Shown one piece after another: positions 1-64,000 of a stretch of DNA of 64,000 bases (positions within the stretch are counted from its first letter, which is position 1; each line of letters starts with the position of its first letter). The position numbers were made by a program, and so were the translations under genes. The DNA lies in assembly GCA_946187345.1 (NCBI GenBank), contig CAMHQD010000010.1:1-64000 (forward strand), written 5' to 3'. The notes under the pieces are model-generated. The model was not told where the DNA came from. It did no database searches and worked only from the letters and a program-made list of their open reading frames with translations. Source of the DNA: an uncultured Porphyromonadaceae bacterium (GTDB taxonomy: Bacteria; Bacteroidota; Bacteroidia; Bacteroidales; Muribaculaceae).

Positions 1-1
1 A

Positions 2-154
2 AATAAACGTTCAGATAATCGATTATATTATAGCAATTTAGGCGCCTTTGTCATTATCGGGGCTTACTCTATGGCCACGCCAAGGCGAGGCCCTATGGAC
101 GACAACTACCGCGGCATCGTCATCGAGCGCGGCCGCAAAATCCTCGTCCCCTGA
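2..154 (+). pseudogene. 3' end or remnant of an upstream reading frame
   Basis: An open frame enters the window from the left and stops at TGA 152-154. Its last 19 codons (from ATG 95) have the GC-rich third positions of local genes and end RGIVIERGRKILVP, which faintly resembles the tail of a T9SS C-terminal sorting domain. The part before it is AT-rich and contains a reverse-oriented copy of the dispersed GGCC-rich repeat (about 73-96), so the frame may be a true gene end or a fusion of a gene fragment with repeat DNA. The upstream sequence is not visible. Confidence 0.3.
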
Positions 155-342
155 TTTTAGCAAGAGTAAAATACAATTAAAGACAGAAGAACAAGAGGGT
201 TCTTCAGAGACAAGAGAAAATCCTCTTGCTCTTTTATCCTCTTGTTCTCCTGTCTTTATTTACGTGAGGGTTGCAGAATTTAGGAATAAAGTGGGGTGTG
301 GGTGGGCAATAAATCGGGGGGCGGTGCGTTATAATTTGCGAG

Positions 343-1338
343 ATGAAACATTTGTCGCGGTTACATATCGTCACATTTGTCGCGGTTGTTGCCTGCATGA
401 TTGCCGGCGGCGGCCGCGCCGCAGCCCAGGTGGACGCCATGCTGACGCAGTTTGCCACCGTGCCGGCCTACTATAACCCGGCGGCGACGGGTCGCACCGA
501 CTTTATCCACATCACGGCCGGCAGCCGGTTGCAGTGGGTGGGCATCACCCACGCGCCGATGACGTTTATGGCTATGGCCGACATGCCGTTCAAGTTTTTG
601 AACCGCCGATGGGGCGTGGGCGTGAACCTGCGTCAAGAGTCAATGGGCCTCTATAGCGGCATCAACGCCGGAGTGCAGTTGTCGTGGAAGAAGAAGATGC
701 TGGGCGGCACGTTGAGCATCGGCATCCAGCCGGGCATCGTGACCGAGACGTTCAAGGGCAGCAAGATTTTCATTCCCGAGGTCGAGGGCGATGAGGCTCA
801 CAGTTCAACCGACGAGGCAATCCCCAACACCGACGTAAGCGGCACGGCGTTTGACATCGCCGCGGGCATTATGTTTGAGCACAAGTGGTTCTGGACGGCG
901 ATCTCGAGCACCCACATCAACGCGCCGAGCGTCACCCTCAAGACCGAGGGCAACGAGGATAACCTGTACGAGTTCAACACCGGCCGCCTGTATTATTTCA
1001 TGGCCGGCAGCAATATTCCGATTAAAAACACGTTATTTGAATTGCAGCCCTCGGTGATGGTGGGCACCGACTTCAAGGCATTGTCGCTGGCCGCCACTTT
1101 CAAGGCCCGCTACAAAAAGTTCATCAGTTTTGGTGTCGGCTACCGCCACAACGATGCCGTGAGCGCGATGATTGGCGTTGACATCAAGAACTTCACCGTT
1201 GGCTACGCCTACGATTATCCCATCTCGGCCCTCAGCCGGGTGACGCACGGCAGTCATGAACTGTTTGTGAGTTACAACGTGAAACTCGATATGGGACCGA
1301 AGAACCGCAACAGCCACCGCAGCATCCGGTGGATGTAG
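343..1338 (+). CDS. porP: PorP/SprF family type IX secretion outer-membrane protein
   Basis: 331 aa with an N-terminal signal peptide (about residues 1-29, ending in an AAAQ-type site), then the family's typical opening DAMLTQFATVPAYYNPAATG and an alternating beta-strand pattern expected of an outer-membrane beta-barrel. PorP/SprF proteins take part in type IX secretion and attach to the PorK/PorN ring or to secreted partners. It is followed on the same strand by porK, porL, porM and porN, the classic order. The ATG at 343 is chosen because it starts the signal peptide. A near-consensus -7 (TATAATTTG, about 331-339) sits only a few bases upstream, so either the leader is very short or the real promoter lies further up. 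The product call is firm; the exact substrate role is not visible. Confidence 0.9.
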   Translation: MKHLSRLHIVTFVAVVACMIAGGGRAAAQVDAMLTQFATVPAYYNPAATGRTDFIHITAGSRLQWVGITHAPMTFMAMADMPFKFLNRRWGVGVNLRQESMGLYSGINAGVQLSWKKKMLGGTLSIGIQPGIVTETFKGSKIFIPEVEGDEAHSSTDEAIPNTDVSGTAFDIAAGIMFEHKWFWTAISSTHINAPSVTLKTEGNEDNLYEFNTGRLYYFMAGSNIPIKNTLFELQPSVMVGTDFKALSLAATFKARYKKFISFGVGYRHNDAVSAMIGVDIKNFTVGYAYDYPISALSRVTHGSHELFVSYNVKLDMGPKNRNSHRSIRWM

Positions 1339-1438
1339 CGAGAGGTTGAGAGGTTGAGGGGTTGAGGGGTTTAGCCAATAGCTGTTGCGATTGGGAATAA
1401 ATGTGGCTGCCCGCCAACGACAAGCGACACCCGTTCAA

Positions 1439-1464
1439 GGTGGGCGGGCACCGCCCCGCCCACC
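1439..1464. repeat. GC-rich hairpin repeat, copy 1
   Basis: Ten-base perfect stem GGTGGGCGGG / CCCGCCCACC in the porP-porK gap. A second copy with the same left flank (GTTCAAGGTGGGCGGGCACC) is at 52316-52342, so this is a dispersed element. The rest of the 1339-1518 gap holds GTTGAGG-type heptads and an AACGA-rich tract; no promoter was recognised. Confidence 0.6.
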
Positions 1465-1518
1465 AGCGAGCAACGAACAACGAAAAACGAGCAACGAAAA
1501 ACGACTAACGACTATATA

Positions 1519-2961
1519 ATGAAAGGACAATATTTAGCGATAACGGTAATTGCCGCGGGCACGCTGATGGTGAGTTCGTGTGGCGCGTTGCGCGGCAGCA
1601 AGTCGGGCGGCGGCGAGGTGACCGGCATCGGCGCGGCGACCTACACCGAGCCCACACCATACGGCATGGTGCTGGTGGACTGCGGCTCGATGCGCGAGGG
1701 ACCCGACAAGCGCGACAGCGTGTGGGGCCTGGACAGTACGGCCCACGGCGTGAGCGTGGACGCGTTCTGGATGGACGAGACCGAGGTGAGCAACGCCAAG
1801 TACAAGCAGTTTGTCTTCTGGGTGCGCGACTCCATCATCCGCGAGCGTCTGGCCGACCCCGCCTATGGCGGCAACGAGGAGTTCAAGATTGAGGAGGACA
1901 AGGACGGCAACCCCATCACGCCGCGCCTCAACTGGAACAAGGCCATCCCCTGGAAGAACCCCAGCGAGGACGAGGAGCGCGCCATCGAGAGCGTCTACCG
2001 CACCAACCTGATTACCGGCAAGAAGGAACTCGACCCCACGCAACTCAACTACCGGTATGAGATTTACAACCTCACGGAGGCCGCCAAGCGCCGCAACCGC
2101 TTTGACGCCACGCGTCGCGACTACAACACCGACCACGAGGTGGACAACACCCTGCCGATGATCAGCAAGGACACCGCCTACGTCGACGATGAGGGCCGCA
2201 TAGTGCGCCAGACCATCACGCGCCAGTTGCAGAGCGACTACGACTTCGTGAACACCTACATTGTCAATATCTACCCCGACACAACGTGCTGGATTAACGA
2301 TTTTGACAACGCCTATAATGAGCCTTACGTGCGTATGTACTTCGCCAACGGCAACTACAACAACCACCCGGTGGTGGGCGTGAGTTGGGAGCAGGCCAAC
2401 GCCTTCTGCGTGTGGCGCACCGAGTACCTGCGCAAGGCGCTCGGCAAGGAGGGCATCTATATTGAGCCTTACCGCCTGCCCACCGAGGCCGAGTGGGAGT
2501 TTGCCGCGCGCGCCGGCATCAACAAGAACAAGTATCCGTGGGAGGGCGACCTGCCGCTGACCGAGGAGGACGGCTGCTTCTATGCCAACTTCAAGCCACA
2601 GGAGGGCAACTACGTGAAAGACGGCAGCATCATCACCTCGCCCGTGGGCACTTATCAGCCCAACGACTTCGGCCTCTATGACATGGCCGGCAACGTGAGC
2701 GAGTGGACCTCGACGGCCTACACCGAGTCGATTGACCGCATGACGAGCGACCTCAATCCGGAGTATCGCTACTATGTGGCGCAGGAAGACCCCTACAAGA
2801 TGTCGCGCAAAATCGTGCGCGGCGGCTCCTGGAAGGACGTGGCCCACAATATCCGCGGCGACATCCGCATGTGGGAGTACCAGAATGAGCAGCGCAGTTA
2901 CATCGGCTTCCGCTGCGTGCGCACCAAGGTGGGCTTCGGCAAGAGCAAACGCAAGAACTGA
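1519..2961 (+). CDS. porK: T9SS ring lipoprotein PorK/GldK
   Basis: 480 aa. A lipobox VSSC puts the lipidated cysteine at residue 21, as expected for an outer-membrane lipoprotein facing the periplasm. The rest is a formylglycine-generating-enzyme-like (SUMF1) fold, visible from ETEVSNAKYKQF near residue 85, VVGVSWEQANAFCVWRTEYL, RLPTEAEWEFAARAG, LYDMAGNVSEWTS and a terminal IVRGGSWKD...IGFRCVR. In T9SS, PorK/GldK forms the periplasmic ring with PorN/GldN and is not thought to be an enzyme. Length and motif order fit the family. It lies between porP and porL in the conserved order. Confidence 0.95.
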   Translation: MKGQYLAITVIAAGTLMVSSCGALRGSKSGGGEVTGIGAATYTEPTPYGMVLVDCGSMREGPDKRDSVWGLDSTAHGVSVDAFWMDETEVSNAKYKQFVFWVRDSIIRERLADPAYGGNEEFKIEEDKDGNPITPRLNWNKAIPWKNPSEDEERAIESVYRTNLITGKKELDPTQLNYRYEIYNLTEAAKRRNRFDATRRDYNTDHEVDNTLPMISKDTAYVDDEGRIVRQTITRQLQSDYDFVNTYIVNIYPDTTCWINDFDNAYNEPYVRMYFANGNYNNHPVVGVSWEQANAFCVWRTEYLRKALGKEGIYIEPYRLPTEAEWEFAARAGINKNKYPWEGDLPLTEEDGCFYANFKPQEGNYVKDGSIITSPVGTYQPNDFGLYDMAGNVSEWTSTAYTESIDRMTSDLNPEYRYYVAQEDPYKMSRKIVRGGSWKDVAHNIRGDIRMWEYQNEQRSYIGFRCVRTKVGFGKSKRKN

Positions 2962-2966
2962 CTAAA

Positions 2967-3090
2967 AGGTTGAGCGTTGAGATGTTGAGGGGTTGAGCCT
3001 CGCGCTATCGCGCTCGGTAATAATACATTTCTTACCATTTGCTTCAGCAAATGGCTCAACCTCTCAACCCTTCAACCCCTCAACCTCTCA
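2967..3090. repeat. Heptad-armed intergenic element A
   Basis: Left arm of GTTGAGG-like heptads, right arm of complementary CTCAACC heptads, with two inner hairpins: a GAGCGCGATAGCGCGAGG-type stem and CATTTGC-TTCA-GCAAATG. The arms can pair over about 30 bases. Related elements lie at 5875-6036, 44264-44394 and 48648-48799. This one occupies nearly the whole porK-porL gap, so it is probably transcribed. Confidence 0.75.
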
Positions 3091-3121
3091 CTTAAACGAA
3101 AAACTAAAAACGACAACTACT

Positions 3122-4192
3122 ATGGGTCGAATTAAAAGATATAAGAACATCGTTGAGAAGTTCCTCTCGGGCGAGAGCGGACAACGGTTCTTCAACTTCG
3201 CTTACAGTATCGGCGCCGCTGTTGTGATTTGGGGCGCGCTGTTCAAAATTCTGCACCTGCCCGGCGGTAACACTCTGTTGTCAATCGGTATGGGCACCGA
3301 GGTGCTCATGTTCTTGCTGACGGCCTTTGACCGTCCGGAGCAGCAATACCACTGGGAGGAAGTGTTCCCCGTGCTGGCCTCACACGACGAGGAGGACCGT
3401 CCGGACTTTGAGGGCGGTCAAGGCGGCGGTGTGGTTGGCGGCGTCGTGGGTGGCGTCGTGGGCGGTGGCGGCATCGTCATCGGCGGCGGCACCGGCGGCG
3501 GTGAGGCCGTTGAGGGCCAAGGCGGCACCGGCGGCCAGGGCGGCACGATCAACGTGACCGTCACCGGCGACCAGGCGCGCGCCGCGGCCGGTATTCCCGC
3601 CGGCATCGATCTCACGCCCGAGGACACCCAGTCGCTGAGCGAGAGCATCGCCAAGATGGCCGCCGCCAGTGACCAACTCTCGCGCATGGCCGAACTGACC
3701 GACGCGACACAGCAGTACCTGAGCCAGATGGCCACAATCAGCGAGCAGATGCAACGCTTGGCAACGACCACCACCGCCTTGAATGAGGTGAGCGAGACAC
3801 TGCTGCAGAGTTACCACGCCATTACCGACAACAGCGCGTCAATCACCGAGAGTTCCACCGGCTATGTCGACCAGATGCAGGCCCTCAACCGCAACATCAG
3901 CGGCCTGAACACCATCTATGAGATCCAACTCAAGAGCATCAGTTCGCAAATCAACGACATCGACCGCGTGAACCGCGGCCTGAAGGATATCCGCGACATG
4001 TATGAGAAGTCGGCCGCCGAGAGTGCCCACTACTGTGACGAGACCGAGAAGATGGCCCGCTACATGAAGCAACTCAACAGCGTCTATGAGCGCATGATCA
4101 AGGCAATGACCATGAACATATACCGCCCGATGCCCGGCGCCGGCCCCATGCCTGACGCTCCCGATGTTGAAGGGTTGACCGATGACCGTTGA
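3122..4192 (+). CDS. porL: T9SS motor subunit PorL/GldL
   Basis: 356 aa from ATG 3122; an upstream in-frame ATG at 2993 was not used because it would make the intergenic repeat element coding. Two transmembrane helices lie within residues 24-66 (FNFAYSIGAAVVIWGALFKI, then LLSIGMGTEVLMFLLTAF) and contain a lysine (K42) and a glutamate (E60) in the membrane, matching the charged residues of the GldL proton-driven motor. A long glycine-rich stretch follows (about residues 100-150), then a helical, coiled-coil-like cytoplasmic region. PorL works with PorM in the inner membrane to energise T9SS. The Gly-rich linker looks longer than I expect for the family. Confidence 0.93.
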   Translation: MGRIKRYKNIVEKFLSGESGQRFFNFAYSIGAAVVIWGALFKILHLPGGNTLLSIGMGTEVLMFLLTAFDRPEQQYHWEEVFPVLASHDEEDRPDFEGGQGGGVVGGVVGGVVGGGGIVIGGGTGGGEAVEGQGGTGGQGGTINVTVTGDQARAAAGIPAGIDLTPEDTQSLSESIAKMAAASDQLSRMAELTDATQQYLSQMATISEQMQRLATTTTALNEVSETLLQSYHAITDNSASITESSTGYVDQMQALNRNISGLNTIYEIQLKSISSQINDIDRVNRGLKDIRDMYEKSAAESAHYCDETEKMARYMKQLNSVYERMIKAMTMNIYRPMPGAGPMPDAPDVEGLTDDR

Positions 4193-4287
4193 CCGTTGAC
4201 CGACACGGCAACGAACGGTAAACTTTTCAAAGTAGCACGATGAGAATTAATTATGCATTGTGAATTAAGAATTATGCATTAAACGTA

Positions 4288-5874
4288 ATGGCAACAGGTA
4301 AAAACCAGTCAGTAGGCCGCATGTCGCCTCGCCAAAAGATGATCAACCTGATGTACATCGTCCTCACGGCGATGCTCGCGTTGAACGTCTCCAGCGATGT
4401 GCTCAACGGTTTCAGTCAGGTCGAGGATGGCCTGACGCGCACCGGTCGCACCCTGACGGCACGCAACCAGTCGCTGCTGGCCCAACTCGAGGAGTTCAAC
4501 AAGAAGAACCCTGAGAAGGGCAAGCCATGGCTCGACAAGGCCAACGAGGTGAGGCAGACGACCGACCAACTGTTCAACTATATAGACTCTCTCAAACTTG
4601 AAATCGTCACCGTGGCCGATGGCGACGATGCCGACGTGCACAACATAGTCAACAAGGACAACCTGGACGCCTCGTCGATGGTCATGCTCGACGCACGTGG
4701 CGGCAAGGGTGAGCACCTGAGGCTGCGCATCGACCAATATCGCCAATACATCACCTCGTTTATCAGCGACGAAGGCAAGCGCAAGAACATCGAGGGCGCG
4801 CTATCGACGACTCCCGTCCAGACCGGCGCGGGTGACGAGGGCGACAACAAGAAGTGGGAGGAGGTGATGTTTGAGAACATGCCCACCATCGCCGCCGTCA
4901 CGTTGCTGAGCAAAATCCAGAACGACGTGCGCTACGCAGAGGGCGAGGTGCTCAACCAGATTCTCGACAACGTGGATATGGGCGACCTGCGTGTGAACTT
5001 GGTGAACGCGTTTGTCGTGCCGCAGTCGCGCATCGTGATGCGCGGCACCAAATATAGCGCCAACATCGTGCTGGCGGCAGTCGACACCACCCAGCGACCG
5101 GTCGTCTATGTTGGCGGCACACGACTAAACAACGACCGCGGCCTCTATGAGGTGGGCACCAGCAAGGCCGGCAACTATGACTACAGCGGCTACATCGAGG
5201 TGCTGGGCCGCGACGGCGAGATCACGCGCCGCGACTTCAAGTCGTCCTACACCGTCATCGACCCGCTGGCCACCGTGAGCGCCACGATGATGAATGTGCT
5301 GTACGCCGGCATCGCCAACCCCATCTCGATTGCCGTGCCGGGCGTGCCCGAGGGCTCTATCTCGGCCACGATGACCAACGGCAGCCTCACCCGCCAGGGC
5401 AACGGCTGGGTGGCTCATCCCACCCAGGTGGGGGCTGAGTGTGTCATCACCGTCACCGCCGAAATGGACGGTCAGCGCACGAGCGTGGGCACCACCTCGT
5501 TCAAGGTGCGCAAACTGCCCGATCCGACGCCTTACATCGCCTACACTGACAGCAAGGGCCAGCCCAACCAGTACAAGGGCGGCCGCGGCTTCTCGAAAGC
5601 GTTGCTGCTCGGTGCCGGCGGCATCGGTGCCGCAATCGACGACGGCATCCTCAATATTGAGTATCAGGTGCTCAGTTTTGAACTCGTGCGCTTCGACCAG
5701 ATGGGCAACGCCCTTGTGGAGCGCGCGCAGGGCAATCGCTTCTCGGAGCGTCAGGTGAGCGCCATCAAGCAGTTGCAGCGCGGCAAGCGCATCTATATCA
5801 ACCACGTGCAGGCCAAGGGACCCGACGGTATCACCCGCGACCTGCCCACCTCAATGGAGATTATCATTAACTGA
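4288..5874 (+). CDS. porM: T9SS motor subunit PorM/GldM
   Basis: 528 aa. The N-terminus MSPRQKMINLMYIVLTAMLA with one transmembrane helix (about residues 18-38) and the following SSDVLNGF are hallmarks of GldM/PorM. A long helical and then beta-rich periplasmic part follows, including VPQSRIVMRGTKYSANIVLA and a C-terminal DPTPYIA...GGRGFSK segment typical of the D4 domain. PorM spans the periplasm, linking the PorL motor to the PorK-PorN ring. The 95-base gap after porL contains GACCGTT repeats and AT-rich sequence but no clear promoter, so co-transcription is likely. Confidence 0.95.
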   Translation: MATGKNQSVGRMSPRQKMINLMYIVLTAMLALNVSSDVLNGFSQVEDGLTRTGRTLTARNQSLLAQLEEFNKKNPEKGKPWLDKANEVRQTTDQLFNYIDSLKLEIVTVADGDDADVHNIVNKDNLDASSMVMLDARGGKGEHLRLRIDQYRQYITSFISDEGKRKNIEGALSTTPVQTGAGDEGDNKKWEEVMFENMPTIAAVTLLSKIQNDVRYAEGEVLNQILDNVDMGDLRVNLVNAFVVPQSRIVMRGTKYSANIVLAAVDTTQRPVVYVGGTRLNNDRGLYEVGTSKAGNYDYSGYIEVLGRDGEITRRDFKSSYTVIDPLATVSATMMNVLYAGIANPISIAVPGVPEGSISATMTNGSLTRQGNGWVAHPTQVGAECVITVTAEMDGQRTSVGTTSFKVRKLPDPTPYIAYTDSKGQPNQYKGGRGFSKALLLGAGGIGAAIDDGILNIEYQVLSFELVRFDQMGNALVERAQGNRFSERQVSAIKQLQRGKRIYINHVQAKGPDGITRDLPTSMEIIIN

Positions 5875-6036
5875 AAGGTTTAGAGGTTTAGCGTTGAGAG
5901 GTTGAGCCATTTGCTATCGCAAATGGGAATAATTGTAGGGCCTGGCCTTGGCCTGGCCGCAAGTAGTGACAAAACTATTATCCCCGAGCGCTATAGCGCG
6001 AGGCTCAACCCCTCAACTCTCAACCCTCAACCTTTC
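5875..6036. repeat. Heptad-armed intergenic element B
   Basis: Same architecture as element A: GTTGAG-type left arm, inner CATTTGC-TATC-GCAAATG hairpin, a full copy of the 24-base GGCC-rich repeat at 5936-5959 (starts TAGGGCCTGGCCTTGGCC), a GAGCGCTATAGCGCGAGG stem and a CTCAACC right arm. It fills the porM-porN gap. Confidence 0.75.
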
Positions 6037-6051
6037 AAAACGATTATAATA

Positions 6052-7161
6052 ATGAAAGCAATCAAGATATTTCTCGCAGCGACAGTTCTCGCAAGCGGTG
6101 TCACCGCCACGGCACAGGTGGTCAAGAAGGCAGACGCCGACCGCAAGAAAAAGGAGGAGAGCGGAGTGCAAGTCACCGACCGTCAGCAAAGTTTCTACGA
6201 GGTGAAGGAGATTAGCGACGCCGACCTGGAGTGGATGAAGATTGTCTACCGCCAACTCGACCTCACCGTGGGGCGCAACCCGGCGCTCTACTACCCCGAG
6301 ATGCCCAATGCCGACGGCCAGAATCTCTTCTTCATCATCATGCGCCTGCTGGCCGACGGCAAGATTAAGGCCTACGAGTTCCTCGACGGCCGCGAACTCT
6401 TCACGCCGGAGTTTGAGATTAAGGTGCGCGATATGCTCGACAACCAGCACATCATGTACACCGAGGCCAAGGGCAGCACGGAGAAGAACCCGCGCTTTAC
6501 CATTGAGGACAGCGACATCCCTTCCAACGAGGTGCTCTCCTACTATATCATCGAGAAGTGGGAGTTTGACCGTCGATCCAACCGCACCCGCACCAGCGTG
6601 GAGGCCCTCTGCCCGGTTGCTCACCGTATGGACGACTACGGCGGTGAGGCGTTGCGTTACCCCATGTTCTGGGTCAAACTCAACGACATCCGTCCCTATC
6701 TGGCTCAGCAGTATGTCTTCACCGACGACGACAACAACCTGCCGCGCTACAACCTCGACGACTTCTTCAAACTGGGTCTCTACACCGGCGAGATTTACAA
6801 GACCAAGAATATGCGCAACCTCACGCTGATGCAGCAGTTCCCCGAGGACGCGGCTCTCAAGCACGCCCAGGACAGCATCGAGCATCGCCTGCAGTCGTTC
6901 AACACCGACCTTTGGGTGCCCGACCGCGAGCAACTCCAGGCCATGCGCGATGCCAAAGACAAAGAGGCTGTTGACGCCGATGGCGACGGCGAGCCCGACG
7001 AAAAAGTGGACGGCGAGGCCGCCGACAAGAAGAAAGAGGAGGCGACACCGCGCACCACCAAGCGTGGTGCCGACAAGAAGAGCAACGTCAAGCAACGCAA
7101 ACCCAAGCAGGTCAAGGCAAAAGCAGCGGCCAGCCGCAGTGTGCGCAACCGCCGCCGGTAA
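6052..7161 (+). CDS. porN: T9SS ring protein PorN/GldN
   Basis: 369 aa from ATG 6052, which begins a clean signal peptide (MKAIKIFLAATVLASGVTATAQ); a longer frame from 5902 runs through the repeat element and is rejected. The body matches GldN/PorN (DADLEWMKIVYRQLDLTVGRNPALYYP, MFWVKLNDIRPYL, NLTLMQQFPEDAALKHAQDSIEHRL). PorN associates with PorK in the periplasmic ring and contacts PorM. The last roughly 60 residues form an extension beyond the conserved domain: an acidic EF-hand-like DADGDGEPDE followed by a strongly basic Lys/Arg tail ending SVRNRRR. It is the last gene of the por cluster, followed by a large inverted-repeat block. Confidence 0.93.
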   Translation: MKAIKIFLAATVLASGVTATAQVVKKADADRKKKEESGVQVTDRQQSFYEVKEISDADLEWMKIVYRQLDLTVGRNPALYYPEMPNADGQNLFFIIMRLLADGKIKAYEFLDGRELFTPEFEIKVRDMLDNQHIMYTEAKGSTEKNPRFTIEDSDIPSNEVLSYYIIEKWEFDRRSNRTRTSVEALCPVAHRMDDYGGEALRYPMFWVKLNDIRPYLAQQYVFTDDDNNLPRYNLDDFFKLGLYTGEIYKTKNMRNLTLMQQFPEDAALKHAQDSIEHRLQSFNTDLWVPDREQLQAMRDAKDKEAVDADGDGEPDEKVDGEAADKKKEEATPRTTKRGADKKSNVKQRKPKQVKAKAAASRSVRNRRR

Positions 7162-7452
7162 ACAACCCGCTTAAGCGGGTTGCACAAACCTCGTTAGAGG
7201 TTTTACAAGAACCCCAGGTTGGAGCGAAGCGACTACCTGGGGGCATAAAGCGAGATAAACCATGACGCTACCTCGAAGAGGTTGCACCTTCTCGCAAATG
7301 GTGCAACCTCTTCGAGGTAGCACACAAATATCGCCGCTCGTCACCCCCAGGTAGCCACCTGGCGGTGTCAACCTGGTTTTTTTGTAAAACCCACTTCGCG
7401 GGTTCGTGTAACCCACTATCGTGGGTTTGAACGGATTATAAACTTTAGATAT
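7162..7452. repeat. Nested inverted-repeat block after porN
   Basis: No gene seen. The block contains an 18-base perfect palindrome AACCCGCTTAAGCGGGTT (7164-7181), AACCTC-GTTA-GAGGTT (7187-7202), a 21-bp perfect stem (7268-7288 with 7300-7320) and outer arms with complementary CTACCTGGGGG and CCCCCAGGTAG plus AACCCCAGGTT / AACCTGGTT. The nested pairs could fold almost the entire segment. It resembles a REP/BIME-like composite and may terminate por transcription. No transposase is nearby. Confidence 0.7.
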
Positions 7453-8241
7453 ATGGAAAAACCATTAATACTCATCAGCAATGACGACGGCATCGGCTGG
7501 CAGGGCATCCGCACCCTCACCGAAACCATCCGCCAATTATATCCCGATGCCGATGTCGCCGTTGTGGCTCCGCTCCACCACCAGAGCGCCAAGTCGAGCG
7601 CGATTACCGTGGGTATGCCGCTCATTATCAACGTCAGGCACAACGAGCCTCACTACCGCGTCATCGCCGTTGACGGCACACCGGCCGACTGCGTCAAACT
7701 CGCCGTCTCCAAGTTGCTGCCACGCCATCCGGACATCGTGCTCACAGGCATCAACCACGGTTTTAACAGCGGCACCAACACTATCTATAGCGGCACGATG
7801 GGAGCGGCTCTCGAAGCCGTCATCCACCACGTGCCTGCCGTGGCCTTCAGTTATAGCGAGTTCAGCCCTGACTGCGACATGACCGTCTGTGTTCCGGTCA
7901 TCAAAGAAGTGCTGTCGCGCGTCATGCCCGCCATCGAGAATGGCACGTTCCCCAAGGACATCTGCCTCAACGTCAATGTGCCCAAGGTGACTTCTCCAGA
8001 CGAGTTGCGCGGCATCGTCGTCACCAAGGCCGACATGGGCCGCTGGGTGCATGAGTTTGAGGAGCAAGTGGACCCCTACGGCCGCACCATCTATTGGACC
8101 AAGGGGCACTACACCGCCGGCGACGCCGACGACCACGACACCGACACCTACCTGCTCGGACAGGGCTACGCCACCATCGTCCCCTGCCAAGTAGACCAAA
8201 CCGCCCACAATACGATAACCGCACTAAAGCAGATACTATGA
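7453..8241 (+). CDS. surE: 5'/3'-nucleotidase SurE
   Basis: 262 aa, full length for the family. The metal-binding ISNDDG motif (D11, D12) opens the protein, followed by VVAPLHHQSAKSSAIT, VDGTPADCVKLA and VLTGINHGFNSGTNTIYSGTMGAA, all signature segments of SurE, which dephosphorylates nucleoside monophosphates with a divalent metal. In many Bacteroidales lpxB follows surE; here it is followed instead by psd after an 87-base gap with its own promoter. Confidence 0.96.
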   Translation: MEKPLILISNDDGIGWQGIRTLTETIRQLYPDADVAVVAPLHHQSAKSSAITVGMPLIINVRHNEPHYRVIAVDGTPADCVKLAVSKLLPRHPDIVLTGINHGFNSGTNTIYSGTMGAALEAVIHHVPAVAFSYSEFSPDCDMTVCVPVIKEVLSRVMPAIENGTFPKDICLNVNVPKVTSPDELRGIVVTKADMGRWVHEFEEQVDPYGRTIYWTKGHYTAGDADDHDTDTYLLGQGYATIVPCQVDQTAHNTITALKQIL

Positions 8242-8291
8242 GATAACGATGCTTTTTAGACTTGAAAGATGGGAATGTGAAAAGTTTTTAC

Positions 8292-8299
8292 TATATTTG
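8292..8299 (+). promoter_or_regulatory. Candidate -7 element upstream of psd
   Basis: TATATTTG matches the Bacteroidota -7 consensus TAnnTTTG, 29 bases before the psd ATG. No well-spaced -33 TTTG was found, so the call is moderate. Confidence 0.5.
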
Positions 8300-8328
8300 C
8301 AAGTTAAAAGCAATATCATAGCAAGCAA

Positions 8329-9000
8329 ATGAGAGTCAAACTGCATCATGAGGGCATCAACGTGATTATAATCACGCTGATAACGATTATAGCCGTCATC
8401 GCGGCGATGTTTCTGCTCATCGGCGTCAGACCGGTGTCTATTATTGTCACAATCGTATGTCTGGCAATATTCGCCACGGTCCTTAACTTCTTCCGTTTTC
8501 CAAAGCGCACGTTCAAGGGCGAGTACACGCCTCAAGTCGTGGTCAGTTCGGTTGACGGCCGCGTGGTGGCGCTCGAGGAGGTGTATGAGGACGAAGTGTT
8601 GCATGCCAACGCCATCCAGTTGTCGGTGTTCATGAGCCCATTCAACGTGCACGCCAACTGGGTTCCGCTCAAGGGCAAAGTCACATACGTCAAGCATCAC
8701 AACGGGCGTTTCATGGCCGCGCATCTGCCCAAAAGCAGCACCGACAACGAGCGCTCGACCATCGTCATTGAGACTCCGGGCGGCGACCGTGTGGTCGTGC
8801 GCCAGATTGCCGGCGCCATCGCGCGCCGCATCGTCACATACGCCGAGCCGGATGAGGAGGTCAACATCACCGACTTTATAGGCTTCATCAAGTTCGGTAG
8901 CCGAGTGGACATCTTCCTGCCGCTCGACACCGAGGTGCTCGTCAAATTGGGCGACCGCACATGGGGCGGTGAGACACAAGTGGCACGCCTTGCCAGATAA
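8329..9000 (+). CDS. psd: Phosphatidylserine decarboxylase proenzyme
   Basis: 223 aa, the short archaeal/Bacteroidota-type enzyme. Two hydrophobic helices at the N-terminus (about residues 10-50) are followed by the catalytic domain with FMSPFNVHANW and KHHNGRFMAAHLPKSS. The self-cleavage site is the Gly-Ser of IKFGSRVDIF (G190-S191), which generates the pyruvoyl group. It makes phosphatidylethanolamine at the inner membrane from the product of the next gene, pssA. An inverted repeat with a T tract lies between the two genes, but the order psd-pssA-DUF4834 is the conserved Bacteroidota arrangement. Confidence 0.95.
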   Translation: MRVKLHHEGINVIIITLITIIAVIAAMFLLIGVRPVSIIVTIVCLAIFATVLNFFRFPKRTFKGEYTPQVVVSSVDGRVVALEEVYEDEVLHANAIQLSVFMSPFNVHANWVPLKGKVTYVKHHNGRFMAAHLPKSSTDNERSTIVIETPGGDRVVVRQIAGAIARRIVTYAEPDEEVNITDFIGFIKFGSRVDIFLPLDTEVLVKLGDRTWGGETQVARLAR

Positions 9001-9013
9001 GCCTAAATTTTAG

Positions 9014-9047
9014 AATTCTAAGAAGTCTTAGATTTCTTAGAATTTTT
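9014..9047 (+). terminator. Hairpin with T tract between psd and pssA
   Basis: Perfect 11-base stem AATTCTAAGAA / TTCTTAGAATT followed by TTT, in the 71-base psd-pssA gap. It could be an intrinsic (perhaps partial) terminator, or a processing site within the psd-pssA transcript. Confidence 0.45.
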
Positions 9048-9071
9048 AGTTTAATAACAACTTGATATAAA

Positions 9072-9761
9072 ATGAATTGTATAAAGAATAACATTCCCAA
9101 CGGCATCACTTGCATCAACCTCATTTGCGGCGCGATGGCTTGTTTGGCCGCCGCGCGGCTCCGCGAACCGATTATCGGCGATTGGCAAGGCTACCAATTG
9201 GCCTACATCCTATTGGCGGTGGCAGCCGTGGCCGACTTTCTTGACGGACTTGTGGCACGCGCAATCGGCGCGGCGAGCGCCATCGGCAAGGAACTCGACT
9301 CGCTGTGCGACCTCGTTAGTTTCGGGCTCGCGCCAGCGTTGATGGTCTACTACATGATTGAGCCGCAAGTGGGACTATGGGCTCTCACGGCATTGCTCAT
9401 CGCCGTGGGCGGAGCGCTGCGGCTCGCGCGCTTCAACGTCGACACCAACCAGACAACAACTTTCACCGGCCTGCCAATCCCCGCCAACGCCATCTTCTGG
9501 GTGGGATACACAGCCCTGGCAATCAACAGCGACGTGCCGCTATGGGTCACATTCGCCTCTATCGTTGTGCTGCCATGTCTTATGGTGAGCCCGCTGCGCA
9601 TGTTCTCGCTCAAAATCCACGATTTCTCGCCGCGCGTCATCTGGCCGCAACTCACACTGCTGATTGGCACACTTTGTGCTGTTACTATCTTGGGAGTGCC
9701 GGGTCTGGCAGTCGCCATCACCTTGTATGTGGTGCTGGCCCTGCTGCACCGCGAGCATTGA
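9072..9761 (+). CDS. pssA: CDP-diacylglycerol--serine O-phosphatidyltransferase
   Basis: 229 aa multi-pass membrane protein. The CDP-alcohol phosphatidyltransferase motif DG-x2-AR-x8-G-x3-D-x3-D is complete (D58, G59, A62, R63, G72, D76, D80), and the opening NIPNGITCINLICGAMAC is typical of Bacteroidota PssA. It condenses CDP-diacylglycerol with serine; psd immediately upstream decarboxylates the product. Several hydrophobic helices follow up to a C-terminus ending LLHREH. All key residues are present. Confidence 0.95.
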   Translation: MNCIKNNIPNGITCINLICGAMACLAAARLREPIIGDWQGYQLAYILLAVAAVADFLDGLVARAIGAASAIGKELDSLCDLVSFGLAPALMVYYMIEPQVGLWALTALLIAVGGALRLARFNVDTNQTTTFTGLPIPANAIFWVGYTALAINSDVPLWVTFASIVVLPCLMVSPLRMFSLKIHDFSPRVIWPQLTLLIGTLCAVTILGVPGLAVAITLYVVLALLHREH

Positions 9762-9804
9762 TTTCCCTCTGTAACCGCAACAAAATGAACAAGAAAGACC
9801 GACT

Positions 9805-10116
9805 ATGACAATACTCAAGTTTTTGCTCGTCGTCATCCTGTTAGTGGTGCTGATACCGTTGGTGCGCATCGGTATGGCCTTGTGGTCAATGCGAACCTCT
9901 ATCCGCCAGGCGCAAGAGGCCGCGCGCCGCATCTACGGTGACGGCCCGTTCCGCGAGCGCAGTGCCGCCAACGGCCGCACTTCGGCACCGGTGGGCGAAT
10001 ATGCCGACTTTGAAGAAATCCCGGGCGAACGACCGGTCACGGGCAGCGCGAACTCCGACAGCGCCACCACCGGCAACACATCGCAGGTGATAGAGGCCGA
10101 GTTTGAAGAAATATGA
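9805..10116 (+). CDS. DUF4834-like small membrane protein
   Basis: 103 aa. One N-terminal transmembrane helix (FLLVVILLVVLIPLVRIGMAL), then a short helical AQEAARRIYG stretch and a low-complexity, Glu/Asp-rich tail ending VIEAEFEEI. Size, layout and position just after pssA fit the Bacteroidota DUF4834 family, whose function is unknown to me. Its stop overlaps the next gene's start as ATGA (10113-10116), so the two are probably translationally coupled. Confidence 0.75.
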   Translation: MTILKFLLVVILLVVLIPLVRIGMALWSMRTSIRQAQEAARRIYGDGPFRERSAANGRTSAPVGEYADFEEIPGERPVTGSANSDSATTGNTSQVIEAEFEEI

Positions 10117-10748
10117 AACGCCACGATGTCAAATGCCCGCTATGCGGGCAAGCGGTGAGCGACAGCATCGAGACGCTCATCGCCAACGACTACCGCACCA
10201 CCTGCAGCCAGTGCGGCTCGCCGCTGCAAATCATCGGCGACTATGCATACATCCCCACGGACAGCAAGCAGGCCGAGCACCTGCACGAGCGAGCCACCAC
10301 TCCCCCACCCGCACCCGTGGATGTCACCGTGCAGGCAACCTCGTCCACACCAACCGTACCGAGCCAACTCTCACCCGACGGCCGGGACCCGCTGCTGCCG
10401 CAGGTCACCGGCTTCCTGACCTTGTGCAATGCCATCACGCCGGTGATGCTCTGCCGACGGTTCGGTATCAGCCACGAGCGCGCCAACGACATCCTCAACA
10501 CGCTCGAGCGCGATGGCGTGGTGGGGCCGGCACGCGGGGGCGCGCCGCGCTCAATCCTCATTCCGCACAACACCGCCCTGCCAGGCAGCACCATGCCGGC
10601 AGCCATGGGCGGAGGCACCATCGACGGCGATGACAATGCCGCCAACAACCAGCCGCGCATCTACACCTTGGGCTGCACCGGCTGCCTGCCATCACTGCTG
10701 CTAACACTCATCCTCGTCATGGCCCTCAAAGCCTGCGGAGGCTTCTGA
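10113..10748 (+). CDS. Zinc-ribbon protein with FtsK-gamma-like winged helix and C-terminal membrane anchor
   Basis: 211 aa. An N-terminal zinc ribbon has two CxxC knuckles (C8/C11 and C31/C34). After a Pro/Thr-rich linker comes a segment of about 45 residues (about 105-150) reading ALCRRFGISHERANDILNTL then ERDGVVGPARGGAPRSIL. This closely follows the FtsK/SpoIIIE gamma domain pattern (LxRRFxIGYxRAxRxxDxLExxGIVGPxxGxxPRxVL), a winged helix that binds the KOPS polar DNA sequences. The C-terminus is a hydrophobic helix (about 190-207). No FtsK motor domain is present. It overlaps the preceding gene by 4 bases. DNA binding or a protein-protein role at the membrane is inference. Confidence 0.7.
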   Translation: MKRHDVKCPLCGQAVSDSIETLIANDYRTTCSQCGSPLQIIGDYAYIPTDSKQAEHLHERATTPPPAPVDVTVQATSSTPTVPSQLSPDGRDPLLPQVTGFLTLCNAITPVMLCRRFGISHERANDILNTLERDGVVGPARGGAPRSILIPHNTALPGSTMPAAMGGGTIDGDDNAANNQPRIYTLGCTGCLPSLLLTLILVMALKACGGF

Positions 10749-10993
10749 ATTTGAAGACAACAAAGACGATAAAGACAATCCTTTTATTATTCAAGACAAT
10801 CAAATACAATTAAGGACAATCTATTTTAGTTTGCAACGCTAATATAAAAAATTGGCAATTGAACAATAGTCTAATTTTTTATAGGCTGTGATAATTTTTA
10901 ATTTTACACTTATATAATAATATCTATAACCTCCCTTACTTTTTTCTTTATATTATTGCAAGGCAGAAACATTGACATTGACTCTAAAATCAT
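10749..10993. other. AT-rich intergenic stretch
   Basis: No gene recognised. It contains short direct repeats of AAGACAAT type (10756-10822) and poly-A/T tracts. It ends in the terminator hairpin at 10994, so it is probably the 3' untranslated region of the psd-pssA group. Confidence 0.5.
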
Positions 10994-11034
10994 AAGACGA
11001 CAATAAAGACTTATTGTCGTCTTGTATTTTTTTT
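10994..11034 (+). terminator. Intrinsic terminator
   Basis: Perfect 13-base stem AAGACGACAATAA / TTATTGTCGTCTT with a 4-base loop (10994-11023), followed by GTATTTTTTTT. It separates the lipid-synthesis group from the muramidase genes. Confidence 0.75.
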
Positions 11035-11035
11035 G

Positions 11036-11043
11036 TAATTTTG
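11036..11043 (+). promoter_or_regulatory. -7 element upstream of the GH25 gene
   Basis: TAATTTTG fits TAnnTTTG, 37 bases before ATG 11081. A TTG at 11014-11016 gives a 19-base spacing to a weak -33, although it overlaps the terminator stem. Confidence 0.55.
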
Positions 11044-11080
11044 CCACGGCTTTCTATGCACTTCGTGCTTCGTACTTATT

Positions 11081-12505
11081 ATGATGAGACTGCGACACAT
11101 CATTCTGGCCCTGATATGCCTGGCAACACTCTGTGCGTCAGGCCTTGACCGGCGCATCAAGAAGTTGACACCCATCGGTGCCGACCGCTCAGGCCGCACC
11201 TGGGAGTCACACTTGCCTTACGATGGTATCGATGTGGCTCGCTATCAAAAAGGTGCCGACTGGGCAAAAATCGCAGCCGACAAAAACATCAAGTACGCTT
11301 ATATCAAAGCCACCGAGGGTGCCAACCGCGTGGACGAGTGCTATACCTACCACCTCAACGGCGCGCGCAAGCACCACATCAAGGTGGGCAGTTACCACTT
11401 CTTCTCAATGAAAAGCAGCGTCACGGCACAGTTTGCCAACTTCAAGCGCACCGTCCACAAGGACAAGCAAGACCTCATCCCGATGATTGACGTTGAGTTG
11501 AAGGTGGTGGGATTTACGCGCAAACAGTTGCAAGACAGCGTCAAAGCGTTTGCCGACCTCATACGCGAGCATTACGGTTGCGAGCCGCTAATATATGTGG
11601 GCATGAACTACTTCAAGGAAAACTTCGATAAATCGTTTGCCGATTACAAACTGTTCATCCCGCGCTACAGCGGCAACGACGACATTGAGCCGGTGTTGGC
11701 TTACGGAGCCAAATGGACCATATGGCAGTTCACACAAGAAGGCCGCATCCCGGGCATTGACGGCATCCCCGGCATCGAGGGCAACGTCGACCTGAGTTGC
11801 CTCAACGACGGCGTGACGGTCAACGACTTGCTGATTAAGAACAACCCTGCCCGCAAGGGCAAAAGCCACAAAAAAACAGAGGTAGCACCCGTCACAAAGC
11901 CCGAAGCGAAAAACCGCGACCAAAGGGCTGATAGAGAACACGAGGAGACTGAGCGAGAGAAAATCGAGCGTTTCAAGCGTGAGAAAGCCGAGCGTGAGAA
12001 AGCCGACAAGGACGAACGGGAGCGACGTGAGAAAGCCGAGAAAGATAAGGCAAAAGCCGATAAGGAAGCCCACGAAAAAACCGAGAAAGAACTGAAAGCC
12101 GCCAAGCAGAAAGCCGAAAAAGAAAAGAAAGAACGCGAGAAAGCCGCGCGGGAGAAAGCCGAAAAGGAGAAGAAAGAACGAGAGAAAGCCGAGAAAGAGA
12201 AGAAGGAGCGAGAGAAGAAAGAGCGGGAGAAAGCCGAGAAAGAGAAGAAAGAGCGGGAGAAGGCCGAGCGGGAGCGCGCCGAGCGAGATGATGACGATGA
12301 TGACAAGCAGGACAAAGCGACTGTCTCCACCACAGCGGCTTCCACAGCGGCAAAAGCCAAGACAAAGGCCAAGAAAGCGAAGCAACCCTCCACGCGCGAC
12401 AAGCAGCGGGCCGCGGCACGCAATGCCAAGAGTGGCAAGAAGAGCGCCAACAGCACCGGCACCAAGCGCAAGACCAATAAGAGCAGCGCCGATAATGACG
12501 ACTGA
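11081..12505 (+). CDS. Secreted GH25 lysozyme-like muramidase with long charged tail
   Basis: 474 aa (or starting at the adjacent ATG 11084). A signal peptide (IILALICLATLCASG) precedes a GH25 domain (about residues 40-255): GIDVARYQKGADW with the first catalytic-type Asp, YAYIKATEGAN, VGSYHFFSM, LIPMIDVE with the second acidic pair, and WTIWQFTQEG. GH25 enzymes cut the MurNAc-GlcNAc bond of peptidoglycan. Residues from about 275 to 410 are almost entirely Lys, Glu, Arg and Ala in EKAEKEKKERE-type repeats, likely a stable single alpha-helix, followed by an Asp run and a basic tail. A smaller GH25 lipoprotein follows directly. The tail may bind or span the periplasm; that is inference. Confidence 0.88.
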   Translation: MMRLRHIILALICLATLCASGLDRRIKKLTPIGADRSGRTWESHLPYDGIDVARYQKGADWAKIAADKNIKYAYIKATEGANRVDECYTYHLNGARKHHIKVGSYHFFSMKSSVTAQFANFKRTVHKDKQDLIPMIDVELKVVGFTRKQLQDSVKAFADLIREHYGCEPLIYVGMNYFKENFDKSFADYKLFIPRYSGNDDIEPVLAYGAKWTIWQFTQEGRIPGIDGIPGIEGNVDLSCLNDGVTVNDLLIKNNPARKGKSHKKTEVAPVTKPEAKNRDQRADREHEETEREKIERFKREKAEREKADKDERERREKAEKDKAKADKEAHEKTEKELKAAKQKAEKEKKEREKAAREKAEKEKKEREKAEKEKKEREKKEREKAEKEKKEREKAERERAERDDDDDDKQDKATVSTTAASTAAKAKTKAKKAKQPSTRDKQRAAARNAKSGKKSANSTGTKRKTNKSSADNDD

Positions 12506-12582
12506 ACTGCCCCCAACTACCTCCTTTAAGAGGGTGATAAAACAGGGAAAGAACGACTGACGACTGATATATTTTGAATAAG

Positions 12583-13296
12583 ATGCTGAAGAAGAGATGG
12601 TTAATGGGCACATTGGCAACGTTGCTGATAGCGGCAATCGTTGCCGGTTGTAGCGACGGAGGTGCTGATGATGGCACGCCGCGCGTGCGTGGTCGCCTCG
12701 ACTATCAGGGCATCGACCTCTCAAGCCATCAGGGATTGGTGGACTGGAATAAAGTCGCGGCCGACACCAACGTCCACTTTGCCTACATCAAGGCCACCGA
12801 GGGAGCAACATACCATTCGATATACTACGACCACAACGTGCGGCACGCGCGACGCAACGGCATCCTCGTGGGCAGTTACCACTTCTTCTCAACCACCTCG
12901 TCCGTCGACGAGCAGGTGAAGAATTTCACCACCCACGCGACACCTTCCACACAAGACCTACTGCCTATGATTGACGTGGAACGCATCGGCAGGCTCAGCA
13001 GGCGGCAACTGCAGGACAGCGTGATGCTAATGGCGCGCCGTTTAGAGGAAATCTACGGCCGGCGACCAATCATCTACTCCACGCTCGAGTTCTATAACAC
13101 TTATCTCGTGCCGCAATTCAACAATTTCCCGCTTTACATCGGACGCTACGCCACCGTCGAGCCCAAAATCCACTGGCAAGGACGCTACACCATCTGGCAA
13201 TTCAGCGAGCAGGGTGTCGTGCCGGGCATCGAACGCTATGTCGATTTATGCCGTCTGCGCCCGGGCATCACCCTCAACGACCTCAGGCTCCGTTAA
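12583..13296 (+). CDS. GH25 muramidase lipoprotein
   Basis: 237 aa from ATG 12583 (an in-frame TTG at 12574 is also possible). Lipobox IVAGC within MLKKRWLMGTLATLLIAAIV indicates a lipoprotein. The GH25 domain is complete: GIDLSSHQGLVDWNKVA, FAYIKATEGATYHS, VGSYHFFSTTSS, LLPMIDVERIG and YTIWQFSEQGVVPGIERYVDL. It is a tandem paralogue of the preceding muramidase but lacks the charged tail. The pair probably arose by duplication and may act in peptidoglycan turnover from different anchors. Confidence 0.9.
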   Translation: MLKKRWLMGTLATLLIAAIVAGCSDGGADDGTPRVRGRLDYQGIDLSSHQGLVDWNKVAADTNVHFAYIKATEGATYHSIYYDHNVRHARRNGILVGSYHFFSTTSSVDEQVKNFTTHATPSTQDLLPMIDVERIGRLSRRQLQDSVMLMARRLEEIYGRRPIIYSTLEFYNTYLVPQFNNFPLYIGRYATVEPKIHWQGRYTIWQFSEQGVVPGIERYVDLCRLRPGITLNDLRLR

Positions 13297-13327
13297 ATCA
13301 AACGCACAGGCGACCACGTGCTACTTG

Positions 13328-15370
13328 CTACATGCTCAAGATGGCATCGAGGATGGTGTTGACGTCGCCCACGTCGACGGTGGCGTCGCGGTTGACGTCG
13401 GCAAGGGGGAGCAGGGCGGCTGCCGGGTCACCGAGGATGCGGGCCAGCACGGCGTTCACGTCGCCCACATCGACCTTGCCATCGCGGTTCACGTCGCCGG
13501 GAGCCAACGGACGCTGCAGGGCATCCATAGTGGTGGCGTAGGGCGTGGGACGGTCAACGCATTTGATGAATGTGCGGCCCTGACCGTCGGTGACGATGAC
13601 GGTGATGGGCTGCGTGGCCGTAGTGGCGCGGGCGGTGAACGTGTGGAGGTTTCTTGGGGTTGCGAAATACTCGGTGTAGTTACCCATATCGGCGTAGCAT
13701 GGCACGTCGTAGCACAGCGTGTGCAGCGGGTCTTCCATTGCCTCGTGGGTCCACCACAGGCGCGTGTCGCCCTCGTAGATGTTGACGCGCCACGTCCGCG
13801 AATCGTAGTTGAACACGTTTACCATCACTGTGTTAGGCTCGATGTTCGCGTAGTCTTGCCGACTGGGGTAGCGCTCGATGATTGCTCGCATGGTGGCGTT
13901 GTCGCGGTAGAACCGTGCCACGGTGTTCATGTCGTAGACACGCATCTGGGCGTCGCCCGTGTCGGCCTCGGTGCTGAGGTAACGCCAGTTGAGGCGGTCG
14001 CCGTCCACCTCAAGCAGTTCAAAGCCACCCGGTGAGCCGTCGAGGCACACGTCGCGGCCGGTATAGTGTGCGGTCCACCACCACGAACTGCACACGGCGG
14101 CCACGTTGCGTTCGGTCACGTTAGGGTGGGCCGTGGGGTGCATGGTGGAGTTAGTGTGGATGTGGCCGCTGAGGATGAGCGCTTGGCTGAAGCGGTCCAG
14201 GCGGTTGCAGAGGTCGTCGGCACCGTCTCCGGTGAGGCGGGGAACAGTATTGCGGTTGTTGTTGAGTTCCCACACGGGGATGTGCAGGCACACGACGACG
14301 GGGCGGTCGCTCTCGACGAGAGCGAGGTCGGCGTCGAGCCAGTCGAGTTGCTCTTGGGTGAGGCGAGCCTCGTTATTGCGGCTGCCGGCCACATCGTCGC
14401 TGTAAGTCACGCCTGGCAAAGCCTCGTTGAGGTAATAGATGTCGTCGAGTACAACGTAGTGTACGCGCCCGATGTTGAACGAATAGTAGGAGGGGCAAAC
14501 GATGTCGCGCCATGGTGCGGCGGCGAGGTTGTCGGTGTCGGCGCCGGCGGGCACCGACGGGTCGTTGTCGTGGTTGCCGATCACTGGCCATAGCGTGACG
14601 GGCCACCGGCACTGCTCCATAAAGTCCATGAAGTCGTGGAGGTCAAAGCCGTTGGCGCGCCAGAACCTGTCCCACGTGAGGTCTCCGAGGATGGTGCTGT
14701 GGATGGTAGCGTAGCCATCCTGCTCGCGCAGGCGGCGCACTTCGCGCTTGAGCCGCGGCATGAATGTGTATTGAAAGCGGTTAAGGTCGCCGATGCGCCG
14801 TGCCAGATGGGTGTCGGCGGCGACGAGCATGGCGTGACGCGTGCCGTCGTCGGCCGCCGGAACGAGGGTGAAGTCGTGGCTCTCGTCTATGCTTGGGTCG
14901 GGATTGTCGAGTGGGACCCAAAAACGCGGGTTGAAGGCCTGCTCCATAGCGGCCGAGCCAAGGCCAGGCCCTACATCGCCCGCTCGTTGGTGTCCTGTCG
15001 CCCCTAACGGGGCTAATAATATTGGGATGGCGGTATTGTCACGGGGGTTCCGCTTCGCTTCACCCCCGCCTAAATTCTTGTCGCCCCTATCGGGGCTCGC
15101 GGCCTTGGCCTGGCCGATAAGTGGCGAGGATGTTTCCGCTGTGGGCTCATAGCCGGACGGGAGGCTGTAGAAGACATAGCCGAGCCGTTTGTTGCTGTCG
15201 AGGACATAGCGTCCGTCGCTATCGGTGACGGTGACGGTAATGCCGTCGCTCACGGCCACGCCGGCCAGCGGCGCGCCGCTTGTCGTGGCAACGCGGCCGG
15301 TGAGTGTCGCCGCGGTGGCCGTCATCGTTGCCACCGCAAGCAATATCGCTGTTAATCCAAAAATTCTCAT
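13328..15370 (-). CDS. Secreted calcineurin-like metallophosphoesterase with dockerin-like C-terminus
   Basis: 680 aa. Signal peptide (MRIFGLTAILLAVATMTATA), then a carboxypeptidase-regulatory-like N-domain (about 22-80), a catalytic metallophosphoesterase core with ADTH (D186, H188), GD (D230), GNHD (N266, H267), CLHIP and LSGHIHT, a MetallophosC-like beta domain, and two DVNRDGKVDVGDVN-type dockerin calcium repeats at the end (about 624-680). Between the N-domain and the core, residues about 84-141 are encoded by a block of dispersed intergenic repeats in frame. The start codon overlaps the stop of the upstream ATPase gene (ATGA, 15367-15370), implying coupling. The substrate is unknown; the dockerin partner is not in the window. 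Confidence 0.85.
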   Translation of the reverse strand: MRIFGLTAILLAVATMTATAATLTGRVATTSGAPLAGVAVSDGITVTVTDSDGRYVLDSNKRLGYVFYSLPSGYEPTAETSSPLIGQAKAASPDRGDKNLGGGEAKRNPRDNTAIPILLAPLGATGHQRAGDVGPGLGSAAMEQAFNPRFWVPLDNPDPSIDESHDFTLVPAADDGTRHAMLVAADTHLARRIGDLNRFQYTFMPRLKREVRRLREQDGYATIHSTILGDLTWDRFWRANGFDLHDFMDFMEQCRWPVTLWPVIGNHDNDPSVPAGADTDNLAAAPWRDIVCPSYYSFNIGRVHYVVLDDIYYLNEALPGVTYSDDVAGSRNNEARLTQEQLDWLDADLALVESDRPVVVCLHIPVWELNNNRNTVPRLTGDGADDLCNRLDRFSQALILSGHIHTNSTMHPTAHPNVTERNVAAVCSSWWWTAHYTGRDVCLDGSPGGFELLEVDGDRLNWRYLSTEADTGDAQMRVYDMNTVARFYRDNATMRAIIERYPSRQDYANIEPNTVMVNVFNYDSRTWRVNIYEGDTRLWWTHEAMEDPLHTLCYDVPCYADMGNYTEYFATPRNLHTFTARATTATQPITVIVTDGQGRTFIKCVDRPTPYATTMDALQRPLAPGDVNRDGKVDVGDVNAVLARILGDPAAALLPLADVNRDATVDVGDVNTILDAILSM
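14950..15118. repeat. Composite repeat inserted in frame in the metallophosphoesterase gene
   Basis: Contains a reverse copy of the GGCC-rich repeat (14950-14973), two near-identical hairpins (CGCCCCTAACGGGGC and CGCCCCTATCGGGGC), a CACGGGGGTTCCGC...CACCCCCG inverted repeat and a second partial copy of the GGCC repeat (about 15101-15118). Outside this gene such sequences occur only between genes. The frame stays open through all of it. Confidence 0.7.
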
Positions 15371-16536
15371 TGCGTTAGTGCCTTGTGGAGCGTGAAAGTG
15401 GTGTAGTTGAGGCGGAGCCACAACTCGAGGAAGACGTCGTTGAGCGAATAGGTATTGGCGCGGCGCGTGATCAGGCCGTGGCGCATGAGGTGGTTGGCGC
15501 TGTGCTGCGTCGCGCCGGGGGTGGAGAGTTTGTGCTCTTTGACAAACTTTGACGAGAAGATACATTGAGCCTCGCCCTCTGTGGCCACGGCAATGAGCAG
15601 CCCCTTGTGCTTGTCGGGCACCTCTCCCACCATTGCGCGGAACATCGGTTCCTTGCCGGCGATGACGTTTTGCAGCGCGGTGGCGACGGTGTCGGGAGTA
15701 CATCGCTCGCCATCGTCCAGAATGGTATATGCCTCGTTAAAGGTGCGCTGCAGGGCGTAAGTATTGCCACGGGTGAGGCGGTGCAGGGTCGCCACAGTGT
15801 CATCGTCCACGGTGATGTCGCGAGGAGCAAACAGTCGCCTGACGAATGATGCGTAGACGTCAAGGTCGATTGCTTTGAGTTCAAGCATATCGGTGCTATT
15901 GTAAAATGGTCTTGCCGACTTGAGAAACATTTCTTGAAGGATGTGGAACTCGCTGCCGGCGAAGATGAAACGCGAGTTGGCGGCTCGTTGCACATGGCTG
16001 CGCAGCAGCGCCTCGATATTTTTCTCGGGGTAGGCGGCAATCTGTTGGAACTCATCGATGGCTACCAGGCACGGACGGTCGGCATTGTCGAGATATGTGA
16101 AGATTTCCTCGAGGGTGAGTGCCGGCCGGGTGATGTCACCCAAGTCGATGCTGAAGGTGGGCATTCCCGTCATGGCATCGAAGCCGAACTTGCCGGCGAG
16201 CGAGTGTAGCGCGTGCAGGAATGTCGTGACCACTTTGCCGCCCAGCGGCATCACCATGTCGAAGACGGCGCGTCCGAGTTGATGGGTGAGTTCACGCAGG
16301 CTGCCGGTGTGGAGAATATCGATAAACACGGTGTGATAATTGTCGGCGATGGCCGGTTGCTCAAACAGGTGGTTGATCAGTCCGGTTTTGCCCATGCGGC
16401 GCGGCGAGATGAGCGTGACGTTGTTGCCGGCACCGATTGCTTTGAGCAAGGTGGCTGTTTCTGCCTCGCGGTCGCAAAAGTACTGTGGCTCAATGCGTCC
16501 AACAACGATAAACGGGTTTTTGGATGTTGTGCCCAT
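15367..16536 (-). CDS. AAA ATPase of the Bacteroidota STAND-like/archaeal-ATPase family
   Basis: 389 aa from ATG 16536 (a GTG at 16560 would overlap the promoter). Near the start is NPFIVVGRIEPQYFCDRE, then Walker A SPRRMGKTGLINHL and Walker B-like PCLVAIDEFQQI, followed by a helical lid and a C-terminal winged-helix-like part (HSANHLMRHGLITRR...YSLNDVFLELWL). This layout matches the large family of uncharacterised ATP-binding proteins common in Bacteroidales. A strong promoter with palindromic sites lies just upstream, and the metallophosphoesterase overlaps its 3' end. No partner toxin was recognised. Confidence 0.8.
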   Translation of the reverse strand: MGTTSKNPFIVVGRIEPQYFCDREAETATLLKAIGAGNNVTLISPRRMGKTGLINHLFEQPAIADNYHTVFIDILHTGSLRELTHQLGRAVFDMVMPLGGKVVTTFLHALHSLAGKFGFDAMTGMPTFSIDLGDITRPALTLEEIFTYLDNADRPCLVAIDEFQQIAAYPEKNIEALLRSHVQRAANSRFIFAGSEFHILQEMFLKSARPFYNSTDMLELKAIDLDVYASFVRRLFAPRDITVDDDTVATLHRLTRGNTYALQRTFNEAYTILDDGERCTPDTVATALQNVIAGKEPMFRAMVGEVPDKHKGLLIAVATEGEAQCIFSSKFVKEHKLSTPGATQHSANHLMRHGLITRRANTYSLNDVFLELWLRLNYTTFTLHKALTQ

Positions 16537-16562
16537 AGTTGTGAAGATGTTGATTGTCACCG

Positions 16563-16570
16563 CAAAGGTA
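16563..16570 (-). promoter_or_regulatory. Promoter of the AAA ATPase gene
   Basis: On the minus strand TACCTTTG (-7) lies 26 bases before the ATG, with a TTTTG -33 ending at 16590, 19 bases away: an almost ideal Bacteroidota promoter. Confidence 0.75.
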
Positions 16571-16584
16571 GCGTTTTTTTTTTA

Positions 16585-16617
16585 ATTATCAAAATTTGAT
16601 AATCAAAATTTGATAAT
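16585..16617. promoter_or_regulatory. Tandem palindromic operator candidate
   Basis: ATTATCAAAATTTGATAAT (16585-16603) is a perfect palindrome and its half ATCAAAATTTGATAAT is repeated immediately (to 16617). It covers the -33 of the ATPase promoter, which suits a repressor site. Confidence 0.5.
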
Positions 16618-16650
16618 CGTCTTTTTCAAACATGAATTTCCAATTAAATT

Positions 16651-16748
16651 CAGCCTCGAACAGGGATTTTTCTTACTCATGGCTGAATATAGCCCTATAT
16701 AATCAGCCACGAGCGGGAGTTTTTCCTCGTTCGTGGCTGAATATAGCC
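16651..16748. repeat. Two direct repeats of about 44 bases 3' of the nuclease gene
   Basis: CAGCCtCGA...GGCTGAATATAGCC (16651-16694) is repeated as CAGCCACGA...GGCTGAATATAGCC (16704-16748). The second copy can also form a stem CAGCCACGA / TCGTGGCTG. It lies between the divergently placed ATPase promoter and the nuclease stop. Confidence 0.55.
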
Positions 16749-16774
16749 TATTGGCCGCAGTGTTGAGCGTGGCT

Positions 16775-18208
16775 CTATCGGTTCAACGCGGTGCCCTTGC
16801 TCCAGAAGGTGGTGTCAAGAGTGGCCTCGACTGTGGCCTCAATGTCGTCCGGCAGGTTGCAGAAGAAGTCAATACCCGTGCGGGCCTCCAGTTCGTCGAT
16901 AGAGATGTACTGGGCGCTTTGCTTGGCAGTCGTGGCGTTGTAATGGTAGGTCCAGATGCCCATCGCATAGTATTTATTGTCAGTCTTATTGTAGGCCAAC
17001 AGTGCCATATAGAAATATTTCGACACCGGCAATGTGTTGTTGGCCTTCACGCCGCTGAGCAATCCGCTGGAGGTGCTGCCGTTGAGCGTTATATTGTCGA
17101 TGGTAGCGGCTTTAACCACATAAAGCGTGTCGACACTGCTCATCTTGGCCCACGTCTGTACATCGTTCTCAAGATTTTGCCACTGCCCGCTATTGTGGTT
17201 GGAGTATTGCGGCGCCATATTGCTGTACTTGAACGTTAACTGATTTTGAGCCTTTGACACTTGTCGGTCGTTGCTCATGCACAGGTGGCCACGCGAGAAA
17301 CCGCTGCTGGAGTAGTGGGATGCTTTAGAGCGTGTGGCAGACGGCAGGTTGGTATCCTCGCCCCAACTCTCGTTGCGACCTACGTTGTTATCAACGATGT
17401 TGCATGGATTAAACTGATAGCACACCCATCGTGTTGCCATCAGGCTGTTGTCCCACTCGAGCGAGTAGCAGATGGGGTCGTCCAAGCCGTCGCCGGTGGT
17501 GTACTGCACCGACCACGAGTTACTATGGCCGCTCTCGGTCTTGAGGCGCGGGAACTCCAGTCGCCACGGCTGCCAATTGCTGTCAATTCCGGCACTGCTA
17601 CTGTTGTTTTTCTTGAACAGCGATGCCCAGCCGGCAATGTTGGTGTTGCGGTTGGTGTTGTTGTCGCCCGAGGTGGTGATGGTGAAGGTGGCCGAGGCGG
17701 AGGCCGACGAGGTGCCGTTGTAGATGGCGATGGCCTTGACGACGGCGCTCGAGTTGAGGGTGAACGTCACCGTAGTGGAGCCGCGGCCGGTGTAGTTGCT
17801 CGCGCTGGGAGTGGTGCCGTCGGTGGTATAGTAGACCGTGGCGCCGGCGGTGGTCGTGGCCACCGTCACGCTCTGAGCGGCGGTATAGTTGCCGCCGGAC
17901 GGCGAGATGGTGGGCGTGTCGACGGTGATGGCGCCGCCACTGATGACCAGGCTGCTGATTTGCGAATAGAGGAACTCCACGCTGTGGCCGCTATTGGCAC
18001 TGGGATACACCTTGACGCCCACACCGGTGGTGGAGCCGAATGTGCCGCCAACAAATTGGATCGAGTCGAGGGCCGCGGCCTCGTAGGTGTGCACCGTGCC
18101 GTTAACCAGCGTGATGGTGTAGGTCTGGGCTGTGGCGCCCGCGGCTGTCGCGAGCAGCACGATGGCAACGGCAATCTTCGCTATGATATTGTTAAATAGA
18201 ACTCTCAT
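16775..18208 (-). CDS. Secreted DNA/RNA non-specific endonuclease with chitobiase-like beta domain
   Basis: 477 aa. After a signal peptide (about 1-27, ending ATAQ) comes a short domain (YTITLVNGTVHTYEAAALDS), a CHB_HEX_C-type beta domain (about 95-180: TPTISPSGGNYTAAQSV, VYYTTDGTTPSASN), and a NUC1-type nuclease core with FSRGHLCMSNDR, NMAPQYSNHNSGQWQNLEND and a metal-site Asn. The classical catalytic motif is DRGH; here it is SRGH, with the key His kept. These enzymes degrade extracellular nucleic acids. No T9SS sorting tail is evident; export may be by Sec alone. Confidence 0.85.
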   Translation of the reverse strand: MRVLFNNIIAKIAVAIVLLATAAGATAQTYTITLVNGTVHTYEAAALDSIQFVGGTFGSTTGVGVKVYPSANSGHSVEFLYSQISSLVISGGAITVDTPTISPSGGNYTAAQSVTVATTTAGATVYYTTDGTTPSASNYTGRGSTTVTFTLNSSAVVKAIAIYNGTSSASASATFTITTSGDNNTNRNTNIAGWASLFKKNNSSSAGIDSNWQPWRLEFPRLKTESGHSNSWSVQYTTGDGLDDPICYSLEWDNSLMATRWVCYQFNPCNIVDNNVGRNESWGEDTNLPSATRSKASHYSSSGFSRGHLCMSNDRQVSKAQNQLTFKYSNMAPQYSNHNSGQWQNLENDVQTWAKMSSVDTLYVVKAATIDNITLNGSTSSGLLSGVKANNTLPVSKYFYMALLAYNKTDNKYYAMGIWTYHYNATTAKQSAQYISIDELEARTGIDFFCNLPDDIEATVEATLDTTFWSKGTALNR

Positions 18209-18222
18209 TGCTGATGTTTTTT

Positions 18223-18420
18223 AGCCGCCTGACGGCGGGAAATCTTTCAAAATCTTTTATTTTTGACGGTGCCCTAACGGGCGGAAATTTTTCAAAATCT
18301 TTTATTTTTTTGGCCGCCTGACGGCGGGAAATCTTTCAAAATCTTTTATTACGGCGGGAAATCATTCAAAATAATATAATTTAGATTTTTGAAAGATTTC
18401 CCACGCGCCAGCGTGGCCTA
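18223..18420. repeat. GGGAAATCTTTCAAAATCTT repeat cluster, locus 1
   Basis: Three to four direct copies of a unit with a small stem (GCCGCCTGACGGCGG) followed by GAAATCTTTCAAAATCTTTT, closed by one inverted copy (AGATTTTTGAAAGATTTCCC, about 18383-18402, then an ACGC...GCGT stem). The same architecture appears at 24828-24940. It fills the gap between the nuclease and the large surface protein. Confidence 0.75.
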
Positions 18421-18428
18421 AATAGGAT

Positions 18429-21400
18429 TTACTGTTTGACGGTTTTCTTGCCGTTGACGATGTAGATGCCGGCGGGCAGCGACTGCCAGTCGCCGGTCAT
18501 GCGGACGCCCATCAGGTTGTAGGTGCCTTCGACGGCCACTGTGTCGCCCTCGGCGAGGATGTCGTTGATGCCGGTGATGGTGCCGCTGCTGTCGCCGTCA
18601 AAGACGATGCGCAACGCCTGGTCGGCCGGCGTGGTGAAGTAGGCGCTCGAGCCGTCGACGTTGCCGCCCAGGGCGCTTGCCCAGCCCACGCTGCCGTCGT
18701 CGGTCATCACCTTGACGCTGTTGTCGGCGGTGGAGACGCTGGTGGGCGAATAGGTGCCGGTCATGGTGTACTCGTCGGTGCCGCTGACGCGACGCGGAGC
18801 GTTGTAGGTGGCGCTGCTAACGTTCACGGTGTGAGTCACCGAACGGGCGGACTCGTTGCTGAGTGTCACGCCGCTGAAGGTCATTCCGGACGTTGTGTCG
18901 TGAGCCTTAACCAGATAGGGCACGCCGGCCTGGATTGACGTGGCTTGCTCGAAAATCATGTTGCCGGCGTCGAATTGGCGGCCGCTGGGGGCCGTCACCG
19001 GGTCGCCCTGCTGCACGCCGATATACTCCATGATGACGCCGTCAAACTCGGTGATGTCAAACGGCACCGTGAGCGGCGTCCACACTCCGGCGGTGAACGG
19101 CTTGGCCAGCCTCACCTCCACGTCGCTGATGCTGCTCGAGGGCGAGACGAAAGCCTGCGTGGCGTCCACTACGTGGGTAATAACCGGCTCGTCGCCCAGG
19201 GCGACAGGATAGACGGCCGATGGCGTGGCGATGGCGCTCACGTCGACCAGCGCGCCGTTATAGACGTTATATGACGCGTTGAACGTGTTGGTGAGAGTGA
19301 GTGAGGTGGTGCCGACTTTCACGTTGCTGACCTTCACCCAGTCGGCGGCGTGGCCGGCGACTTCAGTGGCGGCGACTGCGACGGGCTCGGTGGCGGTCTC
19401 GGTCACCGGGTCGGCGATGACGAACCACGGGCAGTGGGTGCGGTCGCTACTCTGGCACAGGTCGGGCGTGAGTTGCGGGTTGCCGTCACTGGCGGTGGAG
19501 TACTGTCCCATAAGCCAACCGGCGATGTGCTGGTCGTGGGCCATCTCACGCGTGGTGACGAGACCCTTGATGAGCATCGCGCCGCTGTTGTCGCGCACGT
19601 AGGCGTCGTAGGTGTAGGTGCCGGCGGTGGCGTTAGAGGCCGTCTGTGTGGCGTGCAGCACGCGGGCGTTGTAACTGTCGGGCAGGTAGAGGCGCACCGT
19701 CTCGCCGGCAGTCACCTCCTTGAAGGCGGCGATGCCCGTGACGGTCGTCACCGAAGAGGCTGCGGCCGCCTGCCGGTAAATCTGCACTTCCTTGTTGTCG
19801 CCCGCAAAAGACGAGGCGTAAGTGCCGAATCGCGTACTGCCGTTGTTATAGTTATATTGCAGGAAGCGGGAACCGGTACCGCTCTTGATTGTAGCGGTGG
19901 CATCGCTGCCGATTTCTATTGTGTGGGTTTGGGTTGAATTATCCGAAGCCATGGTCACGCTATTGCTGGCACTATTGGCATATAGGTAATTGGAGCCGCT
20001 GCGGAATTTCCACGCGTCGCTTGAGCCCTCGAGAACAAGCACAAGAGCCTCGGCATTGTCACCGAGGGTCACGGTGCTCTTGTCGGAACTGATAGTGACA
20101 TCGGTAGATGAGCCCGCAAGGGTAGAAGAGCCTGACAGTCCGGCGGTCATTACCTCGCCGGCACCATTTGAGACGATGATGACGATGTCGCCGCTGGCCA
20201 GGGTGGAGTCATCGGTGACGAGGGTGTACTCGTCGTTGGTGACCGGAGCCTGGTAAGTGATAGTGGCGGAGGCAACTTCGCTGTCGGTCATACCGCTCTT
20301 GACGGCGATGGCCTTGACGGTGGTCGTCGCGCTGACGTTGAACGCCGCGCTATAGGTCTCGCTGGTGCTTGTGGGCGTCGAGCCGTCGGTAGTGTAGTGG
20401 ATTGTGGCGCCGTCGGTCGTGCAACTGATCGAAACGCTCGTCGGCCCCGTAATCACGGTGCCGTCGCCCGGCGAAATCACCGGCGTCGCCACCTGCTCGG
20501 TCACCGGCGGCTCTTCGCCGCCGCCGGAACTCGTCTGGCGATAAAGATAGACTTTGCCCAAATTACTCGTTGATGCGTAGCATGAGAATATCGGGGAGCC
20601 GTTATTGGGGTTATAGCGCATTGAATTGCGATTGTCGGTGTCGTTGAATGTCACAGAAGCCTCACCGTTACTGATTGTTATTGTCGCTTGGGCTGCCGTC
20701 GAGATAGTGCTCGTGTAGTTGAGGTAATTTTTAGTTGAACTGTTGGCAGTCAGGTATTGCTCGTTATATTGTGTGCCGGTGGCTTGGAACGACCAACTGT
20801 CGCTGCTGCCCACAAGATTGAAAATCTCGGTATCCGAAGTTGGTTCGATAGTCAAGTCGCTCGTGACTGTCACAGCGGTAGCGGTGCGATTATTACTCTT
20901 TTCAGTGTTGGCGATGGCGTATGCGCTGCCTGCGGTTCCTGCGTTAGCAATAATGATTTTATCGCCTGCGCTGAGTGTTGAGGCATCAGTGACAAGTTGG
21001 AAGGCACCCTCCTCATCTCCGCCGCCGGATGAGCCGGCCTCGATAGTGTAGGTCGCGGTGGCGATGGGGCTGACAACATTGTTGACGATGGCGATGGCCT
21101 TGACGGTGGTAGTCTCGCTGACAGTGAGTGCGCTGCTATAGAGACTGCTGGAGGTCGTCGGGTCGGTGCCGTCGGTGGTATAGCGGATTGTGGCACCGCT
21201 GGCGGCAGTGATAGTGACGTTCTGAGCGGCGGTGTAGGTGCCGCCGGCAGGCGAGAAGGTCGGCGCAGCGGGCGTGGGCGTCACGTCGCCGGTCGTGCCC
21301 TCGCGGTAGAGTTGGACCGCACTGCCGGTGGAAGACGTCGCGGCGACAAAACTCGTGTTGTTGTATCGCAGGTAGCGGTATTTGTTGCCAATGTTTTGCA

Positions 21401-22184
21401 CCACAGCGTTGCCGTTATCAAAGGTGATGGACCACCAATATCCGGAATCGATATTATTGCCCGTAGAGATGTTGCTGCCGCTGAGGCAAATATAATAAGC
21501 GTCGGAGTTGGTTTGCTGAAATAGGTACTCGCCCTTGGAGCCGGTTATTTTCACGGGCACGGCGCTTGTGGTGGACGACACGGTGAGTGTGCTGCCGGAG
21601 AGAGTGATGCCGCTGCCGCTAACGGACTCTAACGCGTCTAACATATAGTCGCCGCTGACTGCCGGTGTCGTCTCGTAAACAATCACATAGTTGTTGCCGC
21701 TGACGATGCCGCTGATGTTGGTCACCTTGGTGTAGGTGGTTGTGGTTGCCGGTGTCGTCGATTGGAAAGTTACAGCGATGGCCGACAAGCGGCGGTTACC
21801 GCTGCTGCCACCAACAGTGAATGTTACCGATGTGGCGCTACCCGTCCATGTGCCGTTGGAGTAGGTGCCGGCATCTGCGGTAATTTCGTTGCTACCATCG
21901 CTGCCCCCAAATGTTATCTCAATCTTGGTGATTGTTTTGGTTGTTGAGGCCACGGTGAATGTATTGCCGCCATAGGCACGAATCGCTGTACCCGAACTAT
22001 AGTACTTCGGGGCATTGCTATTTGTGCCTTTGTCAAACGTGATGGTGAAGTTGGTGCCGGTGTACTGGCTTACAGCGACGCCACTTGTGTAGTTCTGCTC
22101 GGAGAAGTTCACACTCTCGTCGGCAGCACGGGTGGTGATGAGACAGAACACTGCCATCACCAACAAGGTTAATAGTTTTCTCAT
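18429..22184 (-). CDS. Large secreted surface protein with chitobiase-like repeats and T9SS-type tail
   Basis: 1251 aa from ATG 22184, which starts a clear signal peptide (MRKLLTLLVMAVFCLITTRA); a longer frame to 22361 was rejected. At least two CHB_HEX_C-type beta domains are visible (APTFSPAGGTYTAAQNV...IRYTTDGTDPTTSSSLYSSA; TPVISPGDGTVITGPTSV...IHYTTDGSTPTSTSETYSAA), alternating with repeated lectin-like segments (YTLVTDDSTLASGDIVIIVS, QLVTDASTLSAGDKIIIANA). The end GTYNLMGVRMTGDWQSLPAG then IYIVNGKKTVKQ is the pattern of Bacteroidales T9SS C-terminal sorting domains. Probably cell-surface or secreted, ligand unknown. Confidence 0.82.
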   Translation of the reverse strand: MRKLLTLLVMAVFCLITTRAADESVNFSEQNYTSGVAVSQYTGTNFTITFDKGTNSNAPKYYSSGTAIRAYGGNTFTVASTTKTITKIEITFGGSDGSNEITADAGTYSNGTWTGSATSVTFTVGGSSGNRRLSAIAVTFQSTTPATTTTYTKVTNISGIVSGNNYVIVYETTPAVSGDYMLDALESVSGSGITLSGSTLTVSSTTSAVPVKITGSKGEYLFQQTNSDAYYICLSGSNISTGNNIDSGYWWSITFDNGNAVVQNIGNKYRYLRYNNTSFVAATSSTGSAVQLYREGTTGDVTPTPAAPTFSPAGGTYTAAQNVTITAASGATIRYTTDGTDPTTSSSLYSSALTVSETTTVKAIAIVNNVVSPIATATYTIEAGSSGGGDEEGAFQLVTDASTLSAGDKIIIANAGTAGSAYAIANTEKSNNRTATAVTVTSDLTIEPTSDTEIFNLVGSSDSWSFQATGTQYNEQYLTANSSTKNYLNYTSTISTAAQATITISNGEASVTFNDTDNRNSMRYNPNNGSPIFSCYASTSNLGKVYLYRQTSSGGGEEPPVTEQVATPVISPGDGTVITGPTSVSISCTTDGATIHYTTDGSTPTSTSETYSAAFNVSATTTVKAIAVKSGMTDSEVASATITYQAPVTNDEYTLVTDDSTLASGDIVIIVSNGAGEVMTAGLSGSSTLAGSSTDVTISSDKSTVTLGDNAEALVLVLEGSSDAWKFRSGSNYLYANSASNSVTMASDNSTQTHTIEIGSDATATIKSGTGSRFLQYNYNNGSTRFGTYASSFAGDNKEVQIYRQAAAASSVTTVTGIAAFKEVTAGETVRLYLPDSYNARVLHATQTASNATAGTYTYDAYVRDNSGAMLIKGLVTTREMAHDQHIAGWLMGQYSTASDGNPQLTPDLCQSSDRTHCPWFVIADPVTETATEPVAVAATEVAGHAADWVKVSNVKVGTTSLTLTNTFNASYNVYNGALVDVSAIATPSAVYPVALGDEPVITHVVDATQAFVSPSSSISDVEVRLAKPFTAGVWTPLTVPFDITEFDGVIMEYIGVQQGDPVTAPSGRQFDAGNMIFEQATSIQAGVPYLVKAHDTTSGMTFSGVTLSNESARSVTHTVNVSSATYNAPRRVSGTDEYTMTGTYSPTSVSTADNSVKVMTDDGSVGWASALGGNVDGSSAYFTTPADQALRIVFDGDSSGTITGINDILAEGDTVAVEGTYNLMGVRMTGDWQSLPAGIYIVNGKKTVKQ

Positions 22185-22235
22185 ATTGTTTTTTAAAAGG
22201 TTTTTGTTTTCGTTTTTAGGTTGCGAAATAGTGTG

Positions 22236-22243
22236 CAAATTTA
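22236..22243 (-). promoter_or_regulatory. -7 element of the large surface protein gene
   Basis: Minus-strand TAAATTTG fits TAnnTTTG and lies 52 bases before ATG 22184. Confidence 0.5.
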
Positions 22244-22444
22244 GGTATAATTTTCGGGTTATCAACCAAAAAAAAGAGAAAATAATCACCAAAAGGCGAA
22301 TTTTTCCGGCAAAAGCCGAAATCGCGCCCGCCGAAAACAGCCGCTGGTCCATTTTATACACGAATTACCATAAATTATCCATGAATTTAAGACAGGAGGA
22401 CATGAGTTTTTAGGAGAACATGAGATGTACCCGTTGGCGGTAAG

Positions 22445-22492
22445 TGAACTGCACCCCAAAAGTTAGACACAAAACTTTTGAGGTGCAGTTCA
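22445..22492. mobile_element. Minimal IS3-family end pair (MITE-like relic)
   Basis: 48 bp consisting of two inverted ends, TGAACTGCACCCCAAAAGTT and its near-complement AACTTTTGAGGTGCAGTTCA, with only about 8 bases between. TGAACTGCACCCCAAAAGTT is typical of the terminal inverted repeats of IS3/IS150-group elements. No transposase remains. It lies 3' of mgtE and could double as a terminator stem. Confidence 0.65.
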
Positions 22493-22525
22493 TTTTGGAG
22501 GGGGTGAGACCTAATGGGGAAGGCT

Positions 22526-23920
22526 CTATATCACCTGATTGGTGAGAGGTGAGAGGCGGATGAGATAGGTGGAGATGGCCATATAGATGATCATGCCCAC
22601 GATGTCGTTGGTGACGGTGACAAATGGGCCGGTGGCGATGGCCGGGTCAATCTTGAGTTTCTCGAGCACGATGGGCACAAGCGAACCGAACACGCTGGCG
22701 AAGATGACGACGCTGAAGAGCGAGATGGTGACGGCGAGCGCTGTCACATGGGCCTTGACGACGTTGTTGTCGGGCGGACTGAAAGTGGTGTAGAGAAACA
22801 CGAGGCCGGCGATGATGGCGGCGTTGAGCATGGCGATGCCCACCTCCTTGAAGATGTGCCGCATGGAGTGGTGGATGTCGAGGCTGCCGTTGGCGAGGCC
22901 CTGCACGACGATCGCGCTCGACTGCGTGCCCACATTACCGCCGGTGCCGCCGATGAGCGGGATAAAGAGCGCCATGCCCGGCAGCACCTCCAGCAGGTTG
23001 CTGTCGCCGCCGTCGAGGATGAGCGCATTGAGGATACCGCCCACGAGGCCCACCATGAGCCACGGCAGGCGCGCCTTGACCTGGGTGAGCACACTGTCGC
23101 CGGTGTCGATGTCGCCGGCGATACCACTGGCAAACTTGTAGTCTTTCTCGCCTTGCTCGCGCACCTGGTCGATGATGTCGTCGATGGTGATGCGGCCCAG
23201 CAGGCGACCGATGCTGTCGACCACCGGCACGGCCACGAGGTCGTATTTCTCGAAGTCGCGCGCCACCTCGTCGATGGGCGTGTCGGCCTTGACGGCGATG
23301 GGGTCCGGCTCCATCACCTCGCTGATGCGGGCCGCCAGGGGGTTGGTGATGGTGGCCTTGATGGGGAAGATGCCCTTGAGGCGGTTGTCGTCGTCGACAA
23401 CATAGACGTTGTAGATCTCGTCCACCTCGCCGGCCTGCTCACGCATGGCGCTGATGCACTGCTGCATGGAGAGGTTCTCGTTGACGACGACCATCTCGGT
23501 GGTCATATATCCGCCGGCGGTCTCCTCGTCATACTGGAGGAGGTCGACGATGTCGCCGGCCTGCTCCACGTCGTCGATGTGGCGGATCACTTCCTCACGG
23601 TCTTCCTCGTCGAGTTCCTGGATCACGTCGACGGCGTCGTCGGTGTCCATCTGCTCGAGGGCGTCGGCGATATCCTCGGTGCTCAGTTTGGAGAGCAGGT
23701 CGTGCCGCTGGTCCTCGTCAAGTTCGACGAGGACATCGGCGGCGAGTTCGTCGCTCAGTTGCTGATAGATGAACAGGGCGTCGTCAAGGTCCATATCGCC
23801 GATCAGTTCGGCGATGTCGGCGGGGTGGAGGTCGGCGATCGCCTTGAGGATGGCGTCGCCGTCGCGGGCCTGAGCCAGTTGCTCGAGTTGCTGGATATAT
23901 GATTTGTCGAAATCCTTCAT
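22526..23920 (-). CDS. mgtE: Magnesium transporter MgtE
   Basis: 464 aa, full length. An N-terminal MgtE superhelical domain (ADLHPADIAELIGDMDLDDA, acidic repeats) is followed by two CBS domains (MTTEMVVVNENLSM; VMEPDPIAVKADTPIDEVA) and five membrane helices with the pore segment FIPLIGGTGGNVGTQSSAIVVQGLA. MgtE is a Mg2+-gated channel; the N-terminal and CBS domains sense cytosolic Mg2+. It lies 58 bases after rsmA on the same strand, the usual Bacteroidales neighbour. Confidence 0.96.
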   Translation of the reverse strand: MKDFDKSYIQQLEQLAQARDGDAILKAIADLHPADIAELIGDMDLDDALFIYQQLSDELAADVLVELDEDQRHDLLSKLSTEDIADALEQMDTDDAVDVIQELDEEDREEVIRHIDDVEQAGDIVDLLQYDEETAGGYMTTEMVVVNENLSMQQCISAMREQAGEVDEIYNVYVVDDDNRLKGIFPIKATITNPLAARISEVMEPDPIAVKADTPIDEVARDFEKYDLVAVPVVDSIGRLLGRITIDDIIDQVREQGEKDYKFASGIAGDIDTGDSVLTQVKARLPWLMVGLVGGILNALILDGGDSNLLEVLPGMALFIPLIGGTGGNVGTQSSAIVVQGLANGSLDIHHSMRHIFKEVGIAMLNAAIIAGLVFLYTTFSPPDNNVVKAHVTALAVTISLFSVVIFASVFGSLVPIVLEKLKIDPAIATGPFVTVTNDIVGMIIYMAISTYLIRLSPLTNQVI

Positions 23921-23978
23921 AGTGAACGGTCGAGTGGTTGATGGCAGCCACGAGGTGGCTGCACACCGAACGTGTTAG

Positions 23979-24773
23979 TTACTTGCTACTTGCTAATAAA
24001 CTTGTGAGGTCGATGAAGTCGGCCACGGAGAGGCGTTCGGGGCGCAGGTCGAAGATGGACCGGGCGAGCAGGGCGGTGGAGGCCTCGCCCGGAGGCAGCA
24101 GCGACCGCAGGCTGTTGCGCAGCGTCTTGCGTCGCTGGCCGAAGGACGTCTTGACGACGGTCTTGAACAGCCGCTCGTCGCAGCCCAACTCACTGACGCT
24201 GTTGCGCCGCAGGCGTATCACGCCGCTCTTGACCTTGGGCGGAGGGGAGAAGACGTGCTCGTCGACCGTGAACAGGTACTCGATGTCGTACCATGCTTGT
24301 AGCAGCACGCTCAGGATGCCGCGGGTGCGGTTGCCCGGAGGGGCGGCGATGCGTTGTGCCACCTCGCGCTGCACCATGCCGGTGCACAGGGGCACCGAGT
24401 CTTTGTAGTCGAGCAGTTTAAAGAAGATTTGCGACGAGATGTTGTAGGGGTAGTTGCCCGTGATGGCAAACGGCCGGTCGCCATAGACGGCGTGCAGGTC
24501 CATCTGCAGAAAGTCGCCCTCGATGAGGCGGCCATCAGCGAGTTCAACGGGGTAGCGCTGCTTGAGGTAGGCCACGCTGTCGCGGTCGAGTTCAACAACT
24601 GTGAGGTCACGGCCGCGCTCAAGCAGGAACTGCGTCAGCACGCCCATGCCGGGTCCCACCTCGAGCACCGGCAGCGAGGTGTCGACATCGACGGTGGCGG
24701 CGATGCGCTCGGCGATGGAGAGGTCGGTGAGGAAGTGTTGTCCCAGCGATTTTTTTGCCCTTACTTGTCGCAT
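23979..24773 (-). CDS. rsmA: 16S rRNA (A1518/A1519-N6)-dimethyltransferase
   Basis: 264 aa. The N-terminus RAKKSLGQHFLTDLSIAERI, the SAM-binding VLEVGPGMGVLTQFLL, the acidic VVELDRDSV and the catalytic NYPYN within AITGNYPYNISSQIFFKLL are diagnostic of KsgA/RsmA, which dimethylates two adenines in helix 45 of 16S rRNA during 30S assembly. It is transcribed with mgtE downstream. A repeat cluster separates it from the upstream small membrane protein. Confidence 0.96.
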   Translation of the reverse strand: MRQVRAKKSLGQHFLTDLSIAERIAATVDVDTSLPVLEVGPGMGVLTQFLLERGRDLTVVELDRDSVAYLKQRYPVELADGRLIEGDFLQMDLHAVYGDRPFAITGNYPYNISSQIFFKLLDYKDSVPLCTGMVQREVAQRIAAPPGNRTRGILSVLLQAWYDIEYLFTVDEHVFSPPPKVKSGVIRLRRNSVSELGCDERLFKTVVKTSFGQRRKTLRNSLRSLLPPGEASTALLARSIFDLRPERLSVADFIDLTSLLASSK

Positions 24774-24827
24774 TGCTTTTGAGATGTTTAGGGTTGATCT
24801 TTGTCACCCGTTGTGATGGTGAATATA

Positions 24828-24940
24828 GGCCACCTTGCGGTGGGAAATCTTTCAAAATCTTTTTTGTGGCCGTCTTGCGACGGGAAATCTTTTAAAATAA
24901 ATTAGATTTTTGAAAGATTTCCCACGCGGTAGCGTGGCTG
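24828..24940. repeat. GGGAAATCTTTCAAAATCTT repeat cluster, locus 2
   Basis: Two direct units (CACCTTGCGGTGGGAAATC; GTCTTGCGACGGGAAATC) and one inverted unit (GATTTTTGAAAGATTTCCCA followed by CGCGGTAGCG). Same order and orientation as the locus at 18223-18420. A truncated GGCC repeat follows at about 24958-24974. Confidence 0.75.
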
Positions 24941-24992
24941 ATTTAACCTTTATTGCCGAGCGGCCAGGCCCTACAATTCGGTGGGGGATGAC

Positions 24993-25511
24993 TTATCGTT
25001 TGGTTTCGACGCGGAGGCTGTCGGGGGCAATGTCGACGGCCACCAGGCGGCTGTTGCCGCGCCAGGGCAGCGCGCCGCGGTATCCGTCGAGGGTGAGCAC
25101 CACGCGCCGGCCGTTGCTGTTAAACACCTCGCAGCGCCTGGCCACCGAGTCGCTCTCGATGCTGAACGACACCACCTCGTCGATGTGGAAAGTGTCGCCC
25201 ACGTAGGAGACTTTGACCATCTCGCCCTCGTAGGTTTTAATGAGGCCCTCGGCCTTGACCGACGTGATGAAGCCGTGCACTTGCTCGGTGCTGTAGGGGT
25301 AATAGTAGCGCCACCACAGCCACAGGCCGAGCATCATCATCAGCACCACGACGGTGGTGACGATGACGGTGCGCAGCGTGTTGTGTCCGCGCTCGATGGT
25401 CGCCTCGTCGATGCGTCGTTCCTCACGCTCGCGCGGCGTCTCGGGCTGAACCGTGGGCTCGGGTTCTTGGCCCGCCTGTTCGTTGAAGTAGTCGTCAAAT
25501 TTATCGTCCAT
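24993..25511 (-). CDS. Small single-pass membrane protein of unknown function
   Basis: 172 aa from ATG 25511 (an upstream in-frame TTG at 25526 is less likely). An acidic N-terminus (MDDKFDDYFNEQAGQEPEP) leads into one transmembrane helix (TVIVTTVVVLMMMLGLWLWW, about residues 55-75), then a beta-rich domain (YEGEMVKVSYVGDTFHIDEV ... RRVVLTLDGYRGALPWRGNS). The start lies inside the end of the flippase-like gene (11-base overlap), so the two are probably coupled. I do not recognise the family; a periplasmic beta-domain accessory to the flippase-like protein is one possibility. Confidence 0.75.
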   Translation of the reverse strand: MDDKFDDYFNEQAGQEPEPTVQPETPREREERRIDEATIERGHNTLRTVIVTTVVVLMMMLGLWLWWRYYYPYSTEQVHGFITSVKAEGLIKTYEGEMVKVSYVGDTFHIDEVVSFSIESDSVARRCEVFNSNGRRVVLTLDGYRGALPWRGNSRLVAVDIAPDSLRVETKR

Positions 25512-26496
25512 TGTTTCGTTTTTCAATTGAAATCATTATCAGAGAGTAGATGCCCAGCACGATGAGCAGCAACGTTTGCAGTCCCCAAACGAGCATCGCA
25601 AACGCGCTCGCCAGCGGGTTGAACGGCGAGGAGAGCGGCAGCGTGCCGAGCCCGTAGAGGGCAAAGCCGAAGATGATGGCATATTGCCACGGTCCCAGTC
25701 CGCCGTTACTGGGCACTGCCATCCCCAGGCTGCTGAGCACAAAGAGCACGAGTGCTGTGAGCACGCCCACCTCGATGGGGAAGGAGAATGCCTGCACAGC
25801 CACGAGGAAGCCGCCGAAGTAGCAGCCCCAGATAAGCAGCGTGTAGAGCAGGAAGAGCCAGAGGCTCTCGACGCGCGCGATTGACATGAAGCCTTGCCAC
25901 ACTCCGGTGACGATGCCGCGCAGGGCGGCAATCACACGGTTGTCGCTCGTGCTGTGATAGAGCCACACGGCGGCCGCCGCGCCGGCGGCGCATAGACCCA
26001 GCAGCCACCACAACAGTGTGCCGCCGCCTGCCTCGGCGCCAAAGAATTCCAGCATCTTGTCGCCGGCCAGCGCGAGGGTGAGCAGGGTGAGCAGGCCCAC
26101 CATCACCGTGTCGCACAGGCGGTCACTCACCATCGTGCCGAACACTGTGCTGAATGGAGCGTTCTCGCGCCGCGAGATGTAGCCCACGCGGAACACTTCG
26201 CCCAGCCGGGGCACAAAGAGGTTGATAAAGTAGGTGGCGAAAATCGAGTTCACCACCGGCATCGCCGGGGTGTTGACTCCGATGGCCCGCAACTGCAACT
26301 GCCACCGCAGACCGCGGAAGACGTGGCTGGCCACGTTGATGACCAGCATGGGAAGGAACCACCAGTAGTTCACGTCGTTCTGCAGCGCGGCGTTGATGGC
26401 CGTCCAGTCCACGCTATGGTAGAGATAGACGCCGAGCACGACGCTCACCAGCAGCGGCAAGCAGTATTTCAATATTTTACCGAATGTTTTGCCCAT
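25501..26496 (-). CDS. Flippase-like (lysylphosphatidylglycerol synthase TM region) membrane protein
   Basis: 331 aa from ATG 26496. About eight hydrophobic helices, with the family's conserved segments FVPRLGEVFRVGYISRRENA, VFGTMVSDRLCD and MAVPSNGGLGPWQYAIIFGF. This matches the UPF0104/AglD-MprF transmembrane family, whose members move or modify lipids. There is no synthase domain. The promoter is 19 bases upstream. In Bacteroidales the gene commonly sits near rsmA, as here. The transported lipid is unknown. Confidence 0.88.
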   Translation of the reverse strand: MGKTFGKILKYCLPLLVSVVLGVYLYHSVDWTAINAALQNDVNYWWFLPMLVINVASHVFRGLRWQLQLRAIGVNTPAMPVVNSIFATYFINLFVPRLGEVFRVGYISRRENAPFSTVFGTMVSDRLCDTVMVGLLTLLTLALAGDKMLEFFGAEAGGGTLLWWLLGLCAAGAAAAVWLYHSTSDNRVIAALRGIVTGVWQGFMSIARVESLWLFLLYTLLIWGCYFGGFLVAVQAFSFPIEVGVLTALVLFVLSSLGMAVPSNGGLGPWQYAIIFGFALYGLGTLPLSSPFNPLASAFAMLVWGLQTLLLIVLGIYSLIMISIEKRNNGR

Positions 26497-26514
26497 CGTT
26501 TCTTCAATAACTTG

Positions 26515-26522
26515 CAAAGGTA
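26515..26522 (-). promoter_or_regulatory. -7 element of the flippase-like gene
   Basis: Minus-strand TACCTTTG fits the consensus exactly, 19 bases before ATG 26496. Confidence 0.65.
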
Positions 26523-26622
26523 ACTAAAATCCGTGACATCTCAAGCGCCACTGCCCCAAAAACATTGTGAACACTCGCGAAAATTTCCGAAAATTAATCT
26601 CCCGTGAATTTTCACCCTGCCT

Positions 26623-27963
26623 TTACAGCAATGGAGTGAGGTATACCGGCAGGCAGATGGTTTGGCCGTCTTGCTGCAGGTCTTTGGTATAGAGTAACGT
26701 AGGTTGAGTGACACGTGATGAATACTTGGCACAGAACGCATCCAAGGACTTGTGGGTTTTGTAGCCTGATGACTTCACCTCGACCGGCAATAGTTTGCCG
26801 CCCTTGGACAGAAGAAAATCCACCTCATAGTAATGGTTGTTTTCAGCCGGTAAAGTGTGGTAGAACAGTTCATATCCTGTGGCGCGCAGCATTTGGGCCA
26901 CAACGTTCTCATAGATGTAGCCTAAATTTGTGTTTAGTTTGTCGTTCCACAACTTCTGGTAGATGATGTTATCTGTGAAACTCTTGTCCCAAAAGGCCAA
27001 GGAGACAAATAACCCAGTGTCGGCAACATACATCTTGTACAGGGTGCGGTCTGTAGTTAGCGCAAGTCCGACATTAGGGTCGGTTGAACGGTAAGTGATA
27101 TTGACAATCATGCTTTCGCGCAATGCCTCCAACAATTCCTGCACTTGTCCTTGTTTAATATCCTCGAGCACACTGCGAGGTTGGTATCGCGACACATTTT
27201 GGCTTAACATTGACGGTATGTTCCAGAACATTGCACGCAACTTGCCGGTTTCATCTATTTTCTGCAAGTCATCGGCATAAAGGCTAAGGATGCGCCGTTT
27301 GACTGTGTCGACTTTCTGAAGGTTATTGGTCTCAATATACTCGTTGACGGCTTGAGGCATTCCGCCCACCAGCATGTATAATCTGAAATCCCGCATCAAG
27401 TGGCGATGGGTAGCGTTGCCCAAAGAAATGCGTTTGTCGTAAACTTCTCTCAACAGGTCAACTGTGGCGTTGTCACCCAAAGCCCATCTGAACTCCTCAT
27501 AGTCCAACGGGTACATTTGGATGCGCTCCTCCTCGCTTGGGATGACAATGTCCTTGACATTCCGATGAATGCTTATCAGCGACCCCGTCTCGATGTAGTC
27601 ATACCGGCCATCTTTAACAAGGTGCTTGATTGCCTGCCTGACGCGTGGCTGCATCTGCACCTCATCAAAAATTATTAACGACTGTCGTTCAACCAATGTC
27701 ACATTAAAGATGAGTTGCAACCGCATGAACAGGTACTCCAAGCGGCTCAACCCGTTGTCAATAACCTCTTGCAACTCGGGAGTGATATCAGTGAAGTCAA
27801 TCAAGATGAAAGATTTGTACTCATTTTCAGCGAAATGGCGCACGAGTGTCGATTTACCGACACGGCGCGCTCCCTCAATAAGAAGCGCTGTTCGGCCGGC
27901 AGATTCGGTCTTCCATTTTAATAACTTCTGATATGCTTTGCGTTTGAAAATTTGCTCGCTCAT
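26623..27963 (-). CDS. ATP-binding protein, AAA with C-terminal DUF4143
   Basis: 446 aa. Walker A is IEGARRVGKSTLVRHFAENE, Walker B-like is QSLIIFDEVQMQPRVRQAIK, followed by the typical IETGSLISI and FRWALGD segments. The C-terminal DUF4143-type part contains GLFVSLAFWDK, YENVVAQMLRATGYELFYH and the nuclease-like EVDFLLSKGGKLLPVEVKSS motif (E-V-D...E-V-K). This is the widespread Bacteroidota/archaeal ATPase family, often patchily distributed and of unknown role. It stands alone with its own promoter. Confidence 0.9.
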   Translation of the reverse strand: MSEQIFKRKAYQKLLKWKTESAGRTALLIEGARRVGKSTLVRHFAENEYKSFILIDFTDITPELQEVIDNGLSRLEYLFMRLQLIFNVTLVERQSLIIFDEVQMQPRVRQAIKHLVKDGRYDYIETGSLISIHRNVKDIVIPSEEERIQMYPLDYEEFRWALGDNATVDLLREVYDKRISLGNATHRHLMRDFRLYMLVGGMPQAVNEYIETNNLQKVDTVKRRILSLYADDLQKIDETGKLRAMFWNIPSMLSQNVSRYQPRSVLEDIKQGQVQELLEALRESMIVNITYRSTDPNVGLALTTDRTLYKMYVADTGLFVSLAFWDKSFTDNIIYQKLWNDKLNTNLGYIYENVVAQMLRATGYELFYHTLPAENNHYYEVDFLLSKGGKLLPVEVKSSGYKTHKSLDAFCAKYSSRVTQPTLLYTKDLQQDGQTICLPVYLTPLL

Positions 27964-27986
27964 AGTCGCGGTTTTTTAATTTGCGG

Positions 27987-27994
27987 CAAAGTTA
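27987..27994 (-). promoter_or_regulatory. -7 element of the DUF4143 ATPase gene
   Basis: Minus-strand TAACTTTG, 23 bases before ATG 27963. Confidence 0.6.
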
Positions 27995-28020
27995 CTGATT
28001 TATTTGTAATTGTGCAAGCA

Positions 28021-28116
28021 TTTTCCCGCGAGCGCAAAATGTTTTGGGTGGATTTTTCCCGCGAGCGCAAAATGTTTTGTGCGGATTTTTCCCGCGAGCG
28101 CAAAATGTTTTGGGTG
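28021..28116. repeat. Three tandem 33-bp repeats
   Basis: Three nearly identical units (TTTTCCCGCGAGCGCAAAAT then GTTTTGGGTGGAT) with period 33 bases, ending directly at the stop codon of ansA (28117). Only a few positions differ between copies. The period is a multiple of three, so it is open in several frames. Confidence 0.85.
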
Positions 28117-29145
28117 TCAGTCGGAGATTTCGCCGCAGAGGTTGTGGCGCATATAATTGGCGACAACGTTCGGCTCGAGATTCATGCCAAAGAGGTACAT
28201 CAACTTGGTGATGGCGGCCTCGACAGTGATGTCACGTCCGCTGACCACACCGGCTGTGGCGAGGCCGTTGCCGGTCTCGTAGCGCGTGTCGTCCACGCCG
28301 CCGTTAACACACTGCGTGACATTCACAATCACGATGCCTCGTGCCACGGCATCGTTGAGCGCCTTGAGGAACCACTTGTCGGTGGGGGCGTTGCCGGCGC
28401 CGAAAGTCTTGAGCACGATGCCCTTGATGCCGGGCGTGTGCAGCAGGTGTTGCAGGGTGTATTCCGGCAGCCCGGGAGTGACTTCGAGCACCATCACCGC
28501 GGTGTCCATGGCGTGGCGCACCTTGAGCGGACGGTGCCCCGGCGAGCGGTAGAGGGCATCTGTGTCGAACTCGATGCCCAGGCCGATGTCGGCCAGCGGC
28601 GGATAGTTGTTGCTCTTGAAGGCGTCGAAATTGTCGGCGCTCATCTTTGTTGACCGGTTACCGCGCCACAGGTGGTTCTCAAATAGGATGGCCACTTCCT
28701 GCACCATCGGTTCGCCGCGCGAGTCGATGGCCGCGGCCACTTGCAGCGCGGTGATGAGGTTCTCCTCGCCGTCGGTGCGCACCTCGCCGATGGGCAGTTG
28801 TGACCCGGTGATAATCACCGGTTTGTGCAAGTTCTCGAGCATAAAACTGAGGGCGCTGGCGGTGTAGGCCATCGTGTCGGTGCCGTGGAGGACAACAAAA
28901 CCGTCGTAGCGGTCATACTCTCGCTCGATGATCACGGCTATTTCGGCCCAATGCTCCGGGCGCATATTGGAACTGTCGATGGGAGGCTCAAACTGGCGGT
29001 GGTCGATGTCGTAGTCGAGTTTGCTCACCTTGGGCACATTGTCAATCAGGTGGTTGAAGTCAAACGGCTGCAGCGCACGCGTGATAGGATTCTCTATCAT
29101 GCCGATGGTGCCGCCGGTGTAGATTATCAGAATTCTGGGTTTCAT
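28117..29145 (-). CDS. ansA: Type I L-asparaginase
   Basis: 342 aa. Catalytic threonine motifs IIYTGGTIGM near the N-terminus and VVLHGTDTMAYTASALSFML, then NLHKPVIITGSQLPIGEVRTDGEENLITAL, are diagnostic of the bacterial asparaginase family. No signal peptide is present, consistent with a cytoplasmic type I enzyme that makes aspartate and ammonia. It follows tadA on the same strand after a gap with an inverted repeat, and is the last gene of that strand run. Confidence 0.95.
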   Translation of the reverse strand: MKPRILIIYTGGTIGMIENPITRALQPFDFNHLIDNVPKVSKLDYDIDHRQFEPPIDSSNMRPEHWAEIAVIIEREYDRYDGFVVLHGTDTMAYTASALSFMLENLHKPVIITGSQLPIGEVRTDGEENLITALQVAAAIDSRGEPMVQEVAILFENHLWRGNRSTKMSADNFDAFKSNNYPPLADIGLGIEFDTDALYRSPGHRPLKVRHAMDTAVMVLEVTPGLPEYTLQHLLHTPGIKGIVLKTFGAGNAPTDKWFLKALNDAVARGIVIVNVTQCVNGGVDDTRYETGNGLATAGVVSGRDITVEAAITKLMYLFGMNLEPNVVANYMRHNLCGEISD

Positions 29146-29162
29146 TGTTTATGAAAGGTTTA

Positions 29163-29228
29163 CTGTTTACCGTTGACCGTTAACCGTATGAGTTGACAGC
29201 GGTCAACGGTGAACGGTCAACGGTGAAC
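29163..29228. repeat. Inverted repeat between tadA and ansA
   Basis: Left arm TTTACCGTTGACCGTTAACC and right arm GGTCAACGGTGAACGGTCAA plus CGGTGAAC can pair. The arms are made of a 7-8 base GACCGTT-type unit, also seen between porL and porM (about 4188-4205). Confidence 0.6.
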
Positions 29229-29238
29229 TTTTCATTAA

Positions 29239-29679
29239 CTAACGTTTGTTGCGGAAAAAATTGGTCATTAGGGTGGCACATTCCTGCTCAAGCACACCGC
29301 CGGTGATGGTGGTGTCTTTGTGGAAAGGCCGCAGGGCGCAACCGTAGGCGCTGTAGCCGCGTTTTGGGTCGGAGGCGCCATAGACGACCCTGTCAATCTG
29401 GCTCCAGCCGATTGCTCCGGCACACATCAGGCATGGCTCGACGGTGACGTAGAGCGTGCAGCCCTTGAGGTACTTGCCGCCGAGGGTCGCCGCGGCGGCC
29501 GTGATGGCCTGCATCTCGGCGTGGGCGGTGACATCGGTGAGGGTCTCGGTGAGGTTGTGGCCGCGGCCAACGACCTGGCCGGTGGCCGTGACGACCACGG
29601 CGCCGATAGGCACCTCGTCGCGCTCAAGAGCCTTGCGTGCCTCGTCGAGCGCCATCTTCATGTATCTCTCGTCATTCAT
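29239..29679 (-). CDS. tadA: tRNA(adenosine34) deaminase-type nucleoside deaminase
   Basis: 146 aa. The zinc site is complete: THAEMQAI (His and catalytic Glu) and VEPCLMCAGAIGWSQIDRVVYG (two Cys). The N-terminus YMKMALDEARKALERDEVPI and a C-terminal CATLMTNFFRNKR are typical of TadA, which converts A34 to inosine in tRNA-Arg(ACG). Related guanine deaminases look similar, so the substrate is the uncertain part. It lies 63 bases after the PBP-like gene, with a CCTCC/GGAGG hairpin in between. Confidence 0.85.
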   Translation of the reverse strand: MNDERYMKMALDEARKALERDEVPIGAVVVTATGQVVGRGHNLTETLTDVTAHAEMQAITAAAATLGGKYLKGCTLYVTVEPCLMCAGAIGWSQIDRVVYGASDPKRGYSAYGCALRPFHKDTTITGGVLEQECATLMTNFFRNKR

Positions 29680-29742
29680 TGTGGTGTCCTCCCCCTCTAC
29701 CCCCTCCTAAAGGAGGAGGCTTGGGTGTCTAAAGTCTAACTT

Positions 29743-32439
29743 CTAACGCAGATAGTCGCGGGTGAGCCGCAACAGGCGTTCAAGGTTGGTGTCGTTAAAG
29801 AAGTCACGGGCGTGACTGGAACTGATGCCGTCGTTACCGGGCTCACGCGAGGAGATGCGGTTGATATATACCACCACCATGATTCCACGCGGTGGCGCCG
29901 GATTGTTACCGAGGATACCGCTCGCCACATCGTTTGGCATGAGGGCCATGCAGTAGAGGCCCGGGTCAAGCCATCGCTTACCCTTCTTGAAGTTAACCGC
30001 CTGATATTCCTGATGATTGTCAGGCGTGCCTGTCTTGCCAAAGACAGTGAGGTTCGGGGCGAGCCTGTGCACGCGCTGGTACATCGTACTCAGCAAGGTG
30101 GAAGCCGTGCTGCTCTGCGCATCGCGCAAGGCGGTGAGCACGGCGTCCCACGCGGCGTAGTCATAGCGCGTGCTGTCCGGCCGCAGCAACAGAGGCGGAA
30201 CAGCGACGCTGTCGCCCGACACAAGCGAGGCCGTCACTTGCCGCTTGGTGAGCATGCGTGACCACGCCTCGGCGAGTTTGACGCAGTTCCACTCGTTGTT
30301 GCCTTGGCCGAGTATCCACGGCACCAGCGTCTGGCGCAGTGTGTGGCTATTTTGCAACACTGTGGCAAACTGCATATTGACCATATCGGGGCTGACTATG
30401 TCTAAAGCGAACTTGCGGTCACGGTCAAGATGCAAATTATTCCACACATATTGCGCCATATCGAGCGTGATGGTGTCGCCGGCATTCCACGACTTGATAC
30501 CGTAGAGGTTCTCGACAGTCTGCATCAACGGGTTATAGAGCAATGCCGTGGCAGCAGCGGCATCGTGCTTGAGATTCCAGTCGCCGGCATTGAAAAGCGG
30601 GTCGCCGGCCGGCACGACAGATTTACCCCGATTCATCGCGAGCATGGCCAGCGCGACCGGATAGACGTCGTCACTGACGGTAAGGAATTGTGTCATTGAC
30701 GGCTTGCGTCCCCAATGGCTATCGCCGGCCCACTTTGCTGTGGGTTTGTTGAAAAGCATATGCTGGCCATTGGCCGCGATGCCATAGTCGGCCGGGGATG
30801 GAGTCCATGTGGCGAGGCTTGGCTCGGTGAGCGCGGCGGCGGTGGCGAGCAACGGCTTGAACGTTGAACCGATGTAGTGTCTGATGAGCGCAGGGTTCTT
30901 CATTCCCAACGGCAACTGCCGGTCGGCGTAGTAATCGTCCTCTGAACGGTAGAACGGGGCCGCAAGCAGATTGCCAGTGGCAAGGTCCATCACCGTAACA
31001 GACACTTCAAACTCGTTGGTCGGGCGGCCATTCTTGTCCACACCACGCTTGAACTGCGGCTGCCGCATCAGCGAGCGAGTGTAGGAGGTAATCATCTTCT
31101 CGAGTTCACGCGAGAGCAACGGGTCAATAGTGAGGCGGATAACCGCACTGTCGTACACCGTGTTGCGCAGCGACGAGTTGAGGCCTCGCACGATTTGCTG
31201 GGTGAAGCAGTCGGTCATCGTGGCAGGAATGTCGATGCGTTGCTTACCTTGTGAGGTGTGGGCCAAATGGGAGATTGTGAGTGCCGGATTGTCGCGCGTG
31301 ACGGTAAGTTCGGCGTGCATCTTGTCACTATCGATGATGATATGGAGGCTTGCCGCACCATCGGTTGGCATGGCAATGACGTCCATCGACCGGCTTGCCT
31401 GGCCGTGGCTCTTGATTTCCACGAGGCCATCGCTATGGTAACAGTTCACGTGCAACTCATCGCCACCCTGCTTGGCCATCCGCAGGCGTTGCCCGTCAAA
31501 TGCCATGAACAAAGCGTTCCCACCCGGCAGTTGCAGGCAGACGATGGGCGCGCCGCTGCCGTTGTCGTCATCGTCGTCGTCATCATCATCGTCGTCATCG
31601 TTGCCGCCATATGCCGTGTCTAACGCTATCCAATCGAGTTCTTTGCCATCGGCCATGGTGATGAGGCGCCGCTTGGTGTCGAGAGCCAATGACGTGTAAT
31701 TGCCGGAAACCGGATGCGACAGACCGCTGCGCCGCAACGGCAACACACTGCCACCATAACTGACGAAGCAGTGATTGTCGCGTGAAAAGAGGCCATTCTC
31801 GGCGGCAAGCACTGTGCTGCGCCATGGGTCACTATCAAGCGCGATGCGGAACATTGACGGGATGAGCCTGATGCTCGTGATTTCGATGCCACCATGCTTT
31901 GAAACGGCGCTGATAGCAAGCAATCGCTCGCCCAGACTCTGTTGCTGGCGTTTGAGCAACGATGCCATGCTGCTGTTGACGTAAAACAGGCGCAACGCCT
32001 CGTCATCAATGGCATCCGCGTCGATGCCCACCAGTCGCAGGTCGGTAGCCCGCCCTGCTTCCATGATGTCGTTCTCTTCATATGGCAAAGCGAACGTGAG
32101 GCCGCGATACCGCTTGTTCAAGTCGTCCACGCTATAGCACGGCTTCTGCTTGCCCACGTTGCCGCGGTCGACAAGAGACTGCAGCAGTTCGTTGCCATGA
32201 CTGATAAAGCCCGAAGTGGAATCCGGCGTGTAGATACCCGCCGAGGCCAAACGTCCCAACGAATTGCAGCCGTGCAGCAAATAACCCATCACGGCAATCA
32301 TGGCGGCCGCGATGGCGATACCGGCGATGGTGCGCCCGTGGCGCTCGTGCCATTGGGGATCCAACCGTGGCGATGATGTCTCTAATTTAGAATTCACAAT
32401 TATAGTGTTCAGCGCAAAACGGCCTTGCCGTTTTGCCAT
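29743..32439 (-). CDS. Divergent penicillin-binding transpeptidase-like protein with 12-Asp tract
   Basis: 898 aa. One N-terminal membrane helix (TIAGIAIAAAMIAVMGYLL, about 37-56) followed by a large periplasmic part. A transpeptidase-type core is visible: VMDLATGNLLAAPFYRSEDD, then HYIGSTFKPLLATAAAL (SxxK, S525/K528), VSDDVYPVALAM in place of SxN (S589, D591) and VFGKTGTPDNH (K802-T-G). The SxN asparagine is replaced by Asp. A run of 12 Asp residues is encoded at 31564-31599. The beginning is encoded by a hairpin repeat also found at 35764-35783, so the true start could be later. It is the last gene of the GTPase/SEDS-like operon, 8 bases after the adaptor gene. A bitopic PBP partner for the SEDS-like protein is the natural reading; activity is unproven. 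Confidence 0.75.
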   Translation of the reverse strand: MAKRQGRFALNTIIVNSKLETSSPRLDPQWHERHGRTIAGIAIAAAMIAVMGYLLHGCNSLGRLASAGIYTPDSTSGFISHGNELLQSLVDRGNVGKQKPCYSVDDLNKRYRGLTFALPYEENDIMEAGRATDLRLVGIDADAIDDEALRLFYVNSSMASLLKRQQQSLGERLLAISAVSKHGGIEITSIRLIPSMFRIALDSDPWRSTVLAAENGLFSRDNHCFVSYGGSVLPLRRSGLSHPVSGNYTSLALDTKRRLITMADGKELDWIALDTAYGGNDDDDDDDDDDDDNGSGAPIVCLQLPGGNALFMAFDGQRLRMAKQGGDELHVNCYHSDGLVEIKSHGQASRSMDVIAMPTDGAASLHIIIDSDKMHAELTVTRDNPALTISHLAHTSQGKQRIDIPATMTDCFTQQIVRGLNSSLRNTVYDSAVIRLTIDPLLSRELEKMITSYTRSLMRQPQFKRGVDKNGRPTNEFEVSVTVMDLATGNLLAAPFYRSEDDYYADRQLPLGMKNPALIRHYIGSTFKPLLATAAALTEPSLATWTPSPADYGIAANGQHMLFNKPTAKWAGDSHWGRKPSMTQFLTVSDDVYPVALAMLAMNRGKSVVPAGDPLFNAGDWNLKHDAAAATALLYNPLMQTVENLYGIKSWNAGDTITLDMAQYVWNNLHLDRDRKFALDIVSPDMVNMQFATVLQNSHTLRQTLVPWILGQGNNEWNCVKLAEAWSRMLTKRQVTASLVSGDSVAVPPLLLRPDSTRYDYAAWDAVLTALRDAQSSTASTLLSTMYQRVHRLAPNLTVFGKTGTPDNHQEYQAVNFKKGKRWLDPGLYCMALMPNDVASGILGNNPAPPRGIMVVVYINRISSREPGNDGISSSHARDFFNDTNLERLLRLTRDYLR

Positions 32440-32447
32440 TCGATTAC

Positions 32448-34118
32448 TCAGTAGGCAAACAACTTGTTGACATCCGCGTTATTGCGGCATTGTTCCAGTT
32501 GGGTAACGACCCAGAGGTAATAGACCGGCATATTCAGTCCACGCTTCACGCCGCCATTCAGTCGTTTGAAAGCGTCGTTGTCGATTGTGAACGTCTTGCC
32601 GGCGACACTGAGTGAGCGGATTTGCACCATCGTGCCATTATCCATTGCTATTGCCTGCCGCAGCAGGCTGTTATCGGGCGAGATGGTGATAGTCGAGCCG
32701 CTGCTCAGCGTCAGCGTGCAATCGCTGGCGAACTCGTCATCGCGCGCCTGCTGGCCCAACGAATCATAATAAGCGTTGTCTAACGCCATCAGCCGCTGCT
32801 TGTCAATCTCTCGCGTCATAGCAGTGTCGGCGTAGAGGCTATCATTGCGCAGCCGCATTTTCAGAGCCACATTGATGTGGTTGGTGCGGAACAATGCCTC
32901 GAGGTTCCAATTGGCGATATGGGTCATCGGGTGGTCAAAGGCGATGTCGCCTGTGAGCGTGTCGGCGACGACCATCGTGCGGTTCAGACTATCGGTGAGC
33001 GAATACTGCCGCTGCTGCACGAGAGTTTGCACAACGATTGAGGTATCGGCCGTGATGACGGCATCATGACGCGCCGTAGGCCGCGGCGACGACTCTTGCA
33101 AGGCGAAATACCGGCCCAGCGCCGCTCCGCAAAGCAGACACACCAACGCGATAATTGCCGGTAGAGGGCCGGACTGGACAAGCGCCCGCCACCATCGCGT
33201 CCAGTTGCCATCGTCGCCGGCACCCTCACTTGGGCCGTCACCATCGGACGTGTGGACAATAATGTCTGTCTCCTGGCCTTCGCCGGCACGAATGGGTCGT
33301 GTGATGGGACTGGCAGCCTTCCGCTCGCGTTTAACCAGCATATCAAAGGCTTGTGCTGCCGTGCCGCTTCGCGCCGGTCCTTGCACCCTCACGTCATCGC
33401 CGGTCCAGTCAATAATGATGTCGCCACTATCCGCGATAGCCATACTGCCGAAGTGTGCCACCACACGGGCATTGTCAATAAAGCGCGACATGGTGTTGAA
33501 ACCGTCCTCAACACCAAAGGCCAGACCCATTTGTTGTCTGACGGTAGCGGGCATAGCGTCGAGCACATCGAGCAATATCGCGAGGCGGCCGCTGTGACGC
33601 ATCTTATCACCAAATAGAGCATCCTCCCGCGGCAACTTGATGTAGACCTTGTGGTCATCAAGCACTGCCAGGGCGATAGCGTTGGCAAGAGTTAAACGGT
33701 TGTCACCCGTCAGCCGCGGTGCCGACGGCTCAACAACGGTCACGGCGGCACTCACCTGCCGGTTCTCGGTGTCGTAGTCGTGGATAACATCCAAGTGGTC
33801 GAGCATCACGCGCAGCGGCCGCTTGAGGAGTTTGACATCATTGGCTCCCATCTCGGCTACAGCGCGCATATTATAGCGGCGCCCCATTCCCTCAAAACGG
33901 GTGTAATCACCCTGCGCGATGACCATGGTCAGCCGGCCGGAAGGGCGCATGAACGCAAAGATGACCGCATGATCCTGCGGCAGGCTTCCGTTTAGCGGCA
34001 TGCCATAGTCATCGGCCTCGCGCGAGATACCGGAAGTGAACTCGATCACACTGTCACCACGCGAATTGACAGGCGCGCCCCACACCTTCCTCTCTATTTT
34101 TATCTCGTTCCCAATCAT
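32448..34118 (-). CDS. Single-pass membrane adaptor, possibly GTPase-associated (GAP1-like)
   Basis: 556 aa from ATG 34118. The cytoplasmic N-terminal part (about 1-230) opens EIKIERKVWGAPVNSRGDSV, continues LPQDHAVIFAFMRPSGRLTM and GDYTRFEGMGRRYNMRAVAE, and contains RFIDNARVVAHFGSMAIADS. Then come an acidic linker, one transmembrane helix (PAIIALVCLLCGAALGRYFA, about 310-330) and a roughly 220-residue periplasmic domain (LTGDIAFDHPMTHIANWNLE; CTLTLSSGSTITISPD). The N-terminus reminds me of the GAP1 proteins paired with double-GTPase conflict systems, from memory only. It sits between GTPase-like gene 2 (gap 21) and the PBP-like gene (gap 8), and would join the cytoplasmic GTPases to the periplasmic enzymes. 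Confidence 0.65.
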   Translation of the reverse strand: MIGNEIKIERKVWGAPVNSRGDSVIEFTSGISREADDYGMPLNGSLPQDHAVIFAFMRPSGRLTMVIAQGDYTRFEGMGRRYNMRAVAEMGANDVKLLKRPLRVMLDHLDVIHDYDTENRQVSAAVTVVEPSAPRLTGDNRLTLANAIALAVLDDHKVYIKLPREDALFGDKMRHSGRLAILLDVLDAMPATVRQQMGLAFGVEDGFNTMSRFIDNARVVAHFGSMAIADSGDIIIDWTGDDVRVQGPARSGTAAQAFDMLVKRERKAASPITRPIRAGEGQETDIIVHTSDGDGPSEGAGDDGNWTRWWRALVQSGPLPAIIALVCLLCGAALGRYFALQESSPRPTARHDAVITADTSIVVQTLVQQRQYSLTDSLNRTMVVADTLTGDIAFDHPMTHIANWNLEALFRTNHINVALKMRLRNDSLYADTAMTREIDKQRLMALDNAYYDSLGQQARDDEFASDCTLTLSSGSTITISPDNSLLRQAIAMDNGTMVQIRSLSVAGKTFTIDNDAFKRLNGGVKRGLNMPVYYLWVVTQLEQCRNNADVNKLFAY

Positions 34119-34139
34119 CGTCAAGTAATTAATTACCGG

Positions 34140-35735
34140 TTATTTATTGCCGAAGAAGTAACTCAACAGGTTGCCATAGTCCACACCCGGGTCGATACCA
34201 TGCTGCAGCAAGATATCGGTGAGCAGTTGTGTTGTGCCAAAAGCGAGCGGCGTGGCCAATGTCCAGTCGTCTGTGAAGTGGGTGTCGTCACGCTTGCCAT
34301 AGATATTGAAGTCAACATCAATGGGGTGAGCCACGAGGAAAGTGTGCGGCGCCATACCAATGGCGGCGCAACTCTCACCGCTGCTCTGATATCCGGTGAG
34401 TGACCTGAAGTAGCGGTCACGCAACTCCACATATTGCTTGAGTTGCAACGGCCGCGCGTGAGAGCCATCAGCCGGCTTGCTGTAAGCCATGACGGTGTAG
34501 GAGCCTTGCTGCGCGAAATAGTTTCTTGAGTGCGGATAATTGCGGCGCAGCCGCGGCACCTCAATCTCGTTGCCGTCATCATCGTGGCGGCGGTCAACGA
34601 GCGACACCCCCTGTGAGAGGGTGAGATGGAACTCAAGATCGCTGTCAAAGTGGACCTCATTGTGCAGAAACGCGCGCGCAAAGGCAAGCGTCATCCACGA
34701 GTAGGTGAAATTGCTGTCTTTGTTGCCGGCGTTATATACACCGGCCATATTTTTGGCATCAAGGATACTGTCAACTCCCTTGAGCGCAAGATACCAATTC
34801 TTGGCATTGTTCGCCGAGTCGGTGATGTTCTTGAGTTGCTGCAACGTCTGCACCATAGCCATGAAGTCGGCATTGGCGGCCATTGCGCGGCCGAGCGCCG
34901 CGTCACTCAGTTGCTTGCCGGGCGAGGCCATCATGTCGCTGATAACAATATCGGTAGCCGTGATGGCATACAGCAGCGGCGTGAACGCCAGTCGCGCGTT
35001 GGTGTCGGTAAACGTCTTCCTGTCAAGATCGGAATGGTACTTGATGAGATAGGCATTGATGTCCAACAAATCCCATGCCGCGTCGATTGCGTTGATGAGA
35101 GTATCTATCTCCAGTTGCCAGAAACGCTCAAGCAACTGCTCGCCGTTTACCATCAACTCATCGTTGTCGGCCTTGCAGCCCGAGCGTTGCAGGTTACTAA
35201 TCAAGTTGGCATTGTCGATATAGCGGTTGCGGCTTGATGCCGCGTATTGGTTGCTGTCGGTTATCATATCACCGGCGGGAGTATAGGCCCCACCCTTGAC
35301 AAACACAGTGTAACGCTGCTTGTCATCACGTTGCCACCGCCGCAACCCGAATATCTTGCTCTTGCACTCCAGCAAAGCCTCATAGATACTCTTGAACATA
35401 GTCAAGTTGTCGGGCGTGAAGCACTCGCCGGGTATATCGGCAAGCAACACCTCCACTGTCTTGCCGCCGATGGTGACGTGGTCGGCATAGATATCATATT
35501 GCCGCATGGGAAACATCGCTGTCTTCTCGATGTCCATCAATTGGCTCTTGAGTTGCAAGATAGTGTTAAATAAAGGATTGGAGCGCTTGCCATTGCCAAT
35601 GGCGCAATGTTGCTCAAGCGCCGTAATCAAGTCACGCAGCAGGTAACTCTTGCCACTGCTCGTGGTGCCGGTGACGGCAATGCGCAACTGCGACTTGCCG
35701 GCCCATGCAGAGAAAAGTCTATCAAAATATCCCAT
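34140..35735 (-). CDS. P-loop GTPase-like protein 2 of the SEDS/PBP-like operon
   Basis: 531 aa, no membrane helix. Walker A is IAVTGTTSSGKSYLLRDL (G23-S30) and the G3-like motif is LLADIPGECF (D100-x-P-G-E). It is a full-length paralogue of the product of 38876-40462: both share DxPGECF, a long helical middle with YAITATDIVISDM / YAATDIVFCDK, WYLALKGVDSILD / WYLAFKGMDSLIP, and the C-terminal (A/T)xPIDxxFxIYG and FGxxQLxTD segments. No clear NKxD motif was found. The pattern fits TRAFAC-class GTPases of the double-GTPase type. The two distinct copies suggest a heterodimer in one complex. Confidence 0.75.
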   Translation of the reverse strand: MGYFDRLFSAWAGKSQLRIAVTGTTSSGKSYLLRDLITALEQHCAIGNGKRSNPLFNTILQLKSQLMDIEKTAMFPMRQYDIYADHVTIGGKTVEVLLADIPGECFTPDNLTMFKSIYEALLECKSKIFGLRRWQRDDKQRYTVFVKGGAYTPAGDMITDSNQYAASSRNRYIDNANLISNLQRSGCKADNDELMVNGEQLLERFWQLEIDTLINAIDAAWDLLDINAYLIKYHSDLDRKTFTDTNARLAFTPLLYAITATDIVISDMMASPGKQLSDAALGRAMAANADFMAMVQTLQQLKNITDSANNAKNWYLALKGVDSILDAKNMAGVYNAGNKDSNFTYSWMTLAFARAFLHNEVHFDSDLEFHLTLSQGVSLVDRRHDDDGNEIEVPRLRRNYPHSRNYFAQQGSYTVMAYSKPADGSHARPLQLKQYVELRDRYFRSLTGYQSSGESCAAIGMAPHTFLVAHPIDVDFNIYGKRDDTHFTDDWTLATPLAFGTTQLLTDILLQHGIDPGVDYGNLLSYFFGNK

Positions 35736-35802
35736 AAGACAGTTGTTCGTTATCTTGAGCAGAACGGCAAGGCCGTTTTGCGCTAAACTCCTTTGCTACA
35801 GA

Positions 35803-38800
35803 CTATTTGCCGGAAGAATGAGTGTGACCGGTGGCTGTCATAAAGGCCAACAGCACCGCACTCTCCAACGCTTCGCCCACAGCATCGACCCCCATACCGG
35901 GGTTCAATCGTCCGGTGAACGGCAACCAGCCCATATAACTCAAGAACAGGTAAATTGTTGTACCCACCCACATCAGCATCGCCAATAGGCGCCAGGCCAT
36001 AGTGCGGCTCACAGTGAGCACTTTGCCTGACTGGATAGACTGACGGCTGCTGCGGTCATCCGGCAGGCTGTGGTGAGCCACCGCCCAGGCCAGCAGCACC
36101 AACAACAGACCATAAGCCAAATAAGCCACGGCACCATATGCTCCCAGGAAAGCCGCCTGAAGCGACACATCGTTGAGCACCACCGGCGATTGCCCGCCGC
36201 TCACCGACGGGTGCAACGGCTTGCGCTCATTGCTGAGCGGGTCAGCGCCGCGATTCCAATTCAAGTAGTGGTCCATCACAATCATGAACTCAACATCCTG
36301 AACAGCATAGCGATAGCCAGAGCGGCTATATTGGTTGAAATCAGAACTGAGCGACATACGGCGCGTGCCGCGACCATAGTCCACCTTGTCGGCGTCAAGC
36401 AGATAGTTTGGCACAAACACATGCAGCACGAGCGCCAACAGCACCACGCTGCCGGCAAAGAGCCAACCTGTCTGCCGCTTCTCAATCTCATTTGCCTCAC
36501 GCTCGTCAACGCCACTCTGCTCGAGGTGGGCACTCTTGAACGACAAGGCGTAGATGAGATAAACAAAGATAACGAAGCCCACAAAGTTGGTGAAGTAGCC
36601 CAAGTCGCCGCCACCGAAACCCACGGCCGCGACAAAATGAGCCACCGCGGCCGCAAGCATCAGCACAAAGCGAAACACGCGTTGCCTGACGGCATTGTTT
36701 CTCTTGCAATTTCGCGCCAGAGCCATGATAATGTAACCCATCGCAAGCCCCAGAACACAGACCATGAGAGACACACCGGCTGTGCGGCTGAATGAGAGCC
36801 CACACCCTATCATCAGCAAGGCAAGCAGCGCGGCGATGCCGGCAACACTGCCAAGCGCCACACGCTCGACATGCTTGCCCGGCAGCGGCATCGTCATGAT
36901 GTGGCGGGCAGTATAGCCGAGCGAAACCACAACGAGCAACGTGATGCCCGCTGTCGCGAAGTTGCCCGGCACCAAAGCGGCCGTCAGAGTAATCACGACA
37001 AGCATCACAAGCGACCAACCCCACCACGGCAACAATCGAGCGATCTTTCCGCTCGATGGCTTTGTGACAGTTGTCGCCATGGCAGCACGCGCGAGCAGCA
37101 CGGCTTGAGCCACTATAGCGACGATAATGGATAGAACGAGAGTATATGGCACACTGCGATGCAAGTCATTAATACCAACGCGCTCATTCCACGCCATCAC
37201 GTTGAAAGTGAATACCTCGCCAGGCAAGTAACTGTCCATCACAGCCGGCGTGACACCCGGATCCAAAACGGTGAGCAGATAGACCACACAAGCCGCCAGA
37301 CCAACCACTGTGACAACAATGGCCGTCCACGCACCCGCCAAGCGCTTGCGCCCCGGCACGGCACGTTGAGGATCGATGTAGACATGGCTGTGGTTGAGAA
37401 TCACCATCAAGGCAAAAGAGAGCAGCAGGGTGAGGGCGGCATTGACCGGCGTGACGGCGGTGAGTTTATCAAAATAGGGGTAAGTGTAACTGAGTTTGAA
37501 AGCGATCATGCACTTGGCAATGCAATAAGTGGCGGCAATGCATAGCACGATAATCACAAGTTGCCGAGGACCCTGCCGGTAGCCATAGCCTGTCAGCAAG
37601 CCCTTGCGCAGCCGCTGTGAGTCAAAGGTGTGCCACGTGGCGATAATCAGCGCGATGAGCATCAGCAGCAGCGGATAGAGATAAGACAAGGCGAACCCGC
37701 CGTCGATCACTCCGGCACGCATGATAACATCGCCGCCGACGGTGTGAATGTTATGTCGGGCGATAGTGGGTGCCATGTGATGAGCGACAAGGGCAGTTGT
37801 CGTTCCGTCGGGAGCACGCAGGCACAGGCTGTCGCCGCCGGTAAAAAGGTTGCAAATCTCTGAATTGACATATGATGAGAACGCCGGCAACAACATCGCG
37901 CACGGTGACGGAAACGCGCTTCCGGACTGGCACAATGTGAGCAGACCGGCATAGGGTGAGGCCCAAGCGCGCAGTGTGTCAAGGCGCTCAAGGTATGTGA
38001 TGGGTTTTGGAAAAGTCACTCTGGTGGTCTTGCCGCTCGGGTCGGCGTGAAGCATAATGTGGCCGGCACCCCAATCAGTTGCGATAAGAGTCGGTTTGGC
38101 AACGATATTGACACTGTCTATAGCGAAGTACTTGTCCGGACGCTCCTGGCAGTAGGTGCTGCGGCTCATCTGCCAGAACTGCAGTTTGCACAGTTGGGGC
38201 GTGGCTGTGGCGGCAGTGTTGAACTTATAGGCGTATTCAATCACAGAACCCTCATGCATCAAGCGTGTGCCCTTGTCGAGGATTACTAATTGCCACTCGG
38301 CCCTGTCATTGCGCCTGTCGCTCTCATCACGATAGAAGAAGGAGCGCACATCGGCCACACTCGCGGCCGGCAGCGACGCGTCATGGCAGCGGAGAGCGTC
38401 ACTGAGCATGACATACTGCGAGCGGTGTCCGGCAAGGGCACCGGCGGCACGCAGTTGAGACACCTCGACGGCAAGCGTTTTTCCGCCGGCAAGCACGACT
38501 TCAATCTTGTCGGCTTCGGCAAGGGGGTGCCTGTTGGGATTTACTGTGTTAATCTTGTAGTATGGCAGAGTGTCGTTGTCGCGGGCCACACTGATGTCCC
38601 ACGACGAGCCATCATCGGCAAGCGTGGCTGAGAGTTGCCGCGGCGACAATCGCGAGAACGTTATATCACTATTGCTGCCCACGGTGATACCCTTGCTCTT
38701 GTTGAGGTCAAACCCGTCAATAGACAGAACCACACGCCGCTCATTGCACATGGTGAGGCTCAACATCAACATCACGGCGACAACGGCGGTGATGGCGAGA

Positions 38801-38835
38801 ATTCTGCGCCCTGTTTTATCTATTGAGGTACCCAT
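35803..38835 (-). CDS. Divergent SEDS-like (FtsW/RodA fold) polytopic protein with large periplasmic N-domain
   Basis: 1010 aa from ATG 38835 (an in-frame TTG at 38886 overlaps the upstream gene). One helix near the N-terminus (LAITAVVAVMLMLSLTM), then about 350 residues probably periplasmic (VVLSIDGFDLNKSKGITVGS ...), then roughly a dozen membrane helices from about residue 385. SEDS-like features lie in the last part: LVPGNFATAGITLLVVVSLG (compare DLGTAxVLLLV), SPVVLNDVSLQAAFLGAYGA followed by a helix (compare HTDFIFAxxGEELG) and MWVGTTIYLFLSYMGWLPFT then GRLNPGM (compare GLLPFTGxPLPF). The SYGGSS signature is replaced. A paired PBP-like gene in the operon supports the reading. It could be a catalytic or a regulatory pseudo-SEDS. 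Confidence 0.6.
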   Translation of the reverse strand: MGTSIDKTGRRILAITAVVAVMLMLSLTMCNERRVVLSIDGFDLNKSKGITVGSNSDITFSRLSPRQLSATLADDGSSWDISVARDNDTLPYYKINTVNPNRHPLAEADKIEVVLAGGKTLAVEVSQLRAAGALAGHRSQYVMLSDALRCHDASLPAASVADVRSFFYRDESDRRNDRAEWQLVILDKGTRLMHEGSVIEYAYKFNTAATATPQLCKLQFWQMSRSTYCQERPDKYFAIDSVNIVAKPTLIATDWGAGHIMLHADPSGKTTRVTFPKPITYLERLDTLRAWASPYAGLLTLCQSGSAFPSPCAMLLPAFSSYVNSEICNLFTGGDSLCLRAPDGTTTALVAHHMAPTIARHNIHTVGGDVIMRAGVIDGGFALSYLYPLLLMLIALIIATWHTFDSQRLRKGLLTGYGYRQGPRQLVIIVLCIAATYCIAKCMIAFKLSYTYPYFDKLTAVTPVNAALTLLLSFALMVILNHSHVYIDPQRAVPGRKRLAGAWTAIVVTVVGLAACVVYLLTVLDPGVTPAVMDSYLPGEVFTFNVMAWNERVGINDLHRSVPYTLVLSIIVAIVAQAVLLARAAMATTVTKPSSGKIARLLPWWGWSLVMLVVITLTAALVPGNFATAGITLLVVVSLGYTARHIMTMPLPGKHVERVALGSVAGIAALLALLMIGCGLSFSRTAGVSLMVCVLGLAMGYIIMALARNCKRNNAVRQRVFRFVLMLAAAVAHFVAAVGFGGGDLGYFTNFVGFVIFVYLIYALSFKSAHLEQSGVDEREANEIEKRQTGWLFAGSVVLLALVLHVFVPNYLLDADKVDYGRGTRRMSLSSDFNQYSRSGYRYAVQDVEFMIVMDHYLNWNRGADPLSNERKPLHPSVSGGQSPVVLNDVSLQAAFLGAYGAVAYLAYGLLLVLLAWAVAHHSLPDDRSSRQSIQSGKVLTVSRTMAWRLLAMLMWVGTTIYLFLSYMGWLPFTGRLNPGMGVDAVGEALESAVLLAFMTATGHTHSSGK

Positions 38836-38875
38836 AACGCACAACTCGTAATAATTCTCACCAAACGCGCCACAT

Positions 38876-40462
38876 TCAAAGCGCAAAGAAGTATTGCAGC
38901 AATTTCCCCTGGCCGTCGCAGTCGTCGGGCAATGTAATGCCGGCGGCGGTCATCACATCGGTGATGAGTTGGCGGGAACCGAAGCACAAACGCTCGAGCG
39001 GCCGCGTGGCACCCTTAAAGAGGTTGTCGTCCACATGGCCGTAGATCTTGAAACGGCGGTCGATGGGCGTAGCGGTGAAGTAGACATGCGGCGGCATTGA
39101 CGTGAAGACACCCACGGCGCTGTCGGCGTTCAAGTGGGTCGCGCTGCCGAATGAGTAGATGCGCGCCGCGATGTGGTCGCCTATGGCATTTTGCTCATGA
39201 CGGTGGTCAGTGCTGTTCACCATATATGTCTCCGGCGCGTTGAAGTATGGCTGCTCATCATCGACCACTCGCCGCAGCATCTCATAGAGGTCGTTCTTGA
39301 ACTCGTCAGGCTTCTTGATGTCATCTTTGTGGTCGCGCGCGGTGAGCCAGCGCCACATCTCCTCGGCATCAATGTCAAGGCTATGGTGATTGATGGCACG
39401 CGCGAGCATGAGCACAAACAGCGAGTAGGTCAAGTCAGCATCTCCATTGCACCGGTTGTAGATCGCCTGATACAGATTGTCCGGAATCAAACTGTCCATT
39501 CCCTTGAAGGCAAGATACCAACGCTTGGCGCCGGCCTTGCTGTCTCCCACGAGGGCCATCGTGCCGGTGAGCATATCATAGAAAGCGTTAGTGCTCGTCT
39601 GGTCTGGTTGGGGTTGCATAGCCTTGCTCACTGGCATGGCGCTCTTGTCACAAAAGACGATGTCCGTCGCCGCATAACTGAAGTAGAGGAAATAGAAATT
39701 GCGCAGGTGCACGTTCTCGAAGGCCGACGTGCTAATCTCCTCACCCACGGCCTCGCTCACCGACTGACCAATCAGGCGCCAAGCCCTCGCGATGGCGTTC
39801 AACGCGCTATCGGTGACATAGTCAAAGAAATGAGTGATAAATTCCTTGCCATCTATAAACTTGTCGCGGTCATTGGCCTTGTAGCCTTGCCGCTTGAGGT
39901 TATTGAGCACCTCGGTGGTTGTGCGGTAGCGGTCCACACCGGCGGTGCCCGGCCCGGCAATCCCCTCATCAATGGCGACGGTGTTGTCGCTGTCAACAAA
40001 GTGGATTGTGCGTTGCACATGGTCACCGCGGTGCCATGTGCGCACGAGGAACACATTGTCACTCAACTCCAGTAATTGGTTTTTGACGTGCTTGAACACG
40101 TTAAGCGCGTTTGCCTCAAAACATTCGCCTGGCACGTCAAGAAACTCCAACCGGCAATCGGCGCCACGGCTACCCGGCGCCGAGAGCAGACACGCGTAGT
40201 GCGTGCGGCAGGCATATAGGCGACTGCGCTCTATGGCGCCATTACTGCCCGTGGTGCGACGGTTCAGGTCACTGAAGTCCAAAAAACCGGGCACTGTGGT
40301 CACACGGTAGCCCATGCGGAATTGCAATGCCGCCGCGATGTCCTGCAGCAGGTAGGTCTTGCCGCTTGTCGTGGCACCCACAAGCGCAAGTCTCACCGTG
40401 GGCACACGCCGCCGGACAAGCCGCCTCAACCACTGTATGAATTGTTTCAGCACTTTGAACAT
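38876..40462 (-). CDS. P-loop GTPase-like protein 1 of the SEDS/PBP-like operon
   Basis: 528 aa. A basic amphipathic N-terminus (FKVLKQFIQWLRRLVRRRVP) could touch the membrane. Walker A is LALVGATTSGKTYLLQDI (G29-T36), the G3-like motif is LEFLDVPGECF (D109-x-P-G-E). The rest is helical and homologous throughout to the product of 34140-35735, including FTATPIDRRFKIYGHVDD and CFGSRQLITDVM near the end. It is the first gene of the operon, with an exact -7 element 23 bases before the ATG. A TRAFAC-type GTPase acting in the cytoplasm with its paralogue is the best guess; nucleotide preference cannot be read from sequence alone. Confidence 0.75.
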   Translation of the reverse strand: MFKVLKQFIQWLRRLVRRRVPTVRLALVGATTSGKTYLLQDIAAALQFRMGYRVTTVPGFLDFSDLNRRTTGSNGAIERSRLYACRTHYACLLSAPGSRGADCRLEFLDVPGECFEANALNVFKHVKNQLLELSDNVFLVRTWHRGDHVQRTIHFVDSDNTVAIDEGIAGPGTAGVDRYRTTTEVLNNLKRQGYKANDRDKFIDGKEFITHFFDYVTDSALNAIARAWRLIGQSVSEAVGEEISTSAFENVHLRNFYFLYFSYAATDIVFCDKSAMPVSKAMQPQPDQTSTNAFYDMLTGTMALVGDSKAGAKRWYLAFKGMDSLIPDNLYQAIYNRCNGDADLTYSLFVLMLARAINHHSLDIDAEEMWRWLTARDHKDDIKKPDEFKNDLYEMLRRVVDDEQPYFNAPETYMVNSTDHRHEQNAIGDHIAARIYSFGSATHLNADSAVGVFTSMPPHVYFTATPIDRRFKIYGHVDDNLFKGATRPLERLCFGSRQLITDVMTAAGITLPDDCDGQGKLLQYFFAL

Positions 40463-40484
40463 ATGCTACTGTTGTTAAAATATG

Positions 40485-40492
40485 CAAAGTTA
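40485..40492 (-). promoter_or_regulatory. Promoter of the GTPase/SEDS/PBP-like operon
   Basis: Minus-strand TAACTTTG matches TAnnTTTG, 23 bases before ATG 40462. It is the only consensus -7 recognised for the five tightly spaced genes down to 29743. Confidence 0.65.
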
Positions 40493-40758
40493 CTAAAATT
40501 CCGCGAACAATTTGCCACAAGACAACTTTTTCCTCTCGAAAATTTTCGAAAATTCCCGAAAATATTTTTATCAAATCCAAATAAATAAATTATTAACGGA
40601 CGGAAACAGACGAAAATTAACGAGAGGAAACCTTATGCCTCAAGATATTCTTATACCATGAATAACCATAAATATCCATTAATCATAGCCGTGACGTTAT
40701 TTTTTGGAGTTAAAATCAATGGATATTCATGGTAATTCATGGTAAAAAACAAACCCGC
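40493..40758. other. Intergenic region with CGAAAATT repeats and a 25-base inverted repeat
   Basis: No gene seen. Short CGAAAATTTTCGAAAATTCC-type repeats lie at about 40537-40563. An imperfect 25-base inverted repeat (arms 40656-40680, CCATGAATAACCATAAATAT..., and 40718-40742) has only about three mismatches and a 37-base spacer. It lies 3' of the adenosyltransferase gene and may terminate its transcription. Confidence 0.6.
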
Positions 40759-41316
40759 TTAGAGGTTTTTATCCCAGAGGATTTCTTCGGTCTGGGTGCT
40801 GACGTTGTTGTAGCGCGACAGCACGAAGAAGAAGTCGCTCAGGCGGTTGAGGTATTGCAGCACCAGCGGGTCGATGTCCTGTGAGGCGGCATGTCCCAGC
40901 GCGATGACGTGGCGCTCGGCACGGCGCGTGACGGTGCGGCAGATGTCGCTCAGGGCGCTCAGGCGGCTGCCGCCGGGCAGCACAAAGCCGCGCATGGGCG
41001 GCAGTTCGGCGTCCATCTCGTCTATCTTGCTCTCGAGTTCGTGCACGTCGGCCAAATAGAGGCCGGCGGCCTTGTCGGCCTCGGGGTTGGCGAGGTAGGC
41101 GCCGATATTGAACAATTTGTTCTGGATGCGGTAGATAATCTTGGGCAGGTCGTCGTGGTCAAGTTTACTGTTGTGGGCCAGCAGGCCGATGTAACTGTTT
41201 AACTCATCGATGTTGCCGTAAGCCTCAACGCGGATGTCGTCTTTAGACACACGGGTGCCGCCGATGAGGGCGGTGGTGCCGGCATCGCCGGTCATTGTGT
41301 AGATGTTACTCTTCAT
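40759..41316 (-). CDS. Cob(I)yrinic acid a,c-diamide adenosyltransferase, PduO type
   Basis: 185 aa, typical length. The ATP-binding opening IYTMTGDAGTTALIGGTRVS (family: YTRxGDxGxTxLxxGxRxxK), VEAYGNIDELNSYIGLL, FVLPGGSRLSALSDICRTVT and RRAERHVIAL are diagnostic. It attaches the adenosyl group to cobalt to make coenzyme B12. It is the third gene of tsaE-birA-ATR, with a 44-base gap to birA. No other cobalamin gene is nearby, consistent with salvage. Confidence 0.93.
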   Translation of the reverse strand: MKSNIYTMTGDAGTTALIGGTRVSKDDIRVEAYGNIDELNSYIGLLAHNSKLDHDDLPKIIYRIQNKLFNIGAYLANPEADKAAGLYLADVHELESKIDEMDAELPPMRGFVLPGGSRLSALSDICRTVTRRAERHVIALGHAASQDIDPLVLQYLNRLSDFFFVLSRYNNVSTQTEEILWDKNL

Positions 41317-41360
41317 TATAATTATAAGTCGTTAGTTAATTGTCTATAGTCAATAGAAAG

Positions 41361-42146
41361 TTAAGTGGTGATGTCGCCAATCAGGTGCTTCACTTGCTTG
41401 AAGGCAAAGGTGCGGCACTCGCGCGTGGCGATGTCCTCGAGCACAAGGTGGCCCTCGCTTGTCACCTCACGAACGATGCCGTCAAAGCGGCGACCGGCAG
41501 CGACATCCTCCCAGGGATGCGGCTCACTGTCGTTGCGGTAAAGATGACGCATATAGGCGGTGTTGCTCACCATCGACAGCAACGGCAGGTTGTTGTTCCG
41601 GGCCTCCTCGTCGACAGTGTCGAGCAACGCCGAAATCTCGCCGCACACGCTTTGCAGCACCGCGTCCAGGTCAAGTTCGGTCCCCAGCAGTTGGCATAGA
41701 GACACCGGGTTGGGCGCGTCGCTGATGAACACGCTCTGGTTGACGTTCAAGCCGACGCCAATCACACAATGGCCCAAGTTCTCGCCCATAATGGTGTTCT
41801 CGATGAGGATACCAGCGAGTTTGCGGTCGCCGGCATATATATCATTGGGCCACTTGATTTTCAAGTTGTCGATGCCGGTGACACGCTTGATGCCGCTTAT
41901 CAAGCCAATCGCCACAGCCTCACTCACGAGCCACTGGCTCACGGCAGGCAACGCCCGGGGCTTGAAAATGATGGTGAACGAGAGGTTTTTGCCCGGCTCG
42001 CTCTCCCACCGGTTGGTGGCCCAGCCGCGACCGGCCGTCTGGCAAGGGGTGTAAACCACCGTGCCGCTCGCGAGCGAGGCGGCGTGCTCCTTGACGTAGG
42101 TGTTGGTGCTGGGCACCTCGTCCAACTTGACGTAACGCAATTCCAT
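41361..42146 (-). CDS. birA: Biotin--[acetyl-CoA-carboxylase] ligase
   Basis: 261 aa from ATG 42146. VPSTNTYVKEHAASLASGTV, CQTAGRGWATNRWESEPGKN (the GRG biotinyl-AMP loop), LKIKWPNDIYAGDRKLAGIL and VIGVGLNVNQ are the BirA catalytic signatures. There is no N-terminal DNA-binding domain, so it is a ligase only, not a repressor. Its start overlaps the tsaE stop by one base (TGATG), indicating coupled translation. Confidence 0.95.
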   Translation of the reverse strand: MELRYVKLDEVPSTNTYVKEHAASLASGTVVYTPCQTAGRGWATNRWESEPGKNLSFTIIFKPRALPAVSQWLVSEAVAIGLISGIKRVTGIDNLKIKWPNDIYAGDRKLAGILIENTIMGENLGHCVIGVGLNVNQSVFISDAPNPVSLCQLLGTELDLDAVLQSVCGEISALLDTVDEEARNNNLPLLSMVSNTAYMRHLYRNDSEPHPWEDVAAGRRFDGIVREVTSEGHLVLEDIATRECRTFAFKQVKHLIGDITT

Positions 42147-42589
42147 CACTGCTCGGGCAAAGTCACAACCAGAGTGCGCTCGCCGGTGTCGTGGTTGACG
42201 TTCACTTGCACCTCCACGGTGTCGTCGGGCAGCAAGTCCTCGATGCGCTCCGGCCACTCCACCAGGCAGATGGCGCCGCAGTCAAAGTAGTCCTCGGCAC
42301 CGAGGTCAACCGCCTCGGCCTCGTTCTCGAGACGGTAGCAGTCAAAGTGGTAGATGAGTTCGGCCGTGGTGTCGCTGCGATACTCGTTGATGATGGCGAA
42401 CGACGGCGAGTTGGCCATATCGCTCTCCACGCCAAGCGCGCGGCACAACGCCGCGATAAACGTCGTCTTGCCGGCACCCATCTCGCCGCGGAAGGCATAG
42501 ACGGTATAGTCGCCCATCAAGCCTAAAAACTCATGAGCCGCGGCGTCCAATGCCTCAAGATTAGGAATCAAAATCTTTTTTTGTATCAT
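42146..42589 (-). CDS. tsaE: tRNA threonylcarbamoyladenosine biosynthesis ATPase TsaE
   Basis: 147 aa. Walker A is FRGEMGAGKTTFIAALCRAL, followed by NSPSFAIINEYRS, IYHFDCYRLENEAEAVDLGA and LVEWPERIEDLLP, all TsaE hallmarks. It works with TsaB and TsaD to make t6A37 in ANN-decoding tRNAs. It is followed by birA with one-base overlap and preceded by porX, the conserved Bacteroidales neighbourhood. Confidence 0.96.
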   Translation of the reverse strand: MIQKKILIPNLEALDAAAHEFLGLMGDYTVYAFRGEMGAGKTTFIAALCRALGVESDMANSPSFAIINEYRSDTTAELIYHFDCYRLENEAEAVDLGAEDYFDCGAICLVEWPERIEDLLPDDTVEVQVNVNHDTGERTLVVTLPEQ

Positions 42590-42601
42590 TGATTTTATTA
42601 T

Positions 42602-42692
42602 AGGAGTTATAAGAGTAATAGGAGTAATAGGAGTAATAGGAATTCGCTACCGCAAGCCCCCCTCCTTGTAGGGCCTGGCCTTGGCCTGGCCG
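42602..42692. repeat. Short AGGAGTAAT tandem repeat plus GGCC-rich repeat
   Basis: Three to four copies of AGGAGTAAT (about 42602-42641) followed by an intact copy of the 24-base repeat starting TAGGGCCTGGCCTTGGCC (42669-42692). The same 9-base unit forms a longer array at 48974-49070 in the opposite orientation. Confidence 0.7.
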
Positions 42693-42708
42693 TTGGGGGG
42701 GAGGCCCT

Positions 42709-44253
42709 CTATTTTGGCGAGAGCGTCACCAGCGGCACCAGCATCTCCTCGAGGGAGATGCCGCCATGCTGGAACGTGTCGCTATAGTATTGCACGTAGT
42801 GGTTGTAGTTGTTGGGGTAGGCAAAAAAGTCACGGTTCATGGCGAACACAAATGTGCTCGACACGTTGGGAACCGGCAGGCCAATCGTGGCCGGACGTGT
42901 AATCTCGTAGACCTGCCGCGGATTGTAACTCAGGTTCTTGCCCAACTTGTAGCGCAGATTGGTGTTGGTGTTTTTGTCGCCAACAACCTTAATGGGGCTA
43001 TCCACCTTGATCGTGCCGTGGTCTGTGGTGAGGACCACCTTGAAACCACGCGCGGCGATGTTGCGCATCAAGTCGATGGCATAACTGTTGCGGAACCACG
43101 ATTCGGTGAGCGACCGGTAGGCGGCGTCGGTGCCGGCCAACTCGCGTATCATCTTGCTCTCGGTGCGGGCATGTGAGAACATATCGACAAAGTTGAGCAC
43201 AATAACGTTGAGTTGGAAGTCGTCCAGACGAGCCGTCTCGCGCGCGAGGCGCTCGCCGGCGTCGGCGTCGTTCACCTTATTGTAACTGTAACGCACACGG
43301 CGACGATAACGGTCAAGCAGGGTCTGCACGAGCACCGCCTCATTCATGTTCTTGCCGTCGTCATCGTCCTCCTCAATCCACAAGTCAGGATACATCTGCT
43401 TAATCTGCAACGGCAACAGACCCGAGAAGATTGCGTTGCGGGCATACTGCGTGGTGGTGGGCAGCATGGCGGTGTAGAGTTGCTCCCTGTCGATATTAAA
43501 GAACTGCGAAATCAGCGGACTGATAGTCTTCCACTGGTCGAGGCGGAAGTTGTCGATTACCACCAGACACACCTTGTCGCCGGCATCAAGCAACGGTAAC
43601 ACCGAGTGCTTGAACACCTCGTCGCTGCGCAGCGGGTGCTCGGCGCCGGCCTTGAACCAGCCCTCATAGTTGCGCTTGACAAACTTGGCAAACGCGCTAT
43701 TGGCTTCCTTCTTTTGGGTCATGAGCATCTGGTCCATCTGCGTCTCGGTGGTCGCCAAAGTGAGTTCCCACCTCACCAGGGTGGAGTAGATGTCATACCA
43801 ATCGATGATGGTTTGCGCGGCGTTGATGCGCGAGGTAATCTGCATGAACTCCTGGCGGTAGTCGCTCGTCACCTGTTGAGCCACCAGCGCGTCGCTATGC
43901 AGGTTCTTCTTGATTGACAGCAGAATCTGCATCGGGTTCACCGGCTTGATCAGGTAGTCGGCGATAGCGCTGCCGATGGCCTGATTCATGATATTTTCCT
44001 CCTCGCTCTTGGTGATCATGATAACCGGCACGTTGGGCTGCACAATCTTGATGCGCTGCAACGCCTCAAGGCCGCTGATGCCGGGCATATTCTCATCGAG
44101 GATAATCAGGTCAAAACGTGCGGCCTCGAGCGCGTCAAGGGCGTCGCGGCCGTTGGTGACCGTCTCCACGTCATACCCCTTGCCCTTGAGGAACAATATG
44201 TGTGGCTTCAACAAGTCAATCTCGTCGTCGGCCCAAAGTATTCTCGCGTTCAT
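42709..44253 (-). CDS. porX: T9SS regulator PorX (response regulator with PglZ domain)
   Basis: 514 aa. A receiver domain (1-120) has the acidic pair in ILWADDEIDLL, the phosphoacceptor in DLIILDENMPGISG, and T/K switch residues in VIMITKSEEE and YLIKPV. A helical linker leads to a PglZ/alkaline-phosphatase-like domain (about 200-514) with VCLVVIDNFRLDQW, VIVLNFVDMFSHAR and KVVLTTDHGTIKV, the metal-binding Asp/His set. In Porphyromonas PorX acts with PorY and SigP to control T9SS gene expression, and its effector domain cleaves cyclic oligonucleotides. Its presence matches the por genes at the left end of the window. Confidence 0.95.
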   Translation of the reverse strand: MNARILWADDEIDLLKPHILFLKGKGYDVETVTNGRDALDALEAARFDLIILDENMPGISGLEALQRIKIVQPNVPVIMITKSEEENIMNQAIGSAIADYLIKPVNPMQILLSIKKNLHSDALVAQQVTSDYRQEFMQITSRINAAQTIIDWYDIYSTLVRWELTLATTETQMDQMLMTQKKEANSAFAKFVKRNYEGWFKAGAEHPLRSDEVFKHSVLPLLDAGDKVCLVVIDNFRLDQWKTISPLISQFFNIDREQLYTAMLPTTTQYARNAIFSGLLPLQIKQMYPDLWIEEDDDDGKNMNEAVLVQTLLDRYRRRVRYSYNKVNDADAGERLARETARLDDFQLNVIVLNFVDMFSHARTESKMIRELAGTDAAYRSLTESWFRNSYAIDLMRNIAARGFKVVLTTDHGTIKVDSPIKVVGDKNTNTNLRYKLGKNLSYNPRQVYEITRPATIGLPVPNVSSTFVFAMNRDFFAYPNNYNHYVQYYSDTFQHGGISLEEMLVPLVTLSPK

Positions 44254-44263
44254 AGTCTTTATC

Positions 44264-44394
44264 GTTGAGGGGTTGAGAGGTTGAGCCTCGAAGTGGGCAG
44301 AATAAATTCTGCCCCTACAAGCACTCGGTAATAATACATTTCAGCCCATTCGCGATAGCGAATGGCTAAACCACTAAACGCTCAACCGCTCAAC
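44264..44394. repeat. Heptad-armed intergenic element C
   Basis: GTTGAGG-type left arm, perfect inner hairpins GGGCAGAAT-AA-ATTCTGCCC and CATTCGC-GATA-GCGAATG, CTCAACC-type right arm. It lies between porW and porX and shares the CTCGGTAATAATACATTTC stretch with element A. Confidence 0.75.
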
Positions 44395-44398
44395 TTTT

Positions 44399-47300
44399 TC
44401 ATTTGTTTTTGCGTTGTTTCTCGCGCTCTTTGCGCTCTTGCTCGCGTTGTTTCTCGCGCTCTTTGCGCTCCTGCTCGCGTTGTTTCTCGCGGGCTTTGCG
44501 TTCCTGCTCGCGCTGCTTGGCGGCTTCCTTGCGAGCCTTCTCTTTCTCTTTGCGCTCGGCCTTGCGCTGCTTCTCGCGCTCCTTGCGTTGTTTCTCACGC
44601 TCCTTGCGCTTGGCTTCCTGCTCTTTCTTCTTCTGTTCGCGCGCGAGTTTACGCTCTTCCTCGCGTTGCTTCTTGGCCTCGGCGATGCTGTCGCGACGAG
44701 CCTGCTCGGCAAGTTGCTTGCTGCGGTAGCGATCCTGCTGGGCCTGCTCACGCTGCTTGGACGCTTCCTCCTCGGCTCTCAGGCGCTCCTCCTCTTCCTT
44801 CTCGCGCTGCTTCTCGGCCTCACGCTCGGCTTTCTTGCGGGCCTTCTCCTCCTCCTTGGCCTTCTTCTCGAGTGCTTTCCGCTGCTCGGCCTGCGTGCGG
44901 GCGTCGGCCTCGGGATCAACCTCGTTAAAGTCAAGTTCATCACCCGCCTCTGTGGTCACCGGTGCCTCTGCCTTCTCCGAATTCTCAGGACTCTCAGGAC
45001 TCTTAGAACTCTCAGATTTCTTAGAACTCTCAGGGCTCTCAGTGTTCTCGGGCACCTCGGGTGTCTCGACAGGAGCCTCCGGCTTGGGCTCGGGCATGTG
45101 CAGCGTGTCGTGGACATTCTCCCATGCGCCGGCCGACGTGTCGGCGGCGCGGGAGGCTGCCTCAACTGCTGCCGGGCCTTGCTTGGCCGAACGCACGCTC
45201 TTTGCCGGTTTCTCGCCGGTGTCCACGTCACCGTCGTCGTCCGGCTCACGCTCGGCGGCCGCAATCTCCTCATCGGTGAGCACCTGCTCGGGCTCGGCCT
45301 CCAGGCGGCCGTGCTCGGTGTCGTTAATCTCCTCAAGATAATTGAAGTAGTCCTCAAACGAGCGACCCTCATTGAGCAGCAACTCAAAGTTGCTCACGCT
45401 GATGAGCACCGGATGCACCTGCGCCGGCAGCACAAGGCTCGAGTCGCCCTCAAAGATGGTGCGATAGTGCTTCACCTCATCAAAGTTCTCAAAGCCCTTC
45501 ACCACCAGCAGGCCCAACTCGCCAAAAGTCATCTGCTCCAAGTCATAATCCTTGACGACAAACGTGTTGAAGTTGTGGCGCGCCACCTCATAAAGCAGCA
45601 AATTGCCACTCACCTCAAGATTGGGATAGAGCAACACAAACACCTGCGGACCATCCTCCATCTTGAAGGGCGTGAACTCGCGAGTGGAGTTACCGCCGGT
45701 CGAGTCGTTGCTCAGGCGTGTGCTCCACAACATGCCGCGCACATTGCGGTCGCCGCCGTGGATTTGACGGCCGGCGTTCAGGTTCTTCATGATGCCGCTG
45801 GCGACAGAAGTGATGTCGGTCTGCGGATATTTCTCGAGCATCTCCTTGAGCACCGCCTTAAACTTGTCGTAGTCCTTCTCGGTGACATAACTCAACGCGT
45901 CGATAAACATGAACTTGGGCATGATCTTCGACAACGGATACTTGCTCTGCATCTCGGCCGTGGCACTGTGCACCACGCTGTTATCACCGGCCAGATAAGC
46001 ATTATAGGCCGTGTTGTACATCGCCTCCTGCTCGACGAGCATATTCTTGAGGTGGGCGAAGTAGAGCGGGTCTTGCAGGGCCTGACCATACTTGCTGTCG
46101 GCAAACTCGGTGGTAATCTTCTCACGATACTGCTCGGCAAGTTCAGGACGGTCAAGGCGCATATACATCAGGTAGAGGTTGTAGTAGACCTCGAGGCGAT
46201 AGGTATTCTCAGGGTAACGCTCCATCAGCGTGGCAAACTGCAACGCCGCTGCGTCATAGTCCTCAAGTTTGTCCTTGAGGATGACACCCATGTTGTATAG
46301 TCCCTCCTGAATAATGTCGTGAGCGGCCTGGATCTGCTCCTCGGTCTTGGGTATCTGCTTGAGGTAGTATTCCTCGTAGTGCGGGTCGTCGGCGCGCTTC
46401 ACGCTGTCTTGCTGCTCCTTGGTGAGTTTTGGCGCTTCACCCTTGGCGGCAGCGATACTGTCACCGCCGGCGGCGATACTGTCGCCGGCCTGCTTGGACG
46501 CCTCTTCATCGCCGGCGCTCTCATCCTCATTGCCCAGGTCAAACGTTGTCTTGTCGCGACGGCGCCAGTCATCCTCGAGTTTACGGTTGCCCCAAGCCTG
46601 CTGGAACGCCGTCTTGCCGGCGTTTTTGGTCGCCGTATTATAGAAATACCACGACTTGTCGGTGTTGATTTGGAACTCGGTGGGGGCGTTCTTATTCTGC
46701 CCCAACTGGTTGCCCTGGGCACCTTGCTTGGCCAGATATTGCTGGCGCTGAGCCTCGTCTTTCTCTTCTTTCTCTTTCTTCTTGAGTTCCTCGATGATTT
46801 TCTTGATCACCTTGCGTTGCTCCTCGGGCGTCATCTTCGACAACTTGAGCAACGAGTCTTGCAGGGTGACGTTCTGGGCATAGACGGCAAGTTCGTCAAG
46901 CACGTCACTGCGGCGCTTGAGCATCTTGTAATTGGGATAGTCGTCGTTCACGACTGTGATGCCCTCGGCATAGCACGGCTGGGCCTTGTCATACTTGTGC
47001 TGAGCGAAATAGATGCCACCCAACGTCAACTGACTGATGGCCTTGTCGATGCCGTTGCGGGTGCTCTTCTTTGCCGCGAGTTCATAGTTCTCGATGGCGT
47101 GCACCGTGTCGCGACGCGACAGGTAGAGGTTGCCGATGGCGTAGTAGATTTGGTCGAGATACTGGTTGTTGCGGTCGTAGCGCGTCATGGCCCTCAGGCT
47201 CTTGACCTCGCTCTCAATGTTGTCGCCGATAAAGACGGCGCTCTGCTTGATGCGCGCGTTGAATTTGGTGCGGTAGGTCGAGCCGCTGCTCGAGCCGGCC

Positions 47301-48118
47301 GCCTTATATGCTCTGTAGGCCAAGTCTTTCTGACCCGTCTGCTCGTATAACTGCCCCAAGAGGAAATTGAGGCGCACCTTCTGCTGCCCCTTGCTGCCGC
47401 CGATGGCCTGCTCGAGGTAGGGAATGGCCTTGTCGGCCATATTTATGCGGTTATAATAGTTGGCAAACGCCAGATTGGCCATCGCCTTCACCCTACCGTC
47501 CTCGATTTTCTCGGGGTGAACACGAGCCAGCACGTTGTCGGCCTCGGTGGGCCAGTCGAGCGCGCAGTAACACATCGCCTCCCACACCTGGCACTCGACA
47601 ACGAGGTCTGGCTTCCACGTGAAGTGGCGGTAGATGTAGCGGAAGGTGGCGGCCGCGTCAAGGAAGTCGCCTTTCATATACTCGGCCTTGGCGAGCAGAA
47701 ACCACGCGTTGTGGATAAACGGGTTATACTCGTCACGCTTGAGCCACGCGCGATACTTCGGGTCGTTTCCCTTGCCGCTCTTGCGCTTGGGTTTCTTCTT
47801 GATGGAGTGCAGGGCGATGGCCTTCTGCATCTTCTCGATGGTGCGGTCAAAACTGCCCGTGGGCTGCGGTGCTTTCGGGTTATTGCGAGCCTCGGCAGGG
47901 TGGATGAGCATGCGCTGCGAGTAGTCGTCCTCATACTTCTCTTCCATCTCCTTCAGTTGCTCGTCATAATTGGTCTTGCCGTGATAGTAGACGTTGTAGC
48001 GCGTGGTGAACGCCTGCCAGAAGCGACTTCCGGCAGTGTTCTTCTTCGCGCTGCAGCCCTGCAACACAAGCATCAGGGCGAGCAGCACGAGCGGACTATG
48101 TCTCAACAAACATCTCAT
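44399..48118 (-). CDS. porW: T9SS TPR lipoprotein PorW/SprE with charged tail
   Basis: 1239 aa. The N-terminus is a lipoprotein signal (LVLLALMLVLQGC), followed by the family start SRFWQAFTTRYNVYYHGKTN. TPR-like helical repeats fill about residues 50-420 and 600-760 (NPFIHNAWFLLAKAEYMKGD; YPENTYRLEVYYNLYLMYMR). A beta-rich segment FVLLYPNLEVSGNLLLYEVA follows. The last roughly 200 residues are almost only Glu, Lys, Arg, Gln and Ala (KEREKQRKEREKQR type), likely a long charged helix or coiled coil. PorW/SprE bridges the PorKN ring to the outer-membrane translocon. Clustered with porX. The tail is longer than expected for the family and is encoded by repetitive DNA. Confidence 0.9.
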   Translation of the reverse strand: MRCLLRHSPLVLLALMLVLQGCSAKKNTAGSRFWQAFTTRYNVYYHGKTNYDEQLKEMEEKYEDDYSQRMLIHPAEARNNPKAPQPTGSFDRTIEKMQKAIALHSIKKKPKRKSGKGNDPKYRAWLKRDEYNPFIHNAWFLLAKAEYMKGDFLDAAATFRYIYRHFTWKPDLVVECQVWEAMCYCALDWPTEADNVLARVHPEKIEDGRVKAMANLAFANYYNRINMADKAIPYLEQAIGGSKGQQKVRLNFLLGQLYEQTGQKDLAYRAYKAAGSSSGSTYRTKFNARIKQSAVFIGDNIESEVKSLRAMTRYDRNNQYLDQIYYAIGNLYLSRRDTVHAIENYELAAKKSTRNGIDKAISQLTLGGIYFAQHKYDKAQPCYAEGITVVNDDYPNYKMLKRRSDVLDELAVYAQNVTLQDSLLKLSKMTPEEQRKVIKKIIEELKKKEKEEKDEAQRQQYLAKQGAQGNQLGQNKNAPTEFQINTDKSWYFYNTATKNAGKTAFQQAWGNRKLEDDWRRRDKTTFDLGNEDESAGDEEASKQAGDSIAAGGDSIAAAKGEAPKLTKEQQDSVKRADDPHYEEYYLKQIPKTEEQIQAAHDIIQEGLYNMGVILKDKLEDYDAAALQFATLMERYPENTYRLEVYYNLYLMYMRLDRPELAEQYREKITTEFADSKYGQALQDPLYFAHLKNMLVEQEAMYNTAYNAYLAGDNSVVHSATAEMQSKYPLSKIMPKFMFIDALSYVTEKDYDKFKAVLKEMLEKYPQTDITSVASGIMKNLNAGRQIHGGDRNVRGMLWSTRLSNDSTGGNSTREFTPFKMEDGPQVFVLLYPNLEVSGNLLLYEVARHNFNTFVVKDYDLEQMTFGELGLLVVKGFENFDEVKHYRTIFEGDSSLVLPAQVHPVLISVSNFELLLNEGRSFEDYFNYLEEINDTEHGRLEAEPEQVLTDEEIAAAEREPDDDGDVDTGEKPAKSVRSAKQGPAAVEAASRAADTSAGAWENVHDTLHMPEPKPEAPVETPEVPENTESPESSKKSESSKSPESPENSEKAEAPVTTEAGDELDFNEVDPEADARTQAEQRKALEKKAKEEEKARKKAEREAEKQREKEEEERLRAEEEASKQREQAQQDRYRSKQLAEQARRDSIAEAKKQREEERKLAREQKKKEQEAKRKEREKQRKEREKQRKAERKEKEKARKEAAKQREQERKAREKQREQERKEREKQREQERKEREKQRKNK

Positions 48119-48149
48119 TTATCAAATAATAAACGGAAAGCACCCTCTA

Positions 48150-48632
48150 TTATTGTTTGTTGAGCGTGGTAGAGGATTGGGCGAGCAAATCGACCAACTC
48201 CAGACGGATAACAGTGGGCATGACAATGCCGCGGCTCTCAATGCTGTGTTGCCACGGCAGCAAGTCGCCTGGCCGGAGCGTGTAGAGCACGTCGCGCCAC
48301 TGCTCCAGTTCGTCGTCGGTGTATCCATCGGCCGACCGACCGCGATAGGCATCCAACTCCTCATCTTCAAAGTATAGCGGAGCCACACCGCCGGCCTCCG
48401 ACACCTGGGCCGTGAGCAACTCAAGCGCCGGACACGTGTCGCGCACGGCGCAATCCTCGTCGGTGCAGCCCGGCTCCGGCGTGTCGCACGCGCCGTCTTG
48501 CCCCCCCTCCTCGTAGGGCCTGGCCTCGGCCTGGCCGCTCGGGTTGGGAGAGGACAAACGCCACCGGTCCAGCAGCCAAGCCACCAGACCAATCATAGCA
48601 AGCACAGCAAGCAGTATGCCGATAACTTCCAT
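48150..48632 (-). CDS. Conserved Bacteroidales membrane-anchored protein
   Basis: 160 aa from ATG 48632. One N-terminal helix (VIGILLAVLAMIGLVAWLL), a Cys-rich segment (CDTPEPGCTDEDCAVRDTC), then YFEDEELDAYRGRSADGYTD then DELEQWRDVLYT and an SIESRGIVMPTVIRLELVDL helix. The EELDxxRGRxxDxYTxxE pattern is one I associate with small Bacteroidales proteins of unknown function. Residues 32-40 (SGQAEARPY) are encoded by an in-frame copy of the dispersed GGCC-rich repeat. It lies immediately upstream of porW on the same strand. Confidence 0.75.
   Translation of the reverse strand: MEVIGILLAVLAMIGLVAWLLDRWRLSSPNPSGQAEARPYEEGGQDGACDTPEPGCTDEDCAVRDTCPALELLTAQVSEAGGVAPLYFEDEELDAYRGRSADGYTDDELEQWRDVLYTLRPGDLLPWQHSIESRGIVMPTVIRLELVDLLAQSSTTLNKQ
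48514..48537. repeat. GGCC-rich 24-mer inside a coding sequence
   Basis: A one-base variant of the repeat (TAGGGCCTGGCCTCGGCC then TGGCCG) that is otherwise intergenic (5936, 42669, 48704, 52356). Here it is in frame between the membrane helix and the Cys-rich domain of the 160-aa protein. Confidence 0.7.
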
Positions 48633-48647
48633 CACACACGTCAATTT

Positions 48648-48799
48648 TGAGGGGTTGAGAGGTTAAGCGTTGAGCCATTTGCTATCGCAAATGATAAGTA
48701 ATGTAGGGCCTGACATTGGCTTGGCCGCTCCGAAGTCAAATCCATTATCCCCGAGCGATAGCGCGAGGCTCAACCTCTCAACGCTCAACCCTTCAACCT
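48648..48799. repeat. Heptad-armed intergenic element D
   Basis: GTTGAG left arm, CATTTGC-TATC-GCAAATG hairpin, a degenerate GGCC repeat at 48704-48727, a CGAGCGATAGCGCGAGG stem and a CTCAACC right arm. It lies between tRNA-Arg and the 160-aa protein gene, so it may end tRNA transcription. Confidence 0.75.
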
Positions 48800-48803
48800 C
48801 TTG

Positions 48804-48875
48804 TACCCCCGAGCAGAATCGAACTGCTATCTAAAGTTTAGGAAACTTCTATTCTATCCGTTGAACTACAGGGGC
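48804..48875 (-). tRNA. tRNA-Arg (anticodon CCU)
   Basis: 72 bases folding into a full cloverleaf on the minus strand: acceptor GCCCCTG / CGGGGGT, D arm GTTC...GAAT, anticodon stem GAAGT / ACTTT with loop TTCCTAA (anticodon CCT), T arm AGCAG-TTCGATT-CTGCT, discriminator A. No CCA is encoded directly. A consensus promoter lies 19 bases upstream. It reads AGG codons. Confidence 0.93.
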
Positions 48876-48893
48876 CCGTCTTATTTCGCGCCG

Positions 48894-48901
48894 CAAAGGT
48901 A
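48894..48901 (-). promoter_or_regulatory. Promoter of tRNA-Arg
   Basis: Minus-strand TACCTTTG, an exact -7 match, with its last base 19 positions before the mature tRNA 5' end. Confidence 0.7.
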
Positions 48902-48973
48902 CAAAAAAAGTACGAGGTACGAAGTATTTTTTAGGAGAAATAAGAGTTCTAAGAGATATAGGTCTATCGATTT

Positions 48974-49070
48974 CCTATTGCTCCTATTACTCCTATTACT
49001 CCTATTACTCCTATTACTCCTATTACTCCTATTACTCCTATTGCTCCTATTACTCCTATTGCACCTATTT
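48974..49070. repeat. 9-bp tandem repeat array (CCTATTACT)n
   Basis: About eleven copies of a 9-base unit, a few reading CCTATTGCT, adjoining the stop of thyA. Slippage-prone. The same unit is present in reverse orientation at 42602-42641. Confidence 0.9.
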
Positions 49071-49080
49071 CAACCGATAA

Positions 49081-49875
49081 CTACACCGCCACCACGCCTT
49101 TTATCGTCGGGTACGGGTCATAGCCCTCGAGCGTGAAGTCATCATAGTCAAACTCCAGCAGGTCTTTCACCGCGGGATTGAGGCGCATCACCGGCAGCGG
49201 CCGCGGCTCGCGGGTGAGTTGCAAAGCCACTTGCTCCATGTGGTTATGATAGATGTGGGCATCGCCAAGAGTGTGGATAAACTCGCCAGGCTCCAACCCC
49301 GTCACCTGAGCCACCATCATCAGCAGCAAGGCATAACTGGCGATGTTGAACGGCACGCCCAGGAAGAGGTCGCCACTGCGCTGATACAGTTGCAAGTCGA
49401 GCCGTCCCTCGGCAACATGAAACTGGAACATCGTGTGACACGGCGGCAACGCCATGCTGCCAACCTCGGCTACGTTCCACGCACTAACGAGCAACCGGCG
49501 CGAGTTGGGGTTGCTCTTAATCTGCTCCACAACGGCCGCAATCTGGTCTATCGTGCCGCCGTGATAGTCGGGCCAACTGCGCCACTGGTGACCGTACACC
49601 GGTCCCAAATCGCCGTGCTCGTCGGCCCACTCGTTCCAGATGCGCACTCCGTGCTCCTGCAGGTATCGCACGTTGGTGTCGCCCTTGAGGAACCACAACA
49701 ACTCGTAGATAATACTCTTGAGGTGCACCTTCTTGGTGGTCACCAGCGGGAACCCGTCGCGCAGGTCGAAACGCATCTGGTAGCCAAACACGCCGCGCGT
49801 ACCCGTGCCGGTGCGGTCACCGTGGTCCACACCGTGCTCCACCACATGCCTCAACAACTCCAAATACTGCCTCAT
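49081..49875 (-). CDS. thyA: Thymidylate synthase
   Basis: 264 aa, full length. [51 protein letters not shown], the catalytic Cys in [17 protein letters not shown], and [20 protein letters not shown] with [14 protein letters not shown] are all canonical ThyA. It methylates dUMP to dTMP using methylenetetrahydrofolate. The usual partner folA (dihydrofolate reductase), commonly next to thyA, is not present on either side here. Confidence 0.97.
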
Positions 49876-49891
49876 CGTAGATAATTGTTTC

Positions 49892-49980
49892 GCGTCTATT
49901 TTCGTCTATAACGATGTCTATTTTCGTCAATTTTTTAATTTTAAACGTGAATTGACGTTGTCATAGACGTGAATAGACGC
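49892..49980. repeat. Inverted repeat of GTCTAT/ATAGAC units
   Basis: Left arm GCGTCTATTTTCGTCTATAA, right arm GTTGTCATAGACGTGAATAG then ACGC. The right arm recurs at about 57070-57096 (AACGTTGTCATAGACGAAAT). It lies between thyA and the coiled-coil protein gene. Confidence 0.6.
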
Positions 49981-50001
49981 TAACCAAAAAAAATCTAAAA
50001 T

Positions 50002-50742
50002 CTATTCATAGAGTTTGGCGGCTACAGCGTCATATTGCTTCTCGCTCGTAAAGCCGCTGTGCTCCAGTTGGAGGATGTCCTCAATCACCTCGTCGAGGTA
50101 GGGAATAGTGGCGTTCTTGCTGTTCTTGATGCCTTTCTCGTAGATTTTGTAGTAGTCGGTGCCCTTGAGAGCCTTGTGGAACTTCTTGCCCTCGGGAGTC
50201 TCGGTGCCGATATACTTCCACTTGGCGGCGGCAAAGACCGCCTTCTGCTTGTTCATGAACTCTCGCAACTCGTGAGTGTACTTGCCGTAGTTCTCCACAA
50301 GTTCGCGCTTCTTGAGCACATCCTTCGTCTCCATACCCTCAAAACTTTTGAGAGCCTCCTCAACGGCCTGTTTGCTGAACGGCATCATCAGCACGTCGAG
50401 CACCTCGCTCTCATACACCAAGTTATCGCGGCGGTCGAACGCCTCCTCGCGGGCCTTGCCGGCCGCCTTGATGTCGCGTTGCATAGCCTTCTTCCGCTTC
50501 TCGAGCGCGCTGATTTGAGCTTTCACCTCTTTCTCAAGAAGATTGAGGCTGTCAACACGCGCCTTGAGCACGAGGATGCTATCCTCTATCACCTTGATAG
50601 TGTCCTGCTTGGCATCCATCAGTTGTTCCTGGCTGAAAATCTCATCTTCGTGGTCAGCGATTGTGGCGGTACCGCCATTCTGGGCTGCCACGCCCAGCCA
50701 TAGCGCGACAACCGCGATTGTCGATGTCAGTCGGTTAATCAT
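50002..50742 (-). CDS. Secreted coiled-coil protein of unknown function
   Basis: 246 aa from ATG 50742 (the longer TTG-started frame to 50784 is less likely). A signal peptide (LTSTIAVVALWLGVAAQ) precedes an extended helical region, about residues 40-115, with heptad spacing (VIEDSILVLKARVDSLNLLE, KAQISALEKRKKAMQRDIKA). The C-terminal part is helical and lacks recognisable motifs (FHKALKGTDYYKIYEKGIKN). Probably periplasmic. I do not recognise the family. It is divergent from the zinc-ribbon gene at 50846. Confidence 0.7.
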   Translation of the reverse strand: MINRLTSTIAVVALWLGVAAQNGGTATIADHEDEIFSQEQLMDAKQDTIKVIEDSILVLKARVDSLNLLEKEVKAQISALEKRKKAMQRDIKAAGKAREEAFDRRDNLVYESEVLDVLMMPFSKQAVEEALKSFEGMETKDVLKKRELVENYGKYTHELREFMNKQKAVFAAAKWKYIGTETPEGKKFHKALKGTDYYKIYEKGIKNSKNATIPYLDEVIEDILQLEHSGFTSEKQYDAVAAKLYE

Positions 50743-50813
50743 CGTTATAAGTATTTTTATCGTGAATAATAATGTTTTTTTCAATTAATGTGCGAAATTA
50801 GTGAAAATTTCGA

Positions 50814-50821
50814 TAACTTTG
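50814..50821 (+). promoter_or_regulatory. Promoter of the zinc-ribbon membrane protein gene
   Basis: TAACTTTG, an exact -7 match, 25 bases before ATG 50846. Confidence 0.6.
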
Positions 50822-50845
50822 CAGATTAATTGAAATTTTTTGTTT

Positions 50846-52279
50846 ATGGAATGTCCTAAATGCGGTCATATGGCTCCTGATGGAGCACGCTTCTGCAACA
50901 ACTGCGGCACACCGATGGCCATCGAGCCGGTACCTGCCAACATCTATCCATGCCCCGCCTGCGGCGAGATGATACCGCGCAGTGCCGTGTTCTGCCCCAA
51001 ATGCGGCAAAATGGTGCGCAACGATATGGCGGAGGAAGATACAAATAAAGTTCAAGTCCTCCCCCCCGCCACTGCTGGAGGAAGGGAACCGGCTGTTGAG
51101 GCAGGACCCACCACTCCCTCCTTCAGGGGGGAGGAGGGGGAGGCCGGCACCACGTTCTACCGCAACCTGGGTATCGGCATCGCAGCCGTGGCCGTCATCA
51201 TCGGGCTCCTACTGACCATGCGCACGTGCAACGGAGGCAACCAACGCATCGAAGACCTCGAGCGCGGTGACAGCGTGTCAGTCACCCGACAGGTGGCCGC
51301 CGAGGTCGAGAACCCGCTCGACGTGTTTGCCTCTGAACTCAGCCGCCACAACCTTGAGGGCGACAACGCGGTGCCGTCAGCCGCCGTTTTCTTCACAGGC
51401 AACGCCACAACCGGCACGCCCGACCGCATCGCCGGCATCACTGTCGGTGCCAACGACGGCAACCGCTCGTTCCTCAAACTCTACGTGCTCGAGCGCAGCG
51501 GCAGCACTTGGATGCCTACTCTCAAAGAAACAAAATTCTTTGACGGACGCACCATCGACATGAGTGAGAGCGAGTTGCGTACCGCACCGGGCACCATGCC
51601 GCGTGCCGCCTCCATCGGAGGCCACGACGCGATGGTGTTTGCCATGGTCAACCTGCCTGTGGGCAACGTCACCGGCGGCAACGGCCGCGTGACGATGGGC
51701 CTGTATGACCTCGACGGCAACGCGCTGCACTTGCTGGACTACGACGGCACCATAAAGCGTCACGACGATGGCCGCACCTACGTCCACGGCAAGCCGCTAC
51801 AAAGCACCCAGTCGCCGCAGATGAAGTTCCTCGCCGATGAGGCCGTGAAAGTCAAGCGCATCTACTTCCCCACCGAGGAGGAACTCAAGGCCGAGGAGGA
51901 GGAGCGCCTGCGCCAAGAGGAAGAGGAGCGGCAGAACGACCCGGACAACGCCGCCGAAGTGTGGGCCGAAGAAAATGCCGAAGCAATGGCCGGCATGGAC
52001 AAGGGCGGCACGGCCTCCACCACCGTCAAGACCTACGACAAGCCGATCTTTAACCTGCGTGACACTAAGCGCAAAGTGGATTTGGGCGGACACCTGGCTT
52101 TCTGCAGCAAAGATGGCAAGGTTTACGGCTTTGACAAGAACACCCGCAAGTACTTCGTCATCTATGCCGGTGGCGCTACCGACATCGCTCGCGGCACCCA
52201 CGGCGAGACTGACCTTGAGATTACCACAGCCGAGGGCACCCTACACTACGACCTCGCCACCAACCGCCTCTCCAAATAG
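50846..52279 (+). CDS. Double zinc-ribbon membrane protein with large C-terminal domain
   Basis: 477 aa from ATG 50846. Two zinc ribbons carry eight cysteines in CxxC pairs (C3/C6, C17/C20, C36/C39, C50/C53). A linker (about 71-99) is encoded by an intergenic-type repeat in frame. A transmembrane helix follows (LGIGIAAVAVIIGLLLTMRT). The rest is probably periplasmic: VAAEVENPLDVFASELSRHN, FKLYVLERSG-like beta strands, a Glu/Arg-rich helix (TEEELKAEEEERLRQEEEER) and a final beta domain DLEITTAEGTLHYDLATNRL. Cytoplasmic ribbons with a periplasmic sensor-like domain are common in Bacteroidota; function unknown. Confidence 0.75.
   Translation: MECPKCGHMAPDGARFCNNCGTPMAIEPVPANIYPCPACGEMIPRSAVFCPKCGKMVRNDMAEEDTNKVQVLPPATAGGREPAVEAGPTTPSFRGEEGEAGTTFYRNLGIGIAAVAVIIGLLLTMRTCNGGNQRIEDLERGDSVSVTRQVAAEVENPLDVFASELSRHNLEGDNAVPSAAVFFTGNATTGTPDRIAGITVGANDGNRSFLKLYVLERSGSTWMPTLKETKFFDGRTIDMSESELRTAPGTMPRAASIGGHDAMVFAMVNLPVGNVTGGNGRVTMGLYDLDGNALHLLDYDGTIKRHDDGRTYVHGKPLQSTQSPQMKFLADEAVKVKRIYFPTEEELKAEEEERLRQEEEERQNDPDNAAEVWAEENAEAMAGMDKGGTASTTVKTYDKPIFNLRDTKRKVDLGGHLAFCSKDGKVYGFDKNTRKYFVIYAGGATDIARGTHGETDLEITTAEGTLHYDLATNRLSK
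51057..51143. repeat. C-rich/G-rich repeat inside the zinc-ribbon gene
   Basis: TCCTCCCCCCCGCCACTGC at the left and CAGGGGGGAGGAGGGGGAGG at the right form an imperfect inverted repeat. Very similar CCTCCCCCTC...GGAGGAGG sequence occurs between genes at 29690-29720. It encodes the low-complexity linker before the membrane helix. Confidence 0.6.
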
Positions 52280-52320
52280 TGATTCCAGAATATTTCTCAC
52301 GTAAAATGCGTTCCGTTCAA

Positions 52321-52352
52321 GGTGGGCGGGCACCGTTCCGCCCACTTTTATT
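52321..52352 (+). terminator. Terminator-like hairpin, GC-rich repeat copy 2
   Basis: GTGGGCGG / CCGCCCAC stem followed by TTTTATTATT, 42 bases after the zinc-ribbon stop codon. It is a variant of the hairpin at 1439-1464. A partial GGCC repeat follows (52356-52374), and the whole block is flanked by CACGTAAAAT / ATTTTACGTG. Confidence 0.6.
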
Positions 52353-52411
52353 ATTGCAGGCCTTGGCCTGGCCGTTTTAAGGATTTTACGTGAAATCATT
52401 ATTTCTTTAAT

Positions 52412-54391
52412 ATGTTTAAGAGACTGCAGCGCACCGCTCCGGCGGCCGCCACGCTCAATATGGCGCTCGCCTTTGCCGTGTTCATGCTGGCGCGCGTCAT
52501 ATTCGCGCTTGAGAACCTCGACACATATACCACATCATTATCGTGGGCGACGTTGCCCACGCTGCTCAAGGGTAGCCTGCGCTTTGACACCGCGGCGCTC
52601 CTTTACCTCAACGCGCCCTACCTGCTGCTCACACTGTTGCCACTACACATCAAGGAGAACGACCGCTTTCATGGCGCCTTGCGGTGGCTCTTTGTAATCA
52701 CAAACAGCATTGGCGTCGCACTCAGTCTTTGTGACGCGGTTTACTTCCGCTATAGCGGACGTCGCGCCACAATGACCATCTTTGACCAGTTTGCCGCCGA
52801 AGACAACCTCGGCTCCATCTTCCTCACCGAGGCGGTGAACCACTGGTACTTAGTGGTGGCGCTGCTCATCGTTGTTTTCATCTTATGGCGCCTGTTCTCC
52901 AAGCCTGACCTGATGGCATACGGCAGCGGCGCTTCATACTATGGCAGCCAGACCGCCGCATTACTTGTGGCGGCGACTCTCACCGTGCTCGGCATACGCG
53001 GCTCGTTCATCGCGGGCTCAAAACCGATGAACATCGAGACGGCTCGCCTCTACGCCTGCCAGCCGGCTGACGCATCATTGGTGCTCAACACGCCATACAC
53101 CCTCATCCGCAGCATCGGCAAGAATGCTTTCATCGCGCCGGACTATATGGACAATGATGAAATGGAGGCCACCTACTCCCCCATCCATCACCTGCCGGCC
53201 GACGGCGACACCATCGGCGCGCCATGCCGTGGCCGCAATGTGGTTATACTGATGGTCGAAAGCCTCGCAACCTCATATATAGGCTACTATAATGGAGACG
53301 ACAGCACTCAATCACTAACACCAACAGTCGATGAACTCGCCCGAAACTCGCTCACATTCACACGGTCGTTTGCCAACGGGCGCGTTTCCATCGATGCCAT
53401 GCCGTCGACTCTGTGTGGCATACCAATGATGAACGAGAATTTTTTCTTGACACCGGCGGCGATGAACGATATCAACGCCATGCCGGCAATGCTCGCCACG
53501 ATGGGTTATACAACCGCCTTTTTCCATGGTGCCCACAACGGGTCAATGCAATTCGACGCCTTCGCCCGCTCGGCCGGCATCACACGCTACTATGGCCTCA
53601 ACGAATACCGCGCCAACTACAAGAACCGGCCCGAGAACGACTGGGACGGCAAGTGGGCAATCTACGACGAGCCTTTCCTCCAGTACACGCTCGATGAATT
53701 GGAACACATGCCGCAACCGTTCATCTCCACCATCTTCACCGCCAGCAACCATCACCCCTACAACGTGCCCGGCCTCTTCGCCGCCACCCTGCCCGACACG
53801 CTCAAGAACACCAGTCAACCGATACTGCGCACCGTGCGTTACACCGACCATGCCTTGAGAGAGTTCTTCCGGCGAGCGGCAACCATGCCGTGGTTCAAAA
53901 ACACACTGTTCGTCATCCTCGCCGACCACACCAACGTGACGACACTGCCTGTCTACAACACAGCCATAGGACACTTCCGCATACCCATTATCCTCTACAC
54001 CCCCGACGGAGTGCTCGCGCCATCCCTGCGAAACGACATCGTTGTCCAGCAGACCGATTTGATGCCGTCGCTGCTGCACCTGCTGGGCTATCAAGGGTCG
54101 TTTGTCGCTTTCGGCAACGACATCTTCACAACAGCGCCGGCCGACACATGGGCGTTCTCGTACAACGATGGCACATATCAACTTGTCACCACATCACGAC
54201 TATTACAGTTTGACGGCACACAACTCACAGGCCTGTTTGACTATCAAAACGACCCCATGCTGCGTCACAACCTCGTCGGCAAGGAGACGGCGGACGAAGC
54301 ACTGACGCTGTTGAAGGCTATAATTCAGCAATATATGCAGCGCATGAACGACAACCGCCTTACCGACACCGAAACAAGAGATACTGAATAA
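52412..54391 (+). CDS. LTA synthase family (sulfatase-fold) phosphoglycerol or phosphoethanolamine transferase
   Basis: 659 aa. Five membrane helices within residues 1-200 precede a sulfatase/alkaline-phosphatase-fold domain exposed to the periplasm. Metal and catalytic segments are NVVILMVESLATSYIG (acidic residue), RVSIDAMPSTLCGIPMM, AFFHGAHNGSMQFDAF, STIFTASNHHPYNVP and VILADHTNVTTLPVYN. Bacteroidota members of this family modify lipids or surface glycans; the exact donor is not evident. It is convergent with the glycosyltransferase gene, 23 bases away. Confidence 0.88.
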   Translation: MFKRLQRTAPAAATLNMALAFAVFMLARVIFALENLDTYTTSLSWATLPTLLKGSLRFDTAALLYLNAPYLLLTLLPLHIKENDRFHGALRWLFVITNSIGVALSLCDAVYFRYSGRRATMTIFDQFAAEDNLGSIFLTEAVNHWYLVVALLIVVFILWRLFSKPDLMAYGSGASYYGSQTAALLVAATLTVLGIRGSFIAGSKPMNIETARLYACQPADASLVLNTPYTLIRSIGKNAFIAPDYMDNDEMEATYSPIHHLPADGDTIGAPCRGRNVVILMVESLATSYIGYYNGDDSTQSLTPTVDELARNSLTFTRSFANGRVSIDAMPSTLCGIPMMNENFFLTPAAMNDINAMPAMLATMGYTTAFFHGAHNGSMQFDAFARSAGITRYYGLNEYRANYKNRPENDWDGKWAIYDEPFLQYTLDELEHMPQPFISTIFTASNHHPYNVPGLFAATLPDTLKNTSQPILRTVRYTDHALREFFRRAATMPWFKNTLFVILADHTNVTTLPVYNTAIGHFRIPIILYTPDGVLAPSLRNDIVVQQTDLMPSLLHLLGYQGSFVAFGNDIFTTAPADTWAFSYNDGTYQLVTTSRLLQFDGTQLTGLFDYQNDPMLRHNLVGKETADEALTLLKAIIQQYMQRMNDNRLTDTETRDTE

Positions 54392-54414
54392 TATTCTTTG
54401 CGACTGCTCAAGGA

Positions 54415-55542
54415 TTACACTCCGCCAGTCAACGCCCCGAGCCATCGCCGCGCGACAACCTTCACGTCATTGTGCTTAACCACCAGCGCGCGGCCATCAC
54501 GGCGCAATCGTGGCAACGCCGCGCGGCCATCCGGTGAGACAAGCCACTCGAGGCGCGCGTCCAAGTCTCCTTCCACAGTCGGGTCAACATTTATGATAGG
54601 CCGCAAGTCACACTCGCCAATCAGATTATAGTATTCCGGCTCGCCTCCACTCACCGTCACCAGACCTTGAGCCATGGCAAGCAACGCGTTGGTAGCCGGC
54701 GTGTAACTATATAACTGATCAAGCAGCACATCGCTGCGCCGCATCCGCTCCACATACTCGGCATATGGCACATTCTCCACCACATCAAGTTCCACACGGT
54801 CCGGGTGACGGTCACGCAAGCGACGCGCGGCCTCAAGCAGGCGGTCGGTGCCCTTGACGACCATACGGTCACGCTGCAATCCTATGAACAGCCGCAATCG
54901 CTCCGGTGCCACATCGTCACGCTCAACAGGCCTCAACGCATCGGTGTCGATAGGTATGCCGCCATAGGTGACACGGTCGCCAAGCACCGGCCTGTAGGCG
55001 GCATAGTACTCATATAACGACGCGACAGCGGCATCAATGACTGCGACAACATGGTCACCATAGGCCGCCATGTCCTCACGCCGCCAATTATCCTGACGCT
55101 GCGCACGATACTCATCACTACCAACATAGGGCGAGGGCCTCTCTCCCAAGCGATAGTCACTATAGCGGAACGTGCGCCCGTCATGGCACGCGCGCCAATA
55201 GACAATATCCGTGCCTAAGGCGCTGAGCACCACTCGGCCATTGCAGTGCTTCAGGCAGTCTACAATCAAGCGCAACTTGCCCGGTTTCAGTTCAAGGAAA
55301 TGATGACCACACAACACCACCGCGTCAAAGCCTCGCCACGACGTCAGCAACTGCCATGACACGCGCGCCATATAACTCACCGCGCCGGCAAAACCACGTC
55401 CTCGCGACAAGTCCACGTCACGCGCCGTGTCCATCCACCGCGAGCCGTTGCTAGCCACCACACAGTGATGCCCCAAACGGCGCAACTCCACCGCCAAGCA
55501 GTTGTGCATATTGCTCGCGTCACCTACAAACAGTATCTTCAC
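54415..55542 (-). CDS. Glycosyltransferase, GT4-like
   Basis: 375 aa. The start MKILFVGDASNMHNCLAVEL, RLGHHCVVASNGSR, the mid-protein LRLFIGLQRDRMVVKGTDRL, ELDVVENVPYAEYVERMRRS and LLAMAQGLVTVSGG are the pattern of GT-B fold, GT4-like enzymes, in which the acidic Glu of EPEY near the donor site binds the nucleotide sugar. Cytoplasmic. It has its own promoter and is divergent from pfkA. Acceptor unknown. Confidence 0.85.
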   Translation of the reverse strand: MKILFVGDASNMHNCLAVELRRLGHHCVVASNGSRWMDTARDVDLSRGRGFAGAVSYMARVSWQLLTSWRGFDAVVLCGHHFLELKPGKLRLIVDCLKHCNGRVVLSALGTDIVYWRACHDGRTFRYSDYRLGERPSPYVGSDEYRAQRQDNWRREDMAAYGDHVVAVIDAAVASLYEYYAAYRPVLGDRVTYGGIPIDTDALRPVERDDVAPERLRLFIGLQRDRMVVKGTDRLLEAARRLRDRHPDRVELDVVENVPYAEYVERMRRSDVLLDQLYSYTPATNALLAMAQGLVTVSGGEPEYYNLIGECDLRPIINVDPTVEGDLDARLEWLVSPDGRAALPRLRRDGRALVVKHNDVKVVARRWLGALTGGV

Positions 55543-55604
55543 AATACAAAAACATTAATCGTCCTGTAATGCGAGACGAAGTCCCGTAAAAAAATTCAGC
55601 CCGC

Positions 55605-55612
55605 AAAGATAG
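55605..55612 (-). promoter_or_regulatory. Promoter of the glycosyltransferase gene
   Basis: Minus-strand TATCTTTG, an exact -7 match, 63 bases before ATG 55542. Confidence 0.6.
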
Positions 55613-55655
55613 CAATTTTTTCCCACTTTTTCTTTGTCATTCCCACTCAATGCTG

Positions 55656-55663
55656 TAACTTTG
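55656..55663 (+). promoter_or_regulatory. Promoter of pfkA
   Basis: TAACTTTG -7 with a TTTG -33 at 55633-55636, spaced by 19 bases: the most complete promoter in the window. The ATG is 35 bases downstream. Confidence 0.8.
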
Positions 55664-55697
55664 CAGTCACAAAAATAAAAACTAACGAACACAACAA

Positions 55698-56678
55698 ATG
55701 GCTAAAATCAAGACTATAGGCATCCTCACCAGTGGCGGCGACGCCCCGGGCATGAACGCCGCCATCCGTGCGATCACCCGCTCGGCAATCTATAGCGGCT
55801 TCCGTGTCAAAGCAATCTACCGCGGCTATCGCGGACTGATAACCGACGAGATTGTCGAGTTCAAGACCCAAAACGTCAGCAACATCGTCCAGCAGGGCGG
55901 CACAATCCTCAAGACTGCCCGTTGCAAGGAGTTCACCACACCCGAGGGACGTCAGCAGGCCTACGAAGTGATGCGCAAGCAGGAGATTGACGCGCTGGTC
56001 GTCATCGGCGGCGACGGCTCACTCAGCGGCGCGCGCCAGTTCGCCAGCGAGTTCGACGTGCCAATCGTTGGCTTGCCAGGCACCATCGACAACGACCTCT
56101 ACGGCACCGACCACACCATCGGCTACGACACCGCCCTCAACACCATCATGTGGTGCGTGGACCGCATCCGCGACACCGCCACCAGCCACGAGCGGCTGTT
56201 CATCATCGAAGTCATGGGACGCAACGCCGGCTTCCTCGCCCTCAATGGAGCTATCGCGTCAGGAGCCGAGGCCGCCATCATACCCGAGATTTCCACCGAG
56301 GTTGACCAGTTGAAAGAACTGATTCAGAGTGGATTCCGCAAGAGTAAGAACTCATCTATCGTCCTTGTTGCCGAGAGCCCGGTCACCGGTGGCGCGATGG
56401 GCATCGCCGAGCGCGTGCGCACCGAGTATCCCGACATGGACGCCCGCGTCACCATCCTCGGACACCTGCAGCGCGGCGGCTCGCCAACGGCCCAAGACCG
56501 CATCCTCGCCTCACGCATGGGAGCCGCGGCAATCGACGCGCTGATTGAGGGGCAGCGCAACGTCATGATTGGCGACAGCAACGACGAAATCGTCTATGTC
56601 CCGTTCAGCAAGGCCGTCCGCAAAGACAAGCAAATCGACCGCTCACTGCTCGAAATCCTGCGCCGCCTCTCCGTCTGA
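55698..56678 (+). CDS. pfkA: ATP-dependent 6-phosphofructokinase
   Basis: 326 aa, the standard bacterial length. [58 protein letters not shown] with catalytic Asp in [17 protein letters not shown] and [20 protein letters not shown] are all PfkA signatures. The GGDGS motif (G rather than K after it) fits ATP use. It phosphorylates fructose 6-phosphate in glycolysis. Confidence 0.97.
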
Positions 56679-57162
56679 CAGACCTACCCACAATCAGGCA
56701 TTTTATTAAGACTCCAACGTGCTACCCGCCTATTATTATTGATTATCAGGCGGCGAAAGACGAAAATGTAGGGACACAATAATTATTGTGTCCCTACATA
56801 CCATTCTATCATTGTTTTTGTTACGATAGAAACTTGATTACTTTAAACGTAGGAGATGGTGTGGCCGGAAAGCCCGTGAGCGTAGTTGATTTCGCCATTA
56901 ATATGGTATACGGCCCACGGGACGCCCTAATAATTCCCATTGTTGCCCGTCAATATTCTTGGCCGGTCGCTCCGGCGACAAGCGTCAGAAGCCGGAATTG
57001 AGCAAATAAGATAAACCGCCTCATATCAACTCTTAGTTAAATAATAAAGATAGACGGGAATTAACGTTGTCATAGACGAAATAGACGCTAACTCCAAATA
57101 AATCACCGAGATATATTCATACTCACATTTTCTCGGTCAACGCTCGACGGTAAACCATCGAC
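56679..57162. other. Intergenic region with perfect palindrome and unexplained conserved-looking block
   Basis: No convincing gene. 56766-56799 is a perfect 34-bp palindrome. 56837-57000 is GC-richer than its surroundings; its reverse complement reads NGEINYAH-like in one frame (GGCGAAATCAACTACGCTCA), which I think is a dispersed Bacteroidota repeat rather than a gene. 57050-57100 holds the ATAGAC repeat shared with 49956-49980. Confidence 0.5.
56766..56799. repeat. Perfect 34-bp palindrome after pfkA
   Basis: ATGTAGGGACACAATAA followed directly by its exact reverse complement. With no loop it would extrude as a cruciform or act as a bidirectional terminator. Confidence 0.85.
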
Positions 57163-58038
57163 TTACAGCGTGGCGTCGCTCTGCTGGAAGGTGGTGCCCT
57201 GACGCATGTCGCCGGTGTCGAAACCGAGTTTGAGCCACTTCATGCGCTGTTGGCTCGTGCCGTGAGTGAAACTCTCGGGCACGTCGTAGCCCTGGGCGCG
57301 CTTCTGCAGATAGTCGTCACCAATCACGCTGGCGCAGCGGATCGCCTCCTGCAGGTCGCCAGCGTCGAGCGAGCCGAACATCTTCTTCTCGTAGTGAGCC
57401 CACACTCCGGCATAGAAGTCGGCCAGCAACTCCAGACGCACACTCACGCGGTTCGCGTCCTTCTCATTCATGCGCGACATCTGCTGGTGAGCCTGCTGCA
57501 GTTGGCCCGTCAAATACTCCACATGGTGGCCCACCTCGTGGGCGATAACGTAGGCGTAGGCAAAGTCGCCGTCGGCACCGAGTTGCTGCTTCATCGTTGC
57601 GAAGAACGACAGGTCGATGTAGAGTTTCTGGTCGCCGCTGCAATAGAACGGACCCATCGCCGCGCTACCCTGGCCGCAAGACGTCTGCGTGTTGTCGGTG
57701 TACAGCACCAACGTCGGATTCTTATACTCGCCCAAACCCTGCTCACGGAACACCTTGCTCCACACATCCTCGGTGCTCGCGAGAATCTGCTTGGAGAACG
57801 TGGCCAGTTGTTGCTCCTCCTCGGTGAACTCGCGCTGCTCCGTCGCCACCTGGCCACCCTGCTGCAGGCCCATCTGGCCCGCCGTCTGGAGCACATCGCC
57901 CAGGTTGCCACCCATCAGCAGCGTGATAATCGCCGCGATGATAATGCCGCCAATGCCGCCCACGCCCACTTTGGCGCCGGTGCTCATGCCGCGGCGGTCC
58001 TCCACATTGCTACTCTCTCTGCGTCCGTCAAGTTTCAT
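57163..58038 (-). CDS. YpfJ-type neutral zinc metallopeptidase
   Basis: 291 aa from ATG 58038. The N-terminus MKLDGRRESSNVEDRRGMST is the family's hallmark, followed by one membrane helix (GIGGIIIAAIITLLMG). The metalloprotease domain has the zinc motif VIAHEVGHHVEYLTG (HExxH), preceded by YIDLSFFATMKQQLGADGDF and followed by SVRLELLADFYAGVWAHYEK with the third ligand region. Membrane-anchored with a periplasmic peptidase domain; the substrate is not known. Confidence 0.93.
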   Translation of the reverse strand: MKLDGRRESSNVEDRRGMSTGAKVGVGGIGGIIIAAIITLLMGGNLGDVLQTAGQMGLQQGGQVATEQREFTEEEQQLATFSKQILASTEDVWSKVFREQGLGEYKNPTLVLYTDNTQTSCGQGSAAMGPFYCSGDQKLYIDLSFFATMKQQLGADGDFAYAYVIAHEVGHHVEYLTGQLQQAHQQMSRMNEKDANRVSVRLELLADFYAGVWAHYEKKMFGSLDAGDLQEAIRCASVIGDDYLQKRAQGYDVPESFTHGTSQQRMKWLKLGFDTGDMRQGTTFQQSDATL

Positions 58039-58087
58039 AATCAGTATATCGTTTTTAGTTGTTAATAATTCAGTCACATTCAATCGA

Positions 58088-58095
58088 CAAAATTA
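58088..58095 (-). promoter_or_regulatory. -7 element of the metallopeptidase gene
   Basis: Minus-strand TAATTTTG fits TAnnTTTG, 50 bases before ATG 58038. Confidence 0.5.
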
Positions 58096-58179
58096 TAAAA
58101 AAATCACGAAACAACAAAAAAAGATGTAATATGTTAATATCAATAGACAGAGTGCGAGTGCAATGCGGGGCCGCATTGC

Positions 58180-58225
58180 AAAAAAACACAATGCGGGCAC
58201 CGGTCGCGTTGACCGATGCCCGCAT
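58180..58225 (-). terminator. Intrinsic terminator of the giant surface protein gene
   Basis: On the minus strand a 15-base stem (ATGCGGGCAYCGGTC with one mismatch, arms 58191-58205 and 58211-58225) is followed by TGTGTTTTTTT. A second palindrome CAATGCGGGGCCGCATTG lies just beyond (58161-58178). Confidence 0.75.
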
Positions 58226-58280
58226 CTAATTATCCTATCAATACTCAGTACTTAATACTTAGTACTGAGTACTTTTCGCT

Positions 58281-61200
58281 TTAGCGAAGGACTTTCACGG
58301 TGGTGACACTGCCGTCGGCGTGCTGGGTGACGACGATGTTCACACCGTCGAACGGACGGCTGCTCACGGCACCTTGCATGTTGACGTAGGTCACGCTCAC
58401 GGCGTCGTCGGCGTTGAGGCTCTCAATGCCGGTGATGACGCTCACCTGCGACGAGATGACGACGAACTCATACTTCTGCAGGTCGCTCTGGGCACGCTGC
58501 GGAGCACCGTTATAGACGCTCTTCAGGGCCGGCACGGCGATGAACTCGTAGGGGTGATCCTGGTTGAAGTCGGTGATCTCAAGCGACACATTGTCGGTCA
58601 CGAGGTGGCAAGAAGCCTGGATGGAGCCGTTCTTGCCCGAGAACTCGCTCAGGTACATCTGGCCGTCAACCTCCTGGACGTAACCGCGCAGGCGGTACAC
58701 CTTGTAGTCGACCGGCACAAACACGCGGTCAACAGCCTGCTCGTCGAGGACATACTCGATGTCAATCTCCTCGCCGTCAACAAAGACGAGCACCTTCTGG
58801 CCACGCAGGGAGAACACCATCGCCTTGAAGCCGGCACCCAAACCGGCCTTGGGCCACGTCTTGGCCTGAGCGGCGGGCACGCAGATGGGCAGATAGTTCT
58901 CCTCGTTATCGGCGGCAAAGTACATTGAGCCGAGACCGGCCACAGTCACGCCCTCGGCGTAGATGGCGATGTCGCTGTCGATGTAGTAGGTCTTGCCAAC
59001 CTCACCCTGCTCCAGCACGTCGCCGAAGGCGAGGTGCGGCAGATCCATCTCGGTCTCGACCACGATGGTCACGCGGCCGGCAGGCATCGTGAACATATAG
59101 GCGCCCTCAACGGTACCCTTACTCAACTCGATGGCCTGGGGCACGTCGCTCGTGCCATCAACGGCAAGGTAACTCGCGCTGACGTTCTTGACCACATAGC
59201 CGGTGGTGGCGGCAACGGAGAACTCCACATTGTCACCCTCGCGGGCGCTCTCGGCGACCTCAACGGTGGCGTTCTCGGCCTGGACGGTGATGCCGTAGAG
59301 CGGCAGTTCGGCGAACTCGACAAGGAGGTTCACGTCGGCGGCAGGCATGAAGAACGAGTAGGTGTTCTCAGCCTCTTCGGCTTGGTAATCAACATTGACC
59401 GGCTCGCCCGTCTCGTCCTCGTAGGTGATGACAATCTGGTAAAGTTCATAGTGCTCGGCGGGTACGGCGGTGAAGAAGATCAACGCACCTGCATCGGCGG
59501 TCTCCTGGACCTCGACGTCGCCACCCACGGTGACATCCTTCACGATGTTGTAGAGATACTGCTCAAAGACAGCGGAGATGGTCACGTCGGCATCGGGCAT
59601 GACGAAACTGTATCCCTCCTCGTCACCGGTAGTCCAATAGGAAAGTCCGATTTCGACGGGCTCGTCGTCCACGCCCAGGTAGGTGACGTGAAGGTCGTTA
59701 TTGACGTCGCAACGCCAGCCCTCATCACCGATGACGCGGAACGAAACGTCGGTGCCAGCGAGAGCCTCCGTGAGTCCGTCGCCAACGAGGATCTGACCTT
59801 GACCCTCGACATCAAGGATGATGGCGTGAGGCTCGGGCTCAACCGTCTCATAGACCAGCGGCAGGAACTGCAGGTTGTCGTTGTAGATGCTGATGATGCC
59901 ATAGACATCAAACTGGGGACTCAGGTCCTCGGGCAGACCGACACCGAAGCGGTCAAAGAGTGCGACACTCGCGTCGCCACTGACGACATAGCCGGTGTTG
60001 TTCTCATAGTTGATGTTGACACCGCGCAGCACGGCATAGCGGCCAAAGTTCCCGGCGTTAACGTCAGCAAGCGTGGCCTCCAGCGGGGTGAGTTCGATGG
60101 TCGAGGTGGCAGCCTCAAGGCCTTCGGGATTCTGCATCTCCAACTGGCCGCGGAAGACGGTCTTCGTGCCGCTGAAGCCGGCGGGGATCACGTTGCCCAT
60201 GCCGTACTCTTGATTGATGCCCTTGTTGTTGTACAGAATCATACCGTTGTTCTCGTCCTGAACGTAGGTATACTTCTTGTCGGCAGTCTGGGCGATGACG
60301 TTCACTCTTGTGCCAAACTCAACTTGTTTGCCATCCTCCTGAGCGGCAAACTCGGCGATGGAGTTCACCACGACCGGGTTGGGAATGATGGTGAACGCAG
60401 CGCTTGCGATCGGCGACAAAATGGCCTGGTCGCCTTCATCTCCGAGGTACTCCCACACCTGCAGCGTGTTATCGCCCAACTGGACATAACGCACCGTGGC
60501 TGTGGAGCCTTCGGGAAGCAGGTTCAACTCGACCTCACCGGTACTCACGTAGGATGCCGCCATGGTGATGTCGGTGTTGAGCGCGTACTGATACATCGGC
60601 TCCTCAACGCCGTTGTTACTCACGATGGACAGCCTCAGAGGCAGTTCGCTCTCCTTGTAACTGGCGGCCGGAGCCTCGCCGTTGATCAGGATGGTCGGAG
60701 CCTTGTACTCCACGGGCGGTGGAACATCTCCCTCTTCCCACTCGACATCGATGGCGTCAAGGTAGAGAGCGCCGCTCTTGGAGCGGATGCCCCAGTAGGC
60801 GTAGTCGCCGTCGACAGTCACCATGAGGGTGTTCTCGTCGATGCTGATCTCGCCCAGCAGGTCGCCCTTGGTGGCGTCAGTGTAGAGGTCGGCGGCGCTG
60901 CTATAGGCCTCGTTCTTGCCGTAAATCTGCACGGTGCGTGTCGCGGCGGTGTTGCTGTTCCACACAATCGACACCTTGCGCACCAGGCCGGCGCTCGTGG
61001 TGGTCACGATACCGTCCTCGCTCTTGTTGCTGCGCAACTGGATGGCATTGTTACCACCAGCGGTCTTGCCGGCATAGACGGCGTCGGAGGTGCCGCCACC
61101 GATGCCCGTCCATGCGGTGTAGGTGCTGCCCGTCACGCCGATGATGTCGTAGGTCAACTCATGCTCGGCGGGTTGCGGAGTCTCTTCCTCTTCAAAGGTG

Positions 61201-62744
61201 GCGCTCACATAGGCGTCGCTGGCAGGCATCTCGAACGTATAGACGTTCTCGGTGGTACCAACCGAGTATTCAATCGGAGCGCCGGTGGCGTCCTTCACCT
61301 CGAGGGCCGACAGTTTGTAGCCGTTATCGGGAGTGATGGTCAGCGTGATGGTCGCGCCGGCGGCAGCCTCCATCGGGTTGACGCTCACGGTGCCGTAGAC
61401 CATGCCGTCGTCGATATGCACGGTGTAGAGCGTGGGCTGGGGCGTGTCGCCGGTGGCCTCGTACTCCAGCGGCATAAACTGCGCGCCGTCATACCAACCT
61501 GTGACGCCGGTGATGTTGTAGGTTCCATCAGCCGGAGCGTTCACACCAAAGCGATTGTAAACATTGACCGCGGCACCATTGGCATCCTTCACAGCGCCGC
61601 TTGCAACCACGGCATTCTTGATAACCGCATAGCGGAAAGCGTTATCGACGGTGAGGTCGGCGGCCGAAATCTCAATCGGCTCGACGAGCACGGTGCTCGT
61701 GGCGGCCTCGAAGCCGGCCAGAGGAACGGCCATCTCGGGAGCACCCTTGTAGGTGGTCTTCTTGCCGCTGAAGCCGGCGGGAATCACGTTGCCTAACTCG
61801 TAGGTCTGACCCACAGGACCATAGATAAGGATACCGTGGCTGGCATCCTGGGCATAGAGGTAATTGTTCTTTTGCGCAATGGCGGTCAGCGGACCGCTAA
61901 AGGCGATGGTTGCGCCATCTTCAAGAGCGTTAAACTCGGCCACGCTCGACACGGAGCCGACCACGTTGATAGTCACCGAAGCCACGGGAGCCTCAGTCTC
62001 GTCCTGGTTGTCCCAGTCAACATACTCATGCACCTGGATGGTGTTGGCACCCAGCACGAGGTCAAGAATAGGCCTGTCGCCGAGGTTGAGTTCATGTGAA
62101 GTTGAGACATAACCGGACGAAGCCATCGTGATATCGCCGTTGATGGCATAGCCAAAGCGGTAGTTGGTCGAGTTGTTGTTGTCCTGGATGGACAGCGTCA
62201 GCGGCAACTCGCTCTGCAAATAACTGGCGGCGGGTGCCTCACCGTTAATGAGGATGGTCGGAGCCTTGTAGCTCGTGCCGCTGCTCTCACCGGCAGTAGT
62301 AACAACAATCTTGGAGAGCTGGGTGTTGGCGGTCACCGTAAAGATCACCGTCTCGGCCTCGCCGCTCCAGCTGGAGCTGCTGAGTGTTCCGGTATCAGCA
62401 CTCACGGTGCCCCATTTGCCGGCGGTAAATGCCACACCTGTCACATTGCTGCCACTTGGGGCTGCAATAGAGAACGATGCATTATAAATGCGCAGGGAGT
62501 AACTGCCGGAGCTGCCCCACACGCGTGTGACAGTGCCGCTGGCAGCAGGGTTGACTGTGAGTGTCACTCCGTCAACGGTCCATGTCACCGCTTCGGTGAT
62601 GTCGCCTGCTGTGGAGCCACTGGCCGAAGCGCCTGAAGCAAGGTTCGGCACCGCGTTATTCGCAATGTCAAACGTCACTTCCGCAGCAAAGGCTGTAGTG
62701 ACTCCAAGCAGCATCAGTACCAATAAAGAATAGATTTTCTTCAT
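58281..62744 (-). CDS. Giant secreted surface protein with repeated domains and T9SS-type tail
   Basis: 1487 aa. Signal peptide MKKIYSLLVLMLLGVTTAFA. Tandem modules recur: APTILINGEAPAASYLQSEL near residue 175 and again near 680 (APTILINGEAPAASYKESEL), and an OB-like unit (SVAEFNALEDGATIAFSGPL ... NVIPAGFSGKKTTYKG; and SIAEFAAQEDGKQVEFGTRV ... NVIPAGFSGTKTVFRG). Bacterial beta repeats of the VSVNPMEAAAGATITLTITP type and EMPASDAYVSATFEE type follow. The end ITGIESLNADDAVSVTYVNM then RPFDGVNIVVTQHADGSVTT then VKVLR is a Bacteroidales T9SS C-terminal sorting domain. It has a promoter 61 bases upstream and a strong terminator. Function probably adhesin-like or glycan-binding; not certain. Confidence 0.85.
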   Translation of the reverse strand: MKKIYSLLVLMLLGVTTAFAAEVTFDIANNAVPNLASGASASGSTAGDITEAVTWTVDGVTLTVNPAASGTVTRVWGSSGSYSLRIYNASFSIAAPSGSNVTGVAFTAGKWGTVSADTGTLSSSSWSGEAETVIFTVTANTQLSKIVVTTAGESSGTSYKAPTILINGEAPAASYLQSELPLTLSIQDNNNSTNYRFGYAINGDITMASSGYVSTSHELNLGDRPILDLVLGANTIQVHEYVDWDNQDETEAPVASVTINVVGSVSSVAEFNALEDGATIAFSGPLTAIAQKNNYLYAQDASHGILIYGPVGQTYELGNVIPAGFSGKKTTYKGAPEMAVPLAGFEAATSTVLVEPIEISAADLTVDNAFRYAVIKNAVVASGAVKDANGAAVNVYNRFGVNAPADGTYNITGVTGWYDGAQFMPLEYEATGDTPQPTLYTVHIDDGMVYGTVSVNPMEAAAGATITLTITPDNGYKLSALEVKDATGAPIEYSVGTTENVYTFEMPASDAYVSATFEEEETPQPAEHELTYDIIGVTGSTYTAWTGIGGGTSDAVYAGKTAGGNNAIQLRSNKSEDGIVTTTSAGLVRKVSIVWNSNTAATRTVQIYGKNEAYSSAADLYTDATKGDLLGEISIDENTLMVTVDGDYAYWGIRSKSGALYLDAIDVEWEEGDVPPPVEYKAPTILINGEAPAASYKESELPLRLSIVSNNGVEEPMYQYALNTDITMAASYVSTGEVELNLLPEGSTATVRYVQLGDNTLQVWEYLGDEGDQAILSPIASAAFTIIPNPVVVNSIAEFAAQEDGKQVEFGTRVNVIAQTADKKYTYVQDENNGMILYNNKGINQEYGMGNVIPAGFSGTKTVFRGQLEMQNPEGLEAATSTIELTPLEATLADVNAGNFGRYAVLRGVNINYENNTGYVVSGDASVALFDRFGVGLPEDLSPQFDVYGIISIYNDNLQFLPLVYETVEPEPHAIILDVEGQGQILVGDGLTEALAGTDVSFRVIGDEGWRCDVNNDLHVTYLGVDDEPVEIGLSYWTTGDEEGYSFVMPDADVTISAVFEQYLYNIVKDVTVGGDVEVQETADAGALIFFTAVPAEHYELYQIVITYEDETGEPVNVDYQAEEAENTYSFFMPAADVNLLVEFAELPLYGITVQAENATVEVAESAREGDNVEFSVAATTGYVVKNVSASYLAVDGTSDVPQAIELSKGTVEGAYMFTMPAGRVTIVVETEMDLPHLAFGDVLEQGEVGKTYYIDSDIAIYAEGVTVAGLGSMYFAADNEENYLPICVPAAQAKTWPKAGLGAGFKAMVFSLRGQKVLVFVDGEEIDIEYVLDEQAVDRVFVPVDYKVYRLRGYVQEVDGQMYLSEFSGKNGSIQASCHLVTDNVSLEITDFNQDHPYEFIAVPALKSVYNGAPQRAQSDLQKYEFVVISSQVSVITGIESLNADDAVSVTYVNMQGAVSSRPFDGVNIVVTQHADGSVTTVKVLR

Positions 62745-62805
62745 AGCATTTTGCTTTTTGTAGTTAGTAATTAATTGTTAATGGTTGGTTATCTCTATAG
62801 TTTGG

Positions 62806-62813
62806 CAAAGATA
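62806..62813 (-). promoter_or_regulatory. Promoter of the giant surface protein gene
   Basis: Minus-strand TATCTTTG, an exact -7 match, giving a leader of about 60 bases. Confidence 0.6.
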
Positions 62814-62904
62814 ACACTTTTTCCCCGTTTAACAAAATTTTTCTTTTCATTTTTTGAAAAAATTCATGAACGGCAAAAAATTTGCGTATCACAAAATCAT
62901 TCAC

Positions 62905-62912
62905 TACCTTTG
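62905..62912 (+). promoter_or_regulatory. Promoter of rnr
   Basis: TACCTTTG -7 with a TTTG at 62881-62884 spaced 20 bases upstream. The rnr ATG is 26 bases downstream. Confidence 0.7.
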
Positions 62913-62937
62913 TGGCAACAAACCATTGACTTCTCTT

Positions 62938-64000
62938 ATGGCAAGAAAACGCAACAACAGCGGCGCGCTGCGCAACGAGCAGCGTGACATCCACGACCGC
63001 GTGATCAGTTTCTACAACACCCAGCCGCGCGGCGGCAACGCCGCGTTCAACTACAAGCAGGTGGCCGCCGCCATCGGCTGCTCCTCGCCGCGGCAGCGCG
63101 CCCTCGTGGCCGAGGCCCTCGAACTGCTGGCCATCGACGGCTTCCTCGCCGAGGTGGGCATCGGACGATACCGCGCCGCGGGACACAGCACCGTGGCCGA
63201 GGGGCTGTTCGTCAGACGCAGCAACGGCAAGAACGGCGTGATCATCGACGGCGAGAACGACACCGAGCCCATCATGGTGGCCGAGCGCAACTCAATGCAC
63301 GCACTCAACGGCGACCGCGTCGCCGTACACATCAGCGCCGCGCGCGGCGACCACGAGCCCGAGGCGCAGGTCATCAAAATCATCAAACGCAAGGAGCAAA
63401 CCTTTGTGGGAACCATCCACCTGCAACGATACTTCGCCACGCTCAACACCGACAGCAAGTTCCTTGCCACAGACATCTTCATCCCGCTCGACAAGACACT
63501 CGACGCGCAAAACGGACAGAAGGTGGTCGCCCGCATCGTCGAGTGGCCCGAGGAGGCCAACAGCCCCATCGGCGAGGTGGTGGACGTGCTGGGCGAGGCC
63601 GGCGAGAATGACACCGAAATCCACGCCATCCTCGCCGAGTATGGCCTGCCGTACAAATACCCCGAGAACATCGAGCGCGCCGCCAACCGTCTCCAACCGG
63701 GCATCACACCCGAGGAGGTGGCGCGACGACGCGACATGCGCGATGTGACCACCTTCACCATCGACCCCGCCGACGCAAAGGACTTTGACGACGCGCTGTC
63801 GCTGCGGCGGCTGCCCGACGGACTGCTCGAGGTGGGCGTGCACATCGCCGACGTGACCCACTACGTCAAACCCAAGAGCGTGATCAACACCGAGGCATAC
63901 GAGCGGGGCACGAGCGTCTATCTCGTGGACCGCACCGTGCCCATGCTGCCCGAGCGGTTGTGCAACTTCATCTGCTCGCTGCGCGAGGGCGAGGACAAAC
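62938..64000 (+). CDS. rnr: Ribonuclease R, 5' part (runs off the window)
   Basis: The first 354 codons are present, open to the window edge. The N-terminus MARKRNNSGALRNEQRDIHD and a helix-turn-helix-like region (FNYKQVAAAIGCSSPRQRAL) are followed by cold-shock-like RNA-binding segments (EGLFVRRSNGKNGVIIDGEN, LNGDRVAVHISAARGDHEPE) and the start of the RNB exoribonuclease domain with FTIDPADAKDFDDALSLRRL, VGVHIADVTHYVKP and the NTEAYERGTSVYLVDRTVPM LPERL segment. The catalytic acidic cluster (DPxDAKDFDD) is intact. RNase R degrades structured RNA 3' to 5'. The C-terminal S1 domain lies outside the window. Confidence 0.95.
   Translation, partial: MARKRNNSGALRNEQRDIHDRVISFYNTQPRGGNAAFNYKQVAAAIGCSSPRQRALVAEALELLAIDGFLAEVGIGRYRAAGHSTVAEGLFVRRSNGKNGVIIDGENDTEPIMVAERNSMHALNGDRVAVHISAARGDHEPEAQVIKIIKRKEQTFVGTIHLQRYFATLNTDSKFLATDIFIPLDKTLDAQNGQKVVARIVEWPEEANSPIGEVVDVLGEAGENDTEIHAILAEYGLPYKYPENIERAANRLQPGITPEEVARRRDMRDVTTFTIDPADAKDFDDALSLRRLPDGLLEVGVHIADVTHYVKPKSVINTEAYERGTSVYLVDRTVPMLPERLCNFICSLREGEDK

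What the first reader, a model, noticed from the sequence alone, without database searches (positions are those of the whole stretch)
29743..40492. Operon pairing a divergent SEDS-like protein and a PBP-like transpeptidase with two paralogous GTPase-like proteins and a membrane adaptor
Seen: five minus-strand genes with gaps of 40, 67, 21 and 8 bases behind one consensus promoter. Products: two P-loop proteins with GxxxSGK(S/T) and DxPGE, a polytopic protein with SEDS-like C-terminal motifs, a single-pass protein, and a bitopic protein with SxxK and KTG motifs. Known: SEDS glycosyltransferases and class B PBPs act as pairs (RodA-PBP2, FtsW-PBP3), and paired TRAFAC GTPases with GAP1 partners were predicted to form NTP-dependent conflict systems (double-GTPase systems, from memory). 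Inference: this may be a GTPase-switched envelope synthase or defence-type module that remodels peptidoglycan or another glycan on a signal. I know of no described system with this composition.
Basis: partly seen in the sequence, partly recalled or inferred. Interest (0 to 1): 0.93.

Follow-up and report, generated by a model that had tools for sequence, protein, structure and literature searches.

The report
NTPase-linked divergent cell-wall synthase operon
Some Bacteroidales, many of them from ruminant guts, carry a compact gene set that pairs a very divergent protein predicted to fold like a cell-wall polymerase, and a likely cross-linking enzyme, with two nucleotide-binding switch-like proteins and a membrane-spanning adaptor; it is predicted to be a wall synthase that the cell can turn on from inside, a kind of control I found no description of in the papers I searched.

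The parts
40485..40492 (-). -7-like promoter element TAACTTTG before the operon
   Evidence: Sequence read; Bacteroidales consensus recalled; no clear -33 element
38876..40462 (-). NTPase A (528 aa): P-loop NTPase with DxPGE motif, DO-GTPase-like
35803..38835 (-). SEDS-fold membrane protein (1010 aa)
   Evidence: Models; structure matches; no sequence match
37705..38736 (-). Beta-rich domain of the SEDS-fold protein (residues 34-377), predicted to be extracytoplasmic; FHA-like lead
35803..37713 (-). Membrane core of the SEDS-fold protein (residues 375-1010)
36169..36171 (-). Asp889 codon, proposed counterpart of RodA Asp262
   Evidence: Asp in 40 of 40 aligned; inferred from motif order only; loop poorly modelled
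34140..35735 (-). NTPase B (531 aa), paralogue of NTPase A (27% identity)
32448..34118 (-). Single-pass adaptor (556 aa): N-terminal domain, one TM, C-terminal domain
29743..32439 (-). Bitopic PBP-like transpeptidase (898 aa)
   Evidence: PF00905 in 47 of 53 aligned relatives; motifs
11081..12505 (+). GH25 muramidase, counterpart of an operon-adjacent gene of relative L006
   Evidence: Profile E 7.5e-101; 77% identity
12574..13296 (+). Second GH25 muramidase, counterpart of the gene directly before NTPase A in L006
   Evidence: Profile E 5.7e-95; 82% identity

Best explanation
This operon likely encodes an accessory cell-wall synthase in which a very divergent protein, predicted to have the SEDS fold, would polymerise a lipid-linked glycan, a transpeptidase with its SxxK and KTG motifs would cross-link it, and a pair of P-loop, DO-GTPase-like NTPases is predicted to switch the two on through a single-pass adaptor. 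Shown here: the fold match of the predicted membrane core, the transpeptidase domain and motifs, the P-loop pair, the conserved gene order, and the in-frame fusion of the adaptor's N-terminal domain to the transpeptidase in 6 loci. Inferred: the NTPases bind the adaptor's cytosolic domain; nucleotide state passes through its TM helix to the transpeptidase and so to the SEDS-fold partner, as MreC or FtsQLB activate RodA-PBP2 or FtsW-FtsI (recalled); the ectodomain of the SEDS-fold protein reads an envelope cue; the GH25 muramidases open or trim wall that the synthase refills. The most likely use is conditional wall building or repair, because the host keeps canonical SEDS genes and most of its genus lacks the operon.
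Confidence: 0.55

Rival explanations
1. Sensor, not synthase: the transpeptidase-like protein senses beta-lactams or wall fragments outside and signals inward through the adaptor to the NTPases, like a BlaR-type receptor, and the SEDS-fold protein is a scaffold.
For: Direct fusion of a cytosolic domain to the transpeptidase suits signalling in either direction; the SEDS sequence signature is lost.
Against: Active-site motifs kept; Asn514, Asp515, Glu614 and Glu617 of the SEDS-fold core in 40 of 40 suggest catalysis; muramidases in the set.
Confidence: 0.15
2. The pair handles a glycan other than peptidoglycan: the membrane protein is a GT-C type polymerase or ligase of a surface polysaccharide and the transpeptidase-like protein attaches or trims it.
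Against: SEDS rows stand more than 5 Z units above WaaL; partner is a transpeptidase; GH25 muramidases and SH3b proteins join the set.
Confidence: 0.12
3. Self-limiting conflict effector: on infection the NTPases unleash misplaced wall synthesis or hydrolysis that stops the cell, in the manner proposed for DO-GTPase systems.
For: Patchy spread, 8 of 101 in the genus; a related NTPase module serves an SrfBC-subtilisin locus; DO-GTPase-like matches.
Against: No PADLOC match with a small E-value (best 0.0082); no relative in viral contigs or plasmids; unlike the variable effectors described for DO-GTPase systems (PMC7159879 passages) the two enzymes are constant here.
Confidence: 0.1
4. A stage-specific morphogenesis synthase, like SpoVE-SpoVD in sporulation, used in normal growth of these species.
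For: A SEDS-fold and transpeptidase pair added to canonical SEDS genes is the pattern of stage-specific synthases (recalled).
Against: Absent from most of the genus (8 of 101). Its place differs: it abuts tadA in the window, but in G007, which has it on contig C31, tadA is on C17.
Confidence: 0.08

Closest known systems
RodA-PBP2 and FtsW-FtsI (SEDS plus class B PBP synthases)
   Same: Predicted membrane fold, a linked transpeptidase with SxxK and KTG
   Different: No SEDS sequence match; SxD in place of SxN; extra beta-rich domain, NTPase pair and adaptor not part of the known pairs (recalled)
DO-GTPase / GAP1 GTPase-centric systems (Kaur et al. 2020, PMC7159879, passages seen)
   Same: Paralogous P-loop NTPases with a Glu after the Walker B Asp, membrane partners, patchy spread
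   Different: Window pair has only weak DO-GTPase2 matches; GAP1 not detected; the words RodA, SEDS, FtsW, transpeptidase and penicillin do not occur in that paper's main text
SrfB-SrfC type loci with subtilisin in the same genus (L096, L139-L143)
   Same: Share the second-type NTPase and, in most, its membrane partner
   Different: Output proteins are SrfB-like, SrfC-like and a subtilisin, not wall enzymes
Accessory FtsW/RodA homologue fused to a HAAS domain, PadR-controlled (mentioned in PMC11237479, passages seen)
   Same: An accessory SEDS-type protein with its own regulation
   Different: Recognised by sequence as FtsW/RodA; no NTPase pair or adaptor is mentioned in the passages seen

Membership tests
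SEDS glycosyltransferases (PF01098) | SEDS fold of the membrane core | tested here: met
SEDS glycosyltransferases (PF01098) | Family sequence signature | tested here: not met
   PF01098 in 0 of 19 relatives; hhalign with 23 canonical proteins not significant. So called SEDS-fold, not filed as a family member
SEDS glycosyltransferases (PF01098) | Catalytic Asp (E. coli RodA Asp262) | tested here: inconclusive
   An Asp in 40 of 40, counterpart by motif order only; weak hhalign alignment disagrees; loop poorly modelled
SEDS glycosyltransferases (PF01098) | Glycan polymerase activity | not testable with these tools
   Needs purified protein and lipid II
Class B penicillin-binding proteins | Transpeptidase domain | tested here: met
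   PF00905 in 47 of 53 aligned relatives; the window copy at E 4.9e-4 is below Pfam's cut-off
Class B penicillin-binding proteins | SxxK and KTG motifs | tested here: met
   Ser and Lys of SxxK 53 of 53; Lys of KTG 52 of 53, Gly 53 of 53
Class B penicillin-binding proteins | SxN motif | tested here: not met
   SxD in 53 of 53. So called PBP-like transpeptidase
DO-GTPase / GAP1 systems | DO-GTPase domain | tested here: inconclusive
   Window-type NTPases: DO-GTPase2 8 of 45, best 0.0022. Second type in related loci: DO-GTPase1 8 of 18, best 1.7e-4
DO-GTPase / GAP1 systems | Glu in the Walker B motif | tested here: met
   PGE Glu in 44 of 45; defining statement in PMC7159879 passage
DO-GTPase / GAP1 systems | GAP1 protein | tested here: inconclusive
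   0 of 30 adaptors hit a GAP1 Pfam model; adaptor N-domain against GAP1-N1 scores 24.2, P 0.01, 7 decoy families 9.9-17.6; whole-length comparison P 0.57
DO-GTPase / GAP1 systems | GASH or FNIII component | not tested
   No specific search made

The most novel reading that the evidence does not exclude
A nucleotide-gated cell-wall synthase: a cytosolic NTPase pair directly opens and closes a SEDS-fold/transpeptidase machine through a transmembrane adaptor, giving the cell an on-demand wall repair or wall-sealing response to envelope attack, with muramidases of its own to open the breach.
Probability: 0.3. Interest if true: 0.93.

Novelty: new variant of a known kind. Interest (0 to 1): 0.8.

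Why it matters
The well-studied wall synthases (RodA-PBP2, FtsW-FtsI) are activated by membrane partners such as MreC or FtsQLB (recalled). A SEDS-fold and transpeptidase pair tied to P-loop NTPases by an adaptor that is sometimes fused to the transpeptidase itself would be a new control principle that purified parts can test. It would also extend the SEDS fold to proteins that Pfam does not see, and suggest that DO-GTPase-like modules can have wall synthesis as their output.

Tried and rejected
Sequence routes to SEDS: Pfam, profile search of the PDB (best row cytochrome b-245, E 0.5) and hhalign failed; only the fold comparison worked. Foldseek alone ranks a membrane pyrophosphatase first (E 0.027 whole protein; E 0.12 core), with RodA second for the core (E 0.14, prob 0.94); I do not read the pyrophosphatase rows as relatives because their TM-scores are about 0.1 and they are absent from the top of the second look.

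NCBIfam: one weak row for the transpeptidase (PBP_1a_fam, 18.7 bits, far below its cut-off). PADLOC: weak rows only, best E 0.0082. GAP1 membership of the adaptor: suggestive order of motifs, not significant; the c5 protein of related loci gave no link. Invertible switch: window and L006 differ as by an inversion of about 27 kb with a breakpoint between the second GH25 gene and NTPase A, but no inverted repeats were found at the two breakpoints, so a programmed inversion is not supported; which order is older is unknown. Phage or plasmid carriage: no relative of the SEDS-fold protein in viral contigs or plasmids; the phage records were not searched. Empty site: in 0 of 14 genus relatives is the transpeptidase or NTPase A within the 1.5 kb or so seen beside tadA, but another gene usually lies there, so no clean empty site was shown.

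Rows left out: A2 holds 53 of the 67 proteins (6 long fusions and 8 others dropped; one fusion, P0024, kept). A3 holds the 2 window NTPases and 43 of 55 locus NTPases (the 7 of 600 aa or more and 5 others left out). A4 holds 18 of 62 c1 proteins. A5 holds the window adaptor and 29 of 33. A8 holds 36 of the 120 GAP1 proteins listed (596 found) and one more. A9 holds the window and 39 loci. G775 was not counted as a carrier: its match is E 3.6e-4 over 49 positions with a stop. The order-wide search saw 393 genomes drawn evenly from a larger group. Five of 33 separate adaptors showed no TM segment by hydropathy; two of these are cut by a contig end. Literature; among the rows listed I saw no NTPase-SEDS-PBP operon, and SEDS with GTPase, penicillin-binding protein and Bacteroidetes gave 0 papers. 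The library lacks most subscription journals.

Full report
What is there. The window (Bacteroidales; neighbours read from sequence, names recalled: PorX, TsaE, BirA, cobalamin adenosyltransferase, TadA) carries five minus-strand genes as described, with gaps of 40, 67, 21 and 8 bases. The two NTPases hold P-loops and DxPGE; the 1010-aa protein has 14 TM-like segments; the 556-aa and 898-aa proteins have one each.

Possible active site. The motif LHPSVSTGQSPVVLND holds a His, two Ser, an Asn and an Asp in 40 of 40, followed by PFTGRLNPG. RodA Asp262, flanked by Glu258, His260 and Thr261, is catalytic (PMC10449877 passages), and canonical proteins of this genus read EQHTDF. I propose Asp889 as the counterpart by motif order. 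Against this, the weak hhalign alignments put the motif on another RodA segment, and the loop has pLDDT under 50.

The transpeptidase. PF00905 matches the window copy at E 4.9e-4, below the cut-off, and 47 of 53 aligned relatives, best 4.9e-8; all 15 rows of a PDB profile search are FtsI/PBP3 chains, best E 0.023. Ser524 and Lys527, Ser588 and Asp590, and Gly803 are in 53 of 53, Lys801 in 52 of 53; the usual SxN is SxD.

The adaptor. In L009, L011, L032, L034, L039 and L042 its N-terminal domain (iE 5e-49 to 1e-74) is fused in frame to a full transpeptidase, with a TM segment at the start of the transpeptidase part; L011 has a second weak segment. A transpeptidase acts outside the membrane, so this places the adaptor's N-domain inside (inference). 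Of 33 separate adaptors, 28 show a TM segment; their length varies from 250 to 1109 aa. No GAP1 model matches any of 30. Against GAP1-N1 the N-domain scores 24.2 (P 0.01) where 7 decoy families give 9.9-17.6: suggestive, not shown.

The NTPases. The window family (45 aligned) has the P-loop Gly and Lys in 45 of 45 and the Glu of PGE in 44 of 45. DO-GTPase2 is hit by 8 of 45 (best 0.0022), but MMR_HSR1 (9 of 45, best 0.05), FtsK_SpoIIIE, AAA_16 and AAA_22 (8 of 45 each) are about as frequent. An NKxD is not obvious, so guanine use is open. A second NTPase type, part of cluster c1 (64 proteins in 34 loci, counting its membrane partner), has TKxD in 18 of 18 aligned and hits DO-GTPase1 in 8 of 18, best 1.7e-4.

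Conservation and spread. A scan of genome contigs found 44 loci, all titled as Prevotella or Prevotellaceae, Muribaculaceae, Porphyromonadaceae or Bacteroidales; 11 titles name a ruminant sample. All 36 loci not cut by a contig end keep polymerase-fold protein, NTPase, adaptor and transpeptidase. Extra members: GH25 proteins in 12 loci (three tested match PF01183) and SH3b proteins in 6 (one tested). In the genus the SEDS-fold protein matches 9 of 101 genomes, one of them a marginal fragment, and the transpeptidase 8 of 101, the same 8 as the clear ones. Across the order, 1 of 393 genomes, the host, has a match. Canonical SEDS (PF01098) is in 13 of 13 genomes searched, with two places in the host; each of these has a PF00905 gene near by on the same contig.

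The window's GH25 pair. Relative L006 has two GH25 genes directly before NTPase A. Their counterparts (77% and 82% identity) lie at 11081-13296 of the window, and the gene order suggests an inversion of about 27 kb with a breakpoint between them and NTPase A. Whether the window operon lost these neighbours or L006 gained them is not known.

A shared module with two outputs. The second-type NTPase is found in 24 of 101 genus genomes, 4 of them in the SEDS operon. I opened the host's own other locus (L096) and five more (L139-L143). The host locus encodes SrfB-like (PF07520), SrfC-like (PF10139), subtilisin (PF00082) and DO-GTPase1-like (E 0.0011, below cut-off) proteins. All five others carry homologues of its SrfC-like, subtilisin, NTPase and C5-like proteins, and four of five its SrfB-like one; the fifth stretch begins too late to show it. 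So related NTPase modules sit beside at least two different outputs.

Mechanism. I commit to an accessory, conditional wall synthase switched from inside by the NTPase pair through the adaptor. Shown: predicted fold, motifs, fusions, linkage. Inferred: interaction, nucleotide control, direction of the signal, substrate, purpose. The main rival is that the transpeptidase is a sensor.

Known or new. The parts resemble known kinds, but among the papers listed I saw none with the combination, and the main text of the DO-GTPase paper contains no RodA, SEDS, FtsW, transpeptidase or penicillin. I rate it a new variant of a known kind, with a bolder reading in the section on the most novel reading.

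Noticed in passing
L096 (own genome, G000:C16:3000-22000) and L139-L143: A conserved multi-gene locus with SrfB-like, SrfC-like, subtilisin, membrane and DO-GTPase1-like proteins, plus zinc-ribbon proteins in the host copy; found outside the SEDS operon in the genus.
   Followed up: partly
window 28088-29160: This stretch (asparaginase-like gene 28117-29145) is 98% identical to relative L006 while neighbouring stretches are 70-82%, which suggests recent gene exchange.
   Followed up: no
window 13296-40462: Gene order against L006 suggests an inversion of about 27 kb; no inverted repeats at the breakpoints.
   Followed up: partly
window 5878-6044 and 48647-48798: Two stretches matching the same part of L006 (about 19762-19936) at 81-83%, a dispersed repeat.
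   Followed up: no
window 31560-31610 (approximate): A run of about twelve Asp codons in the extracytoplasmic part of the transpeptidase.
   Followed up: no
L041:18962-21603: The transpeptidase gene of this locus is split over three reading-frame pieces, decay or assembly error.
   Followed up: no
L010, L013, L031, L033, L035: These loci carry an extra membrane protein (c7) between the SEDS-fold protein and a longer NTPase of 825-888 aa.
   Followed up: no
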